From positions 1 through 54,799 of the forward strand of contig JAIXYV010000116.1 of the NCBI GenBank assembly GCA_027490055.1: a stretch of 54,799 nucleotides of DNA, written 5' to 3'. The position numbers and the translations under genes were made by a program. Under the pieces are notes generated by a model. The model was given only the letters and a program-made list of their open reading frames with translations. It was not told the DNA's origin and ran no database searches. Below, in pieces: positions 1 through 54,799 of this stretch (positions within the stretch are counted from its first letter, which is position 1; each line of letters starts with the position of its first letter). The DNA comes from Bacteroidota bacterium. GTDB lineage: Bacteria; Bacteroidota; Bacteroidia; NS11-12g; UBA955.

Positions 1-1024
<1,024 letters not shown>

Positions 1025-1124
1025 AAAAAATTTTGATCTGACTTTTCTCAAAGTATTATATTTGAGGTCCGCTATTTCTTCTCTTTAAAATCTTCAAAGA
1101 ACTTTCCTTTTCTAAAAGGGACTG

Positions 1125-1155
1125 CAAAGGTAAGACAAATTTTGATATCTCCAAA
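1125..1155 (-). promoter_or_regulatory. rRNA promoter P1 (nearest to 16S)
   Basis: Read on the minus strand, a TTTG -33 box (1152-1155) and a TACCTTTG -7 box (1125-1132) are separated by exactly 19 bases, the Bacteroidota housekeeping sigma consensus TTTG-N19-TAnnTTTG. A C-rich stretch (CAGTCCC) follows the -7 box. The promoter lies about 100 bases upstream of the mature 16S end. Confidence 0.85.
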
Positions 1156-1269
1156 ATAAATTTCAAATAATTTTCATTTATTTTTTTGACCCTGATTTGA
1201 TCGTTTTTAATGCCTGTTTTCAATTACTTTCCAACTGGCCAATTTAACTCTCTTTATCTTTGCAATCTG

Positions 1270-1407
1270 TTTCAGAACGGGGGTGCAAAGGTAATATCAT
1301 TTTTCACATTTCCAAATAAAATTTTATAATTTTTTAAAACTTTTTTTGAAGGTGTTTGTCTTCTTTTTTATACAGTATCTTTCAGAACGGGAGTGCAAAG
1401 GTAATAT
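1270..1407 (-). repeat. duplicated promoter module of the rRNA leader
   Basis: A 28-base segment at 1270-1297 recurs at 1380-1407 with one mismatch. It covers the -7 box and the first transcribed bases of P2 and P3. Identity extends across the start region but not into the spacers, which fits selection on the -7 and discriminator region or a recent duplication. Confidence 0.8.
1286..1316 (-). promoter_or_regulatory. rRNA promoter P2
   Basis: Minus-strand TTTG (1313-1316), 19-base spacer, TACCTTTG (1286-1293). The sequence just after the -7 box (CACCCCCGTTCTGAAA) is almost identical to that of P3, so the two look like a duplicated promoter module. Confidence 0.85.
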
Positions 1408-1426
1408 TAATTCCCCCACTTCCAAA
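1396..1426 (-). promoter_or_regulatory. rRNA promoter P3 (most distal)
   Basis: Minus-strand TTTG (1423-1426), 19-base spacer, TACCTTTG (1396-1403), followed by CACTCCCGTTCTGAAA. It has the same architecture as P1 and P2 and lies 110 bases upstream of P2. The 200 bases beyond it, up to the end of the next gene at 1628, show no further feature that I can support. Confidence 0.85.
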
Positions 1427-1627
1427 TTTATTTTCAAAACTTCTGTATTTATTTTGCAAGAGATTGATTATCAGGTGATTAAAATACGGACCTGGTTTAC
1501 TTAACTGCCTTCTAATCACTTGTTTAGATATTTATCCTTGAGCGTTTTTGTAAAATAACTGATGGGTATTGCCCTGTTTATGAGCACCTAAACCCTTGCT
1601 ATCACTCACTTAACACACAATTTCACC

Positions 1628-3988
1628 CTATTCTAACACAATCTTCTGAGTTCTGCCGCTTTTATCTGTAATAATGTAAATTCCCCTTGCCCAAGTGGCC
1701 GTTTCTACCCTTATCTCCCCATTTACCCGCTCCCACTCGCCCAGCCTCTGCCCAATACTCGTATAGATACTGTATACTTCTCCTGCCTCTCCCTCTATAC
1801 ATATATATGTACTGCCAGGATTGGGATATACCTTTATACCGCTCTCCCCTATCTCTTCTATCCCATTGTCCTTACTCACTCTTATTATAGTAGCATTCTT
1901 GGTGCGTATCGGTTCGTTCAAATCAAAATAGATCATCGCATTGTTATATATACTGTCGCCAACCCTTAAGTCAGATTTAACCATGGCGTCAAATTCAATA
2001 TAACCTTTACTGCCCGCTTCCGATAAACTCTTAGGCGCTAAACCAATATCCTCGAAGGTCCATGTCAATACATTGCCATTGCTGCTTACCTTGTAAGCAT
2101 GACTGGCTCCACGCATCCTAAACTCATACACTGGTATATTGACATTTAATGTGTCAACGACTCTAACCCTATCTGCATAATCATTCCCTTCATTCTGAAA
2201 GTCGATGTGGTACCTCACCAGCTTTATACCACTATATATCTTTCCCTCCGGAACACTGTACTTGGTATTCGGATCGTAACTATAGACGCATCTGTGTACA
2301 ATACTGTCTCTGTTAGCTGTTGTGTCTTCGCCAGCTATCTGTTCTATATAGGCTTTATGACATACCCGCTGATTCAAAGAAAAGTTGCTGAATGGATACT
2401 TCAAACTCAATACAATATGCTTCTCCTCGGCAAAGCCTACACTTAGCTCGTAGTATAATCTGTTGCCAATTTTACTTTTGTAGGCCGGTATACTAGTTAT
2501 ATACTCTGTACCAGGCGCCAGATCAATATGGAATTTAACCGGAGTGGCCGCTGACTGATTACAGCCTTCTCTATATACTATATAGGTGGAGCTAAAGTTC
2601 TGATCAATTCTCTGCCTTCCCGATACCAAGGTTCTCACCCTTACATCCAATACGCTATTGCTTTTCCCTTTATACGCAAAGTTGATAATATCAGTAGTAA
2701 ATGTATTATTAAAGGTTCGAGAACAAATTGCTGAACTATAAGTCAGGCTATAACACGAATCCAGCCTTACGCCATCAATCGGTCTGAAACAAACATCTTC
2801 ATTGGCTAAGGGATAATAGACTGCCGTGCCATCTGTAGTACCTGTCTGAAACTCGGTGAAGCCATACAATTCGGTTACCGGCACAGACAAAGGAACATCT
2901 CCAGCATCGTACTCATTGTTTTGGTTATGATCAATAAAGGTGCGCATTACAATGGTATCCTGCTGTTGATGCGCCAAAACAGTTTGATCCATCTCTGCTA
3001 TCCCATGGCAGTTAAATTTATTAAACCACAAGTCGTCATTGCCATAGACATAGACCTTGTTTTTATTCGTGATATATCTCAAAGGGAAACTATCTCTGTA
3101 TTTAAACCTGAAATTTCGCTCCATCTGTTTAAGGTTTACAAATGAATATACATCGTAAGTTATTGAGGTGCTTAAGGGTTTAACGCTTAATACGACTCTG
3201 TTGCCAATAGTGCTTAATGAGGGGCGGTCCATATTAGTGGTAATAGAATCCATCTTGCTACCAAATAAAATCTTACTGATGGTCGATTGATTTTCGGTCA
3301 CATATAAATAAGACCCCACGCCTGTTAAACCTCTTATAGTATTACTAATTTTATGCGGACTGGTGTAATAACGTGTCCAGACACCTGCACTGTAACAGTA
3401 AACACTATTATTAGCGCTTATCGCCAGCGTATCCCCTTTCATGGCCAGATGGTATTCGGGTGATTCAATTTTAAAGTCCATTGAAACCAATCCGTTGCTG
3501 TTCACCTGATAAACCTTACTCTTAGGATAACCAATGACACTATCAATAGTAGTTACCAGATACACCACATTCTTAAACTTATATAAGCGTACTTTCTCCC
3601 AATGACGGTTCACCAGATTATTATCCAGAAAAACACCGATTCTATTCCAGCTACTACCATTAACGGTATATATAGCAAATTTGCCGGTGTCATTAACACC
3701 AGCAACTACCATTTGGTTATTGGAAAGGAAATGACAATCTGGAATTAGATACTGCGGATCGAGAATCTTTTTAACGGTCGGGAGCAAGGTCCATTTTTTA
3801 GTTTGTGGCGACCATCGTTGCATGATACAGGTATCAGCATAGGTATACTTTAGGGTATAAACCTGACCGCCAGTATCGGTAGCGGCGCAATCAATCGGCT
3901 GACCAGTGCCATCTCCAATTGGTTGTATCTGTGCCTTGACACTCACAAACATCAGCAAAAAAAGTAAGCCTATTAGTTGTTTCATCAT
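1628..3988 (-). CDS. secreted protein with beta-propeller-like N-terminus, DUF7619-like domain and T9SS type A sorting domain
   Basis: A 786-residue protein. An N-terminal signal peptide ends near AQ at residues 19-20. Residues about 20-340 are beta-rich and kelch/propeller-like. A DHNQNNEYDAGD segment near residue 355 looks like a calcium-binding or SdrD-type linker. Residues about 585-700 (beginning YDPNTKY, with FQNEGNDYADRV and IYFDLNEPIRT) resemble the DUF7619 domain common in Bacteroidota secreted proteins. The last ~75 residues (KVYPNPG ... GIYIITDKSGRTQKIVLE) match a T9SS type A C-terminal signal, so the protein should cross the outer membrane and be surface-anchored or released. Its ATG overlaps the end of the upstream gene by 4 bases, so it is the third gene of the sigma-factor operon. 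Its ligand is unknown. Confidence 0.85.
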   Translation of the reverse strand: MMKQLIGLLFLLMFVSVKAQIQPIGDGTGQPIDCAATDTGGQVYTLKYTYADTCIMQRWSPQTKKWTLLPTVKKILDPQYLIPDCHFLSNNQMVVAGVNDTGKFAIYTVNGSSWNRIGVFLDNNLVNRHWEKVRLYKFKNVVYLVTTIDSVIGYPKSKVYQVNSNGLVSMDFKIESPEYHLAMKGDTLAISANNSVYCYSAGVWTRYYTSPHKISNTIRGLTGVGSYLYVTENQSTISKILFGSKMDSITTNMDRPSLSTIGNRVVLSVKPLSTSITYDVYSFVNLKQMERNFRFKYRDSFPLRYITNKNKVYVYGNDDLWFNKFNCHGIAEMDQTVLAHQQQDTIVMRTFIDHNQNNEYDAGDVPLSVPVTELYGFTEFQTGTTDGTAVYYPLANEDVCFRPIDGVRLDSCYSLTYSSAICSRTFNNTFTTDIINFAYKGKSNSVLDVRVRTLVSGRQRIDQNFSSTYIVYREGCNQSAATPVKFHIDLAPGTEYITSIPAYKSKIGNRLYYELSVGFAEEKHIVLSLKYPFSNFSLNQRVCHKAYIEQIAGEDTTANRDSIVHRCVYSYDPNTKYSVPEGKIYSGIKLVRYHIDFQNEGNDYADRVRVVDTLNVNIPVYEFRMRGASHAYKVSSNGNVLTWTFEDIGLAPKSLSEAGSKGYIEFDAMVKSDLRVGDSIYNNAMIYFDLNEPIRTKNATIIRVSKDNGIEEIGESGIKVYPNPGSTYICIEGEAGEVYSIYTSIGQRLGEWERVNGEIRVETATWARGIYIITDKSGRTQKIVLE

Positions 3989-5409
3989 TTTGTTATTTTA
4001 TACCTTAAGTTTAATGCCAGCGACTGACTGACCATCTTACTTCTTAGTTCGCCAGAGCCTAAATCGTAACGCAGATTCATAGATTGCATACCCGCTTCTG
4101 CGCTTAGCCACCACTTACCATACAACCTTCTGCTATAGCCTAAGCTGGCATTTAATCCGAAACTTAGTGGATTCTGAATCATATCGCCTGCTTGTTTGTA
4201 TGACAATTCATTTAAAGAGAAACTTGACCCAGTGCTCGCAACCAAAGCCGACAGATTGACGCCCGCCCCTATTAGCAATTCAGAATTCTTATTAATAGGC
4301 AAACTATAGTTCACTAATAATGGCAAAGACAGAAAGCTGTATGACTGACTCTCTCTAACATTTATTACTAATGGATTGGAAGTATCCGGCACTGTTATAT
4401 AACTCAATATAGTATTATCGGGCAAACGAATTGGAATCTCTCTTAACTTATAAGTGAAGTTGACCTGATTATTAATCCTCTTATAATGTAATCCGGTGTT
4501 GAAACGCAGTCCTACCCTCTGAGACAATTTAAATTCAAAGTTCAGATTCACAAACATCGCCGACTGGTTTTCATTAGACATTTTGAAGACATTCTTTGAA
4601 TCTTTGTGCAATCGCTCTTCATTGCTAAGCCCTTTTACCTCGCTTCTCACTCCCGCAATACCAGCACTGCCTCCTATAATGAATCTAACTTTTTCGGGCT
4701 TTTTGGTTGAATCATCGTCTTTATTAGTCTTCTTTACAGTAGTATCTTTATTATTCAAGCTGGCTGTTGAGTTATCTGATTGTGCAGTTTCCGCTTTGTT
4801 CTCTTCAGCATTACCCTCTTTAGCGGACTGATTTTCTATTGGATCTTCGTTGTCGGACACACTCATCTGTAGCTTCTCAACCGCCTTCTTTAGACCATCA
4901 TTAATATCCGCTAATTGAATTTGATGATCTACAGAGCCCCATTTCATAGGCTCTGTGTTTTCAGGCAAATCCTTGCCAGCACTTGATTTGGATGCTCCGT
5001 CCTTTACAATCTTTCTTCCTGAAGAAGTCTGAGTTTTATATGGTTCAAAGCCTTTTGTTCCTTTAACGGCATTGAAGTCATTATCTATTGAAGGTTCTGT
5101 TTTAGCAAGTGATTCGGCACCTGGGTCCATTTGTGGAGTAGCTTTAGAAGTCGCAGACGCATGGGAGATCGTCTGTGTAGTTGTATCAGAAATTGCAGTT
5201 TGTACAGATGGTTTTGAAATCAAATAATAGGAGAAGGCACCGGAAAGCAATAGCAAACCGGCTCCTACAAAAAACCAAGGCAGGAAGCGTCTCTTCTTTT
5301 TTTCTTCCAGTTCCGCACGCAGCCGCTCCCATTGGCCATCGTGCAGTGGTTCGTGATGCTCAAATAAAGCATCCTTCAATGCTGTATTGAGCTTATTGTT
5401 TGATTTCAT
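3985..5409 (-). CDS. single-pass membrane protein with C-terminal outer-membrane-type beta-barrel domain, putative anti-sigma partner
   Basis: A 474-residue protein. Residues 1-40 are charged and cytoplasmic by prediction, with a short F-x-P-x-W pattern (LFEHHEPLHDGQWERL) like that at the N-terminus of other Bacteroidota membrane proteins encoded beside ECF sigma factors. Residues 43-64 form one transmembrane helix. Residues 65-235 are a low-complexity Ser/Lys/Asp/Glu-rich linker. Residues about 240-474 have the alternating pattern of a PorT-like or OmpA-like barrel and end in LNLRYKITK. The start overlaps the sigma-factor gene by 17 bases, and the stop overlaps the next gene. The anti-sigma role is inferred from position and the N-terminus. 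Joining an inner-membrane helix to a barrel domain is topologically odd, so the barrel may instead fold in the periplasm. Confidence 0.7.
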   Translation of the reverse strand: MKSNNKLNTALKDALFEHHEPLHDGQWERLRAELEEKKKRRFLPWFFVGAGLLLLSGAFSYYLISKPSVQTAISDTTTQTISHASATSKATPQMDPGAESLAKTEPSIDNDFNAVKGTKGFEPYKTQTSSGRKIVKDGASKSSAGKDLPENTEPMKWGSVDHQIQLADINDGLKKAVEKLQMSVSDNEDPIENQSAKEGNAEENKAETAQSDNSTASLNNKDTTVKKTNKDDDSTKKPEKVRFIIGGSAGIAGVRSEVKGLSNEERLHKDSKNVFKMSNENQSAMFVNLNFEFKLSQRVGLRFNTGLHYKRINNQVNFTYKLREIPIRLPDNTILSYITVPDTSNPLVINVRESQSYSFLSLPLLVNYSLPINKNSELLIGAGVNLSALVASTGSSFSLNELSYKQAGDMIQNPLSFGLNASLGYSRRLYGKWWLSAEAGMQSMNLRYDLGSGELRSKMVSQSLALNLRYKITK

Positions 5410-5944
5410 TTTTCTTTAATTGTGTTTTAACTAATTCGGCCAGTGCTTTTTTAGCGCGACTGTATTGAGCGCGCGAGGCCTCCTCGCTTATTTGTAATCT
5501 CTCTGCTATTTCTTTATGGCTCATGTCATCTACCACAAACATGTTAATAATAATTTGCTGATTGATGCTTAATCGACCGAGCAGCTTCATGGCCATCTCG
5601 GCTTCAAAAGACACTTCTTCTTCGGTATCTGTCTCCTGAATATCCAGGGCATAATCTGAAATATGCTCTACCATCAAAGCACTTTTCTTTTTCCTCAGAA
5701 AATCCAGTGCGGTATTGATGCCCACTCTGCTGATCCAGGTTTTTAGGGAGCTGCCGCCTTTAAAGGATTCGATAGACCGGTACACCTTCATCATGGCATC
5801 GTGAAAGATTTCTTCTGCATCTTCGCGATTACCGGCATACCTCAAACTCAGTCCCATCAATACAGGACCATACACATCATACAAATGCTTCTGAGCTTTT
5901 ATATCATTTTTAATGCATTTCGCTATTAGTGTTTTTTCATCCAA
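5393..5944 (-). CDS. ECF-type RNA polymerase sigma factor (sigma-70 family)
   Basis: A 183-residue protein with the two ECF regions. Region 2 spans about residues 10-85 (AEEIFHDAMMKVYRSI, then LKTWISRVGINTALDFLRKK). Region 4 spans about 120-175, with a helix-turn-helix (MSHKEIAERLQISEEASRAQYSRAKKAL). It should direct RNA polymerase to a small regulon, probably including its own operon. The start is a TTG; no in-frame ATG precedes region 2, and the frame fits the family from this point. It heads an overlapping operon with a membrane protein and a T9SS-secreted protein, which suggests envelope or surface sensing. The intergenic region upstream carries a minus-strand TATTTTCG, a variant -7 box. 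Confidence 0.92.
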   Translation of the reverse strand: MDEKTLIAKCIKNDIKAQKHLYDVYGPVLMGLSLRYAGNREDAEEIFHDAMMKVYRSIESFKGGSSLKTWISRVGINTALDFLRKKKSALMVEHISDYALDIQETDTEEEVSFEAEMAMKLLGRLSINQQIIINMFVVDDMSHKEIAERLQISEEASRAQYSRAKKALAELVKTQLKKNEIKQ

Positions 5945-6064
5945 AAGGAACCGTGTTTAGTTGTATAGACGAAAATATGTAAAATATGTGACAGATTTTT
6001 TTGGATTTTGTAAATATCTGAATCACCGTATACTAAAATCAGCCTAAATTGCATTCTCTATTTT

Positions 6065-9000
6065 ATGTCTCCTATCCGCCTGATCGTCATTTTACTCTTC
6101 ATTTGCCAGTCGGCGATGGCTCAAAGCTTTGTCGTTAATGATTCTTGCACTGGCAATATCACCACCTATACCCGAATCAACGATTCACTTTATGCCGTTC
6201 AAGCCTATTTCAGGCAGCAGCCTATCTTTAAAGGTTACTTGTATTTCCCGGTGCTTAATGAACAATACGATCCGGAAGTTACCACCCAATATGACGACTA
6301 TTACAACCGGACCACTCAAACCGGCAGGTGTACCACATGGACAAACAATGGCTACATCAAGACCATATCCAATTATGAACCAGTAAAAAAAGAATCTGAA
6401 AAATGGACCTTTGTTAATGGGAAGATGGAAACCCACACCTTGTATAAGCCCTCTTATTATTTGAGTGAACAATATGACACCGCCGGGAAACTGACCTATT
6501 CGAACCTTGACGATTACCGAAATTACGGCAAGCGAACAAACATACAACGCGTTAAAGGTAAACTTAAAAAAATCCATTACATTGAAGATCGCAGCAATGG
6601 CGCGTTTTATCCTAAAAATGGTGTAACAAAATACTACAACATCAATGATGAAATCCAGCAGGAACTAATCTATTTCAAAAATTCTTCCCGCATTAAGAGG
6701 ACGACATACTACGACGAAGAGAACATCAATATCTATGAAAACGATATAGAGGGAAATGAAATCTTGGCAGAAACCAAAGACCGCAAGACCAAACAAACTA
6801 CTTACATCAGAAAAAGTCGCTATTTAAAAGATGCTAATGGATTTGTGTACGACTATCTCAAATGGGAAGGATCCGACACCAGCTTTATTGCCCGACGTTC
6901 ATTAAAAGACTCTAGCATCTATGCTTACAGGTACAATACCGATTACTATATCTGGTTTAAAAACGGTTTGTTCAATGCCAACGTCTTTAATCACGATACA
7001 TTTGATCAATACGACCGGGTAGAGTATAGACAGAAAGGCAAACATCTTTTTGTGAAAGCCTGGAAAAACGGGCAGTTTAAAATTTGTCGCCATATTGCCT
7101 ATCCAGATTTTCAAACCAACTTTCAGTATTTCCCCTATCCGGTTAAAGAATTAAATGAACAGTTATCCTATTTTAATTACACCTTTTCGGATTACACCTA
7201 TAAATATACGGTGAATGATCCAGATATTGAGAGCGATGAAATCCATTACATCTGCAATTTCACCGACAGCTTTTATTCCAATGCTCAACTTAGCGGTATC
7301 CATACTTTTCACGATGACACAATTATCTATTATAACATGATCAATGGAAAGCCCCAGATTGCCTACCATTCTCATTTCCTAAAACCGATTAAAGACATCA
7401 ATCAATGTGCAACTGGCATGAAAAATCTGCAGGGCGAATGGACCATTCCAGCACGTTATGATGAAATACGACCAATATTTTCAGACACATCCCTCATCTA
7501 CTTTTGTTTGGCTGGCGATTATACCACAGTGTATAAGTGGAATGGCCAATTGTTATTACCAACAACAAAGGATATTATTACACCAGGAAAGTATGACGGC
7601 GACTATAATAATATCTGGTGCCTAAACCAAAAACTAACCGACTCCCTACATCTTAGCAATAACATCATCCTTCAAATAAGGAACGAGGCAACCAATAAAC
7701 ATCGTTTCATCAATCTTAAAAACGAGTTGCTGATTAGTTTACCTTATAGAATGTATGTCATGTCCGATTTCAGAGAAGAAGGATTGGAAAATATGTCCTT
7801 TAACATTTCAGATTCTTTGGGCAGAGTCGGTTTTATAGATTTAAAAGGGCAGTATTTCCTTTGCAAATACTCTTTATTATTCCCTTTAGTGAACGGCGAC
7901 AGGCTGATGCGACTGGACAGCTCTAAGGACATTTATATCATTACAGCTGAGCATAAGATATTAGACATTCCGCCATTTGCTGATTACAGAAAATTAAAAG
8001 ACAACGACTCTTTAATCATGTTAATCAATCACGATAGCTCTTTTAGCATCTATAATATCTTCAATAGACTAGTCCCTTTAGTGAACCACCGCTTCAAACT
8101 TTATGACAACGCCGACAAAAATGGTTTGTTCCAGGCACATCTAAATGGTAAATCTGGCATTGTCAATCAATATCTTCAAACAGTCATCCCCTTTAAGTAC
8201 ACCCAAATTTTTGTCACGGGTCAGGACTATTATATGTGTCGTAACGCAGACACCACAGATTTTTACACGCCATTCGGTCAATTCGCCCACCGAATTGTCT
8301 GTGATACGATCTATCACGCCTATAATTACAACTTCGATTATTATGGTTACCCTTACCAGGTCAATAACTACTATTACGGAGGTGGGCGATATAATAGTTC
8401 TTACTGGTTAGCGTATTCTAAGAATGGAAAATTTGGCTTAATAAATTTAAGAGGAAAATTACTGACTAATCAATTATATGATAAAATCGCCACCTCTACA
8501 TCTACCAATTATTTCATTTTCTTCCAGAAATCGAACATCTCTACTGGTCATCTTGAATTGGACACCATACAAATAAGAAATAATTTCCCGGCAGAAACCT
8601 ACTTCTACTATCAAAACATCATCAATTCGACTGACAATGGCATCATTAACTATCAAGGCGAGGTAATTGCTACAGAAATCACATCTGTCAATACCCCTGT
8701 CAGTCGTTATGGCAATTCGAGTATTTTCAAAAATGACAAGTTATATGGAATTATTAATGTCATGGGCGAATGGATTTTGAAATCCGATCAATATCAGCAA
8801 TGCAATATCAGGAATGAAGACGGACTGGCTTATGTAACCAATAACGAAGGCAAGGCGGGCGTGATAGATTGTTCGGGTAAAGAAATTGTGAAGACCGAAC
8901 ACAAAATGATCAGTTACGAACCTCGTTACCATATATTGTGGCATTCCGATTTAATTAATCTGAGCAATACTGTTTACAGCGAAGAAACCCATAACATCTG

Positions 9001-10126
9001 GCAGATTAGCAATGGCACTAAACAAATACGAGATACGCTGGACTATCCAACTAATTTTATAAATGGATACAGCATAGTTAAAAATCGTTACAATTATTAT
9101 GGTATTATAGATTCGGCCCTGAACGTTCCGTATGGTTTCCGCTTTAAATCTTACAACACCATCATGAACAATCAGTGCATCTTAAAAGACAGCAGCGGAC
9201 AATCGTGGTTAATGGACGGCGATTTTAAGCGGATAAAAACTTTTAAATCTAATAAAATCAGTCTGCTTAATGATACCATGTTAATGGTCTTTAATGGCAA
9301 CATGAGTTATACCATGACCATCAGCGGACAAGTTTTAGATTCTTCTATGAATTTCTTTGCCGAATTTCCTAAATCTACTTTTAGCACTTACTGGAACGAT
9401 GAGGATAATATTGAAGAGCGCCTTTATGATAATGAGGAAGAATATTATGAAGATCTTGAAGAAAACGAAGTAGAAGATACTGAAGTGGCAAGTATGAGGG
9501 ACACTTGCAGTGATGCTCAGATTAATTTTATGAAAATTGTCAATCTATACATGGATGCATCTGAAAGCAACATCTATTACGGAAAAGAGATTTTCCCTAC
9601 TCCGAACTATCAATATCGCGACAATTATTATTACGACTACCCTAATGAATTAAATCCTGGAATTTTCACCTATAATATAGCAGGATTTTGCACATTGGCC
9701 GCATACGAAGCTTCGCGCGTTAGTCTGAGTCAGCTCGACCGCTTTACCAATTTATATATAGACGGCCATTCCGGACGCCTGTTAAACTACACCTATAATA
9801 TGGGTCGCGATTACAACAACGACCTCTACACCAACTTTTATTTCAGTGACAATAACATCATCTATGAATTTATTTTAAGCGATTTAATAGAACCCACTAA
9901 GCATGCTGAGTTTGACCAACTGGTCTTAAAAACATTGGAGCGACTGGAGTTACAGAATATTCCTTGTTATAAGTCGCCGGACTTTATTGCCTTGCTCAAC
10001 GACAAGATGAAAGCGGGCAAAGATGGCATTGAGTTAAAAGTCGAGTCAGACATCAGCATTACTATTTCTTATGAAGATTTAAAAACCATGATGAGGGAGG
10101 TGTGGAGAGAGAAGTTATTGGAGTGA
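6065..10126 (+). CDS. very large secreted WG-repeat protein
   Basis: A 1353-residue protein with a signal peptide (cleavage near AMAQS, residue ~20). Residues about 130-260 contain short Tyr-rich repeats reminiscent of MORN/YwqK-type antitoxin repeats. WG-type repeats (G-x-x-G-hydrophobic-hydrophobic ... P-x-x-Y-D) occur near residues 450, 695, 787, 890, 927 and 1011 (for example GKSGIVNQYLQTVIPFKY). An acidic linker lies near residues 1110-1142. The C-terminal ~200 residues (from DTCSDAQINFMK, with the segment DGHSGRLLNY) loosely resemble DUF3298/RsiV-like domains, but this is weak. No T9SS signal is visible at the C-terminus. It stands alone in a plus-strand unit and ends 6 bases from the convergent ribE. 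WG repeats are generally binding scaffolds; no specific function can be assigned. Confidence 0.8.
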   Translation: MSPIRLIVILLFICQSAMAQSFVVNDSCTGNITTYTRINDSLYAVQAYFRQQPIFKGYLYFPVLNEQYDPEVTTQYDDYYNRTTQTGRCTTWTNNGYIKTISNYEPVKKESEKWTFVNGKMETHTLYKPSYYLSEQYDTAGKLTYSNLDDYRNYGKRTNIQRVKGKLKKIHYIEDRSNGAFYPKNGVTKYYNINDEIQQELIYFKNSSRIKRTTYYDEENINIYENDIEGNEILAETKDRKTKQTTYIRKSRYLKDANGFVYDYLKWEGSDTSFIARRSLKDSSIYAYRYNTDYYIWFKNGLFNANVFNHDTFDQYDRVEYRQKGKHLFVKAWKNGQFKICRHIAYPDFQTNFQYFPYPVKELNEQLSYFNYTFSDYTYKYTVNDPDIESDEIHYICNFTDSFYSNAQLSGIHTFHDDTIIYYNMINGKPQIAYHSHFLKPIKDINQCATGMKNLQGEWTIPARYDEIRPIFSDTSLIYFCLAGDYTTVYKWNGQLLLPTTKDIITPGKYDGDYNNIWCLNQKLTDSLHLSNNIILQIRNEATNKHRFINLKNELLISLPYRMYVMSDFREEGLENMSFNISDSLGRVGFIDLKGQYFLCKYSLLFPLVNGDRLMRLDSSKDIYIITAEHKILDIPPFADYRKLKDNDSLIMLINHDSSFSIYNIFNRLVPLVNHRFKLYDNADKNGLFQAHLNGKSGIVNQYLQTVIPFKYTQIFVTGQDYYMCRNADTTDFYTPFGQFAHRIVCDTIYHAYNYNFDYYGYPYQVNNYYYGGGRYNSSYWLAYSKNGKFGLINLRGKLLTNQLYDKIATSTSTNYFIFFQKSNISTGHLELDTIQIRNNFPAETYFYYQNIINSTDNGIINYQGEVIATEITSVNTPVSRYGNSSIFKNDKLYGIINVMGEWILKSDQYQQCNIRNEDGLAYVTNNEGKAGVIDCSGKEIVKTEHKMISYEPRYHILWHSDLINLSNTVYSEETHNIWQISNGTKQIRDTLDYPTNFINGYSIVKNRYNYYGIIDSALNVPYGFRFKSYNTIMNNQCILKDSSGQSWLMDGDFKRIKTFKSNKISLLNDTMLMVFNGNMSYTMTISGQVLDSSMNFFAEFPKSTFSTYWNDEDNIEERLYDNEEEYYEDLEENEVEDTEVASMRDTCSDAQINFMKIVNLYMDASESNIYYGKEIFPTPNYQYRDNYYYDYPNELNPGIFTYNIAGFCTLAAYEASRVSLSQLDRFTNLYIDGHSGRLLNYTYNMGRDYNNDLYTNFYFSDNNIIYEFILSDLIEPTKHAEFDQLVLKTLERLELQNIPCYKSPDFIALLNDKMKAGKDGIELKVESDISITISYEDLKTMMREVWREKLLE

Positions 10127-10132
10127 GCAATC

Positions 10133-10711
10133 TTACTTACCCAGCATGCGCTCCACATACTTCCCAATAATATCGAATTCGATATTCACTGTATCCCCTG
10201 CCTTTAAATATTTAAAGACAGTGTGCTCGTAAGTATATGGAATAATCGCCACAGAGAATCGGCCTTTCTCGCTATCAACTACCGTTAAACTGGTACCATT
10301 GACAGTGATAGAGCCTTTTTTTACAGTGACGCCATTATTAGTATATGTGAAAAAATATTTCCAACTACCGTTTTCATCGCTTACAGATTCGCATACCGCG
10401 GTGCAATCGACATGCCCCTGAACGATGTGTCCATCAAATCTGCCATTGGCTGGCATGCATCTTTCCAGATTCACGAAATCGCCTATCTGCAATTTTCCGA
10501 GATTGGTTAAATCCATGGTTTCTTTAATGGCAGTTACCACGTGTTCATGACCATTAATGGCGACCACTGTGAGGCAAACCCCGTTATGCGCGACGCTTTG
10601 GTCGATTTTAAGTTCGTGACCAATTGGCGAAGCGATAGTAAAATGCACATTACTTAATTCGGGCACGATTGCCTTCACTTCACCCATACATTCAATGATT
10701 CCTGTAAACAC
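10133..10711 (-). CDS. ribE: riboflavin synthase, alpha subunit
   Basis: A 192-residue protein with the two tandem lumazine-binding repeats of riboflavin synthase. The first begins with the family signature MFTGIIE and holds NGVCLTV; the second begins near residue 98 (DGHIVQGHVD) and holds NGTSLTVV. It converts two 6,7-dimethyl-8-ribityllumazine molecules to riboflavin and its pyrimidine co-product, using the product of the ribH found at the other end of this window. The start is a GTG that lies exactly 4 bases after a TACCTTCG -7 box, so the message is probably leaderless. No FMN riboswitch is present upstream. Confidence 0.96.
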   Translation of the reverse strand: MFTGIIECMGEVKAIVPELSNVHFTIASPIGHELKIDQSVAHNGVCLTVVAINGHEHVVTAIKETMDLTNLGKLQIGDFVNLERCMPANGRFDGHIVQGHVDCTAVCESVSDENGSWKYFFTYTNNGVTVKKGSITVNGTSLTVVDSEKGRFSVAIIPYTYEHTVFKYLKAGDTVNIEFDIIGKYVERMLGK

Positions 10712-10723
10712 AGTGCGAAGGTA
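10712..10723 (-). promoter_or_regulatory. -7 box abutting the ribE start codon
   Basis: On the minus strand TACCTTCG (10716-10723) is followed by CACT and then the GTG start codon. With transcription expected to begin a few bases after the box, the start codon would be at or within a base or two of the transcript's 5' end. No clear TTTG is found 19 bases upstream. Confidence 0.6.
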
Positions 10724-10761
10724 AATGGAAATTATGGATTATTAAAATGACCTGTTGGCGC

Positions 10762-13311
10762 TTAGAACCTGGTCACTAATCTGACATTGATTCTTCGGCC
10801 TGTCAGGTAATTTGGCACCCCATAAGTGGTATTGCTAAAATCTTTCACCCACAAATACGAAATCACATTATTAATTTGAAGCAGGTTATAGACATCTACT
10901 CCAATCCACATTTGTTTGATGTGTTTGCTTTGCAGCTTGGTGGAGTCACCACCAATAATCACTTTACTGAAACCGATGTCTACCCTTTTATAGGAAGGAA
11001 TGGTATTGCCTTCTTTGTATCTGGCTTCACCACCCAGGTAGTAAGGCATACCAGAGCCAAAGTTCAGCATCAGGTGCATTCTATAATTTTTATTGGTTTT
11101 CAGTTCATCCTGGAACATGATGGAGGCACTGATTCTTCTATCTGTTGGTCGGCGCAGATTACCAGTCTCTACAGTAACACTATCGCTGTTGACATACGTA
11201 ATCTTCTCATCCGTTTTAAGCATGCTCAGAGTAAACCAGCTTTCAAGTCCTTTGATGAACTCGCCGTTAATACGGGCATCAAATCCACCAGCATAGCCGC
11301 GAGCAGAATTGGTAGCGTAGTAGCGAATTCTAACATTGTCGAGTACGTATGGCACCAGGTAATCCATGTCTTTGTAAAACAGTTCGGCACTGAGTTTAAA
11401 CGGTCGGCCATATTTCTTAAAACCGAATTCGACACCACTGACATAGTGTATACTTCGCTGCGCTTTAAGGGCAGTATTGACACGACCGCTGAAATCGCGC
11501 ATCTCGCGATAAAATGGCGCCTGGTAATAATACCCGAAAGCGCCTTTAATTAAGACATTCTTTTTAAGAGGAATGGTATCATTCTTATGTTTAACATTAA
11601 AGAATTTATTTGGCTCGAAGAAGAATTGAACGCGAGGAGAAATCAATGATTGTCCGTTTAGCTCCGAATACAGATATCTAACACCGCTTATTAAAGTGAT
11701 TTGATTGACGATACCGAAATTCTGGTGGTACTGAGCATAACCAGAGAGACGCTGGTTGTTGATGGTTGATTTTGAACGAACCTGTTCAGACAAAAATATA
11801 CCGGTATCATTAAAGCCAAATGGATTGATATTGTAATCTGATGAATCGCTGTACTTCCATTCTTTAAAAACATCATTGATATGTTCAATCTGGTATTTGA
11901 CACCATATAATAGTTTACCTGGGTGCGACAGATTATCAAGATCTCTGAAAGAGGAATTATTTAGTTTTTTCTTAAACCCATTGCGATTGCTAAAGCCTCT
12001 GAATTTGATGGCGCCGTTATGAGCAAAATTAATGACTGTAAAACTCAGATCATTGCGGGCATGATTGATAAAATAGCCGTAGCCAAGTAAGGCCCTTTCG
12101 TTACCAAAGCTACTTGAGCCAAGGTTATTATCAATTTCAGAGATTTCATATTTGCCCTGAATATCGTAGTGTTCACTTTCGACAGAAGAGAAGGCAGATG
12201 CCATAAACTTAAGTTCGACATCACGCTTGGCATGCACAAAAGACAAACCACCCATAACACTGCTATAGTCGACAATCTCCTGACCATCCATGCCAATCTT
12301 TAATTTCAGAGCACTTTGCAGAGTACCGAAAGTTGTTTCCTGATATTCTGGTTCAAAACGGTAACGGTTCTGCGCGTAGTTTAAGAGCAGCTCCATTCTG
12401 TTGTACCGGTTGAAGTGGTAGGTCATGAGCGATTGAAAATCACCAAATCTGGATTTATAGTTCCCTATAGCATCCAGAGAGTTTAACACATTTTTATTCC
12501 CTCTGTATCGCGCCCCTAATATATAGGTGAAGCGATTTGAGTCGCGGTACCCAATTCTGTGTTTCGCTTTTATCAAACCATCGACATACATCGAAGCGCC
12601 CAACAAGCCAATTTGCACACCAGAGCTTTGGCGCACCGGACTGCGGTAGTTGACATCCAGAACCGAAGATAATTTATCGCCGTATTTGGCTTCGAAGCCA
12701 CCAGCCGAGAACACCAGGTTGTTAACCATGTCTGGATTAACGAAACTCAAACCTTCCTGCTGACCGCTTCTGACCAGCTGAGGACGGTAAATTTCGAAAT
12801 CGTTGACATAGATAAGGTTCTCGTCGTAACTCCCGCCACGCACATTGTATTGCGAGCTGAGTTCATTATTCGAACTAACCCCTTGTAAGGTTTTAACAAA
12901 ATCCATGAAGTCGCCGCTCACACTCGGGCGCGAATTAAACGGCTTTAAAACAATGGTACTGGCCCTTGCAGAAGTAGCGCTAATCTTAGGATTGACACGT
13001 ATTATCTGCACAGAAGATTTGAGGATAATATCCAAAAGGTAATCCTCGTCGTTAAATATTTCAGGGATAACTGTAATATAGACGGTAAAATCAGGGTGCT
13101 CGAAGCGAAGACTATTGCGCTTGCCAGAGATGTATTGAATACGGTAGTTCCCAAGACTATCGCTGTAGCCGATTTCACCAGAGGCAGTATTGCTGATTTT
13201 AACCGAGTCTACAATATGAATAGAATCAGATAAGGTTCTGCCATATACATACGACTGCGATTTTGCAGAGTGAAACAGGAAGAGCGATATGATAAGCAGG
13301 CAATACCTCAA
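10762..13311 (-). CDS. TonB-dependent outer membrane receptor with carboxypeptidase-regulatory-like N-terminal domain
   Basis: An 849-residue protein. After a signal peptide (ending SAKSQ), residues about 20-100 form a CarboxypepD_reg-like beta-sandwich. Residues about 125-235 match a TonB plug domain (SGDFMDFVKTLQGVSSNNELSSQ, YNVRGGSYDENLIYVND, FSAGGFEAKYGDKLSSVLDV). The remainder has the alternating, aromatic-rich pattern of a 22-strand barrel ending in ...RRINVRLVTRF, with the C-terminal Phe usual for outer membrane barrels. It should import a substrate using TonB energy. No SusD partner is adjacent, so it is not a typical polysaccharide locus. It lies 36 bases downstream of rpe and could be cotranscribed with it. 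The substrate is unknown. Confidence 0.92.
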   Translation of the reverse strand: MRYCLLIISLFLFHSAKSQSYVYGRTLSDSIHIVDSVKISNTASGEIGYSDSLGNYRIQYISGKRNSLRFEHPDFTVYITVIPEIFNDEDYLLDIILKSSVQIIRVNPKISATSARASTIVLKPFNSRPSVSGDFMDFVKTLQGVSSNNELSSQYNVRGGSYDENLIYVNDFEIYRPQLVRSGQQEGLSFVNPDMVNNLVFSAGGFEAKYGDKLSSVLDVNYRSPVRQSSGVQIGLLGASMYVDGLIKAKHRIGYRDSNRFTYILGARYRGNKNVLNSLDAIGNYKSRFGDFQSLMTYHFNRYNRMELLLNYAQNRYRFEPEYQETTFGTLQSALKLKIGMDGQEIVDYSSVMGGLSFVHAKRDVELKFMASAFSSVESEHYDIQGKYEISEIDNNLGSSSFGNERALLGYGYFINHARNDLSFTVINFAHNGAIKFRGFSNRNGFKKKLNNSSFRDLDNLSHPGKLLYGVKYQIEHINDVFKEWKYSDSSDYNINPFGFNDTGIFLSEQVRSKSTINNQRLSGYAQYHQNFGIVNQITLISGVRYLYSELNGQSLISPRVQFFFEPNKFFNVKHKNDTIPLKKNVLIKGAFGYYYQAPFYREMRDFSGRVNTALKAQRSIHYVSGVEFGFKKYGRPFKLSAELFYKDMDYLVPYVLDNVRIRYYATNSARGYAGGFDARINGEFIKGLESWFTLSMLKTDEKITYVNSDSVTVETGNLRRPTDRRISASIMFQDELKTNKNYRMHLMLNFGSGMPYYLGGEARYKEGNTIPSYKRVDIGFSKVIIGGDSTKLQSKHIKQMWIGVDVYNLLQINNVISYLWVKDFSNTTYGVPNYLTGRRINVRLVTRF

Positions 13312-13347
13312 AAATTGATTTGCAGGTTTAACGGATGATGGTCCTGA

Positions 13348-13995
13348 TTATTGCTTAAGCGCCGTAATTGTGTCAGAAGGATTACTTGCAGAGAAGACAG
13401 TATTGCCAGCAACCAGCACAGTAGCACCGGTATCGATAAGTTTTTTGTAGTTAGCGAGTGTCACGCCACCATCAATTTCAATTTCGAAACTGACGCCTAA
13501 ACGCGCCTGCATATTTTTTAGTTGCTCTATCTTTCTATAGGTATTCTCTATAAACGACTGACCTCCAAAACCTGGGTTAACGCTCATCAGACATACCAGA
13601 TCCATATCACCGGCAACGTCTTCGAGGTTAAGCACATTGGTGTGAGGATTAACCGCCACACCTGATTTCATTCCAGCGGCTTTGATAGCTTGCAAACTGC
13701 GGTGCAGGTGAGTACAGGCTTCGATATGCACAGAAAGCACATGCGCACCAGCTTCAGCAAAACGCGTGATATAACGGTCAGGATCCACAATCATCAAATG
13801 CACATCCAAAGGTTTGGTAGCGTGTTTTTTGAGACTTTGCATCACCGGAAAACCGAATGACATATTAGGCACAAACACACCATCCATGATATCGACGTGA
13901 AACCAGTCGGCAGCACTATTATTAATCATTTCGATATCGCGCTGCAGATTACCAAAATCAGCAGAGAGAACACTTGGAGCTATTTTATGAGACAT
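13348..13995 (-). CDS. rpe: ribulose-phosphate 3-epimerase
   Basis: A 215-residue TIM-barrel enzyme of the pentose phosphate pathway that interconverts ribulose 5-phosphate and xylulose 5-phosphate. Family signatures are APSVLSADF at residues 6-14, HVDIMDGVFVPNMSFG (metal-binding His and the catalytic Asp) near 33-48, HLMIVDPD near 66-73, the MSVNPGFGGQSF loop near 138-149 and EIDGGV near 172-177. The length is typical. The ATG lies 4 bases after TATCTTCG. Confidence 0.97.
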   Translation of the reverse strand: MSHKIAPSVLSADFGNLQRDIEMINNSAADWFHVDIMDGVFVPNMSFGFPVMQSLKKHATKPLDVHLMIVDPDRYITRFAEAGAHVLSVHIEACTHLHRSLQAIKAAGMKSGVAVNPHTNVLNLEDVAGDMDLVCLMSVNPGFGGQSFIENTYRKIEQLKNMQARLGVSFEIEIDGGVTLANYKKLIDTGATVLVAGNTVFSASNPSDTITALKQ

Positions 13996-14007
13996 GCCGC
14001 GAAGATA
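13996..14007 (-). promoter_or_regulatory. -7 box abutting the rpe start codon
   Basis: On the minus strand TATCTTCG (14000-14007), then CGGC, then ATG. The same box-N4-start arrangement is seen at ribE, dedA, the thioesterase and aspS. It implies a leaderless transcript. Confidence 0.6.
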
Positions 14008-14098
14008 ATACTGAATCCTGAAATTTAAACTATCGAAATTACGGGGCTATGCCTCCCCTTGTTTTATTAAAAATTAGTATCTTCGCAAAAAATTTACC

Positions 14099-15793
14099 AT
14101 GCGTTTACTACTTGTATTAATCATGAGTCTCTCTTTCACCCAATTGATGGGACAGAAGGAAGAAGAGGTAACAGCCAGAATGAAATCAGATATCAGCTAT
14201 CTGGCCAGCGATATGTTGGAAGGCCGTTTAACAGGCTCGATTGGCGAAAGCAAATCGTCACTATATATAGCAGACGAATTCAGAAAGTATAAACTGACAC
14301 CAAAGGGCAACGACTCAGGTTCGTATTTACAGAACTTCAGTATTGTTAGATTGAGAATCAACCAAACCAATTCCTATTTCTTATGGACTGAAGAGAATAT
14401 GCTGATGAATGGCTTCAAGCCAAAGAGCGGCGATTTCTATCCAATGCCACAGAGTTGCAACAAAGACAGTCTGGGTAAAACACCAGTCTTCCAGGCAGGC
14501 TATGGCATAGTAGCACCAGAGCTCAACCACAACGACTATGCAGATACCAACGGCATCAGAGGAAAAGTATTTGTAATCAAATTAGGTAGCCCCGAAGCGG
14601 GAGTTGCTCACGGTAAATACGAAGCCTACGAAGGCATGAATTACAAAGTTGACCTGGCAGTAAAAATGGGTGCCAGAGCTGTTGTATTTGTAATCGTTGA
14701 TTCTGCAATTGAAGCCCCTAAAGGCAAACTCGACCGAAATGTGAAGCCCCGCTCAATTCCGGTAGTATTCGCAGCCAAAGAAGCGCAATCAATTTTAAAA
14801 GCAAAAGACATTACCTTCTCTGTAAACATCCTGCAAGTAAATGCCACTGCTCATAATGTGATAGGCTTTATCAATAATAAAAAAGCTAAAACGATTGTCA
14901 TCGGCGCGCATCAGGACCATCTGGGCTATAACGAATTTGGCGGCAGCAGATACACTGGTGGTGGCGAGATTCACAATGGTGCTGATGACAATGCCAGTGG
15001 TGTTGCCATGATGTTGGAACTAATGAGAGAAATTAAAAAGAACAAAAAACTGAGAAAGAATAATTACCTGTTTATCGCGTTCAGTGGCGAAGAGCAAGGT
15101 TTATTAGGCAGTAATTACTTCGTTAAAAATCCGACTATAGATGTTAAGAGCATTCAATACATGTTGAATTTCGACATGGTTGGCAGACTCGATTCAACAA
15201 AGAAAGCTTTAATGATATATGGTGTTGGAACCAGTCCGGTTTGGAAAACGGCTTTAACTAAACTCAAAACCGATTCAACTGAAATCAGAATCAAAACGAC
15301 TGAGAGTGGTACAGGTGCATCCGACCACACCAATTTCTACTACGAAAACAAACCTGTATTGCATTTCTTCACCGGTCAGCATTACGACTACCACATGCCG
15401 TCTGACGACGAGAAATTGATCAACTACCATGGTATGTACCAGGTATTGGGTGTCACCATGCAGATGATTAAAGCAGTCAACAAAACCAAGGATTTCCCTT
15501 TCACCACTACTAAAAGTGAAGAAAGTGAAAAGATGACTTTCAAAGTTACTTTAGGCATTATGCCAGATTATGTATTTGATGGCACTGGCGTAAGAATCGA
15601 TGGCGTTAATCAAGGCAAACCTGCTGCTAATGCAGGCTTATTAAAAGGTGATATCATTTTAAAACTGGGCGATTTCCAGATTTCAAGCATGCAGGATTAC
15701 ATGAAAGCTTTGGGTAAATTCAGCAAAGGACAAACAACAACCATTAAAATAAAAAGAGGCGACAAAGAAATTGACTTACCTCTAACCTTCTAA
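14099..15793 (+). CDS. M28-family zinc aminopeptidase with PA and PDZ domains
   Basis: A 564-residue secreted peptidase with a signal peptide ending near LMGQ (residue 19). A protease-associated insert spans about 110-240. The catalytic M28 core follows, with metal ligands recognisable in order: His271 in GAHQDHLGY, Asp in HNGADDNASG (about 300), the Glu pair in FSGEEQGLLG, Asp in NFDMVGRL, and a late His in the HYDYHMPSD region. The final ~90 residues form a PDZ domain (GVRIDGVNQGKPAANAGLL, then GDIILKLGDFQI). It should trim N-terminal residues from peptides in the periplasm or outside the cell. A TATCTTCG box lies 13 bases before the ATG. The next gene, metF, begins 5 bases after the stop. 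Confidence 0.93.
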   Translation: MRLLLVLIMSLSFTQLMGQKEEEVTARMKSDISYLASDMLEGRLTGSIGESKSSLYIADEFRKYKLTPKGNDSGSYLQNFSIVRLRINQTNSYFLWTEENMLMNGFKPKSGDFYPMPQSCNKDSLGKTPVFQAGYGIVAPELNHNDYADTNGIRGKVFVIKLGSPEAGVAHGKYEAYEGMNYKVDLAVKMGARAVVFVIVDSAIEAPKGKLDRNVKPRSIPVVFAAKEAQSILKAKDITFSVNILQVNATAHNVIGFINNKKAKTIVIGAHQDHLGYNEFGGSRYTGGGEIHNGADDNASGVAMMLELMREIKKNKKLRKNNYLFIAFSGEEQGLLGSNYFVKNPTIDVKSIQYMLNFDMVGRLDSTKKALMIYGVGTSPVWKTALTKLKTDSTEIRIKTTESGTGASDHTNFYYENKPVLHFFTGQHYDYHMPSDDEKLINYHGMYQVLGVTMQMIKAVNKTKDFPFTTTKSEESEKMTFKVTLGIMPDYVFDGTGVRIDGVNQGKPAANAGLLKGDIILKLGDFQISSMQDYMKALGKFSKGQTTTIKIKRGDKEIDLPLTF

Positions 15794-15798
15794 AATCA

Positions 15799-16752
15799 AT
15801 GAAAATAACAGACCACATAAAAGGCGCCAACAAAACCCTTTTTTCTTTTGAAATACTTCCACCTTTGAAAGGTGACAGCATCGATAGCATTTACCATGGC
15901 ATAGATCCATTAATGGAATTTAAGCCATCGTTTATTGATGTAACTTACCACAGAGAAGACTATGTAGAAAAGAAAAGAGCAGACGGTTCATTTGTAAAAG
16001 TAGCGACCAAGAAAAGACCAGGTACTGTTGCTATATGTGCAGCCATCATGCATAAATACAACATCGATGCAGTGCCACATATCATCTGCGGCGGTTTTAC
16101 AAAAGAAGATACTGAGAATGCTTTAATCGACTTAAACTTTTTAGGCATAGACAATGTGCTGGCATTAAGAGGTGATAACGCTAAGAATGATAATATTTTC
16201 AAACCAGAAGAAAATGGCAATAACAATTCTTTGGATTTAATTCATCAGATAAAAAACATGAACAGTGGCATTTATCTGGATGAGGAATTATCGAATGCTA
16301 ATATTACCAATTTCTGTATCGGTGCAGCAGGTTATCCTGAGAAACACCACGACGCTCCTAACCTGAAAACAGATTTAAAATTCTTAAAAAGAAAAGTAGA
16401 AGCTGGTGCTGAGTTTATCGTCACTCAAATGTTTTTTGACAATTCTAAATACTTCGAATTTGTTGAAAGATGCAGAGAAGCAGATATCCATGTGCCAATT
16501 ATTCCAGGCATAAAACCATTGACAACTAAATCGCAGTTAACTTTATTATCTAAATTGTTCCATATCGATTTACCAGATACTTTAACAGATGAAGTTGAGC
16601 ATGCTAAAACGGCTGATGCCGTGAAGCAGATTGGGATTAACTGGGCCGCAGAACAATGCAAAGAATTGATTAAAGCTAAAGTGCCTGTATTGCATTTTTA
16701 CACCATGGGTAAGAGTGAGGCCACTAAACAAATCTGTGAAAAGATTTTTTAA
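15799..16752 (+). CDS. metF: 5,10-methylenetetrahydrofolate reductase
   Basis: A 317-residue FAD-dependent TIM-barrel enzyme that reduces methylene-THF to methyl-THF for methionine synthesis. Typical segments are LFSFEILPP (residues 15-23) at the start, FIDVTYHRED with the folate-binding region, VPHIICGGF, NVLALRGDNA, FCIGAAGYPEKH and FIVTQMFFDN. The length fits the MetF family. It directly follows the M28 peptidase gene (5-base gap) and precedes rsgA (9-base gap), so the three probably share a transcript. Confidence 0.96.
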   Translation: MKITDHIKGANKTLFSFEILPPLKGDSIDSIYHGIDPLMEFKPSFIDVTYHREDYVEKKRADGSFVKVATKKRPGTVAICAAIMHKYNIDAVPHIICGGFTKEDTENALIDLNFLGIDNVLALRGDNAKNDNIFKPEENGNNNSLDLIHQIKNMNSGIYLDEELSNANITNFCIGAAGYPEKHHDAPNLKTDLKFLKRKVEAGAEFIVTQMFFDNSKYFEFVERCREADIHVPIIPGIKPLTTKSQLTLLSKLFHIDLPDTLTDEVEHAKTADAVKQIGINWAAEQCKELIKAKVPVLHFYTMGKSEATKQICEKIF

Positions 16753-16761
16753 TACAAACTA

Positions 16762-17694
16762 TTGAAAGGTATCGTCATCAAATCGACCGGCAGCTGGTAT
16801 AAGATCAGGCAGGAAGACAATAGTATTCTGGAGGCCCGTATAAAGGGCAAAATTAGATTAAAGGAACTCGACACCACTAATCCGGTAGCGGTTGGCGACA
16901 CGGTCGACTATGAATACGAAAGCAGTGGCGATGTTACCAATGGCGTTATAACCGCGATAGAAAAACGACGCAACTACATCATCAGAAAAAGTAATAAGTT
17001 GAGCAAGCAGGGGCAAATCATTGCCGCTAACCTCGACATGGCTTTGCTGGTGGTTACCTTAACTTCCCCTAAAACATCACTTGGATTTATTGATCGTTTT
17101 TTAGTAATGGCGGGGGCTTATCATATTCCAGTGACACTGGTGTTTAATAAATGTGATTTGTATGACACCGACGAGCAGGAGTATTTCGATTACTTGAAGA
17201 TGTTGTATGAGCATTTAGGTTATCCATGTATCTTATGTTCCATTTACGATAGTAATTTTGCACCGCAGAAGCAATTGTTGCCTGTTATTGAGAACAAAAA
17301 AGTTTTAATCAGCGGACATTCTGGTGTAGGCAAATCCAGTATTTTGAATGAGTTGATGCCAGATGCCGCGCAGAAGGTAGATAAGATCAGCGATCAGCAT
17401 TCGAAAGGCAAGCACACCACCACCTTTGCGGAGATGTTTTATTTAAATGATACCACAGCGATAATAGACACCCCTGGAATCAGAGACTTTGGTATTATTG
17501 ATATTGCAGAAACAGAGATTGGACATTATTTCCCAGAGATTCGTCAGTTAATGAAATCGTGCAAGTTTAACGACTGCAAGCACTTTAACGAACCTGAGTG
17601 CGCTGTGATAAAAGCATTTGAAGAAGCCAGAATGGCGCCAGAGCGTTATTTATCGTATCTGAGTATCCTGCAGAATCAGGACATCTACGACTAG
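16762..17694 (+). CDS. rsgA: ribosome small-subunit biogenesis GTPase RsgA
   Basis: A 310-residue circularly permuted GTPase. An OB-fold spans about residues 1-70 (MKGIVIKSTGSWYKI is the family start). The G4 motif NKCDLYD (about 130) precedes the G1 P-loop SGHSGVGKSSILNEL (about 184-198), and the G3 motif DTPGIRDF lies near 240. The C-terminal zinc site is KSCKFNDCKHFNEPEC. It helps mature the 30S subunit and hydrolyses GTP on the ribosome. The start codon is TTG, chosen because the N-terminus then matches the family; no ATG is nearby. Confidence 0.96.
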   Translation: MKGIVIKSTGSWYKIRQEDNSILEARIKGKIRLKELDTTNPVAVGDTVDYEYESSGDVTNGVITAIEKRRNYIIRKSNKLSKQGQIIAANLDMALLVVTLTSPKTSLGFIDRFLVMAGAYHIPVTLVFNKCDLYDTDEQEYFDYLKMLYEHLGYPCILCSIYDSNFAPQKQLLPVIENKKVLISGHSGVGKSSILNELMPDAAQKVDKISDQHSKGKHTTTFAEMFYLNDTTAIIDTPGIRDFGIIDIAETEIGHYFPEIRQLMKSCKFNDCKHFNEPECAVIKAFEEARMAPERYLSYLSILQNQDIYD

Positions 17695-17703
17695 CACTCA
17701 TAA

Positions 17704-17847
17704 AGCACAAATTCAAAAAACAAAATTAAAGCTATCCTGAAGAACCCTGATTATCTATATCTGAAGCAGGGCAGCAACTATTTAAAAACTTTATACAGGA
17801 GTGCTTTATTTACACTTGAACATGAAGCATTAGCAGAACATTCATGA
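17704..17847 (+). other. open frame without a start codon, possible gene remnant
   Basis: After the TAA at 17701 this frame stays open for 47 codons to a TGA at 17845. The peptide (with NPDYLYLKQGSNYLKTLY) has a natural-looking composition but there is no ATG, GTG or usable start. It could be the tail of a decayed gene or chance. The same interval has a 9-base complementary pair (ATAAAGCAC at 17700-17708 with GTGCTTTAT at 17801-17809). Confidence 0.2.
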
Positions 17848-17896
17848 TAGGTGTCGGAATAGTAGAAAGATTAAAAATCACAATCCCGTTTATCGT

Positions 17897-18019
17897 TTAG
17901 AAGCCGCAGTTACAGCCTTTCTTTTGTTTACCTCCCCCCATGCGTTTACTGCCTCCGCAGGAACTAAGGGAGATTGACAAGAAGAGGAACACTGTGCTAA
18001 AAATAATCAACTTTTTCAT
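17897..18019 (-). CDS. micro-lipoprotein A, 40 residues
   Basis: A small gene easily missed by length cut-offs. The 40-residue product starts MKKLIIFSTVFLFLS and reaches a lipobox (SLSSCGG) with the lipidated Cys at residue 22. The mature peptide is only about 19 residues and ends GCNCGF. A TATCTTTG -7 box lies on the minus strand at 18027-18034, with a TTTC at the -33 position (19-base spacer), so expression is plausible. It is a paralogue of the 39-residue lipoprotein at 18141-18260 (shared C-GG-x-[KR], GKQ and terminal C-x3-F). It should sit in the periplasm-facing or outer membrane leaflet; its function is unknown. Confidence 0.65.
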   Translation of the reverse strand: MKKLIIFSTVFLFLSISLSSCGGSKRMGGGKQKKGCNCGF

Positions 18020-18066
18020 TACTAGACAAAGATAAGAGAAAAAAACGGGGTTTGAAAAAAACGACC

Positions 18067-18125
18067 ACCTTCCAGGTCTTAGACCTGGAAGGTCTAAGAC
18101 CTGGAAGGTCTAAGACCTGGAAGGT
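18067..18125. repeat. palindromic repeat array (ACCTTCCAGGTC family)
   Basis: One full palindrome (accttccaggtc-tta-gacctggaaggt) is extended by two further copies of the unit gacctggaaggtctaa, giving a 16-base period over 59 bases. The same palindrome recurs at 37600, 40367 and 40770, and in flipped arm order at 18294. It lies between the two micro-lipoprotein genes and could fold into alternative hairpins in either transcript. Confidence 0.9.
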
Positions 18126-18140
18126 TAAAAAAAACAAGGA

Positions 18141-18260
18141 TCAAAAATTCGAAGCGCAACTGCGGTTATGTTGTTTACCTGAGGCTAATCTTGCGCCGCC
18201 ACAAGCGCTGAGGGACATTAACATGACCACCAGTAACAAGACTTTTATTGGAGTTTTCAT
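18141..18260 (-). CDS. micro-lipoprotein B, 39 residues
   Basis: The product starts MKTPIKVLLLVVML and has a lipobox SLSACGG with the lipidated Cys at residue 20, leaving a mature peptide of 20 residues (GGARLASGKQHNRSCASNF after the Cys). An upstream in-frame ATG at 18368 would add 36 residues encoded by the palindrome at 18294-18329 and would spoil the signal peptide, so I chose 18260. It is similar to micro-lipoprotein A in length, lipobox and the GKQ...C...F tail. Upstream, TTCAACCCC resembles the corresponding stretch before lipoprotein A. The function is unknown. Confidence 0.65.
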   Translation of the reverse strand: MKTPIKVLLLVVMLMSLSACGGARLASGKQHNRSCASNF

Positions 18261-18293
18261 ATTAGAGTAACGGAGTTTGGGGTTGAAAAATTG

Positions 18294-18329
18294 CCTGCAC
18301 CTGGAAGGTCTAGACCTTCCAGGTGCAGG
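18294..18329. repeat. palindromic repeat, flipped arm order
   Basis: A perfect inverted repeat: cctgcacctggaaggtc, TA, gaccttccaggtgcagg. It uses the same 11-base arm as the other palindromes (accttccaggt) but with the arms exchanged, as if formed by two elements meeting head to head. It lies upstream of micro-lipoprotein B. Confidence 0.9.
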
Positions 18330-18462
18330 ATGAGAAATCCAATTCATAAAGTAAAATCCCTCCTTCAAAAAATATTCTCCCTGCTCGTTGAAAGAACTGC
18401 TTCAAAAGTTCTTTTTGCTGAGGATGTACTACTTTAAATTAGAAGTTTTCATTACTTGTCTT

Positions 18463-18474
18463 TACTTTTGCGGC
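18463..18474 (+). promoter_or_regulatory. -7 box abutting the dedA start codon
   Basis: TACTTTTG (18463-18470), then CGGC, then ATG at 18475. It is the same box-N4-start pattern as at rpe and the thioesterase, which share the CGGC spacer. Confidence 0.6.
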
Positions 18475-19131
18475 ATGGAAACAATCAAACACGGCCTCGA
18501 CATTCTGCTGCACTTAAACGACTATCTTAAATTATGGATTGGCGAATACGGCATTTGGATCTATGGCATTTTATTCCTAATTATCTTTGTAGAAACAGGC
18601 TTGGTTGTAATGCCATTGTTACCTGGCGACTCGCTGTTATTTGCCGCTGGCGCTCTTGCAGCTTCTGATGGCAGCCTGAATATTTTATATTTAATTCCTC
18701 TGCTTATCCTTGCAGCATTGCTAGGCGACAATACCAATTATTTTGTTGGACGCTATTTCGGCAAGCTCATTAAAAGTAAAGAGAAAATACTCTTCCTCAA
18801 ACGATCACATATCGAAAAGACCGAAGCCTATTACAGCAAGTACGGTGGCAAAACTGTTATCATAGCACGTTTCGTTCCGATTGTTAGAACCGTTGCCCCT
18901 TTTGTTGCCGGTGCGGGGTCTATGACCTACCGTAAATACATCATCAATTGTATTCTGGGAGCAATACTCTGGGTTGGTGGCGTTACTGTTTTAGGTTACC
19001 TGTGTGGCAATATTCCTTTCATTCAGAAAAACTTCGAACTTGTTATTTTCGGTATCATCGGTATCTCTGTTCTTCCTATCATTTTTGAATTTGCAAAAGC
19101 AAAAATGGGCAAAAAAGAGGCCGCTAAATAA
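18475..19131 (+). CDS. DedA-family membrane protein
   Basis: A 218-residue integral membrane protein with the DedA/SNARE-associated pattern: FVETGLVVMPLLPGDSLLFAAG near residues 35-57, the segment LGDNTNYFVGRYFGK near 85-100, and the conserved RFVPIVRTVAPFVAG near 138-152 followed by a C-terminal helix pair. DedA proteins act in membrane homeostasis and are now associated with lipid (undecaprenyl phosphate or phospholipid) translocation. An upstream in-frame start at 18388 would overlap the promoter box, so 18475 is preferred. aroE follows 20 bases later. Confidence 0.93.
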   Translation: METIKHGLDILLHLNDYLKLWIGEYGIWIYGILFLIIFVETGLVVMPLLPGDSLLFAAGALAASDGSLNILYLIPLLILAALLGDNTNYFVGRYFGKLIKSKEKILFLKRSHIEKTEAYYSKYGGKTVIIARFVPIVRTVAPFVAGAGSMTYRKYIINCILGAILWVGGVTVLGYLCGNIPFIQKNFELVIFGIIGISVLPIIFEFAKAKMGKKEAAK

Positions 19132-19151
19132 GAGAAAAAAACAACAGGACT

Positions 19152-19919
19152 ATGCCATTACTCGGTCTAATAGGTTTTCCCCTGGGACATTCCTTTTCGC
19201 CCTCGTATTTTAAAAAAAAATTTGAACAGCTCGGGTTAAGCGACTGGGACTATCAGTTATTTCCAATTCCGAGTTTGATTCACTTACCTGAAGTAATTGA
19301 ACAGCACCCAGATCTGTTAGCCTTCAATATTACCATTCCGCATAAAACGGCTATACTACCCTTCTGTCATTCTTATTCGGAAGCAGTGGAAGTTATAGGC
19401 GCAGCCAATCTGGTTTTAATCGACCGACAGCACAGCGACATTCGCTTGCATGCTCATAACACCGATGTGATAGGTTTTAGAAAAAGTCTTGAACAGGTTT
19501 TAGATACCAGAGATAAACAGGCAGTTGTTTTCGGGACCGGCGGAGCAGCAAAAGCGGCTGTCTTTGTGCTTAACGAACTACATATTCCGCACATCGTCGC
19601 AGGCAGGCAAACAACTCCTAACTACAGCGAGTTCGATCTCAGTCAGTACAACTTATTCATCAATTGCACTCCCGTTGGCATGTATAGCGCAGCTGGTAAT
19701 TCAGAGACAGATACACTGCCTTTAAACTACGATTCTATCAGACAAGGCAGCGTCTATTTTGACATGGTTTATAATCCTGAAAAAACAAGCATGATGACTT
19801 TAATGGAAAGCAAAGGTGCAATCGTAAAAAACGGACTTGATATGTTGCATTTTCAGGCAGACGCAGCCTGGGAGATCATTCAGAAAAGTTTACTTGATAA
19901 CATGGATAACACCGTGTAA
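19152..19919 (+). CDS. aroE: shikimate dehydrogenase
   Basis: A 255-residue NADP-dependent enzyme reducing 3-dehydroshikimate in aromatic amino acid synthesis. The substrate-binding start (GLIGFPLGHSFSPSYF), FNITIPHKTAI with the catalytic Lys near residue 66, AANLV, the NADP loop VFGTGGAAKAAVFVL near 125-139, and NCTPVGMY are all recognisable. The length is slightly short, as in other Bacteroidota AroE. The last 30 bases overlap the convergent T9SS protein gene. Confidence 0.96.
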   Translation: MPLLGLIGFPLGHSFSPSYFKKKFEQLGLSDWDYQLFPIPSLIHLPEVIEQHPDLLAFNITIPHKTAILPFCHSYSEAVEVIGAANLVLIDRQHSDIRLHAHNTDVIGFRKSLEQVLDTRDKQAVVFGTGGAAKAAVFVLNELHIPHIVAGRQTTPNYSEFDLSQYNLFINCTPVGMYSAAGNSETDTLPLNYDSIRQGSVYFDMVYNPEKTSMMTLMESKGAIVKNGLDMLHFQADAAWEIIQKSLLDNMDNTV

Positions 19920-21716
19920 CTGGTTCTCAAAACCACAGGCCTCCATCTCTATAAAATAGTAATAAATACCGCTTGAAAATCCAGCGGCCGACCAAGGAAT
20001 ATTTTTGGCATCGTGCACCTGAACGCCCCATCTGTCGAATACTTGAAGATTATAGGTATAGGAAGCTTTTTCAGCTGGAAAATAGTCGTTGAGCTTATCG
20101 CCGTTTGGCGTAAATACATTAGGGGTTCGGAACTGCTGACTGATATCAACACCTTCAATTATAACGGTATCAGAGAAAGGACAATTATTGGCATTTATGC
20201 CAGAGACATAGTATGTCCCCTTTTTATTAATCCGTAAGAAACTATCCTTGTAATCATCTGGTATTTTCATGACATCGCTTTGCCAGCTGAGTGCATTAAA
20301 TCTTCCTGAAAGTCGCAGGACCGCATTTAAATCAAAGGTTTCCGGATCACATGTCAAAGTATCTTTCAGTAAATCGAGCACCAGATTATCGACAACTATG
20401 TTGACGGTATCAAAGGTACTGCAATCGCCAATGGTGACATACAACCAATACTGTCCGGCTTGGTTAACAGTAATCACACTATCAAACTCACTGGTGCTCC
20501 ACAAATATGCCGCTTTGTAATAAAAGGTATCTGGTTGCAGTCTGATGGTAGCGCCATTGCACAAGGCTGTATCCTTGGGTAAATTGAATTTAATGCGATC
20601 AAATACTGTTACTTGTTTGGCGATAGAATCAATGCAGTTGCCTTTGTATGCTTTGAGTTTCACCAGATACGTACCGGCTTTTGGATATCTGTAATAAGTA
20701 TTGGTGAGATTAGAAGTATCGCCCAGTGTCGTGGTGTCTCCGAACTCCCATCTGTAGGCATCGGCATTCTGACTATTATTAGTAAAATACACCTCGCGGT
20801 TACAATTCACGCTGGGATTAATAAATGCTGAAGTAGTTTCAAATACGCAGTCCTGGACATTAAACTGGTAATCGCGCTGCGTATAACCAATCATTACCCC
20901 TTTTCTAAATTCTTTAACAACAATCCCTACAACAAACTGCCCAGGAAGTGTAGGTGTAATTTTCAATTCGCCAGTACTCTTATTAAGACTTACGGATGGT
21001 AGCGATGGGATAGCATTGAAAAACGAATAACCAGACTCAAACTGAATTTGTGTAAAAGGAGGTTCTTCATACTCATTACATTCTGGTCGCGGATCTGGTG
21101 AAGTGGCGCCGGTATACGGTTGAAAAAACTCATACACCAGACTATCGCCATCGGCATCTGTCGCAGAATGATCGAAGACTAAAGGTGCATTGGTGCAAAG
21201 AAAATTAGGTGGCAGGTTGTTAAATTCGGGACTGGAATTATAGCCAATATTAGTGGTATCATTGACTTTAGTCCATATATTTTCTCCAGTTGAAATGGGA
21301 TTAATAATATTAACAATGGTATTGTTTCTACAGCAGCGCTGAAAGCTTAGGTAATAGCCCCCTTTGATTGGCGGCAGCGTTACTACCTGCACATACTCAT
21401 ATGCATCCACACAGGCGTTAGGTGAAATTTTAATACAGTTATAATTGGTTTTCGAAACGCGTATCGGCGCATCTCTTAAAACAGACTGACAAAGGGATGG
21501 CAGATACTTTCCTGAATCGCCCTCAAATATGACAATGTTAGCATATAAATCCTGCGCAATGGCACCAGGATTGCCATTGAAGCAATCGATGTAAAGTTTT
21601 AGTTTAATCTCGTACTGATTGGCTCCCAGATACTGATAGGTCATCTCCCCGCCAACTATATGCGTAGCGGATAGTTTTAGGGAAAACATCAAACATATCA
21701 GAATTAAATATCTCAA
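19890..21716 (-). CDS. secreted PKD-domain protein with T9SS type B (gliding-motility-associated) sorting domain
   Basis: A 608-residue protein with a signal peptide (ends KLSATHIVGGE). The N-terminal ~280 residues (MTYQYLGANQYEIKLKLY, SFQRCCRNN, DADGDSLVYEF) belong to a family common in Bacteroidota extracellular proteins. A PKD domain lies near 300-375 (YRWEFGDTT ... PKAGTYLVKLKAYKG). The C-terminus from about residue 520 (FRTPNVFTPNGDKLNDYF, LQVFDRWGVQVHD, GIYYYFIE) is the T9SS type B or gliding-motility C-terminal domain. It should be exported by the T9SS to the cell surface, perhaps as an adhesin. It overlaps aroE tail to tail by 30 bases. Confidence 0.92.
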   Translation of the reverse strand: MRYLILICLMFSLKLSATHIVGGEMTYQYLGANQYEIKLKLYIDCFNGNPGAIAQDLYANIVIFEGDSGKYLPSLCQSVLRDAPIRVSKTNYNCIKISPNACVDAYEYVQVVTLPPIKGGYYLSFQRCCRNNTIVNIINPISTGENIWTKVNDTTNIGYNSSPEFNNLPPNFLCTNAPLVFDHSATDADGDSLVYEFFQPYTGATSPDPRPECNEYEEPPFTQIQFESGYSFFNAIPSLPSVSLNKSTGELKITPTLPGQFVVGIVVKEFRKGVMIGYTQRDYQFNVQDCVFETTSAFINPSVNCNREVYFTNNSQNADAYRWEFGDTTTLGDTSNLTNTYYRYPKAGTYLVKLKAYKGNCIDSIAKQVTVFDRIKFNLPKDTALCNGATIRLQPDTFYYKAAYLWSTSEFDSVITVNQAGQYWLYVTIGDCSTFDTVNIVVDNLVLDLLKDTLTCDPETFDLNAVLRLSGRFNALSWQSDVMKIPDDYKDSFLRINKKGTYYVSGINANNCPFSDTVIIEGVDISQQFRTPNVFTPNGDKLNDYFPAEKASYTYNLQVFDRWGVQVHDAKNIPWSAAGFSSGIYYYFIEMEACGFENQLHGVIHVIK

Positions 21717-21883
21717 GCAATACTATAGACGCAGAGGCGTCAAAATTAGTTGCAAGATACAGCAAAATTTTATTTCCCCCTTACCTATGTGCTATCCTGC
21801 CGTATGTCTTTGCTCGCGACTTACTTCCCAGCGCATTTCCCCTAACCCCATTTACCTTTCATCGGCAAAAGATATCAAGCTAG

Positions 21884-22468
21884 ATGATTAAAGGTTTTTT
21901 CTTGGCTGTGATTCTATGCCTGAGCAGTAAAATACTTGCACAGGATAGTATCAAATTGCTCTTTGTGTATGGGTCGCGACCAATAGAAAAGCATGAAGAC
22001 GCTTGGTTTGGCGGCATTCATGGCGGGCATGTCAGCGTAAGTTATCTGGAAGGCTATGTCAGTTTTGTCCCAAATGATGGCGTTCAGATTTTCAGAAAAA
22101 ACACCATCAATTCTAAATTCACCATAGAGTATGGCGATCAGTTTGTCTTTGACACCAGCGACAGCCGATATTTAATAATCAGCATCCCGACAGACAGCGC
22201 AAACCGGAGTCAACTCGACTCTGTGATACGACGGTACCTCAATAAAAGTCCGTACCCCTATGCCTTCTTCGGCATGCGCTGTGCTTCGGCCGCGGCCGAC
22301 CTCCTTCAGGTTTCATCAATACTTCCGGCAACAAATGCATCCAGTTTATGGAGACAGTATTTCTATCCACGCAAGCTCAGAAGACAACTCATAAAATTGG
22401 CCAGACAAAATGCCTGGCCAATGATTTATCGCTCTGGCAGAACCAGCAGGCGATGGGAAAGCGACTAG
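21884..22468 (+). CDS. secreted protein, possible permuted papain-fold (NlpC/P60-like) enzyme
   Basis: A 194-residue protein with a signal peptide ending KILAQ (residue 20). The mature part begins with GSRPIEKHEDAWFGGIHGGHVSVSY near residues 30-55, placing a His in a beta-strand context, and later has FFGMRCASAAADLLQVS near 128-145, placing a Cys at the start of a helix. The order His then Cys is that of permuted NlpC/P60-like (YiiX/DUF-type) cysteine hydrolases. That assignment is inference; no family match is certain. The tail is basic (RKLRRQLIKLARQ). It ends one base before the convergent DUF1761 gene. Confidence 0.6.
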   Translation: MIKGFFLAVILCLSSKILAQDSIKLLFVYGSRPIEKHEDAWFGGIHGGHVSVSYLEGYVSFVPNDGVQIFRKNTINSKFTIEYGDQFVFDTSDSRYLIISIPTDSANRSQLDSVIRRYLNKSPYPYAFFGMRCASAAADLLQVSSILPATNASSLWRQYFYPRKLRRQLIKLARQNAWPMIYRSGRTSRRWESD

Positions 22469-22972
22469 TTACAACCACACCGAAAGGATACCACCCATCA
22501 GCATCATTGTGACAGCCCAATAGCCCACGTGAATGAAGATATATTTAAAACTGCGGCGTTCGTAAACGGCTTGAGTACCAATTAAAGGCAGTGCGTAAAG
22601 GATACTACCTAAAAATCCGTGAAATGCGCCGTGCTTAAAGGTTCTAAAACTGTTTAACCAATCGATTGGCTTACCATCCAATAGTAATTGAACGGTAGAG
22701 TCCTTAGTAAGGGGCTGACCTTGAAGAAGGGAATTCAGGCCAGTTTGGTGAATAGTAATGTTCATCATTCCAGAGGCCAGAATAAAAGAGAATAGCAGGG
22801 TAATGCTAAAGATTTTGAGCATATTGACCCCCTCTTTCATTTTTTCAGGATCAGTTACTCCAATTTCTCTCATCCAGACATTGCCAAAGACTTTCGGATT
22901 GTACCAGATAAAACCCACTGGCATTGAGACGAGTGCAGCCACAACGATGGCTAAAAAGTTAAAATGCATCAT
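22469..22972 (-). CDS. DUF1761 family membrane protein
   Basis: A 167-residue protein with four predicted transmembrane segments. The N-terminus (NFLAIVVAALVSMPVGFIWYNPKVFGNVWM) and the FKHGAFHGFLGSIL motif near residues 110-123 are typical of DUF1761. The function of the family is not established. Its stop codon abuts that of the convergent upstream gene, leaving no room for a separate terminator. Confidence 0.85.
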   Translation of the reverse strand: MMHFNFLAIVVAALVSMPVGFIWYNPKVFGNVWMREIGVTDPEKMKEGVNMLKIFSITLLFSFILASGMMNITIHQTGLNSLLQGQPLTKDSTVQLLLDGKPIDWLNSFRTFKHGAFHGFLGSILYALPLIGTQAVYERRSFKYIFIHVGYWAVTMMLMGGILSVWL

Positions 22973-23051
22973 ATTTTTAAAAATTATAAATCAATATTCG
23001 TGACAATAATTCAGAAAAAAAACTATTTTTGTTAAAAACCAACTCAACATT

Positions 23052-23468
23052 ATGAAGATCAATCTAATTTTAACACTGCTCATTGCAGCTACATTTACAG
23101 GTTGCATTTATGAAGACGGACCAAAATTCAGTCTTCGTTCTAAAAACGCCAGAATCATTAACACATGGTACATCGACAAAGTATACGAAGAAGGTGTAGA
23201 CAAAACCGACGATTACAAAAGTGTTTATGTCAATTACAAATTAGACATTAAGAGTGACGACAACTACGACCTGAGTTATAAAGCTGGCAATTTGATTAAT
23301 TACTCAGAGAGCGGCACCTGGAAGTTAAGCGACGACAAGACCAAACTTCTCTATACGCCAAAGAATGGCAAAGAGAATTCTTGGACTATTTTAAGATTAA
23401 AAAACAGCGAATTCTGGGCAGAGATGTCACTTAACAACAAGACGGTTAAGATCTATTTCAAAGACTAA
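23052..23468 (+). CDS. lipocalin-like lipoprotein
   Basis: A 138-residue protein with a lipoprotein signal (LIAATFTGCIYEDG, lipidated Cys at 18). The mature part is a small beta-barrel-like domain with a W-x-I-D-K strand near residue 43 and ESGTWKLSDDKTKLLY near 85-100. This pattern is common in Bacteroidota lipocalin-like lipoproteins of unknown ligand. A TATTTTTG -7 box (23024-23031) lies 20 bases before the ATG. It ends directly against the convergent thioesterase. Confidence 0.75.
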   Translation: MKINLILTLLIAATFTGCIYEDGPKFSLRSKNARIINTWYIDKVYEEGVDKTDDYKSVYVNYKLDIKSDDNYDLSYKAGNLINYSESGTWKLSDDKTKLLYTPKNGKENSWTILRLKNSEFWAEMSLNNKTVKIYFKD

Positions 23469-23984
23469 TTACTTCTCGTTGAAGTAAGCCTTTAATTCAG
23501 TTGCATCATCTGGCTTAAGTTTACCAGCCATTACCAGACGCACTTGTCTTCTTCTTAGAGCACCCTCATATTTTTGCTTTTGCAAATCCGTCTCCGGATC
23601 AAGTGGTGGCACTGGAATTGGACGATTGCGAGAATCTATAGAGACAAAAGTATAATACGCATCATTACATTTATATTTCTCACCTCTTGGGATATTCTGA
23701 GCAGAAACTTCTATGTATACTTCCATAGAGGTATTGAAAGAACGGGTCACATAAGCTTCAAGCGTTACCACATCCCCTAAACGAATGGCTTCCTTGAAAG
23801 ACACACCGTCAACACTCGCCGTTACAACGATATTATTACAATGTTTTTGAGCAGCAATTGCCGCTACAATATCCATCCAGTGCAGCAAACGACCGCCCAT
23901 CAAATTATTAAGTGTATTGGTATCATTGGGCAACACAATTTCGTTCATAATTGTGTAAGAGTCAGAGGGTCTTTTAGTGTTCAT
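23469..23984 (-). CDS. acyl-CoA thioesterase, hotdog fold
   Basis: A 171-residue protein of the YciA/BFIT-like acyl-CoA thioesterase family. The hotdog helix and its motif are visible (NTLNNLMGGRLLHWMDIVAAIAA near residues 22-44), followed by SVDGVSFKEAIRLGDVVTLEAYV and the long strand near 85-110. It hydrolyses acyl-CoA. I start it at 23984 (MNTKRPS): a longer frame to 23999 would start within the TATCTTTG promoter box. The gene lies tail to tail with a lipoprotein gene. Confidence 0.9.
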   Translation of the reverse strand: MNTKRPSDSYTIMNEIVLPNDTNTLNNLMGGRLLHWMDIVAAIAAQKHCNNIVVTASVDGVSFKEAIRLGDVVTLEAYVTRSFNTSMEVYIEVSAQNIPRGEKYKCNDAYYTFVSIDSRNRPIPVPPLDPETDLQKQKYEGALRRRQVRLVMAGKLKPDDATELKAYFNEK

Positions 23985-23996
23985 GCCGCAAAGATA
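23985..23996 (-). promoter_or_regulatory. -7 box abutting the thioesterase start codon
   Basis: On the minus strand TATCTTTG (23989-23996), CGGC, ATG. It is a perfect -7 consensus in the box-N4-start arrangement. No TTTG is seen at the expected -33 position. Confidence 0.6.
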
Positions 23997-24111
23997 CATA
24001 AAAAGCCCATTGCGATTATCTGCTTCGTTAAAACTTCACTTTTACAAGACCATTTAAAACTTTAATAGAACACATAAGATAAGTTATTGCTTTTTTCTCT
24101 TCAATTAATGA

Positions 24112-24119
24112 TACTTTTG
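24112..24119 (+). promoter_or_regulatory. -7 box of the LOG-family gene
   Basis: TACTTTTG lies 93 bases upstream of the LOG-family ATG, giving an unusually long leader for this window. It is immediately followed by an ATG that probably lies before or at the transcription start. Confidence 0.45.
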
Positions 24120-24183
24120 CATGAATTGTCATTTTGTGGTGACTTAAGCAATAAAGCCTGCAAAATTACTTTATAATTAAACA

Positions 24184-24216
24184 ATGTTTTTACAAGAACA
24201 GGAGAACTTACAATGA
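24184..24216 (+). other. short leader ORF overlapping the LOG-family start
   Basis: A 10-codon frame (MFLQEQENLQ, then TGA) ends so that its TGA overlaps the next gene's ATG in an ATGA arrangement. Inside it is AGGAG at 24200-24204, 8 bases before the ATG: a textbook Shine-Dalgarno sequence, which is rare in Bacteroidota. The leader may couple translation to the downstream gene, or the frame may be chance. Confidence 0.35.
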
Positions 24217-24932
24217 GCAAACACGTATTTAACAAAGAAGAGATCAAATTTTTAGAGGGACCTCAATCAAGATTAAAAGAGTTTATTTTTACCATGCAGG
24301 TTGTATGGGAATTCATAAAAGGTTTCAGGGTATTACATTTCGTGGGTCCGTGTATTACAGTATTCGGCTCTGCAAGATTTAAGGAAGGTCACCCGCACTA
24401 CGAAAGCGCCAGAGAACTATCAGGAAAAATAGCCAAGCATGGTTTCACTATCATGACGGGTGGCGGACCGGGCATTATGGAAGCGGCTAACAGAGGCGCT
24501 GTTGAAGTAGGTGGCAAATCTGTAGGATGCAATATCAAATTACCATTCGAACAAGACCCAAATCCATACCTTCAAAAATTCACCAATATCCGTTTCTTCT
24601 TTGTCAGAAAAGTGCTGTTGCTAAAGTACAGTTACGGACTGGTTGCAATGCCTGGAGGATTTGGCACTCTGGACGAGCTCTTTGAAGTGCTAACCCTGAT
24701 TCAAACGTCAATGGTGAAACGCTATCCTGTTGTTATTTTCGGGAAAGAGTACCATCAGAGATTGTTGGAATACATCGAAGACATGAAGAAAAACGGCACT
24801 ATCAGTCCGGAAGACACCGATCTGTATATCGTTACCGATGATATAGACGAAGCGGTTGACTTCATCATCAGCAATACCATTGTGCCATTCGGACTAAAAC
24901 CGAAAAAACGCACAAAATGGCTTGGAGAATAA
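24213..24932 (+). CDS. LOG-family (TIGR00730) nucleotide phosphoribohydrolase
   Basis: A 239-residue Rossmann-fold protein with both LOG signatures: GGGPGIMEAANRGA near residues 89-102 and MPGGFGTLDELFEVLTLIQ near 147-165. Members cleave the N-glycosidic bond of nucleoside monophosphates, first described for cytokinin activation in plants and also seen as general AMP or pyrimidine nucleosidases. This protein has an N-terminal extension of about 45 residues before the first strand (CITVFGSARF). It stands alone after a long leader. Confidence 0.93.
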   Translation: MSKHVFNKEEIKFLEGPQSRLKEFIFTMQVVWEFIKGFRVLHFVGPCITVFGSARFKEGHPHYESARELSGKIAKHGFTIMTGGGPGIMEAANRGAVEVGGKSVGCNIKLPFEQDPNPYLQKFTNIRFFFVRKVLLLKYSYGLVAMPGGFGTLDELFEVLTLIQTSMVKRYPVVIFGKEYHQRLLEYIEDMKKNGTISPEDTDLYIVTDDIDEAVDFIISNTIVPFGLKPKKRTKWLGE

Positions 24933-25035
24933 GTTGAATTTGGCTTTATCACAAAGCGAAGATGCAGTTTCATCAATAAATTGTATTTTTGTCTTCGTCA
25001 TTATTTTGCCATAAAAACTATTGATCCAAAATAAA

Positions 25036-27339
25036 ATGAATTATTTCAAGTTGAATCTGTCTATGATATCAAGAACCTGCTGGATATTTTTTTTAAGTAT
25101 CCTCTCGTTACCAAGTGCTTTATTAGCGAATAATCCGCCCGTTAGTTTAGGTCAGTGGCGCGTGCATCTGCCATATAGAAATGTGAGTGTAATTGAAGAA
25201 ACCAAAGACAAAATCTATTGCGCAGGCAGCTTTGGATTATTCTCATACGACCGCGGAGATGGTTTCACAGAGCGACTCTCCCCTATCAATGGCTTTGGCG
25301 GATACAATGCTCAGGCCATGGCTTACGACCAGGCATCCGATCAGTTGATGATTGCTTATTCAGATTGCAGAATCGAACTATTGAAAGGCAAAAGCATAAC
25401 ACGAAATGACGATATTTTCAACAAAACCATCGTTGGAGAAAAAAGAATCTACCACATCAATATCGTTGATGGCATTGCTTATTTATCTACCTCCTTTGGC
25501 TTGCTTGAATTTAACCTCAGCAAAAACGAAATAAGAAACTCGTACCTCAATATCGGACCGGGCGGCACTGTCATAGAAGTTTTCGGATCATGCCTCAACA
25601 ACGACAGCGTATACATCTCAACTAAATCTGGCATCTACAGAGGCAGCCTGAATCCTAATGTCAATCTTGGCATTAGCAGCAACTGGTTTCTCTGCAAAAG
25701 CGCCAGCGTTAAATCTTCTCATATTGCTTCATACAAAGGCAGTATTTACACCGAGATAGATTCTCAGTTGTACAAGTATAGCAATGCGAACTGGACTGTC
25801 ATTGACCCAAATCCAAAAGTAATTGTAACCAATATCGATGTCGACCACGACAAACTGATAATTGGTATTTATGGTAAATATATCACGACCATAGATGCTA
25901 ACGGCAATAGCAGCAATAAAGGCATCAATGTTCTAAATGAATGTTTGCTCGACGGCAATGGCAATTACTGGTATTCGAGTCCGATAAGCGGTTTGGCATT
26001 TATGAATCCATTCGGACCAGAATTGTATTACTACCCTAACGGACCGCGATCTCATACGTCTTATTCCATGGTTAATGCCTATAACAATTTATATGTGATG
26101 GCAGGCGGCTTGAGAGTAACAACTTATGCGCCGACATTTAATGGCGAGAAGTATTATTATTTCAACAATTTTGAATGGACCAATTCGCCTGAGAATCCAT
26201 TGACTTTGCCTCTTTACGACTATACACACTCTGCATTTAGCAAGCAGTACAACCGTTTATTTATCGGCACACATGGCAAAGGTTTATTGCAAATGGACAA
26301 TGGCGAACCCAAAAAAGTTTGGGATGAAACCAATTCACCATTAAGAGGCCGATTAAATATTTATACGATTGTTTCCGGACTGGCATTAGACAGTCGCTCT
26401 AACTTATGGGTAAGCAATTTCGATGTCGACACCAGTATCCATATGTTGTCGGCTTCAGGCAAATGGACCAGCTATAAAATGCCAACATCCATGACTGGAA
26501 AAATTGCCATCGATAATAAAAACAACAAATGGATTCTGACACCTCAAGCGGGCATGGGCATTATTGCTTTTAGTGATAAAAATACTGCTGACCAGTCTGA
26601 TGACATCAAAGTAGTTCTGAACATTAATAAAGGAACAGGTAATTTACCTTCGGCCAATGTTAATGATATTGCTTTCACAAAATCTGGCGAATTATTAATT
26701 GGCACTGATCAGGGATACGCTAAAATAAGAACCCCTCAGAATGTGTTTGGCAAAGGCGATTATGATGCACAAAGAGTTATTATTTCAGTTGAGGCTAATA
26801 GCAATCTTGGCGGCTATCTGCTTGGTAGCGAAGTCATCAATTGCATCACAGTAGACGGAGGCGACAGAAGGTGGTTTGGCACAAGTAGCGGCGCCTGGTT
26901 AATCGACAGTGATGGAGAGACTATTCTTCAGCATTTCACAAAAGAGAATTCGCCATTGATGAGCGACAATGTTACAAGCATAACAATCATGGAATCTACG
27001 GGAGAAGTTTTTATGGGAACAGACCTTGGTATTGCCTCCTACAGAGCCGATGCCTTGGTTGCTTCAAAAACATTTGAAACATTAAAGATCTATCCTAATC
27101 CTGTACAACCAGACTATCAGGGCGACATCTCTATCAATGGTATGCCAGACAATACTCTGGTAAAAATCACTGACATCAATGGCAGTTTAGTGAATCAAAC
27201 CTATTCAAACGGTGGCATGGCTACCTGGAACGGAAAAACTTTTGATGGCAGCAGAGCTTCATCAGGTGTGTATTTGGTTTTTTGTATTAATCAGGACGGA
27301 TCAGAAACTCAAGTCGGTAAAATATTATTCATCCATTAA
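25036..27339 (+). CDS. porZ: PorZ-like T9SS surface protein, beta-propeller with type A sorting domain
   Basis: About 767 residues. After the signal peptide (ends LPSALLANN), the sequence LGQWRVHLPYRNV, IYCAGSFGLFSYD, YDQASDQLMIAYSDCRIELL matches the PorZ N-terminal beta-propeller. A second propeller with two-component-regulator-type repeats spans about 370-680. The C-terminus (LKIYPNPVQPDYQGDISI ... GVYLVFCINQDG) is a type A T9SS signal, as in Porphyromonas PorZ. PorZ delivers anionic LPS to the sortase PorU on the cell surface. A TTG start at 25021 would add five residues; I prefer the ATG at 25036. It ends 3 bases before recO. The homology is by pattern, so orthology is likely but unproven. 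Confidence 0.75.
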   Translation: MNYFKLNLSMISRTCWIFFLSILSLPSALLANNPPVSLGQWRVHLPYRNVSVIEETKDKIYCAGSFGLFSYDRGDGFTERLSPINGFGGYNAQAMAYDQASDQLMIAYSDCRIELLKGKSITRNDDIFNKTIVGEKRIYHINIVDGIAYLSTSFGLLEFNLSKNEIRNSYLNIGPGGTVIEVFGSCLNNDSVYISTKSGIYRGSLNPNVNLGISSNWFLCKSASVKSSHIASYKGSIYTEIDSQLYKYSNANWTVIDPNPKVIVTNIDVDHDKLIIGIYGKYITTIDANGNSSNKGINVLNECLLDGNGNYWYSSPISGLAFMNPFGPELYYYPNGPRSHTSYSMVNAYNNLYVMAGGLRVTTYAPTFNGEKYYYFNNFEWTNSPENPLTLPLYDYTHSAFSKQYNRLFIGTHGKGLLQMDNGEPKKVWDETNSPLRGRLNIYTIVSGLALDSRSNLWVSNFDVDTSIHMLSASGKWTSYKMPTSMTGKIAIDNKNNKWILTPQAGMGIIAFSDKNTADQSDDIKVVLNINKGTGNLPSANVNDIAFTKSGELLIGTDQGYAKIRTPQNVFGKGDYDAQRVIISVEANSNLGGYLLGSEVINCITVDGGDRRWFGTSSGAWLIDSDGETILQHFTKENSPLMSDNVTSITIMESTGEVFMGTDLGIASYRADALVASKTFETLKIYPNPVQPDYQGDISINGMPDNTLVKITDINGSLVNQTYSNGGMATWNGKTFDGSRASSGVYLVFCINQDGSETQVGKILFIH

Positions 27340-27342
27340 ACC

Positions 27343-28056
27343 ATGATCAGCAAGTCGAAGGGCATTGTAATTCGCACCATCAAATACGGCGAATCTTCGG
27401 CTATCACTAATGTCCTAACAGAGCAATTCGGACTGGTAGGATTCCATATTCCATCGGCGTTTAAGAACAAAGGGAAAACGAAAATCTCTTACTTGCAACC
27501 ACTCAATGCTGTTGAAATAAGTTTCAACTTTCAGAAGACCAAATCCCTTCAGAGCATTAGTGATATCAGTTGTTTGCAATACCCAGATTTAAGGGCCTTT
27601 AACCAACAGGCTTTTTATCAGGTTTTATGCGAATTATTACAACAGATTGTCAAAGAAAACGAGATTAACCACGCCTTGTTTCATTACCTATACGACGAAG
27701 CCTTACCGGGCATGAATACAGATTTACATTTCTGGCAATTACCTTATGTGATGTTAAGCATCTTGCACCATTACGGTTGTGCTCCGAATATAGACACGTA
27801 TGACGAAGGCAGCAGTCTCGACCTAAAAAACGGGATCTTTCTGAATGTTGTTCCGAACTTAAAAAACACCGCTGATTCTGAAAGTTCTGCTATTATTTAT
27901 GAGATGATGACCAAAGGCATCAACCATCTGGAAGTCAATTCAAAAACCAGGCAGACCGTGGTAAAACATTTAGTGAATTACTACAGATTGCATATACATG
28001 AAGACTTTGATTTAAGGAGTATGGAAATCTTAACAGAGGTGAGTTTGGGCAGATGA
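27343..28056 (+). CDS. recO: DNA repair protein RecO
   Basis: A 237-residue protein with the OB-fold start MISKSKGIVIRTIKYGESSAITNVLTEQFGLVGF (cut here to the characteristic pieces SKGIVIRTIKYGESS and VLTEQFGL) and a helical C-terminal domain. RecO loads RecA on SSB-coated single-stranded DNA with RecR and RecF; recF is also in this window. As in other Bacteroidota the zinc-finger cysteines are lost. It follows the porZ-like gene by 3 bases and is probably cotranscribed. Confidence 0.9.
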   Translation: MISKSKGIVIRTIKYGESSAITNVLTEQFGLVGFHIPSAFKNKGKTKISYLQPLNAVEISFNFQKTKSLQSISDISCLQYPDLRAFNQQAFYQVLCELLQQIVKENEINHALFHYLYDEALPGMNTDLHFWQLPYVMLSILHHYGCAPNIDTYDEGSSLDLKNGIFLNVVPNLKNTADSESSAIIYEMMTKGINHLEVNSKTRQTVVKHLVNYYRLHIHEDFDLRSMEILTEVSLGR

Positions 28057-28103
28057 TCCAATAGATCTCCTAATATTTTAAAAACCTATTAAAACAATTA
28101 TTG

Positions 28104-28111
28104 TATCTTTG
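28104..28111 (+). promoter_or_regulatory. -7 box of the PhnA-like gene
   Basis: TATCTTTG matches the TAnnTTTG consensus and lies 16 bases before the ATG at 28128. It supports that ATG as the start rather than earlier in-frame codons, which would overlap the box. Confidence 0.6.
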
Positions 28112-28127
28112 CAGCAGATTGACGATT

Positions 28128-28343
28128 ATGAGTATTATAGTTAAAGACAGCAACGGCAACATTTTGAACGATGGCGATTCAGTAACCTTGATTAAAGATT
28201 TAAAGGTTAAAGGCACCTCTACCACATTAAAAAGAGGCACCATGGTTAAAAACATTCGCCTGACGGATGATGAAGGTGAAATTGAATGTCGCATCGACAG
28301 AGTTCAAATGGTTTTAAAAACCGAATTCCTGAAAAAAGCCTAA
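28128..28343 (+). CDS. PhnA-like protein (YjdM C-terminal domain only)
   Basis: A 71-residue protein corresponding to the C-terminal domain of the PhnA/YjdM family: [25 protein letters not shown] (pieces DSNGN, DGDSV and KDLKVKG), [13 protein letters not shown], and [21 protein letters not shown] at the end. It lacks the N-terminal zinc ribbon of full-length members. The name derives from an early association with phosphonate use; the actual role of this small SH3-like domain is unknown. It is a single-gene unit between recO and the histidine kinase. Confidence 0.88.
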
Positions 28344-28416
28344 GAATCAGACCAATTTAGTCTGAAATCTAAAATATTTCTTTGTTTGATTTAGAACAAG
28401 TTATAAAATAATCCCA

Positions 28417-28424
28417 TAACTTTG
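28417..28424 (+). promoter_or_regulatory. -7 box of the PAS histidine kinase gene
   Basis: TAACTTTG matches TAnnTTTG, 43 bases before the ATG at 28468. No clear -33 box is seen. Confidence 0.4.
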
Positions 28425-28467
28425 TTCTTAGTTAAGTCTGTGACTTTTTTTGACATAAAAATTCATT

Positions 28468-30105
28468 ATGGGGATAAATGATTCATCTTATAAGTTTGAA
28501 GCATCTGATTATCAAAGAATATTTGAGAATGTACCCGACTTATACTTGATCTTAAGTCCGGATTTAAAAATCCTGGATTGTTCCACCGAATTTCTAAAGG
28601 CTACACTGACTGAAAGATCCCAAATCCAGGGGCTTTATTTATTTGATGTCTTTCCAGATAATCCTGACGACCCAAACGCAACTGGCGCTTCCAATTTAAG
28701 AGCTTCACTAAACAGAGTGCTTCAGAACAAAGTAGCGGATGCCATGGCGGTTCAGAAATACGATATTAAAAATACGGAAGGTGTTTTTGAAGAAAAATCC
28801 TGGAGTCCTTATTTAGTGCCGGTATTAGATAATGAGGGTAATATCACTGTAATTATTGTGAAAACAGTTGACGTCACAACCCTTATTGAAGAGAAAGAAA
28901 TACAGCTTAAACAATCTTCATTAATTGAAGATTTAAAAGAACAGTTGAAGACACTGGACATCTATAAAAGAGCTCAGCAAATTCAGGATATCAATGTCAG
29001 TTTAAGAGAATCTGTTAAAGCAAAATCAGAAGAATTTGAATCCTTATTCAATGCCGTTCCGGTAGGGATAGTAGGGATAAATAAAGAAGGGAAAATCAAA
29101 CTCTTCAATGAAAAAGCCTGTCAGATTTTTAATTATGATGTAGAAGAAATCGTCAATAGACCAATTTCACAAATTCTTCATTGTTCGAATCAGGAAATGC
29201 AACCAGAGCTATTGAAACTGTTGCAGAGTCCAGCTAATGAAAACGCTTCTGAAAAAATAGAATCCTATTGTTTTGGTGTAAGAAATGGCGGCAAAGAGTT
29301 CCCTATTGAAATTAGCATTAGTCAGAGTCATTTCGATAGCAATACGATATACCTGTTAAAGTTTAAAGATGTTACGATTCAAAAAGAGGCACAGAAACAA
29401 CTAGACACTCAGCTAAAAAATCTAGAAGAGAAAAACAAGGAACTGGAGCAGTTTACGTATATAGCTTCGCACGACTTGCAAGAGCCGCTTCGTTCTATCA
29501 CCAGTTTCATTGAATTATTTCAACAGGAATACCAAGGTGTATTTGACGAGAATGCTCAGACGTATTTCGACTTCGTCCTTCAAAGTACCGGAAGAATGAA
29601 GGAGCTTATCAAAGGCTTACTTGATTACTCTCGCATTGGCAAACAGATGATTATCCGCAAAGAAAACCTTAACGAGATCATGCGCAATGTGCTTCAGGAC
29701 CTGACCAATAGTATTGAAAAAAACAAAGCTACTGTTACCTATGACGAATTGCCCAGCATCTATGCAAGCGGACTCCATTTGCGAATCTTATTTCAAAATC
29801 TGATCGCCAATAGCATTAAGTTCAACAAGCCGGGCATTCTGCCAATTGTACATATCAGTGCTAAACAAGATTCTAAACATTGGACCTTTTGTGTTAAAGA
29901 TAATGGTATTGGCATGGACACTAAATACCAGGAAAAAATATTTACTGTTTTCCAGAGACTAAACACTAAAGATAGCTATGAAGGGACCGGAATTGGTTTG
30001 GCCCATTGTAAAAAAATTGTTGAACTACACGATGGCAAAATCTGGTTTGAATCTAAACCCGGCGAAGGCACGGAGTTTTACTTTACAATATCCAAAAACA
30101 TTTAA
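28468..30105 (+). CDS. soluble PAS-PAS sensor histidine kinase
   Basis: A 545-residue cytoplasmic kinase with no transmembrane segment. PAS1 spans about residues 14-140 (YQRIFENVPDLYLILSPD), a coiled coil about 145-190, PAS2 about 192-305 (FESLFNAVPVGIVGINKEG), and a second coil to 325. The HisKA box has the phospho-acceptor His335 in ASHDLQEPLR. The ATPase domain has the N box around Asn444-Asn448 (QNLIANSIKF), G1 (KDNGIGM, about 477-483) and G2 (GTGIGLAHCK). It probably senses a cytoplasmic signal such as redox or a ligand and passes phosphate to a response regulator encoded elsewhere; none is adjacent. Confidence 0.93.
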   Translation: MGINDSSYKFEASDYQRIFENVPDLYLILSPDLKILDCSTEFLKATLTERSQIQGLYLFDVFPDNPDDPNATGASNLRASLNRVLQNKVADAMAVQKYDIKNTEGVFEEKSWSPYLVPVLDNEGNITVIIVKTVDVTTLIEEKEIQLKQSSLIEDLKEQLKTLDIYKRAQQIQDINVSLRESVKAKSEEFESLFNAVPVGIVGINKEGKIKLFNEKACQIFNYDVEEIVNRPISQILHCSNQEMQPELLKLLQSPANENASEKIESYCFGVRNGGKEFPIEISISQSHFDSNTIYLLKFKDVTIQKEAQKQLDTQLKNLEEKNKELEQFTYIASHDLQEPLRSITSFIELFQQEYQGVFDENAQTYFDFVLQSTGRMKELIKGLLDYSRIGKQMIIRKENLNEIMRNVLQDLTNSIEKNKATVTYDELPSIYASGLHLRILFQNLIANSIKFNKPGILPIVHISAKQDSKHWTFCVKDNGIGMDTKYQEKIFTVFQRLNTKDSYEGTGIGLAHCKKIVELHDGKIWFESKPGEGTEFYFTISKNI

Positions 30106-30354
30106 TATCGACCTTGAAGATAGGCCTGAGTATTCTTTGACATCTTCAAAGCACCCTATCAGATCCTTAAACTGAATTGAATCGTTGGAGAATGGAAGCA
30201 AAAGAGACAGAAATCCCTAAAGAAGTAAATCACTGACAATGAAAAGATTTACAGAACCCATAAAAGATTTTTAAACTAAACTCTTTCTAGAATAAAATAT
30301 TAAACTTATTATTGTTTAATATTTTTCTTCCCCCTAACAATCAAAAGATTAAAA

Positions 30355-30885
30355 ATGAGCAGAATTTTGTTTGAGCAACTACTTAACAGCGGCGACCTCA
30401 GGGGAATCGACGGTGTAGATGTCGTGATTAAAATGGTGCAGAATCAGGCGGATTTCGATTTGTTATTTTCTTGTCTCAAAACTAAAAATCGTTTGATTGT
30501 TGAGCGTGCGGCAGATGCCATTGAAAAAATCACCAGACAAAGTCCTGATTATTTAAGCAAGCACAAAGCGACAATTCTAAGCTATTGCCACATTGCTCAA
30601 AACAAAGAACTGAAATGGCATCTTTCTCAATTACTCCCGAGAATATTGCTGGACAACGCTGAATTCAGAGACATGTCGCAACTCCTTGAACAATGGGCCA
30701 GAGACAGAAATGAATCTAAAATTTGCAGAGTCAATGCCCTTCAGAGTCTATTCGACTTGTCGCAGCTACATCGTAAATCTCAAGATCACTTTATCCTTTT
30801 GATGGATGTTCTTGAACACGAAGACATCCCATCTCTAAATGCCCGTATCAGAATCCTAAGATCTAAACTTCAGAGGACGGCATAA
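30355..30885 (+). CDS. uncharacterised HEAT-like helical-repeat protein
   Basis: A 176-residue, cytoplasmic, all-alpha protein. Repeated amphipathic helices with a ~35-residue spacing (FDLLFSCLKTKNRLIVERAADAIEKI, then ILSYCHIAQNKELKWHLSQLLPRIL, then SKICRVNALQSLFDLSQ) suggest HEAT or ARM-type repeats, which usually mediate protein-protein contact. I do not recognise the family. It is monocistronic, 249 bases after the histidine kinase gene; that interval holds no gene that I can see. Confidence 0.7.
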   Translation: MSRILFEQLLNSGDLRGIDGVDVVIKMVQNQADFDLLFSCLKTKNRLIVERAADAIEKITRQSPDYLSKHKATILSYCHIAQNKELKWHLSQLLPRILLDNAEFRDMSQLLEQWARDRNESKICRVNALQSLFDLSQLHRKSQDHFILLMDVLEHEDIPSLNARIRILRSKLQRTA

Positions 30886-31000
30886 GTTGATTTTGTCGAT
30901 TATACCATCACTTTCATACATCTCCATTTACATTGATTTCTTAATTTGTAATTTTGTTAAGCATTCGAACTGTACCAACGACGTTTAAAACTTCCACTTT

Positions 31001-31399
31001 ATGAAACCAGCCATACATCTTAACAAGATACATCATGTCTCTATAATTTGTTCTGACTACAGTGTTTCAAAAACATTTTACACCGAAATCCTTGGTTTGA
31101 AAGTCATACAGGAAATCTATCGCTCTGAGCGCGACTCACACAAACTGGACCTCGCTCTGAATGGACAATATGTTCTTGAACTATTCTCCTTCCCCACTCC
31201 ACCAAAAAGACTCAGCTATCCAGAAGCTTGTGGCTTAAGACATCTGGCATTTGAAGTGGATGACATCGAGGGCACTCAAGCTTACCTAAAAACACAAGGA
31301 TACAATCCCGAACCAATACGAAAAGATGAACACACCCACAAACGATTTATGTTTATGCAAGATCCCGACGGCTTGCCAATAGAATTTTATGAACGATAA
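31001..31399 (+). CDS. VOC-family (glyoxalase-like) protein
   Basis: A 132-residue vicinal-oxygen-chelate protein like YaeR. The two beta-alpha-beta-beta-beta modules are visible: NKIHHVSIICSDYSVSKTFYTEILG at the start (metal His near residue 9) and LRHLAFEVDDI in the second half (His near 79), ending with DPDGLPIEFYE (Glu near 129). Metal-dependent dioxygenase or glyoxalase-type chemistry is possible; the substrate is unknown. It is the first gene of a five-gene operon, and its end overlaps the next gene by 11 bases. A TAATTTTG -7 box lies at 30949-30956. Confidence 0.9.
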   Translation: MKPAIHLNKIHHVSIICSDYSVSKTFYTEILGLKVIQEIYRSERDSHKLDLALNGQYVLELFSFPTPPKRLSYPEACGLRHLAFEVDDIEGTQAYLKTQGYNPEPIRKDEHTHKRFMFMQDPDGLPIEFYER

Positions 31400-32069
31400 T
31401 AAGGACAATACCCCCGACTGGCAATTTGTCGCCGCTCAGCTCAGACAACCTAATGGCGAGTTTGCCACAGAGATTGGTCAGAGAATGAATGTCAGCAATC
31501 TGCAAATTCATCAATTTACTTTTGACGAACTGCAACTACACCCTGATTTAGAAATTCTTGAAATCGGCATGGGAAACGGCCATTTTGTAAAGGAACTTTT
31601 TAATCTTAATCCTGATCTCACCTATACTGGCATAGATTATTCAAAAGAAATGGTAGAGGCCTCTAAGACTATCAATTCAGACTTATGCGAGCAGAACAAA
31701 GCAACGTTTCTGCATTGCGCAATCGACGAGCTACCCTTTTCTGAACCCATTTACGACAGGATTTTTACTATTAACACTTTGTATTTCTGGTCTGATCCAG
31801 ATGTGACTCTTTCAAACATACAGCGTCTATTGAAACCAAATGGTTATTTAACAATAGCCATACGACCAAAACACATCATGGAACATCACCCATTTACTGC
31901 TTTTGGATTCACTTTGTACAGTCGCGAAGACGCTTGCCGCTTACTCGAAAAAAACGGCTTCAATATTGTCTCGGTCACAGAAAAAAAAGAGACTGGCAGC
32001 AGTGGAATTACTGACGAAGTACTTACCTTCGAATCGCTAATTATTACAGCCGAAAAACATTCAATATGA
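31389..32069 (+). CDS. class I SAM-dependent methyltransferase
   Basis: A 226-residue protein with motif I LEILEIGMGNGHFVKEL near residues 53-69, an acidic motif II (YTGIDYSKEMVEASK) and the post-motif segment DRIFTINTLYFWSDPD near 120-135, as in UbiE/Methyltransf_11 enzymes. The substrate is unknown. It overlaps the VOC gene by 11 bases and the epimerase gene by 4, so translation of the three is coupled. Confidence 0.9.
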   Translation: MNDNKDNTPDWQFVAAQLRQPNGEFATEIGQRMNVSNLQIHQFTFDELQLHPDLEILEIGMGNGHFVKELFNLNPDLTYTGIDYSKEMVEASKTINSDLCEQNKATFLHCAIDELPFSEPIYDRIFTINTLYFWSDPDVTLSNIQRLLKPNGYLTIAIRPKHIMEHHPFTAFGFTLYSREDACRLLEKNGFNIVSVTEKKETGSSGITDEVLTFESLIITAEKHSI

Positions 32070-32734
32070 CTACCCCACTTAACATTATAATCACTGGCGC
32101 TACTGGCATGGTAGGCGAAGGCGTTCTGCACGAATGCCTGAACTCTGATATGGTCGCTTCTGTTCTTGTCGTTGGTAGACGCTCATGTGGCTATCAGCAT
32201 CCCAAACTGAAAGAAATTCTGCACAACGACTTTTTCAATATCAGTGCGCTGAAAGACACTTTTAAAAACTACGATACTTGCTTATTTTGTTTAGGCGTTT
32301 CTTCTGTAGGCATGAATGAGGTCGACTTCTCACACATGACCTACGAACTGACTATGCACTTTGCCGAACAATGTGCGCATGAGGGCATGAGCTTCTCTTA
32401 CATTTCCGGAGCAGGTACTGACAGTACAGAAAAAGGCCGTTTAATGTGGGCGCGTGTGAAAGGCAAAACAGAAAACGATTTGCAGAAACTTCCATTTAAG
32501 AAAGTATATCTTTACCGTCCTGGCATGTTAAAGCCAACTCCGGGACTAAAGAACACTTTAAAATATTACAAATACTTAGGCTGGTTATATCCAGTATTGA
32601 AACTTGTAGCGCCAAATACAGCATCTCGACTTTCAGAACTGGGACAATCAATGATAAGAACAGCCTATTATCAATACCCAGGCAGCATCATCGAAGTAAA
32701 AGACATTATCAAAACCGCTCAATTAAACGCTTAA
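32066..32734 (+). CDS. NAD(P)-binding epimerase/dehydrogenase-like protein (HTATIP2-like)
   Basis: A 222-residue Rossmann protein with GATGMVGEG at the nucleotide loop (residues 10-18), VLVVGRRSCG after strand 2, and YISGAGTDSTEKGRLMWARVKGKTEND near 110-137, giving the short-chain-like Tyr/Lys region. The layout resembles atypical SDR proteins of the HTATIP2/YbjT group. The substrate is unknown. The ATG overlaps the stop of the methyltransferase gene (ATGA). Confidence 0.85.
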   Translation: MTTPLNIIITGATGMVGEGVLHECLNSDMVASVLVVGRRSCGYQHPKLKEILHNDFFNISALKDTFKNYDTCLFCLGVSSVGMNEVDFSHMTYELTMHFAEQCAHEGMSFSYISGAGTDSTEKGRLMWARVKGKTENDLQKLPFKKVYLYRPGMLKPTPGLKNTLKYYKYLGWLYPVLKLVAPNTASRLSELGQSMIRTAYYQYPGSIIEVKDIIKTAQLNA

Positions 32735-32735
32735 T

Positions 32736-33212
32736 ATGAACTTCTCAGTATCCCTTGACAAAACCGCTAAATATTTAAGTTTATTTATCGCAGTATTTGT
32801 CGCAGCAACACTTATAGGCGCCGTCCTTTTAAGTGAAGACAGACAGACAATTTTAATAGTTGGCCCTATTGTTTCTGTAACCCTTTTTCTTGCTTACTTA
32901 TGGAAGCCAAGCCGTTATGAAATCACGTCAGAGTACGTCATTGTTCACCGATTAATCGGACCAGCAAAATACGAGCGCAGCAGAATCATAAATGTGCGTG
33001 CAGGTGAACCAGATGAAATCAAAAACGCCATACGTTTGTTTGGATCCGGCGGCATGTTTGGCTATTTTGGCAAATTCAGGAATCAGCATTTAAAAACCTT
33101 TGTACTCCAATGTACCAGAAGAGATAATCTTGTTTTTATTTTTACAGATAAAGGACTGAAAGTCTTATCACCAAACGACCCTCAAGGAATGATACAATCA
33201 TTACAAAAATAA
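32736..33212 (+). CDS. membrane protein with bacterial PH-like domain
   Basis: A 158-residue protein with two transmembrane helices near residues 12-32 and 39-57, then a bacterial PH-like domain (SRYEITSEYVIVHRLIGPAKYERSRIINVR, recognisable by its pieces YEITSEYVIV and RSRIINV, and later LVFIFTDKGLKVLSPNDP). Such domains are common in small membrane proteins of unknown function. It starts one base after the stop of the epimerase gene. Confidence 0.8.
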   Translation: MNFSVSLDKTAKYLSLFIAVFVAATLIGAVLLSEDRQTILIVGPIVSVTLFLAYLWKPSRYEITSEYVIVHRLIGPAKYERSRIINVRAGEPDEIKNAIRLFGSGGMFGYFGKFRNQHLKTFVLQCTRRDNLVFIFTDKGLKVLSPNDPQGMIQSLQK

Positions 33213-33220
33213 ACACCTAT

Positions 33221-33427
33221 ATGAAAAAAACTTACACCATCGATGACACTACCATCTTATGGGACCCAAGTAAATGCAGCCATTCAGGCATCTGTGTAAA
33301 AGGACTTCCAGAAGTTTTCAAGCCCAAAGAATCCCCTTGGGTGCAAACCGAAAATGCCAGCAAAGAACAAATCATCCAACAGGTATTGAAATGCCCTTCA
33401 GGCGCTTTATCGATTAAGGAACAGTAA
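33221..33427 (+). CDS. small [4Fe-4S] mono-cluster protein, YjdI family
   Basis: A 68-residue protein with ILWDPSKCSHSGICVKGLPEVF, giving Cys near residues 19 and 25, and a further Cys in KCPSGALSI near residue 59, as in the YjdI/Fer4_19 domain. It binds an iron-sulfur cluster and may act in electron transfer. It is the last gene of the operon, 8 bases after the PH-domain gene. Confidence 0.88.
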   Translation: MKKTYTIDDTTILWDPSKCSHSGICVKGLPEVFKPKESPWVQTENASKEQIIQQVLKCPSGALSIKEQ

Positions 33428-33508
33428 ATTACAATTGATTAATCTTTGTATAGAATAGACTCGTAAAACCGAATAAAATCATGATTGTTCGAATGTCACA
33501 TTCTTTAA

Positions 33509-35254
33509 TCAAGACTTTAACCCGATACTCAGTTCATCTAATTGCTTTTGGTCTAGGTTAGAAGGCGCATCAATCATCATATCTCTGCCCTGATTGTTTT
33601 TAGGGAAAGCAATGAAATCTCTGATACCATCGGCACCGCCAAACAAACTGCACAATCTATCGAAACCAAAGGCGATTCCACCATGCGGAGGCGCACCGTA
33701 TTCGAAGGCATTCATTAAGAAACCAAATTGATAACGCGCCTCGTCTTCGCTAAAGCCAAGGACTTTAAACATTTTACCCTGAAGTACTTTATCATGAATT
33801 CTGATAGAGCCACCACCGACTTCAACACCGTTGATAACCATATCATAGGCATTGGCTCTGATAGCACCAGGATCGGTTTCCAGTTTATCCATATCTTCAG
33901 GTTTCGGACTGGTAAACGGATGGTGCATCGCATGCCATCTGCCACTTTCTTCATCCTGTTCGAGCAAAGGAAAATCTATTACCCATAAGGCTTTAAAGAC
34001 AGATTTATCGCGGTATCCAAGGCGCTGTCCCATCTCTAAACGGAGTTCGCTCATTTGCTTTCTCACCTGAGCGGTATTACCACTAAGTAATAACAATAAA
34101 TCGCCAGCCTTAGCGCCACATTTTTCGGCCCATGCTTTAAGATCTTCTTGAGAATAGAATTTATCTACCGAAGATTTATATGTACCGTCAGCATTGCAGA
34201 AGACATACACCAAACCCTTGGCGCCAATTTGAGGGCGCTTCACCCATTCTGTCAGTTCATCTAATTGCTTTCTGGTATATGAGGCGCAATTATCGGCGCA
34301 GATTGCCAGCACACATTCGGCAGCATCAAACACCGGGAAACCTTTGCCTTTAACAAGATCTGTGAGATACTTGAAAGTCATTTCAAAACGGATATCTGGT
34401 TTATCATTTCCGTAGTTCGCCATGGCTTCATCAAATGTCATGCGCGGCAATGTCCCTATATCAACGCCCTTAACTTCTTTGAAGAGATGCTGAATCATGC
34501 CTTCGTACAGATTAAGAATATCTTCTTGCTCTACGAAACTCATCTCGCAATCTATCTGAGTAAATTCAGGCTGACGGTCGGCTCTTAAATCCTCGTCTCT
34601 GAAACATTTTACAATCTGGTAGTAGCGATCGAAACCACTCACCATTAATAATTGTTTAAAGGTTTGCGGACTCTGAGGAAGGGCATAAAACTGACCAGGA
34701 TTCATGCGACTAGGTACCACGAAATCGCGGGCGCCTTCGGGCGTCGACTTAATTAAAACAGGCGTTTCAACTTCTATAAAGTTAAGGTGATCTAAGTATT
34801 GTCTCACATGTTTAGCCACCTGATGTCTGAGAATAAGATTCTGTCTGACATTATCTCTTCTTAGATCGAGGTAGCGGTATTGCATACGAATATCATCACC
34901 GCCATCTGTCTCTTCTTCGATCGTAAAAGGCGGCGTCAGAGAGGTATTGAGGATGTTCATCGACTCAACAATGATTTCTACATCGCCGGTAGGAATTTTA
35001 GGATTTTTATTACTGCGTTCAGTAACGGTTCCGGTGATCTGAATCACGAACTCGCGACCTAAACCACGGGCCATGTTTAGCAAGTCCTGGTTGTATGCCT
35101 CATTAAAGCTCAATTGGGTGATGCCGTATCGGTCGCGCAGGTCGACAAATGTCATTGCGCCGAAATCGCGACGCTTAGCTACCCAACCTGCAAGTGTAAT
35201 CACCTGACCGACATGCTCCATTCTGAGCTCTCCACAATTATGGCTTCTGTACAT
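33509..35254 (-). CDS. aspS: aspartate--tRNA ligase
   Basis: A 581-residue class II aminoacyl-tRNA synthetase. The N-terminal OB-fold binds the anticodon ([19 protein letters not shown] and FVDLRDRYG near residues 15-45). Motif 2 ([23 protein letters not shown], pieces [10 protein letters not shown] and PEFTQID) lies near residue 210-230, the GAD insertion domain spans about 290-400, and motif 3 ([10 protein letters not shown]) is near 525. It charges tRNA-Asp. The ATG lies 4 bases after TATTTTTG, so the mRNA is probably leaderless. Confidence 0.97.
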
Positions 35255-35266
35255 ACTGCAAAAATA
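35255..35266 (-). promoter_or_regulatory. -7 box abutting the aspS start codon
   Basis: On the minus strand TATTTTTG (35259-35266), CAGT, ATG. It is the fifth case in this window of a start codon 4 bases after the box. Confidence 0.6.
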
Positions 35267-35307
35267 ATTCTATTTGTGAAAGTATAAAATTAGTTTTAAT
35301 ATTGAAT

Positions 35308-36102
35308 ATGCCTCGAATATGTCACTGTTTACAAAGGGTTTTGCCGATATTGCTAATTTTGATGATGCCAAACAACAGACTTTTGGCTCAGAAAATGTCT
35401 GGATTACACGGTAAATACTGGCTCTTGGGTTACGAAGCGAATTACAAATACGGTCAGGGGAATTCGCAATCCACTAAACCTTTAGCTACCCGATTACAGC
35501 ATAAATTTTATATCGAACGCCTCATCAATCAAAAATGGAATCTTGGATTTGCCATAACAAAAAGCAAAGCCACCATCAATTTTGAGCAATTTGCCTACAA
35601 TTATGTTCTTTATTTCAAAGACATCGAAATTGACCTAAACAATACCACCATGTACCTGGATGATTTACAGGGCATGAATCAATTAACGACGCTGGGGTAT
35701 GAATTGTCGATGAAGCGCTATTTCAATGCCAATGTTTTGAGAAATTACGGCTGGTACTTCACGTATAAGTATGGCCGATTAAATTTACAGAACCAGATTT
35801 TACCGGGTGCTAATATTCAAGCGCATAAAACAACAGAGACATACTGGGACCGTCAGACTTACGCGTACTCGAATGATAAAGTTTACAAATCAAAAGTCTC
35901 GTATATTGGTATCGACCTCGGAAAAACGTATCCATTACACCATTCAAATCTTTTGTTTTCTGCGTCATTTTCTTACAACATCTTTTTTAACAAGACAAAA
36001 ACCGATAACAGTTTTGAGTCGCACATCAACAAGATTGCCGGCAGACATGTTGCAAGAAGGCATATTTTGCTGTTTAATGCGGGGATTGCTTATGTTTTAT
36101 AA
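35308..36102 (+). CDS. secreted barrel-like protein, paralogue 1
   Basis: A 264-residue protein with a signal peptide ending RLLAQ. The beta-rich body has the segments KYWLLGYEANYKYG near residue 38, KRYFNANVLRNYGWYFTYKYGRL near 135-157, YIGIDLGKTYPLHH near 205 and a C-terminus LLFNAGIAYVL ending in a hydrophobic strand, as expected of an outer-membrane barrel. It is clearly related to the next gene (see 36168). A TTG two codons upstream is possible; the ATG at 35308 is preferred. I do not recognise the family. Confidence 0.7.
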   Translation: MPRICHCLQRVLPILLILMMPNNRLLAQKMSGLHGKYWLLGYEANYKYGQGNSQSTKPLATRLQHKFYIERLINQKWNLGFAITKSKATINFEQFAYNYVLYFKDIEIDLNNTTMYLDDLQGMNQLTTLGYELSMKRYFNANVLRNYGWYFTYKYGRLNLQNQILPGANIQAHKTTETYWDRQTYAYSNDKVYKSKVSYIGIDLGKTYPLHHSNLLFSASFSYNIFFNKTKTDNSFESHINKIAGRHVARRHILLFNAGIAYVL

Positions 36103-36119
36103 GTAAATCACTAAAAGGT

Positions 36120-36150
36120 TTTGCCAAATGAATTATTGATTTTATATTTG
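36120..36150 (+). promoter_or_regulatory. consensus promoter of the 36168 gene
   Basis: TTTG (36120-36123), a 19-base spacer and TATATTTG (36143-36150): a full-consensus Bacteroidota promoter 17 bases before the GTG start. Paralogue 2 can therefore be expressed separately from paralogue 1. Confidence 0.75.
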
Positions 36151-36167
36151 AGCAAATATTCAAAATT

Positions 36168-36932
36168 GTGAAAATAACCATTTCCACTCTGAGACTCGCA
36201 ATTGCATTACTTCTTAGTTCTTCAAGTTTTGTTGGCATTAATGCTCAAACACAATCCGGCATTTTCGGCAACAAGCATTTGGTTGGCTATAAAGCAGATT
36301 TTTTACTGGCGCCATTCAGTCCGGTTCACCACCTTTATGTCGAGCAAATGACAGGCAGACGCACCAATATTGGTTTATCTGTGTTTACAAACAAGACCAA
36401 TTATTCTTTAGATGATAAGAGTACTTATATTTCATCTTATCAGGACGTTATTCTTAAGCACCAAGGCAAGGACAGACTTGTCAGAGCATTTGATGCTACA
36501 ATGACACAGAGAAAAACCGGTTTTGAGATTTACATCAAACGATTCAGCAAGCGCAACCAAATGCGCAACTACGGCTTGTTTTGGTCGTATAAATTCGGAC
36601 AAATCAGATCCGTGAATTCATTAAAGACTGGTTCAATCGTTTACGTTCAGGACACCTTGAACCAATATGAGAATGAAAAACTAAGGGTTAGTGATCCAGG
36701 CAGAAACGTTACGACAAGTACATATGTTGCATTTGAGCTTGGCAGAACGGTTCCTTTTTATCACGACAGAATGCTACTGACTTATTCGGCGACATTCAAT
36801 GGTTTCCTTACCGGCTTACAAGAGATTGGCTATAGAGAAAGTTTTGACAGCTATTTACAGATAGAGGCTAACAACAACATTAACAATACACATATTTTAA
36901 CATTTAACGTGGGACTATCTTATGCGTTTTAA
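36168..36932 (+). CDS. secreted barrel-like protein, paralogue 2
   Basis: A 254-residue protein with a signal peptide ending GINAQ. It aligns by eye with the preceding protein: GNKHLVGYKADF, KRFSKRNQMRNYGLFWSYKFGQI, YVAFELGRTVPFYHDRMLL and a C-terminus ILTFNVGLSYAF, each at a similar position. The final Phe is typical of outer membrane barrels. The start is GTG, supported by the consensus promoter just upstream. Its end overlaps the next lipoprotein gene by 11 bases. The function is unknown. Confidence 0.72.
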   Translation: MKITISTLRLAIALLLSSSSFVGINAQTQSGIFGNKHLVGYKADFLLAPFSPVHHLYVEQMTGRRTNIGLSVFTNKTNYSLDDKSTYISSYQDVILKHQGKDRLVRAFDATMTQRKTGFEIYIKRFSKRNQMRNYGLFWSYKFGQIRSVNSLKTGSIVYVQDTLNQYENEKLRVSDPGRNVTTSTYVAFELGRTVPFYHDRMLLTYSATFNGFLTGLQEIGYRESFDSYLQIEANNNINNTHILTFNVGLSYAF

Positions 36933-37455
36933 ATTTATACTTTTACTTAGTTTAGTTTTCGCAACAGCTTGCGACAACACACTTGTCTCTCCGCAGTTTG
37001 AATCTTATAAAGCACCAGAAGATATAATTGATTCTACCTATTTAAAGCTGAAGGTAAAATATGCTGGAAATCCAACAGAGGATAGAACATTCATTGTTAA
37101 ATCTACGACATCTTCATACGACTTATTCGATTACACCCACACCATTAATTTCACAGATGGCAGTAAGATGGTTGTAATAACCACTTATAATTTTTATCTA
37201 AACACCAGTTTCAATTCCAAGACAGGCAATAATGTCTCTGGCTGGCAGGGCAATTATGCGGCCATGACCTTTATAGACAAATACAAGAATTCGACCTACG
37301 AATTCAGGGCAAAGACAGCGGCATTAACCACCGGTTCATCATACTATAAAGGCAAATACCACTTAGTAACTTTTAATGATATTTACTGTGGTGACCCAGG
37401 CTATGTGAATACAAAGTGCAGTTTAAACGGCACCTTGGCAATATTAAAATACTAG
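36922..37455 (+). CDS. uncharacterised lipoprotein
   Basis: A 177-residue protein with a lipoprotein signal (LLLSLVFATACDN, Cys at 17). The mature part is beta-rich, with paired Cys near the C-terminus (DIYCGDPGYVNTKCSL) that could form a disulfide. No family is recognised. The start overlaps the end of the barrel-like gene by 11 bases, so the two are translationally coupled and may work together at the outer membrane. Confidence 0.7.
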   Translation: MRFKFILLLSLVFATACDNTLVSPQFESYKAPEDIIDSTYLKLKVKYAGNPTEDRTFIVKSTTSSYDLFDYTHTINFTDGSKMVVITTYNFYLNTSFNSKTGNNVSGWQGNYAAMTFIDKYKNSTYEFRAKTAALTTGSSYYKGKYHLVTFNDIYCGDPGYVNTKCSLNGTLAILKY

Positions 37456-37472
37456 CACCTGAAAGGTGTTTT
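37456..37472 (+). terminator. intrinsic terminator after the lipoprotein gene
   Basis: CACCT-GAA-AGGTG followed by TTTT begins directly after the TAG stop. The stem is short (5 pairs), so it may be weak. The arms resemble part of the palindromic repeat arm and may derive from it. Confidence 0.5.
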
Positions 37473-37599
37473 AGGGCTGAATCTAAAATCTTATTATTTA
37501 TTTATCAATGTTTAAGCGCATCCGTTGTGGCAATAATTGCTATGACAGAGGATATTGCGGTTTGGGCAGAGCTGAGAGGTGTAAATTATTTTCTTTTGA

Positions 37600-37638
37600 T
37601 TCAACACCTTCCAGGTCTAAGACCTGGAAGGTGTTGAA
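37600..37638. repeat. palindromic repeat, left side of the ars operon
   Basis: A perfect 39-base inverted repeat: ttcaacaccttccaggtc, TAA, gacctggaaggtgttgaa. It has the same core as the elements at 18067, 40367 and 40770. No gene is visible between 37473 and 37902 apart from this element and the ars promoter; short frames here are by-products of the repeat. Confidence 0.92.
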
Positions 37639-37738
37639 AAATCGCGCCTATAACCCCAAAATTAAATTTCTAAAAATCAACCATTTACAACTTGTCTAAA
37701 AACCCAATTATCAATGTAAAACACTGATATTCAAATAA

Positions 37739-37755
37739 TATCCGTTTTTAGCCAA
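37739..37755. repeat. 17-base direct repeat, left copy
   Basis: TATCCGTTTTTAGCCAA, found again at 40491-40507 with one mismatch. Each copy lies about 95-100 bases to the right of a palindromic element, so the pair may be the ends of a longer degenerate direct repeat bracketing the ars operon. Confidence 0.55.
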
Positions 37756-37859
37756 ACTGTTGAATTTACCTTCATTTCTAGGAATGATTATCAACTAGTT
37801 GCAAAAAAAATAACCCCTTTTTTACTCGACAATTTCCACCACCAGTTCAACGATTTCAT

Positions 37860-37894
37860 TTTGAAAAGTTGTTTTAATATCGTAATATTGCAAT
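37860..37894 (+). promoter_or_regulatory. ars promoter with overlapping ArsR operator
   Basis: TTTG (37860-37863), a 19-base spacer and TAATATTG (37883-37890) form the promoter. An imperfect inverted repeat ATCGTAAT/ATTGCAAT (37879-37894) covers the -7 box, as expected for an ArsR/SmtB repressor site that blocks polymerase until arsenite or antimonite releases it. The start of arsR follows at 37903. Confidence 0.65.
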
Positions 37895-37902
37895 CTGTAA
37901 AT

Positions 37903-38226
37903 ATGGGAATCACTAAAACCGAAGAATTCACTAGTCAGCAAAATGCCATAGCCGCATTGGCTAAAGCAATTGGGCACCCCGCCAGAGTCGCTATTCTGGA
38001 ATTACTCATTTCGCGAGACAACTGCATCTGCAACGACATTGTTGATGAACTACCTTTGGCTCAGGCAACAGTGTCGCAGCACCTAAAAGAACTTAAAAAT
38101 GCTGGCATCATTAAAGGCACAATTTCGGGCAAATCTATTTGCTATTGTATTGATACTGCACACTTACAGAATTTACAAAATTTCTTAACCCATTTAACTC
38201 AAAAGAAAGTCGCCTGCGACTGCTAA
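37903..38226 (+). CDS. arsR: ArsR-family arsenic-responsive repressor
   Basis: A 107-residue winged helix-turn-helix protein. The DNA-binding part has HPARVAILELLIS, then LAQATVSQHLKELKNAGIIKG near residues 50-70. A Cys pair in SRDNCICNDIV near residue 37-43 sits where the ArsR metal-sensing site is found, and the C-terminus has another pair (KKVACDC). It should repress this operon and release DNA on binding As(III). An earlier TTG at 37861 would extend the frame through the promoter, so the ATG at 37903 is chosen. Confidence 0.93.
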   Translation: MGITKTEEFTSQQNAIAALAKAIGHPARVAILELLISRDNCICNDIVDELPLAQATVSQHLKELKNAGIIKGTISGKSICYCIDTAHLQNLQNFLTHLTQKKVACDC

Positions 38227-38239
38227 AACCATTAACATT

Positions 38240-38716
38240 ATGACACTTAACGACCTTAAAAACCACTTACAAAACCTCGAAGTTTTAAACTTCATCACGC
38301 CTACGTCAACTGCAATTCCAGGCCATTTCCATGTTACCGAACTAGGACTGAACACCAGGCATTTCATCGACTGCGGAACAGACATTCATACAGAAACATC
38401 AGCCTGCTTTCAAATCTGGGTAGCCAATGACATAGAGCATCGCTTAAGTCCTGAAAAATTCTTAACAATTATAGACAACTCTAAAATTGTTCTCGGCGAC
38501 TTAAATCCAGAGATCGAAGTTGAATACCAAACAGATACCATCGGTCGCTATGGTTTAACGTTTAACAATGGAACATTTCAATTACAAGCTAAACAAACCG
38601 ATTGCTTGGCTAAAGAAAAATGCGGCATTCCAACAGAAAAGAAAAAAATCAGTTTAGTTAGTCTTGGACAAGACAATTCAGCATCATGCTGCACTCCTGG
38701 AGGTGGTTGTTGTTAA
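38240..38716 (+). CDS. DUF6428 family protein of ars operons
   Basis: A 158-residue cytoplasmic protein (MTLNDLKNHLQNLEVLNFITP, pieces LNDLKNHL and GHFHVTELGL) of a family usually encoded between arsR and the arsenite pump in Bacteroidota. Residues about 20-60 and 75-125 appear beta-rich. The C-terminus ends CCTPGGGCC, and C137/C142-region cysteines precede it; these could bind arsenite or pass it to the pump. That role is inference. It starts 13 bases after arsR and ends one base before the ACR3 gene. Confidence 0.8.
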   Translation: MTLNDLKNHLQNLEVLNFITPTSTAIPGHFHVTELGLNTRHFIDCGTDIHTETSACFQIWVANDIEHRLSPEKFLTIIDNSKIVLGDLNPEIEVEYQTDTIGRYGLTFNNGTFQLQAKQTDCLAKEKCGIPTEKKKISLVSLGQDNSASCCTPGGGCC

Positions 38717-38717
38717 T

Positions 38718-39755
38718 ATGAAAAAGCAATTAAAGTTCCTCGACCGCTTCCTAACGCTATGGATATTCTTAGCCATGTTTGCCGGCATAGGCATTGGTTA
38801 CTTATTCCCCGCAATTTCATCTCGGATAGAATCACTCTCGACGGGAAGCACGAATACCCCAATGGCAATTGGATTAATTTTGATGATGTATCCACCTTTG
38901 GCAAAAGTGAATTTTGCTAAAATCCCGGCTCTCTTTAAAAACACCAAACTACTTTCTTTATCGCTATTTATTACCTGGGTTATCGGTCCGTTTTTAATGT
39001 TTTGTTTGGCACTTATCTTTCTTAAAGATCATCCCGATTATATGTCAGGACTTATTCTAATCGGCATCGCACCCTGCATTGCAATGGTGATTGTATGGAA
39101 TGAATTAGCGGAAGGCAATCGCGAATACACCGCTGGTTTAGTTGGTATTAATAGCATCTTGCAAGTCTTGTTCTTTAGCGCATACGCCTATTTTTACCTG
39201 GTGATCATGCCCCCGCTGTTCGGCATCACCCTTCCTTATAGTGAAATTGCCATGAGTGATATAGCTAAAACAGTAGGCATATATTTGGGCATACCATTTT
39301 TGGCTGGAGTGATTAGTCGATACGCCTTAATAAAATACAAAGGTGAAGACTGGTATAACCGAAAATACATCCCTTTAATTTCTCCGATTACGCTAATCGC
39401 GTTACTGTTTACGATTGTCTTAATGTTTAGCATGAAAGGGCAAATGATTGTCACAATCCCTGGAGATGTTCTATTGATTGCAATACCATTGGTAATCTTT
39501 TTTGCCATCATGTTCATTGGCACATTTTATTTAGTTAGAAAATCAGGGGCAGCTTATCCAGAATCTGCAGCCATATCCTTTACTGCATCAGGCAACAACT
39601 TTGAACTTGCCATTGCTGTCTCTATTGGCATCTTTGGCATTAACAGTGGCCAGGCTTTTGCCGGAGTAATTGGCCCTTTAGTTGAGGTCCCGGCATTGAT
39701 TGCTTTGGTTAATCTGGCATTTTACTATCGTAAAAAGTATTATTCTAAAAAATGA
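38718..39755 (+). CDS. acr3: arsenite efflux pump, ACR3 family
   Basis: A 345-residue integral membrane protein with about ten transmembrane helices. ACR3 signatures are LILIGIAPCIAMVIVWNELA near residues 112-131, with the conserved Cys, and the discontinuous helix SFTASGNNFELAIAVSIGIFG near 290-310. It expels arsenite using the proton gradient. A longer frame from 38664 would overlap the DUF6428 gene; the ATG at 38718 gives the family's normal start. It overlaps the following arsC-like gene by 4 bases. Confidence 0.95.
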   Translation: MKKQLKFLDRFLTLWIFLAMFAGIGIGYLFPAISSRIESLSTGSTNTPMAIGLILMMYPPLAKVNFAKIPALFKNTKLLSLSLFITWVIGPFLMFCLALIFLKDHPDYMSGLILIGIAPCIAMVIVWNELAEGNREYTAGLVGINSILQVLFFSAYAYFYLVIMPPLFGITLPYSEIAMSDIAKTVGIYLGIPFLAGVISRYALIKYKGEDWYNRKYIPLISPITLIALLFTIVLMFSMKGQMIVTIPGDVLLIAIPLVIFFAIMFIGTFYLVRKSGAAYPESAAISFTASGNNFELAIAVSIGIFGINSGQAFAGVIGPLVEVPALIALVNLAFYYRKKYYSKK

Positions 39756-40384
39756 TATATCCAGCAATAGAGACATTGATAAAAACTCATTTCATATCTC
39801 CGGAACAGATAAGGGATGAGCGCAAAAAAGAACTTGATGAACTAGCCATCTGGATGGGAGATCAAATAAGAGAGCATAAGCAACTTGAATGCATCGTTAT
39901 TTGCACACATAATTCTCGTCGTAGTCATCTCGGACAATTAATGTTAGCTCTTGCGGCTGACTATTATAAAATTGATGGGTTAACTGCATATTCTGGCGGG
40001 ACCGAAGCAACAGCCTTTAACCATAGAATGGTGAATGTATTGAAAGACCTTGGCTTTGGCATCCATACAACAAAAGACGGGAACAACCCTGTTTATGATC
40101 TTCAGTGGGGCAATGAAAGCAATCAACAATTAAAAAATATTTTTTCTAAAATCTATTCCCATGAAGTCAACCCACAAAACAACTTTTTAGCGATTCTGGT
40201 ATGCGATTCTGCAGACCAAAATTGCCCAGTTGTTTTGGGTGCCTCTAAAAGAATTGCTTTACCATATCAAGACCCAAAAGATTTTGACGATACGGCCGAC
40301 GAAAAAGAGGCTTATACCAACAAAATTTACGAGATGGGGAATGAGTTTTTTTATTTGGTAAGTAAGACACCTTCCAGGTCTTAG
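39752..40384 (+). CDS. arsC: arsenate reductase-like low-molecular-weight phosphatase-fold protein
   Basis: A 210-residue protein with the P-loop CTHNSRRS (C-x5-R) near residues 51-58 and a second Cys-bearing segment VCDSADQNCPVV near 149-160, as in the Bacteroidota LMW-PTP arsenate reductases. It reduces arsenate to arsenite for export by ACR3. The last residues (TPSRS) and the stop codon come from the palindromic repeat at 40367-40397, so the natural C-terminus has been replaced or extended by repeat sequence. The catalytic part is unaffected. Confidence 0.88.
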   Translation: MIYPAIETLIKTHFISPEQIRDERKKELDELAIWMGDQIREHKQLECIVICTHNSRRSHLGQLMLALAADYYKIDGLTAYSGGTEATAFNHRMVNVLKDLGFGIHTTKDGNNPVYDLQWGNESNQQLKNIFSKIYSHEVNPQNNFLAILVCDSADQNCPVVLGASKRIALPYQDPKDFDDTADEKEAYTNKIYEMGNEFFYLVSKTPSRS

Positions 40385-40397
40385 ACCTGGAAGGTGT
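40367..40397. repeat. palindromic repeat overlapping the arsC 3' end
   Basis: A perfect 31-base inverted repeat: acaccttccaggtc, TTA, gacctggaaggtgt. The arsC stop codon (TAG, 40382-40384) lies in its centre. It may also serve as the terminator of the ars transcript. Confidence 0.92.
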
Positions 40398-40769
40398 AGA
40401 ATTTACAAATCCACAAACACCTAAATTTCAAACACTTGAACTTTCCCGTTAATCGCAAAAACCAGCTGTAATCTTTTGACAATCAACGCGTATCCGATTT
40501 TAGCCAATTATATTTACAAGCAACACTAATTTAAATTGATAATCAGACACTTAGAAAAAACACAAGTACTTAAAAACCACTAATAATTCCTCCGGGAGTT
40601 CAAAATAAAAACTAAAAAAAACAGTTAAAAGAAAGCAGTTAAAAGAAAATAATCTTTGATGCCAACCATATAAAATACAATTGGTCAAGACATTACTTAA
40701 TCAGCTTGCTGGAATAATTCAAAAGTAGGTTAATACAGCGAACGACTCTTAAAACAGTTAAAAAAAACA
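40398..40769. other. AT-rich intergenic region without a gene
   Basis: This 372-base stretch between two palindromes has no open frame with gene-like features on either strand. The only feature I can name is the 17-base direct repeat copy at 40491-40507. It could be decayed sequence left by cassette insertion. Confidence 0.6.
40491..40507. repeat. 17-base direct repeat, right copy
   Basis: TATCCGATTTTAGCCAA, one mismatch from 37739-37755. It lies 94 bases right of the palindrome at 40367, matching the 101-base distance on the left side. Confidence 0.55.
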
Positions 40770-40800
40770 GCACCTTCCAGGTCTTAGACCTGGAAGGTGC
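40770..40800. repeat. palindromic repeat upstream of the VWA/AAA operon
   Basis: A perfect 31-base inverted repeat: gcaccttccaggtc, TTA, gacctggaaggtgc. It lies 55 bases before the ATG of the VWA gene and separates the ars region from the next operon. Confidence 0.92.
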
Positions 40801-40854
40801 CCTAATTCACCACAAATCACCGAACTTTGTTGCTCTTCATTTGTTATTACTATA

Positions 40855-41946
40855 ATGCTAGGCTTTCGATTTCATAAATTCTTTCAATCCGATGACGACG
40901 AACCGTTTGAAAAATTCTTCAAACTTTTCAGAGAAATTCTCATCCATACCTCCGGCGATCTGGCAGAAGCACTCGAATGGATGACGCAAATTGATCGCGA
41001 TCATCACCTCTCCAATAGCAATTATGGCATGGGAAACTTTATCGAAGACCTCAAACAAAAAGGTTTCCTCAAAGAAGATTATCAAGAAGGAACTATTACC
41101 ATCAGTTCCAAAATGGAACAAAGTATCCGCCAAAGTGCCCTCGATCAAATCTTTGGTAAAATAAAAAAATCCAATAAAGGCGATCACGCCGGTCACTTTA
41201 CCGGTAACGGCGACGAAATATCGCCCGAACAAAGATCCTTTCAGTTCGGCGATGAAATCAACCAAATCGCTATTACCGACTCTCTGAAAAATGCCTACGG
41301 TCTGCTGCTCGGAACCAGCGACCATATGAAAGAAGAAGACCTGATCGTTAACGAAAGAGAATTGAAATCTCAGTCGAGTACCGTCCTTATGATCGATATC
41401 TCTCACTCAATGATCCTCTATGGCGAAGATCGAATTACACCAGCTAAAAAAGTAGCTATGGCGCTTGCCGAATTAATCAAAACTAAATACCCTAAAGACA
41501 CCCTCGATATTATCACCTTCGGCAACGACGCTAAACAAATTGAACTAAAAGATCTGCCATACCTGCAAGTGGGACCATACCACACCAATACGGTCGCGGG
41601 ACTCCAACTAGCTCAGGATATACTTAGACGCCGAAAAAACAAAAACAAACAAATCTTTATGATTACAGATGGCAAACCTAGCTGCCTCAAAGAAGGTAAA
41701 GATTATTATATGAATAGCTTCGGACTCGACCGCAAAATCGTAAATAAAACACTTAACGAAGCTGCGATCTGCAGGCGCTTAAAAATTCCTATCACTACCT
41801 TCATGATTGCCCAGGACCCTTACCTGCAGCAATTCGTGGAAGAATTCACCGAAACCAACAACGGAAAAGCTTTTTACACCAGTCTCAACGGGCTGGGCGA
41901 CTTCCTTTTCCAGGATTTTGAAAACAATAAAAGAAAACATTTCTAA
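40855..41946 (+). CDS. VWA-domain protein paired with a chelatase-like AAA+ ATPase
   Basis: A 363-residue cytoplasmic protein. Residues 1-150 are a charged helical domain without a recognised family. Residues about 170-350 form a von Willebrand A domain with the metal-ion site DISHSM (DxSxS, near 182-187), a Thr near 243 (HTNTVAGLQLAQ) and the later Asp in MITDGKPS near 275. VWA proteins next to MoxR or chelatase-I-like ATPases act as the cofactor-insertion or protein-remodelling partner (as ChlD with ChlI). The next gene starts immediately after its stop codon, so the two should form a complex. The target is unknown. Confidence 0.9.
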   Translation: MLGFRFHKFFQSDDDEPFEKFFKLFREILIHTSGDLAEALEWMTQIDRDHHLSNSNYGMGNFIEDLKQKGFLKEDYQEGTITISSKMEQSIRQSALDQIFGKIKKSNKGDHAGHFTGNGDEISPEQRSFQFGDEINQIAITDSLKNAYGLLLGTSDHMKEEDLIVNERELKSQSSTVLMIDISHSMILYGEDRITPAKKVAMALAELIKTKYPKDTLDIITFGNDAKQIELKDLPYLQVGPYHTNTVAGLQLAQDILRRRKNKNKQIFMITDGKPSCLKEGKDYYMNSFGLDRKIVNKTLNEAAICRRLKIPITTFMIAQDPYLQQFVEEFTETNNGKAFYTSLNGLGDFLFQDFENNKRKHF

Positions 41947-43449
41947 ATGAGCAAAACAACATCAATGCAATTAACCGACATAAAAACCCTCGGACAGCTG
42001 AAGAAAAACGGCTACAGTCCGAAAAACATCCAAGAAGAACTCAGAACAAACCTTATCGATAAACTTCAAAGCAATACTACCGTATTCGAAGGTATCATAG
42101 GCTATGAAGATACCGTCATTCCTGATATTGAAAGAGCCATCCTAAGCGGCCATAGCATCAATCTACTCGGTTTAAGAGGTCAGGCAAAAACCAGAATCGC
42201 TCGTATGATGGTCAACTTACTTGACGAATACATCCCTTACATCAGCGGTAGCGAAATCAACGACGACCCTTTCAATCCAATTTCTGCTTTCGGTCGCCAA
42301 ACACTCGCCGAAATGGGCGATAACACTGAGATCTCATGGTTGCACCGAAACGAAAGATATATCGAAAAACTAGCAACGCCTGACGTGTCCGTCGCTGACC
42401 TTATCGGTGACCTCGATCCAGTTAAAGCCATAAATCAGAAACTAAGCTACTCAGATGAGAAAGCTATACACTTCGGACTAATTCCAAGAAGTAACCGTTG
42501 CATCTTCGTCATTAACGAACTGCCAGATCTGCAAGCCAGAATTCAAGTTGCTCTGTTCAATATCCTCCAAGAAGGTGATATCCAAATCAGAGGTTTTAAA
42601 CTACGTCTGCCACTGAATATCCAATTTATCTTTACCGCTAATCCTGAAGACTATACCAATCGCGGCAGCATCGTTACTCCGCTGAAAGATCGTATCGGTT
42701 CTCAAATCATCACCCACTACCCCAAAGATATCGAGACAGCGGGAAGTATTACCAGACAAGAAGCTAAACTAAAGCCTGCACAGAAACAAATAGTCTCTAT
42801 CTCTCCTATCCTCGAAAGAACCATTGAACATATTGTTGCAGAAGCCAGAACCAGCGAATTTGTAGATGCTAAAAGTGGTGTATCTGCACGACTCAGTATA
42901 AGCGCTTACGAAATGCTTGTCAGTGCCGCCGAAAGAAGAACTTTAATCAGTGGCGATAAAGATACCTTTGTCAGAATTAGCGACCTAAGTTCTGTCATTC
43001 CAGCGATCACCGGGAAAGTAGAAATGGTCTACGAAGGCGAAATGGAAGGTCCGCTTAAAGTAGCCCAAAACCTTATCGGAAAAGCTATTAAAAATAGCTT
43101 CGCTGAGAATTGCCCTCCTCTTGAAAAATTCAAGAAAAAAGGCAACGATAGCACCAACCCTTACAAACATATCATGAACTGGTTTGATGATGGTAAACAC
43201 CTCGACCTGAGTGTTAATGCCAGCAATAACGATTACGAAAAAACCCTTAATAGCATTGTTGCCTTGAGAGAATTTGCCGATGTTCATTTTTCAAAATATA
43301 ACAGCGACGAACAACTTCTTTTAATGGAATTGGTCTTATTCGGATTGAGCGAAAACAGCAAACTTAGCAAAACCGCCATCGATAAACACATCACCTTCAA
43401 AGACCTGCTTGGAAGTATGTTTACTGGTTTCTCAGATAACAACGCTTAA
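41947..43449 (+). CDS. AAA+ ATPase of the magnesium-chelatase/MoxR group
   Basis: A 500-residue protein. Walker A is GLRGQAKTR (about residues 77-85), Walker B is CIFVINELPDL (about 185-195, with Glu), sensor 1 is FTANPEDYTNRG (about 236-247), and TPLKDRIGSQI follows. The N-terminal ~50 residues may be a helical docking segment. Residues about 290-500 are helical (lid and C-terminal domain). The pattern is that of the chelatase-I-like ATPases found with VWA partners in many bacteria. It probably remodels or loads a metal or cofactor into a partner protein. The start codon directly follows the stop of the VWA gene, and the methyltransferase gene begins 2 bases after its own stop. Confidence 0.9.
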   Translation: MSKTTSMQLTDIKTLGQLKKNGYSPKNIQEELRTNLIDKLQSNTTVFEGIIGYEDTVIPDIERAILSGHSINLLGLRGQAKTRIARMMVNLLDEYIPYISGSEINDDPFNPISAFGRQTLAEMGDNTEISWLHRNERYIEKLATPDVSVADLIGDLDPVKAINQKLSYSDEKAIHFGLIPRSNRCIFVINELPDLQARIQVALFNILQEGDIQIRGFKLRLPLNIQFIFTANPEDYTNRGSIVTPLKDRIGSQIITHYPKDIETAGSITRQEAKLKPAQKQIVSISPILERTIEHIVAEARTSEFVDAKSGVSARLSISAYEMLVSAAERRTLISGDKDTFVRISDLSSVIPAITGKVEMVYEGEMEGPLKVAQNLIGKAIKNSFAENCPPLEKFKKKGNDSTNPYKHIMNWFDDGKHLDLSVNASNNDYEKTLNSIVALREFADVHFSKYNSDEQLLLMELVLFGLSENSKLSKTAIDKHITFKDLLGSMFTGFSDNNA

Positions 43450-43451
43450 AC

Positions 43452-44153
43452 TTGAAAGAACTAGAAGATTATAATTGGTTTCCCGAATTCCTGCGTAGTG
43501 AACAATCAGAATTCATTGGTCAGATGGCCATAAAAAGTGGCATCTACCACCCTCTTATAAATCGTCTTAAAATTTCTGACAAGATCCCTGAAAAATTATT
43601 CGACCTATGCGCTGGCAGCGGTATCCCCGGGCAGTACATCTTTGAAAAAACAGGCAAATTTGAAACGCTAACACTCAGCGATAAATACCCTGTTAATGTA
43701 GATGTAAAAGAAAAGGTCACCTACATCTCCGAAAGCTCAGATGTATTAACGATGACCTACAACAAAGACCATTGTTATATCATGCTAAATGCTTTTCACC
43801 ATTTTAACGAAGAGGAACAAAATCACATCCTTAAAAACTGTGAAATAGCTGGCGCCAAATTAATCGTGGTAGAAATATTAGAACCAAGTATATTGTGCTT
43901 TGTGAAAATTTTACTGACCGGCACTTTAGGTGTCCTATTGCTAACCCCATTCATTTGCAAAATGAGCTGGAAGAAATTCATTTTCACTTACCTGATACCA
44001 CTCAATTGTCTCACCATTACTATCGATGGTTTAATCTCTGTCCTTAAGTCGAAATCCGTTAAACAGTTTAAAAAACAATTCACCAAAATCCCTCATATTG
44101 AAGTCGAGAGATTAAACACACTGGCAGGACCAAGCATCGTCATAGAATTATAA
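43452..44153 (+). CDS. membrane-associated SAM-dependent methyltransferase-like protein
   Basis: A 233-residue protein with a methyltransferase nucleotide-binding loop (KLFDLCAGSGIPGQYIF near residues 48-64), an acidic end of strand 2 (TLSDKYPVN) and a motif-IV-like HCYIMLNAFHHFNEEE near 106-121. Unlike standard class I enzymes it then has two hydrophobic segments (about 146-165 and 175-195), suggesting membrane attachment and a lipid-like substrate. The start is TTG, 2 bases after the ATPase gene. The prenyltransferase gene starts one base after its stop. A prenylated quinol or phenol as substrate is an inference from that neighbour. Confidence 0.75.
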   Translation: MKELEDYNWFPEFLRSEQSEFIGQMAIKSGIYHPLINRLKISDKIPEKLFDLCAGSGIPGQYIFEKTGKFETLTLSDKYPVNVDVKEKVTYISESSDVLTMTYNKDHCYIMLNAFHHFNEEEQNHILKNCEIAGAKLIVVEILEPSILCFVKILLTGTLGVLLLTPFICKMSWKKFIFTYLIPLNCLTITIDGLISVLKSKSVKQFKKQFTKIPHIEVERLNTLAGPSIVIEL

Positions 44154-44154
44154 A

Positions 44155-45018
44155 ATGAACATTAAAACACTAATTCGCTTTAGCAGACCACACACCATTA
44201 TTGGTACCATCATCAGCATAACGACGCTTTATGCAATGGCTTGCGACAATTGTGAATCTGAACACCTGTTTCTGCTGCTCAGAGCAATTGTTACCGGACT
44301 GCTTTGCAATATTTTTATTGTTGGTATAAATCAAATCGAAGACATCAATCTCGACAAAATCAATAAGCCACATCTCCCTCTGGCCTCTGGCGAACTAAGC
44401 CTCAAACAGGCTGGCACAATTGTATGGTCGTCCTTCTGGTGCGCACTCATTATGGCGGCTTTCATCCACCCGATTTTAATTGGAGTTGTTGGCTTATCTA
44501 TGGGCATAGGCTGGGCTTACTCGTGCCCTCCCCTCTACCTTAGAAAGCACCACCTGCCTGCCGCAATGTCTATTGCTGTAGTAAGAGGCTTAATGGTTAA
44601 CATGGGTGGATTTTACATCTTCAATTTATTAATTAATCAGCAAACCAATTTCAGTAAAGACATCCTTATTCTTTGTTTATTCATTACCCTCTTCAGTGTT
44701 GTCATAGCCTGGTTTAAGGATCTGCCAGACATGAAAGGCGATTCACAATACCAAATCAAAAGTGTCGCTATTCTCTATACTGCTAACGGCGCCATTACAG
44801 CGGGCCATCTGCTATTAATTCCAGCTTATTGTTACACAATTGCAGCTTATCAGTTCCCTTCATTATTGAGCATTGGTCATGTTATTTTGCTCATGGGATT
44901 TCTTGTCAATACAATCTACCTTTTTCTATCAAAAGACCGCAACTTTAAATCCTACTACAAAAGATTCTGGTACTTATTCTTTTCAGAATACATCCTTTAT
45001 CTGATAGCGTTTCTGTAA
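44155..45018 (+). CDS. UbiA-family prenyltransferase, homogentisate-phytyltransferase type
   Basis: A 287-residue integral membrane enzyme with about eight helices. The first Asp-rich motif is NQIEDINLDKINKPHLPLASG near residues 60-80 (cut: NQIEDINLDKINKP), and the second is WFKDLPDMKGD near 190-200. Both match the pattern of cyanobacterial and plant homogentisate prenyltransferases (tocopherol and plastoquinone pathways) more closely than UbiA or MenA. It should attach an isoprenoid chain to an aromatic acceptor. It is the last gene of a tight four-gene operon. No homogentisate-forming gene is visible in this window. Confidence 0.85.
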   Translation: MNIKTLIRFSRPHTIIGTIISITTLYAMACDNCESEHLFLLLRAIVTGLLCNIFIVGINQIEDINLDKINKPHLPLASGELSLKQAGTIVWSSFWCALIMAAFIHPILIGVVGLSMGIGWAYSCPPLYLRKHHLPAAMSIAVVRGLMVNMGGFYIFNLLINQQTNFSKDILILCLFITLFSVVIAWFKDLPDMKGDSQYQIKSVAILYTANGAITAGHLLLIPAYCYTIAAYQFPSLLSIGHVILLMGFLVNTIYLFLSKDRNFKSYYKRFWYLFFSEYILYLIAFL

Positions 45019-45035
45019 CCCCTATAAAACAAAAA

Positions 45036-45060
45036 CACCGCCCTGGAGCGGTGAGTTTGC
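45036..45060. terminator. intrinsic terminator between convergent operons
   Basis: CACCGC-CCTGGA-GCGGTG forms a 6-pair GC-rich hairpin (45036-45053). On the minus strand it is followed by TTTTTGTTTT, a good U-tract for the nfeD-floA transcript; on the plus strand the tail (AGTTTGC) is weaker. Confidence 0.75.
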
Positions 45061-45085
45061 AAATTTATATTGTGGATAAAACTTT

Positions 45086-46072
45086 CTATTGATTTTTAGG
45101 TGGCTTTGATAATGCATCACGCATTTCTGTATCCGCCTTTACATTTTGCATTCTGTAGTAATCCATCACTCCGAGATTACCATTTCTGAATGCTTCACTT
45201 ATTGATTTAGGAATCTCAGCTTCTGCTTCAATTACTTTAGCTCTGGCTTCCTGAGCTTTAGCCTTCATCTCCTGCTCCAACGCAATCGCCATAGCTCTTC
45301 TCTCCTCGGCCTTTGCCTGAGCGATATTTTTATCCGCTTCAGCCTGGTCCATTTGCAATTTAGCACCGATATTTTCTCCGATATCAATATCCGCGATATC
45401 AATAGAGAGAATCTCGAAAGCGGTTCCGGCATCTAAGCCTTTTGCCAATACACCCTTAGAAATTCTATCAGGATTTTCTAATACCTCTTTGTGATTCATG
45501 GCCGAACCAATCGTGGTTACAATACCCTCACCAACCCTTGCCAAAACGGTTTCTTCACCAGCACCACCCACCAACTGAGCGATATTAGCTCTTACCGTTA
45601 CACGCGCCTTGGCTATTAACTGAATACCATCTTTAGCCACTGCTGAAACTGGCGGTGTATCAATCACTCGTGGATTTACACTCATCTGAACTGCATCAAA
45701 AACATCCCTTCCAGCTAAGTCGATTGCCGTAGCCGCTTTGAAATCAAGTGGAATATTGGCTTTGTCTGCACTGATTAATGCCGCAACAACTTTGATAACA
45801 TTACCACCTGCCAGATAGTGCGCTTCAAGCATATCGCTGTTGATCACTAAGCCTGCCTTGGTAGCATTCACCATCCCCTTAACGATAATTTCTGGTGGAA
45901 CTTTACGCCAACGCATAAAGATCAGATCCAATAAAGATATTTTTACCTTCGAGAGTATGGCAGAAAACCATAAGCCCAGTGGCACAAAATACAAAAAGAT
46001 AAAAAAGACAATGATAACGATAATTACCCCGCCTACTCCGAATAGAAAATCGGGAATTGCTAGTATATTCAT
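45086..46072 (-). CDS. floA: flotillin-like protein FloA
   Basis: A 328-residue membrane scaffold protein. An N-terminal membrane segment lies near residues 10-35, followed by the FloA/YqfA signature region ([24 protein letters not shown] near 52-75), an SPFH-like domain, and a long Ala/Glu-rich coiled coil near 235-295 ([19 protein letters not shown]). It organises functional membrane microdomains. It overlaps nfeD by 4 bases, the usual pairing. Confidence 0.95.
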
Positions 46073-46530
46073 AATGAAATTTGTTTTACGTAAATTTTGT
46101 TGTTCTCTATTTTTATTACTTCTACAAAAGCGCCGGTATCTACCAGTTCGCCCATAGACGTTATTTCAATGCTCTGATTATTGACGATCATACGACCCAT
46201 TGGACGCAATGCACTGGAAGTATAACCCGTATCTCCCACTTTAATATCCGGAAGGTCATTTACTCTGCCTTCTACATTAGAATGCAAAGACACCTTATCC
46301 CAAACACCGCTCTTAACTGCTATTACAATACAAGCCACCAGCAACAATATCAAGCCTGCCAGTGCTAAATGTCCGGATATTGTTCCGTAAACCTTATAGA
46401 TTTTATACAAGGCATAAAACCAGGCTATTCCACCCAGTAAACCTGTAACAAAACCAGGTGTAACAAATAATTCCAGGAGGATTAATACCAGTCCCAGTAC
46501 TATTAATGCAATAATCAATGCGGTCATCAT
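46069..46530 (-). CDS. NfeD-family membrane protein
   Basis: A 153-residue protein with transmembrane helices near residues 2-22, 25-45 and 53-72, and a C-terminal OB-fold NfeD domain ([26 protein letters not shown] near 97-122). NfeD proteins accompany flotillins and are thought to stabilise or link them. The upstream peroxiredoxin gene ends 10 bases before it. Confidence 0.92.
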
Positions 46531-46540
46531 AGTTGTAAGA

Positions 46541-47011
46541 TTATAAACTTGCCAATACTTGTTTTACAGCATCCAGGTTCGGAATATCTCCGGCAGACTC
46601 AAGCACTTCCACATAACGAATAATGCCTTCTTTGTCTACAACAAATGCCGAACGCTTAGACACGCCATTCATACCCAGCACAAAACTGTCATATAAACTG
46701 CCGTAGTCTGTCGACGCTGTTTTATTAAAATCACTTAATAAATCGAAATTCAAGCCCTGCTCTTCTTTAAACTTTCCAAGCGAGAAAAGTGAATCAACTG
46801 AAATACCATAAACCTTGGCATCCAATTTTGAATAATTGGCGATATCATCTCTTACACCACACAATTCTGCTGTGCAGGTTGAAGTAAATGCCAGTGGGAA
46901 AAATAATAAAACTACATTTTGTCCCTTAAGTTCTGAAAGTGTTACAGCTTGTTTTTCTGTGTTGAATAAGCTAAAGTCTGGCGCCTTATCGCCGATAGAT
47001 AGTGATCCCAT
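46541..47011 (-). CDS. peroxiredoxin (AhpC/TSA family, AhpE-like)
   Basis: A 156-residue thioredoxin-fold peroxidase. The active-site segment FPLAFTSTCTAELCGVRDD (about residues 37-55) holds the peroxidatic Cys in the T-x-x-C pattern, with a second Cys four residues later. ISVDSLFSLGKFKEEQGLNF and AFVVDKEGIIRYVEV are typical. It reduces peroxides. A TACATTCG -7 box lies on the minus strand at 47030-47037, 18 bases before the start. Confidence 0.93.
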   Translation of the reverse strand: MGSLSIGDKAPDFSLFNTEKQAVTLSELKGQNVVLLFFPLAFTSTCTAELCGVRDDIANYSKLDAKVYGISVDSLFSLGKFKEEQGLNFDLLSDFNKTASTDYGSLYDSFVLGMNGVSKRSAFVVDKEGIIRYVEVLESAGDIPNLDAVKQVLASL

Positions 47012-47092
47012 TTTTATTTCTTTATTGCACGAATGTAAGGAATATTGATTTGATTTGTAATCATTTTTTAGACGATTTAATTAAAAAAAAGC

Positions 47093-48292
47093 ATGAACGT
47101 ATTGAAACATCGACAATTAATTTTTACGGTGCTGCTGGCAGGACTGGCATGTTTCAACGGATTTAAATGGGCCTGGCAGTTTTCTCGTTCGCCCTACAAG
47201 CCCCTCGACTTCAGGACCTATTACTCTGGCGCTCAAACCTATTTCAATCATTTAAACCCGTATGATAAAAATGAGCTGACTTTAAGCTGGATGCAATCCA
47301 ATTCTGCTTTATCTGAAAAACCAAACTTTGACGTCCACGAAACAGTCGTTTATGCGCCACAGTTTGTCTGGTATTTCGGTCTATACCAATTACTCGATTA
47401 CGATATTGCCAAATGGCTACAACTGGCGCTCAATATTCTGGCATTAATTGCTTCGGCATGGCTGGTCACACAATTAAAACCCGAAATCCCAAAGCATTCA
47501 ATCTACCTAGCTTTCGGCGCCTTCAAAGGTACCTGGTTTGCCCTCAGTAACGGTCAGCCCATGATTCAGATACTCCTGTTGATTTTGTTATCCCTTTATC
47601 TGCTTTCATTTAAAAAACACAAAATCATTCCCGGAGTTTTACTGGGTATTTGCGGCTATAAATTTACTTTTCTAATTCCGATAGGCTTGTTTCTTTTATC
47701 TCAAAAGCAGTTTAAAACATTTACGAGCTTAACAACAACTATGCTTCTACTTAATGGTGCTGCAATCCTATTCAGTGCTACTCCTGAAACCATGCTGCAC
47801 ACCTGGCAATACAACTTATCTTATTTGTTTAATTACAACCATGTGTTCATGGATTTTAACGGATTAAACATCATCAATTGCAGTAGTTCAGTTGTGCTAA
47901 AATATTTTATTGACATTCCGAATACCAGCATCCATCTGCTTTACACCAGCATTTTACTGTTCGGAAGTCTGTTCTGTCTCTGGTTTTTAAGACATCAAAC
48001 TGGCTTCAGAATTCTATTTGTTTTATCACTTTTAAGCTTTTGTTTCGGTCAACATTTGATGTATGACATCCTGGTGTTAATGATCTACTGGATCCTGCAA
48101 TATGATGCAAGAAAAGAACCGGTAATTACAAGTTTAACATTAGCTGTACTTTGTCTGCCTCTTAGTATTGTAGCCACGCGACTGCCAGCCATACATTTTA
48201 TCATCCCAATATGCCTGCTTATCTATAACCTCGAGGCTATAGTGTCAGACTATCGGTTAATGAGAAATAAGGTAACGAAAAACGCTAACTGA
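47093..48292 (+). CDS. GT87-type (DUF2029) membrane glycosyltransferase
   Basis: A 399-residue polytopic membrane protein with about nine or ten hydrophobic helices. The periplasmic loop after helix 1 (PLDFRTYYSGAQTYFNHLNPYD, pieces DFRTYYSGA and LNPYD, near residues 38-58) carries the Asp and the Y-x-S-G pattern of GT-C/GT87 mannosyltransferases. KGTWFALSNGQPMIQILLL is also typical. It probably transfers a sugar from a polyprenyl-phosphate donor on the outer face of the inner membrane. Its last 43 bases overlap the convergent carotenoid gene. Confidence 0.85.
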   Translation: MNVLKHRQLIFTVLLAGLACFNGFKWAWQFSRSPYKPLDFRTYYSGAQTYFNHLNPYDKNELTLSWMQSNSALSEKPNFDVHETVVYAPQFVWYFGLYQLLDYDIAKWLQLALNILALIASAWLVTQLKPEIPKHSIYLAFGAFKGTWFALSNGQPMIQILLLILLSLYLLSFKKHKIIPGVLLGICGYKFTFLIPIGLFLLSQKQFKTFTSLTTTMLLLNGAAILFSATPETMLHTWQYNLSYLFNYNHVFMDFNGLNIINCSSSVVLKYFIDIPNTSIHLLYTSILLFGSLFCLWFLRHQTGFRILFVLSLLSFCFGQHLMYDILVLMIYWILQYDARKEPVITSLTLAVLCLPLSIVATRLPAIHFIIPICLLIYNLEAIVSDYRLMRNKVTKNAN

Positions 48293-48885
48293 ATCAGATA
48301 AACTGGAAGAGATAATTTGTTGGGCGAAAACTTAACGCCCCTTATAAAGAGATATTGTAAAAAGAAACCTGCAACCAACCAGGCCACATAATTCTGCATC
48401 GGCACTTCTCCGCTGTTCCAAATCCACAGTCCGTATTTCATTGCAAATGGTTCCAGAAAATAATCCAGCAATACCATTAATACTGCTGCCAGCAAACTGG
48501 TCATCACAATATCTTTCGACACCATTTCAGCTACCTGTCTGGTGATATAAATAGTGGTTAGCCAGTTAACAAACATCATCAATGGTGTATCCCACAGGGC
48601 AAAACCGAGTGTGGGTCCATATTGATAATAGCCAAATATTCTACCTGTCTTAACACCTATTACTTCGAGCAAAAAACCACAAGCGCCAATTAAAAATAAA
48701 GCCAGAACAATTTCGCGACTCCATTTCTTGTGATAAGACAATAAAATCACTGCGGTAAAAAGCAAATTGACCCAAACTAATGATGGCATTAACTTTTTTG
48801 TTTGCGGCAAACTAAATCCGATAACACCCACGATGTAGACAATAACAAGAATCCATCCTGCCGTTATGGGTTTTACTTTCGACAT
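48250..48885 (-). CDS. carotenoid biosynthesis protein (DUF422, CruF-like)
   Basis: A 211-residue protein with about seven transmembrane helices. Family hallmarks are FLLEVIGVKTGRIFGYYQYG near residues 70-89, PLMMFVNWLTTIY near 98-110, and LDYFLEPFAMKYGLWIWN near 138-155. Homologues hydrate the C1' double bond of acyclic carotenoid ends. It starts on the last base of the DUF721 gene and overlaps the GT87 gene tail to tail, so it belongs to the recF operon by position, an unusual place for a carotenoid gene. Confidence 0.88.
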   Translation of the reverse strand: MSKVKPITAGWILVIVYIVGVIGFSLPQTKKLMPSLVWVNLLFTAVILLSYHKKWSREIVLALFLIGACGFLLEVIGVKTGRIFGYYQYGPTLGFALWDTPLMMFVNWLTTIYITRQVAEMVSKDIVMTSLLAAVLMVLLDYFLEPFAMKYGLWIWNSGEVPMQNYVAWLVAGFFLQYLFIRGVKFSPNKLSLPVYLIQLAFFVTLFLINR

Positions 48886-49181
48886 TATCTGACTACTAAA
48901 TCTGAAATGGCCTGGTAACCCAGAGCATCATTAATTAGCTGAATGGCTTTTTCTCTGTTGTAAAGAAATTCGTTCTTGATAATGGATGAATTGAAATAGA
49001 CATGCAATTCAGTCCCTTTTAAATATAAACCAGTTGTATGTTTAGCAATGGCTGCTCCCATGATATTGGCCCATTCCTGCTTAACAACACTCTCTGTCAA
49101 ACCCTTATTAATACGTTTATCTGACGTAATAAGCTGAATGGCTTCTTCGATGGTAAACAGATGATTGGGTTTCTTTTGCAT
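48885..49181 (-). CDS. DUF721 domain-containing protein
   Basis: A 98-residue protein with the DUF721 pattern: VVKQEWANIMGAAIAKHTTGLYLKGTELHVYFNSS (pieces EWANIMGAAIAKHT and LYLKGTELHV) and an NEFLYNREKAIQLIND tail. The family is usually encoded beside recF or dnaA and may act at replication initiation or DNA repair. It lies 8 bases after recF. Confidence 0.9.
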   Translation of the reverse strand: MQKKPNHLFTIEEAIQLITSDKRINKGLTESVVKQEWANIMGAAIAKHTTGLYLKGTELHVYFNSSIIKNEFLYNREKAIQLINDALGYQAISDLVVR

Positions 49182-49189
49182 AAGGTGTT

Positions 49190-50266
49190 TTACAACTCTA
49201 CGAAATTGATACTTTTATTGACATTTTCAAAATGTTTTCTTACTCTTTCAATATGTGTATCGGTTAAAACAATCTGACCAAATTGATCAGAACTGAGCAT
49301 ATCAATCAGTCGCTGCGCCCTTACCTCATCAATCTTCTCAAACATATCATCTAACAAAAGTATTGGAAGAGTGCCAAGTGTTTCAGACAAAAAACGATAC
49401 TGAGCCAGTTTCAAGGCCACTATAAACGACTTACTCTGACCCTGAGAACCAAATCGTTTGAGTGGAAATCCATTAATTTCAAATTGTATATCGTCTTTAT
49501 GCAAACCTACAGTGGTTCGCTCAGCCCCTAGATCTTTGTTAATCTCTTCTTTTAGCGCTGAAGCAAAATCACGGGTGTGCAAATCACTTTCGTATTTAAA
49601 TGTTACAAGTTCTTCTCCAGATGAAAACGCAGGATAAATCTCGTTAAATAAGGCATTCAACTTGCCAAGTACCTCAGTGCGTTTTTTGTAAATATAATTA
49701 CCTGCAGGCACCAGTTTAGCATCGTAACTCTCTATAATAATCTCATCAAAATGGCGATGCTGAGCAAACAACTTTAACTGCTTATTGCGCTGATCAAGTA
49801 CTTTCTGATACTCACTTAAGTTATTGAGGTACTCGCGGTCGGTCTGACTTATACAGATATCAATAAAACGACGTCTGACATCGCTATGCCCTGTTACGAG
49901 TTCAACATCATCCGGTGTTATCATAACAACATTGATCATTCCGATATGGTCGATGAGCTTATCATACTGCTTATCGTTGCGCTTTAATTTTTTCTTCTTG
50001 CCTTGTTCGATGGCCAGCTGCAGGTCGATTTGCTGATTGTCGTAAAACTGAGCATTAACTGCGCAGAGTGTTTCGCCATGCTTTATTAATTGATAATCGA
50101 TGGCATTAAAATAGCTTTTGCAGGTACTCAAGAGGTAAATAGCGTCGAGCACATTGGTTTTACCTTTGCCATTATTACCAATGATGCCAGTGATATCAGC
50201 TGTAAAATCAAGCTTTAAATCGCTGTGATTTTTGAAATTATATAGGGAAAGTCGGTTTATTCTCAC
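49190..50266 (-). CDS. recF: DNA replication/repair protein RecF
   Basis: A 358-residue SMC-like ATPase. The Walker A motif is GIIGNNGKGKTNVLDAIYLLS (piece GNNGKGKTNVLDAI, about residues 30-43), the ABC-type signature lies in FGSQGQSKSFIVALKLAQ (about 270-287), and Walker B is LPILLLDDMFEKID (about 299-312). It helps load RecA at gaps with RecO and RecR. The start is GTG, giving the family's MRINRLSLYNFKNH beginning. It is divergent from pdhA. Confidence 0.96.
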   Translation of the reverse strand: MRINRLSLYNFKNHSDLKLDFTADITGIIGNNGKGKTNVLDAIYLLSTCKSYFNAIDYQLIKHGETLCAVNAQFYDNQQIDLQLAIEQGKKKKLKRNDKQYDKLIDHIGMINVVMITPDDVELVTGHSDVRRRFIDICISQTDREYLNNLSEYQKVLDQRNKQLKLFAQHRHFDEIIIESYDAKLVPAGNYIYKKRTEVLGKLNALFNEIYPAFSSGEELVTFKYESDLHTRDFASALKEEINKDLGAERTTVGLHKDDIQFEINGFPLKRFGSQGQSKSFIVALKLAQYRFLSETLGTLPILLLDDMFEKIDEVRAQRLIDMLSSDQFGQIVLTDTHIERVRKHFENVNKSINFVEL

Positions 50267-50269
50267 TTT

Positions 50270-50301
50270 TTTGTATTGATAAATATATTTGATTACTTTT
50301 G
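50270..50301 (+). promoter_or_regulatory. pdhA promoter
   Basis: TTTG (50270-50273), a 20-base spacer and TACTTTTG (50294-50301), 17 bases before the ATG at 50319. The -33 box lies only 4 bases from the recF start codon, so the two divergent genes share regulatory sequence. Confidence 0.7.
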
Positions 50302-50318
50302 CCGTAGTTTTAATAATT

Positions 50319-51320
50319 ATGGCGAAGGCTGCAAAAATAAATTTTAATAAGGAAACTTACCTCAAGTGGTACGAAATAATGTTATTGGTGAGAAGATTTG
50401 AAGAAAAATCAGCTCAGTTATACGGTCAGCAAAAGATCAAAGGCTTCTGTCACCTTTATATCGGACAGGAAGCAATTGTTGCCGGTATGGTGAGTGCCAC
50501 TACCAAAGATGACAAATTTATCACTGCATACCGCGACCACGGTCACGCGCTTGCTTTAGGCGTTAGTGCCGACGCCGTTATGGCAGAGCTATACGGAAAA
50601 GCAACTGGTTGCACAAAAGGAAAAGGCGGCAGTATGCACATGTTCAGCAAAGAGCATAATTTCCTTGGCGGTCACGGTATTGTTGGCGGTCAGATCCCTC
50701 TGGGTGCCGGTATTGCTTTAGCTGATCAGTATTTAGGTACTAAAAACGTTACTTTGTGTTTCATGGGTGATGGCGCTGTTAGACAAGGTGCATTGCACGA
50801 AGCCTTTAACATGGCCATGATCTGGAAGCTTCCTGTAATATTTATTTGTGAAAACAATGACTATGCAATGGGAACTTCTGTTGAAAGAACCACAAATGTT
50901 ACAGACATTTATAAAATAGGTTCTGCCTACGATATGCCTTCTTTCCAGGTTGACGGTATGAAATGTGAAACGGTTCACGATGCCATCGCTGAAGCTGTAG
51001 AAAGAGGCAGAGCGGGCAACGGACCGACTTTCCTGGAAATAAAAACTTACAGATACAGAGGTCACAGTATGAGCGACCCAGCTACTTACAGAAGTAAAGA
51101 AGAAGTTGCACACTACAAAACACTCGACCCACTGGAAACTACTAAAGAAACCATTCTAAAGGAAAAGTTTGCCACTGAAGCTGAACTTGAAGCGATGGAA
51201 GAGCGTATTGTTGAGACGGTTAATAAATCTGTTGAATTCGCTGAGAACTCGCCTTATCCTGACCCATCAGAGCTATACACTGATGTGTATGAAGGAAATT
51301 ATCCATTTATTATGGATTAA
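50319..51320 (+). CDS. pdhA: pyruvate dehydrogenase E1 component, alpha subunit
   Basis: A 333-residue thiamine-diphosphate enzyme subunit. Recognisable pieces are MLLVRRFEEKSAQLYG near residue 20, the TPP motif GDGAVRQGALHEAFNMA ... ENNDYAMGT near 150-190, and the regulatory-loop segment YRYRGHSMSDPATYR near 245-260. It decarboxylates pyruvate with the beta subunit, which is not in this window. An in-frame earlier start at 50289 overlaps the -7 box, so the ATG at 50319 is chosen. Confidence 0.96.
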   Translation: MAKAAKINFNKETYLKWYEIMLLVRRFEEKSAQLYGQQKIKGFCHLYIGQEAIVAGMVSATTKDDKFITAYRDHGHALALGVSADAVMAELYGKATGCTKGKGGSMHMFSKEHNFLGGHGIVGGQIPLGAGIALADQYLGTKNVTLCFMGDGAVRQGALHEAFNMAMIWKLPVIFICENNDYAMGTSVERTTNVTDIYKIGSAYDMPSFQVDGMKCETVHDAIAEAVERGRAGNGPTFLEIKTYRYRGHSMSDPATYRSKEEVAHYKTLDPLETTKETILKEKFATEAELEAMEERIVETVNKSVEFAENSPYPDPSELYTDVYEGNYPFIMD

Positions 51321-51368
51321 TCCTAAAAAGTATTATTTTCGCATCCTTTTTAAAATAATTGATTTAAA

Positions 51369-52076
51369 ATGAGCAATAACGAAATCGTAGAAAACGAGGA
51401 CCAAAACGATTATATCGAACAAGAAGACAATAGCCCTTCAGGCATGAGTCTAATGGTTGACAAAATCAAAAACTGGGTAAACACTCAGAATAAAACAGCT
51501 GTCATCGCTGTTTCAGCCGTGTTAATCGCAGGTATTGGTTTCGGCGCGTATCATTTCCTATATAAATTACCTAGGGAAAAAGAAGCCATGGTGGCCATCT
51601 ATCCTGTTCAGGAATTATTTGACGTAGATTCATTCAGAATGGTTTTGAAAGACGGACCGAAACTGGCTGAAAAATATAACGGAACCAAGGCTGGTGAGCT
51701 TTGTGCTTACATGGCCGGTATGTCATATTTAAACACAGGCAACTACAAGAAAGCTTTAGATTTTCTTAAAAGTGTCGATTTTGATGACGCTGTCATGAAC
51801 TCACAGGCAACTGGTAACATCGGAGATGTTTATGTAGAAATGAAAGATCTGGACAATGCGGTTGAATACTACAACAAAGCAATTTCTAAATCTGGCAACG
51901 ACTTCTCAACCATCTGGTGGCGCAAAAAAGTGGCAAGAGTTTACGAAAAGAAAAACGATTACCAGAGCGCTCTTGAGCAATACGAAAGCATCAAAAAGAA
52001 CAATTCTGAAGACGAAGCAGCTTCTGATATTGACAAATACATTGCAAAAGCTAAAGCTAAACTCGACTCTTATTAA
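51369..52076 (+). CDS. membrane-anchored TPR protein (YfgM-like)
   Basis: A 235-residue protein with an acidic N-terminus, one transmembrane helix near residues 42-62 (VIAVSAVLIAGIGFGAYHF), then tetratricopeptide repeats (AYMAGMSYLNTGNYKKALDFLKSV, then GNIGDVYVEMKDLDNAVEYYNKAI, then WRKKVARVYEKKNDYQSALEQYESI). The layout is like YfgM, a periplasmic chaperone-like partner of the Sec translocon; this assignment is by architecture only. Its stop codon TAA shares a base with the ribH start (TAATG). Confidence 0.88.
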   Translation: MSNNEIVENEDQNDYIEQEDNSPSGMSLMVDKIKNWVNTQNKTAVIAVSAVLIAGIGFGAYHFLYKLPREKEAMVAIYPVQELFDVDSFRMVLKDGPKLAEKYNGTKAGELCAYMAGMSYLNTGNYKKALDFLKSVDFDDAVMNSQATGNIGDVYVEMKDLDNAVEYYNKAISKSGNDFSTIWWRKKVARVYEKKNDYQSALEQYESIKKNNSEDEAASDIDKYIAKAKAKLDSY

Positions 52077-52546
52077 TGGCTACCAAGCTAAAGAATTTAT
52101 CGGATTATAATCCGAACGATATACCCAATGCCGAAGATAAAATCTTTGGCATTGTCGTTTCTGAATGGAATTCAGACATCACGAATGCCCTTTTAGACGG
52201 CAGTCTTGAAGCACTAGGCAAAGCTGGGGTGAAACAAGACAATATCATCATACATTATGTGCCTGGCACCTACGAATTAGCCTTTGGTGCTCAAAGAATG
52301 GTTTTAAACCACCAACCTCATGCAGTCATCTGCCTGGGTTGTGTCATCCAGGGAGAGACAAGGCACTTCGATTTTATCTGCCAGGCAGCCGCCGACGGCA
52401 TCATGCAAGTATCTCTAAATCATAGACTTCCGGTCATTTTTGGGGTACTCACTACCAACGACCTGGAGCAAGCTCAGGCACGCAGTGGTGGAAAACATGG
52501 GAATAAAGGATTCGAAGCAGGTATAACTGCCTTAAAATTAATCTAA
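52076..52546 (+). CDS. ribH: 6,7-dimethyl-8-ribityllumazine synthase
   Basis: A 156-residue enzyme of riboflavin synthesis. FGIVVSEWNSDITNALLDGSLEAL at the start, VPGTYELAFGAQRM near residue 63-76, ICLGCVIQGETRHFDFIC near 86-103 (catalytic His in the RHF segment) and PVIFGVLTTNDLEQAQAR near 121-138 are family signatures. It condenses the ribitylamino-uracil with dihydroxybutanone phosphate; ribE in this window takes its product. It is coupled to the TPR gene by a one-base overlap. Confidence 0.96.
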   Translation: MATKLKNLSDYNPNDIPNAEDKIFGIVVSEWNSDITNALLDGSLEALGKAGVKQDNIIIHYVPGTYELAFGAQRMVLNHQPHAVICLGCVIQGETRHFDFICQAAADGIMQVSLNHRLPVIFGVLTTNDLEQAQARSGGKHGNKGFEAGITALKLI

Positions 52547-52623
52547 TATAGCTGTTTATAGCGAAATTTTTTATAGATTTTGTCTATTTTGTGTCATAAT
52601 TTCGGTTTCACAAGCCAACTTTG

Positions 52624-52654
52624 TTTGTTTTTTTAATTGAATCTCTTACTTTTG
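52624..52654 (+). promoter_or_regulatory. consensus promoter of the 52680 surface-protein gene
   Basis: TTTG (52624-52627), a 19-base spacer and TACTTTTG (52647-52654), 25 bases before the ATG. It is a full match to the Bacteroidota consensus, suggesting strong expression. Confidence 0.75.
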
Positions 52655-52679
52655 GAGATTGAAAATAACAACATCGAAT

Positions 52680-54799
52680 ATGAATAAAATTTACAAATTT
52701 GCTCTTGTATTAGGGGTTTTTGCTCTGTTTGGCATTCGAGGCGTCGAAGCTCAAACAAACTTAGCAACTACTGCTAATGCTACAGCGTTCACAAATGACC
52801 CGAATGGATTGTGGAACTGGAATCAGATTAACAACAACAGTTTCAGCACTTGTGGAAACCAGGAAGCTTTTATCTGGACTTCTACCAGTGGTATCTTAGG
52901 GACTGAGCACATGACTTGGACATGGAGCAGTGCTAAAAGCATGAACAAAATGAGAATCCACAACGCATGGAACAACACCAGAAACCTTACCGGTGCAGAT
53001 GTATACTACTACAACGGTAGCACATACGTATTCTGGAGAACAGTTTCAATCGCTCAGGCTTGTATGGACTCAGTTACTTTCCCAACTGTAACAACAACCA
53101 GTTTAAGACTAACCAATTTCAGAATGGCTGGTGCTGGTCAAACTTCTAACCCGAGCTGGAGAGAAATCGAAATCATCAGTGCGCCTAGCACTAACTTCGA
53201 TGCAGGTGTCTCTGCCATCGTTCCTTTAGATTTCTGCACCAACTCACAAGCCATCACAGCTCGTGTATACAATTTCGGTAAATTCAAATTAGATAGTTTT
53301 AGATTGCACTGGAGTGTTAATGGCACACCACAAGGTACTCGTTTTGTAACTGGTGCTTTGGGAAGTGGAAAAGACACTGCAATTAATTTAAACTCTGCAT
53401 TCTCGTTTACAAATAACACATCTTACACATTCAAATTCTGGACCAGCAGACCTAACGGCAACACCGACTCAGTCGCTGCAAACGACACTTTGAATTTAAG
53501 ACTAAACTTCTTCGGTAATCCACCGACACCTACTACTACCAGCTTTACTCAGTGCGGTGTTGGAAAACCAACCTTAAGTGCAACTACAGGCATTAATTCA
53601 GATACCATCATGTGGTTCAGAACCAGCACTGGTGGTTCTCCATTTGCCAATGGCAAAAATGTTACAGGTCCAACTATTTCTGGTACCACAACTTTCTACG
53701 CTCAAGCTTATCGATTTGCTGCAAAAGCATCATTAAGTAATGGTAATACTGGTGGTATTGTCGTATCTTACGTTTATACAGCATACAATGGTAACTATTT
53801 TGATGTTACACCTTCTACAACTTTAAATCTTGACTCAGCTACATTCAGAGTTGTTCTAAATAACACAACCACTAACTATCAATTGCACTACAAAGTTGGT
53901 ACGTTTAATGGCAGTGAAAATAATCCTAATGCGTGGACGCTTGTTAACTCAGGTGGAGGTCGTGTATACGCTGTGGGTACACAATATTTCTTGAAAGTAT
54001 CTACTAAAAGCTTAATGTTAACAGGAGGTCAGGTTTACGGTTTCTACTTCACAACCGACCCAACAACTGGTGGTGGTAATGATATTTGGATGAAATCATC
54101 TACAGCTCCAACCTCTAACGGCGATATATACATGGTTGGTGGTAAATACTCTTATGGTTTATTTGGTGCTAACGGTTTTGGTCCGACATACACTATCGAC
54201 TGCGAATTACAATACAGCAAAGCTTGTATCAATCCTACTAGAACTCCTCTAGTAGTAACTGTTAAACCACGCCCTACAGGTTCTGATGTAGTGAAAGGTT
54301 CTCCTTTCCTTGGTCAGTTCAGAATAGGCGACAACACCAAACCTGATATCGCTGAAGTAGGTAAAACTGTAACTTATAACTTAGTTGCTCCAACTGGCTT
54401 CACTAATACTGGCCACGGTTCTACTTGGGTAATCAACTCAGTAGTTGCAAGAACCAGATTCGGTGCAATTGTTCCTACAACTGAATACACTACTACTACC
54501 CCGTCTTCTAGCGGCCCTGGCACTATCGCTTTAACTGCTACTTCTGCCTACTTAGATAGCTTTATCACTTTCTCTGTAAGATACTCTGACTTAGGTCCAC
54601 ATTTCTGTGACTCTACAGTTAAAAGAACAGTGGTTGTTGCTCCAACACCTAAGCCAAGCTTCAAATTCCCTGCATCTATCTGTTTAGGTGATGCTACCCT
54701 GTTTGAAAATACTACTACCATCCACTCTGGTAACTCAACTTACATGTGGTACTTCGATGATGGTGATAGTTCAGATCTTCAAAACCCAGTTCACGAATA
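52680..54799 (+). CDS. large secreted surface protein with discoidin-like, Ig-like and PKD domains, cut by the window edge
   Basis: The frame is open from the ATG at 52680 to the end (about 706 codons) without a stop, so the C-terminus is missing. A signal peptide ends RGVEAQ near residue 25. Residues about 30-175 look like a discoidin or galactose-binding fold (WNWNQINNNSF, MRIHNAWNNTRNLTGADVYYY, SLRLTNFRM ... WREIEII). A CARDB-like segment (FDAGVSAIVPLDFC) follows near 180-280, then Thr/Ser-rich Ig-like modules, and a PKD domain begins near residue 665 (ICLGDATLFENTT, YMWYFDDGDS). By analogy it is probably a T9SS cargo adhesin. The codons are strongly biased, consistent with high expression from the consensus promoter. 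Confidence 0.85.
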   Translation, partial: MNKIYKFALVLGVFALFGIRGVEAQTNLATTANATAFTNDPNGLWNWNQINNNSFSTCGNQEAFIWTSTSGILGTEHMTWTWSSAKSMNKMRIHNAWNNTRNLTGADVYYYNGSTYVFWRTVSIAQACMDSVTFPTVTTTSLRLTNFRMAGAGQTSNPSWREIEIISAPSTNFDAGVSAIVPLDFCTNSQAITARVYNFGKFKLDSFRLHWSVNGTPQGTRFVTGALGSGKDTAINLNSAFSFTNNTSYTFKFWTSRPNGNTDSVAANDTLNLRLNFFGNPPTPTTTSFTQCGVGKPTLSATTGINSDTIMWFRTSTGGSPFANGKNVTGPTISGTTTFYAQAYRFAAKASLSNGNTGGIVVSYVYTAYNGNYFDVTPSTTLNLDSATFRVVLNNTTTNYQLHYKVGTFNGSENNPNAWTLVNSGGGRVYAVGTQYFLKVSTKSLMLTGGQVYGFYFTTDPTTGGGNDIWMKSSTAPTSNGDIYMVGGKYSYGLFGANGFGPTYTIDCELQYSKACINPTRTPLVVTVKPRPTGSDVVKGSPFLGQFRIGDNTKPDIAEVGKTVTYNLVAPTGFTNTGHGSTWVINSVVARTRFGAIVPTTEYTTTTPSSSGPGTIALTATSAYLDSFITFSVRYSDLGPHFCDSTVKRTVVVAPTPKPSFKFPASICLGDATLFENTTTIHSGNSTYMWYFDDGDSSDLQNPVHE

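Follow-up and report, generated by a model that had tools for sequence, protein, structure and literature searches.

A conserved operon of an ECF sigma factor, a Dma-like putative trans-envelope anti-sigma factor and a T9SS-type surface protein in Bacteroidota

In signalling of the FecI/FecR/FecA type, a signal passes from the surface to the cytoplasm through an ECF sigma factor, as is proposed below for the present locus, and the task is shared between a TonB-dependent receptor and a distinct anti-sigma factor located in the inner membrane. The Dma proteins, first described in gut Bacteroides, contain an N-terminal sigma-binding part, a helix, a disordered tether and a barrel, and their genes are adjacent to an ECF sigma gene, the sigma factor being of the group ECF21 (PMC13088901). 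According to the same description, Dma2 is encoded in a three-gene operon of which the third gene is BT_1557 (DUF4943), the deletion of dma2 induces the sigma gene and the downstream genes, and the Dma phenotypes concern vesicles and polysaccharide loci; the trigger is presented as not settled, the Dma2 authors hypothesising an unidentified surface glycan (PMC13088901). In Phocaeicola vulgatus, the anti-sigma factor of the pair M0N98_03761/03760 is likewise predicted to reach through the periplasm to a barrel in the outer membrane, and the induced genes include one for an LPS glycosyltransferase and orthologues of NigD, no T9SS partner being reported in the available text (PMC9308784). In Porphyromonas gingivalis, a T9SS CTD surface protein, PorA, likewise feeds an ECF sigma factor; contrary to what is proposed for the present locus, PorA-PorXY-SigP acts through a two-component system and controls the T9SS machinery genes, and the accessible sections of the source report no spanning anti-sigma factor (PMC7712824).

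The locus analysed here is located in a window of 54,799 nucleotides (the whole stretch of DNA that was analysed, contig JAIXYV010000116.1), and all the features given below are on the minus strand. It is composed of an ECF sigma factor gene (5393..5944; 183 aa, TTG start), a gene for a Dma-like putative dual membrane-spanning anti-sigma factor (3985..5409; 474 aa) and the third gene of the cassette, which encodes a T9SS-type surface protein (1628..3988; 786 aa). The sigma factor is detected by the Pfam models Sigma70_r2 (57.9 bits, cut-off 24) and Sigma70_r4_2 (49.1 bits, cut-off 25.7) and by the NCBIfam model TIGR02937 (sigma70-ECF, 89.7 bits, cut-off 42.9), and its start and length are conserved in the orthologues. 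The sequence-only reading had described three genes locked together by overlaps of 17 and 4 bases, and the coordinates, the strand and both overlaps check out: the sigma and anti-sigma genes share 17 bases (5393..5409), the anti-sigma and third genes share 4 bases (3985..3988). By the 17-base overlap, the anti-sigma gene adjoins the ECF sigma gene, as the Dma definition asks. Among the 12 orthologous loci that were fetched, 9 show the same overlap (L031, L033, L034, L036-L038 and L040-L042), the three others having an overlap of 14 bases (L032), an overlap of 65 bases (L035) and a gap of 72 bases (L039), sizes which depend on the starts set by the gene caller used. Given this recurrence, the 17-base overlap is beyond chance, and the gene order too recurs widely.

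For the 474-aa protein, an AlphaFold2 model was built from 69 aligned sequences. The predicted structure contains a cytoplasmic N-terminus (residues 1-42, 5284..5409) with helices at residues 6-16 and 24-34, which is the putative sigma-binding part, and an inner-membrane helix (residues 43-65, 5215..5283) directly preceded by the motif KKKRR, which fits an N-terminus located inside. The helix is followed by a periplasmic tether of 177 residues (66-242, 4684..5214), mostly disordered and containing 25 K/R and 29 D/E, for which the block means of pLDDT are mostly comprised between 38 and 56 and reach 63-69 at its two ends only. The C-terminal part (residues 243-472, 3988..4683) is predicted as an outer-membrane barrel of 8 strands, with pLDDT mostly above 90. 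At the sequence level this barrel is borderline (OMP_b-brl_2, 27.2 bits for a Pfam cut-off of 27); in the predicted structure it is clear, and it resembles OmpW, OmpA and NspA with Foldseek and VIA-align (best match NspA, Z 18.9 over 155 residues, rmsd 3.0; OmpA, Z 17 to 18). The single inner-membrane helix, the charged linker of about 170 residues and the outer-membrane-type barrel announced by the sequence-only reading are thus all found in the model; a soluble periplasmic domain had been set beforehand as the refuting outcome, and an OmpW/OmpA/NspA-like barrel is predicted instead. No Pfam anti-sigma family matches the 474-aa protein, the N-terminus of which consists of two short predicted helices, and no significant relative of solved structure was obtained by sequence.

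One helix, a disordered tether, a C-terminal barrel and a neighbouring ECF sigma factor are the Dma features present here (PMC13088901), and the N-terminal part is a candidate for the sigma-binding function that it has in Dma. Compared by description with Dma1 and Dma2, the system is of the Dma kind by its architecture and its operon layout, which comprises three genes as in Dma2 (PMC13088901). The earlier opinion that such a form is without known precedent is not supported, the spanning anti-sigma factor being the published Dma architecture (PMC13088901) and occurring also in Phocaeicola (PMC9308784). On the other hand, the third gene encodes a T9SS propeller protein in place of the DUF4943 protein of Dma2, and the predicted regulon consists of T9SS surface proteins and not of the vesicle and polysaccharide functions described for Dma (PMC13088901). 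What is new with respect to the known spanning anti-sigma factors is this T9SS triad and this predicted T9SS regulon.

The third protein was modelled from 59 sequences (mean pLDDT 85.5). The model begins with a beta-propeller (about residues 18-340, 2969..3937; VIA-align Z 23.0 over 292 residues, rmsd 3.4), followed by further all-beta domains, and the top rank in Foldseek is occupied by integrin alpha ectodomains, which have a propeller-plus-Ig layout. A DUF7619 domain is detected at residues 572-700 (1889..2275) with 110 bits for a cut-off of 27, and the predicted isopeptide triad K576/D612/N682 is conserved in 58, 59 and 59 of the 59 aligned rows, respectively; a Lys/Asp/Asn isopeptide triad is listed for the DUF7619 family (PMC12617251). 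The protein is therefore predicted to be a beta-propeller carried on an Ig-like stalk with an isopeptide domain. Its N-terminus displays, by eye, a hydrophobic start ending in KAQ, a candidate signal peptide, with a helix at residues 3-14 in the model. Concerning the C-terminus, the type A-like T9SS sorting tail (residues 720-783, 1640..1831) is a sub-threshold Pfam match (21.5 bits for a cut-off of 27), and no NCBIfam row for TIGR04183 is obtained even at an E-value of 10. However, TIGR04183 is passed by 5 of the 6 orthologous proteins tested (L031, L032, L033, L040 and L042, but not L036), and the tail residues P722, N723, P724 and G746 are invariant across the 59 aligned sequences. The proposal of a T9SS cargo thus stands through orthology, the protein being termed T9SS-type because its orthologues pass TIGR04183, and does not stand through its own score, which is under both curated cut-offs. 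The host genome contains a T9SS, with SprA at 2431.6 bits and 115 tail matches genome-wide, and the window itself encodes PorZ (528.6 bits, cut-off 260).

The search for the same three-gene order, suggested from the sequence, showed that it is widely kept. The middle protein was used as query and matches were obtained in 30 of 59 genomes, that of the window included. Around these matches 40 regions were fetched, three of which end at contig ends (L034, L038 and L059), leaving 37 assessable loci. A T9SS-tailed third gene is present in 33 of these 37 loci found through the middle protein, the tails in this count being called by a sequence pattern and curated models being run on a subset; 30 of the 33 are of the DUF7619 type, and three of about 510 aa are without DUF7619 (L060, L065 and L068). 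The four remaining loci, L043, L048, L055 and L062, are without such a third gene. Among 78 gene sets headed by a sigma gene, an overlap joins the sigma gene to the Dma-like gene in 60 of the 74 counted, and 67 third genes are located at 75 bases or less, 25 of which have the 4-base overlap; L187 and L188, two sigma relatives (61% identity) for which the gene caller recovered no sigma ORF, are excluded from the counts. In a tree of 112 sigma factors, three rows of which are unlabelled, the T9SS label takes 6 changes against 30.9 with shuffled labels, a value in which this label is favoured because some of the sigma factors had been collected by way of DUF7619. The sigma factor, the Dma-like protein and the T9SS cargo are a conserved triad across the order, and its repetition in many paralogous cassettes suggests that the layout is a general scheme there. 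In open-licence papers, preprints excluded, no sigma-Dma-T9SS triad was found. At the level of single loci, an ORF of 154 aa sits between the cassette genes of L033, and the frame of the middle gene is split in L070. DUF7619 was also tried as a marker of the cassette: 80 stretches were taken through DUF7619 matches, a 10-base dummy and 11 stretches of insufficient length were set aside, and of the 68 judged by reading 37 have a sigma and a Dma-like gene directly upstream and 31 lack this arrangement, so that DUF7619 was not retained for this use.

A predicted ECF promoter, TGTCAC-N16-CGTCTA, is located at 5966..5993 and ends about 22 bp before the TTG of the sigma gene. It is the sole exact match in the window, and the form TGTMAC-N16/17-CGTCTA precedes nearly all the orthologous sigma genes too. 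Of 79 sigma genes, 13 are preceded by the pattern TG[TA][CA]AC-N14-19-CGTC, when 0.145 would be expected, and 12 of these 13 belong to the clade of the window, which is itself composed of 13 members; the remaining member, L033, also possesses the motif (G015:C2:117687), its start having been called too early. A wider pattern, TG[CT][AC]AC-N13-19-NGTC[TA], is present at most 120 bp upstream of 45 of the 79 sigma genes, for an expectation of 0.165 and a background maximum of 2 in 200 resamplings, and autoregulation of the predicted kind therefore looks widespread among these sigma operons.

The motif was searched in 17 genomes of the genus, which contain 36 sites: 33 in the nine cassette-bearing genomes (9 at the cassettes themselves and 24 elsewhere) and 3 in the eight others. 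With the reversed pattern, the corresponding numbers are 22 and 14; a raw count of 33 is not far above 22, so the case for a regulon rests on the position of the sites. Non-cassette sites are intergenic in 23 of 24 cases, and 20 sit 7-28 bp before an ATG, whereas among 30 reversed-pattern controls (fetched out of the 36 found) a single one is intergenic and no control combines the two features (Fisher p 3e-11). Curated T9SS tails occur in 13 of the 20 genes downstream of the promoter-placed sites (L151, L156, L157, the first gene of L158, L159, L161, L162, L166, L167, L170, L171, L172 and L174; the tail of L161 passes NCBIfam only). By chance, this proportion has a binomial probability of about 2e-13, using the 115 tail matches and an assumed 2500 genes, or of 4e-9 at an assumed background of 10%. 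Six of the 13 targets are alike, with about 1045 aa, SprB repeats and DUF7619, and L160 holds an additional T9SS gene at 167 bp from its motif site. The seven other targets have signal-peptide-like or lipoprotein-like N-termini by reading. Four of them are lipoproteins, three orthologous to one another and one with VWA; two look secreted, and for one of these (L163) the following ORF is T9SS-tailed; the last is a PKD protein truncated by a contig end. In the genome of the window, the sites point to two T9SS proteins (C34 and C115) and to a lipoprotein (C100). A link between the sigma factor and T9SS, raised in the sequence-only reading, is supported by the promoter sites that precede T9SS cargo genes, and judging from the sequences the trans-envelope anti-sigma factor is apparently dedicated to T9SS surface proteins. 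In the sister genus g16, the motif marks the four cassettes, and its other sites there are without a T9SS gene at promoter distance, so that they form no convincing T9SS regulon. In a second sigma group (15 genomes), 14 sites were found for no control site; 12 correspond to the sigma gene itself, and the two others precede a T9SS-tailed ORF of 216 aa (by pattern only) and a secreted-looking protein 54 bp on. A small RNA under the sigma factor was also considered for the sites L155 and L284, which are convergent to a lysS-looking gene and display a terminator-like hairpin and no ORF; it was left out of the explanation because no site is present at the same gene in the genome of the window or elsewhere in the genus.

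We consider it probable that the three genes form a sigma/anti-sigma switch of the Dma type, acting across the envelope and adapted to type IX secretion. Residues 1 to about 42 of the 474-aa protein would hold the ECF sigma factor at the inner membrane, and the protein is predicted to cross this membrane once, to bridge the periplasm by means of its disordered tether and to end in the outer-membrane barrel. Some change at the surface or in the outer membrane would relieve the inhibition and free the sigma factor, which is predicted to transcribe its own operon from the strongly conserved TGTCAC-N16-CGTCTA and, in this genus, to judge by the promoter sites, a few genes for exported proteins, most of them T9SS-tailed. 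Encoding a propeller-plus-stalk T9SS protein, the third gene would be the cassette's constant output, and its product might conceivably double as a surface partner read by the barrel. That the motif is instead a common promoter unrelated to the sigma factor, with an accidental T9SS link, is highly improbable. Raw site counts are indeed near those of the reversed pattern, and the site of L286 precedes a T9SS gene in a genome without a detected cassette, which may be missing from the assembly because this genome is 83% complete; but the control by position (20 sites of 24, against none of 30) opposes this explanation, as do the eight cassette-free genomes, which hold 3 sites altogether, and the position of the motif before the sigma gene itself in the clade of the window. 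The 474-aa protein could also be cut, its helix being a signal anchor, so that the barrel alone would reach the outer membrane and the N-terminus would be an ordinary inner-membrane anti-sigma factor. A disordered tether of 177 residues is an easy protease target, but barrel and helix share one ORF in nearly all the cassettes examined (L070, with its split frame, set apart), and in the published description the domains of the Dma proteins range from the cytosol to the outer membrane (PMC13088901); we regard such a cleavage as unlikely.

Concerning the signal received by the Dma-type switch, it is quite conceivable, if short of probable, that the barrel acts as a sentinel of envelope stress, reporting trouble of the outer membrane or of BAM in place of a ligand, in which case damage or failed assembly would free the sigma factor and the T9SS proteins, that of the third gene among them, would be a protective output. 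In Phocaeicola, the barrel anti-sigma is induced by the toxin BcpT and by bacteroidetocin A, which inhibits BamA, and cell-envelope stress is inferred as the signal in the text available (PMC9308784). The status of the outer membrane would need no ligand, and the regulon of the second sigma group comprises little more than the operon. However, this explanation does not account for the same propeller-stalk third gene in many diverged paralogous cassettes while the other targets vary. The fixed third gene across paralogues, together with the predicted propeller and stalk with isopeptide domain, would fit a relay in which the T9SS-displayed third protein docks on its own barrel and sets the switch, the cell reading display, binding or pull, and in Porphyromonas the T9SS CTD protein PorA acts upstream of PorXY-SigP (PMC7712824). 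We hold this to be rather unlikely, as co-inheritance in the operon is equally expected for an output and Dma-like pairs occur outside the order without a T9SS third gene. The stricter form, in which the displayed propeller would be the dedicated ligand of its own barrel, so that its display or binding would be read across both membranes by the one polypeptide tied to the sigma factor and type IX secretion would be coupled directly back to transcription, is likewise put forward tentatively and with some doubt; if true, genomes with several cassettes would run several private ligand-barrel pairs in parallel, and type IX secretion would be tied to transcription without a two-component system. 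Since the conserved operon partner is a secreted surface protein, it offers a concrete candidate for signal or feedback, and the predicted promoter motif and the list of targets are now open to testing.

The genome of the window contains six Dma-like genes, and a T9SS third gene is certain for two only (the window and C23); at C16 the third gene is interrupted by the contig end. In a sample of the phylum, a search with a Dma profile recovered 80 of 247 genomes, i.e. that of the window, 59 of the same class and 20 of the same phylum. Among the genomes listed, one genome of the same class is without a match, 147 non-matching genomes being outside this list, and Dma-like proteins are present in most of the genomes that were sampled from the class. 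In 32 regions of the phylum sample (L292-L323), no T9SS-tailed third gene was seen by the tail pattern. Outside the order the third gene varies. A contig scan found orthologues in uncultured Bacteroidota only, and otherwise mostly sigma genes with short membrane proteins encoded after them. Two of the third genes scanned outside the order encode LVIVD-repeat proteins, one above and one below the cut-off.

The genome that contains the window encodes six Dma-like proteins (putative anti-sigma factors predicted to span both membranes), located on the contigs C64, C38, C86, C16, C50 and C23. A gene coding for an ECF sigma factor adjoins each of these six genes, and the sigma/Dma-like pairs constitute a set of parallel switches within a single genome of 3.0 Mb. 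A separate type of cassette was found in the fetched regions L060, L065, L068 and L291, where the third gene encodes a T9SS protein of about 510 aa, without the domain DUF7619 of the usual third gene, and is followed by a large gene. The tree of the sigma factors groups this type with the cassettes devoid of T9SS gene, and it possibly represents an independent pairing with T9SS.

In the window, the operon promoter is localized about 70 bp from the start of a divergent ORF of 1353 aa (6065-10126), for which the NCBIfam search gave no match. The cassette of region L032 is likewise flanked by a divergent gene of 1353 aa, and the two genes may be orthologous.

The sigma motif (predicted ECF promoter) precedes a conserved lipoprotein gene in three genomes (L152, 4247-4804; L164, 4348-4908; L173, 610-1167; positions within each region). 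The next gene in L152 encodes an oligopeptide symporter. Sigma-type promoters without downstream ORF were detected in L155 (552-580) and L284 (527-555); in both, the promoter is followed by a terminator-like hairpin and these elements are convergent to a lysS-like gene, where a sigma-dependent small RNA is possible in these two genomes. This promoter element was not found at the corresponding place in the window's genome.

The window that carries the operon also encodes PorZ (25021-27339; NF052228, 528.6 bits for a cut-off of 260), a component for T9SS attachment.
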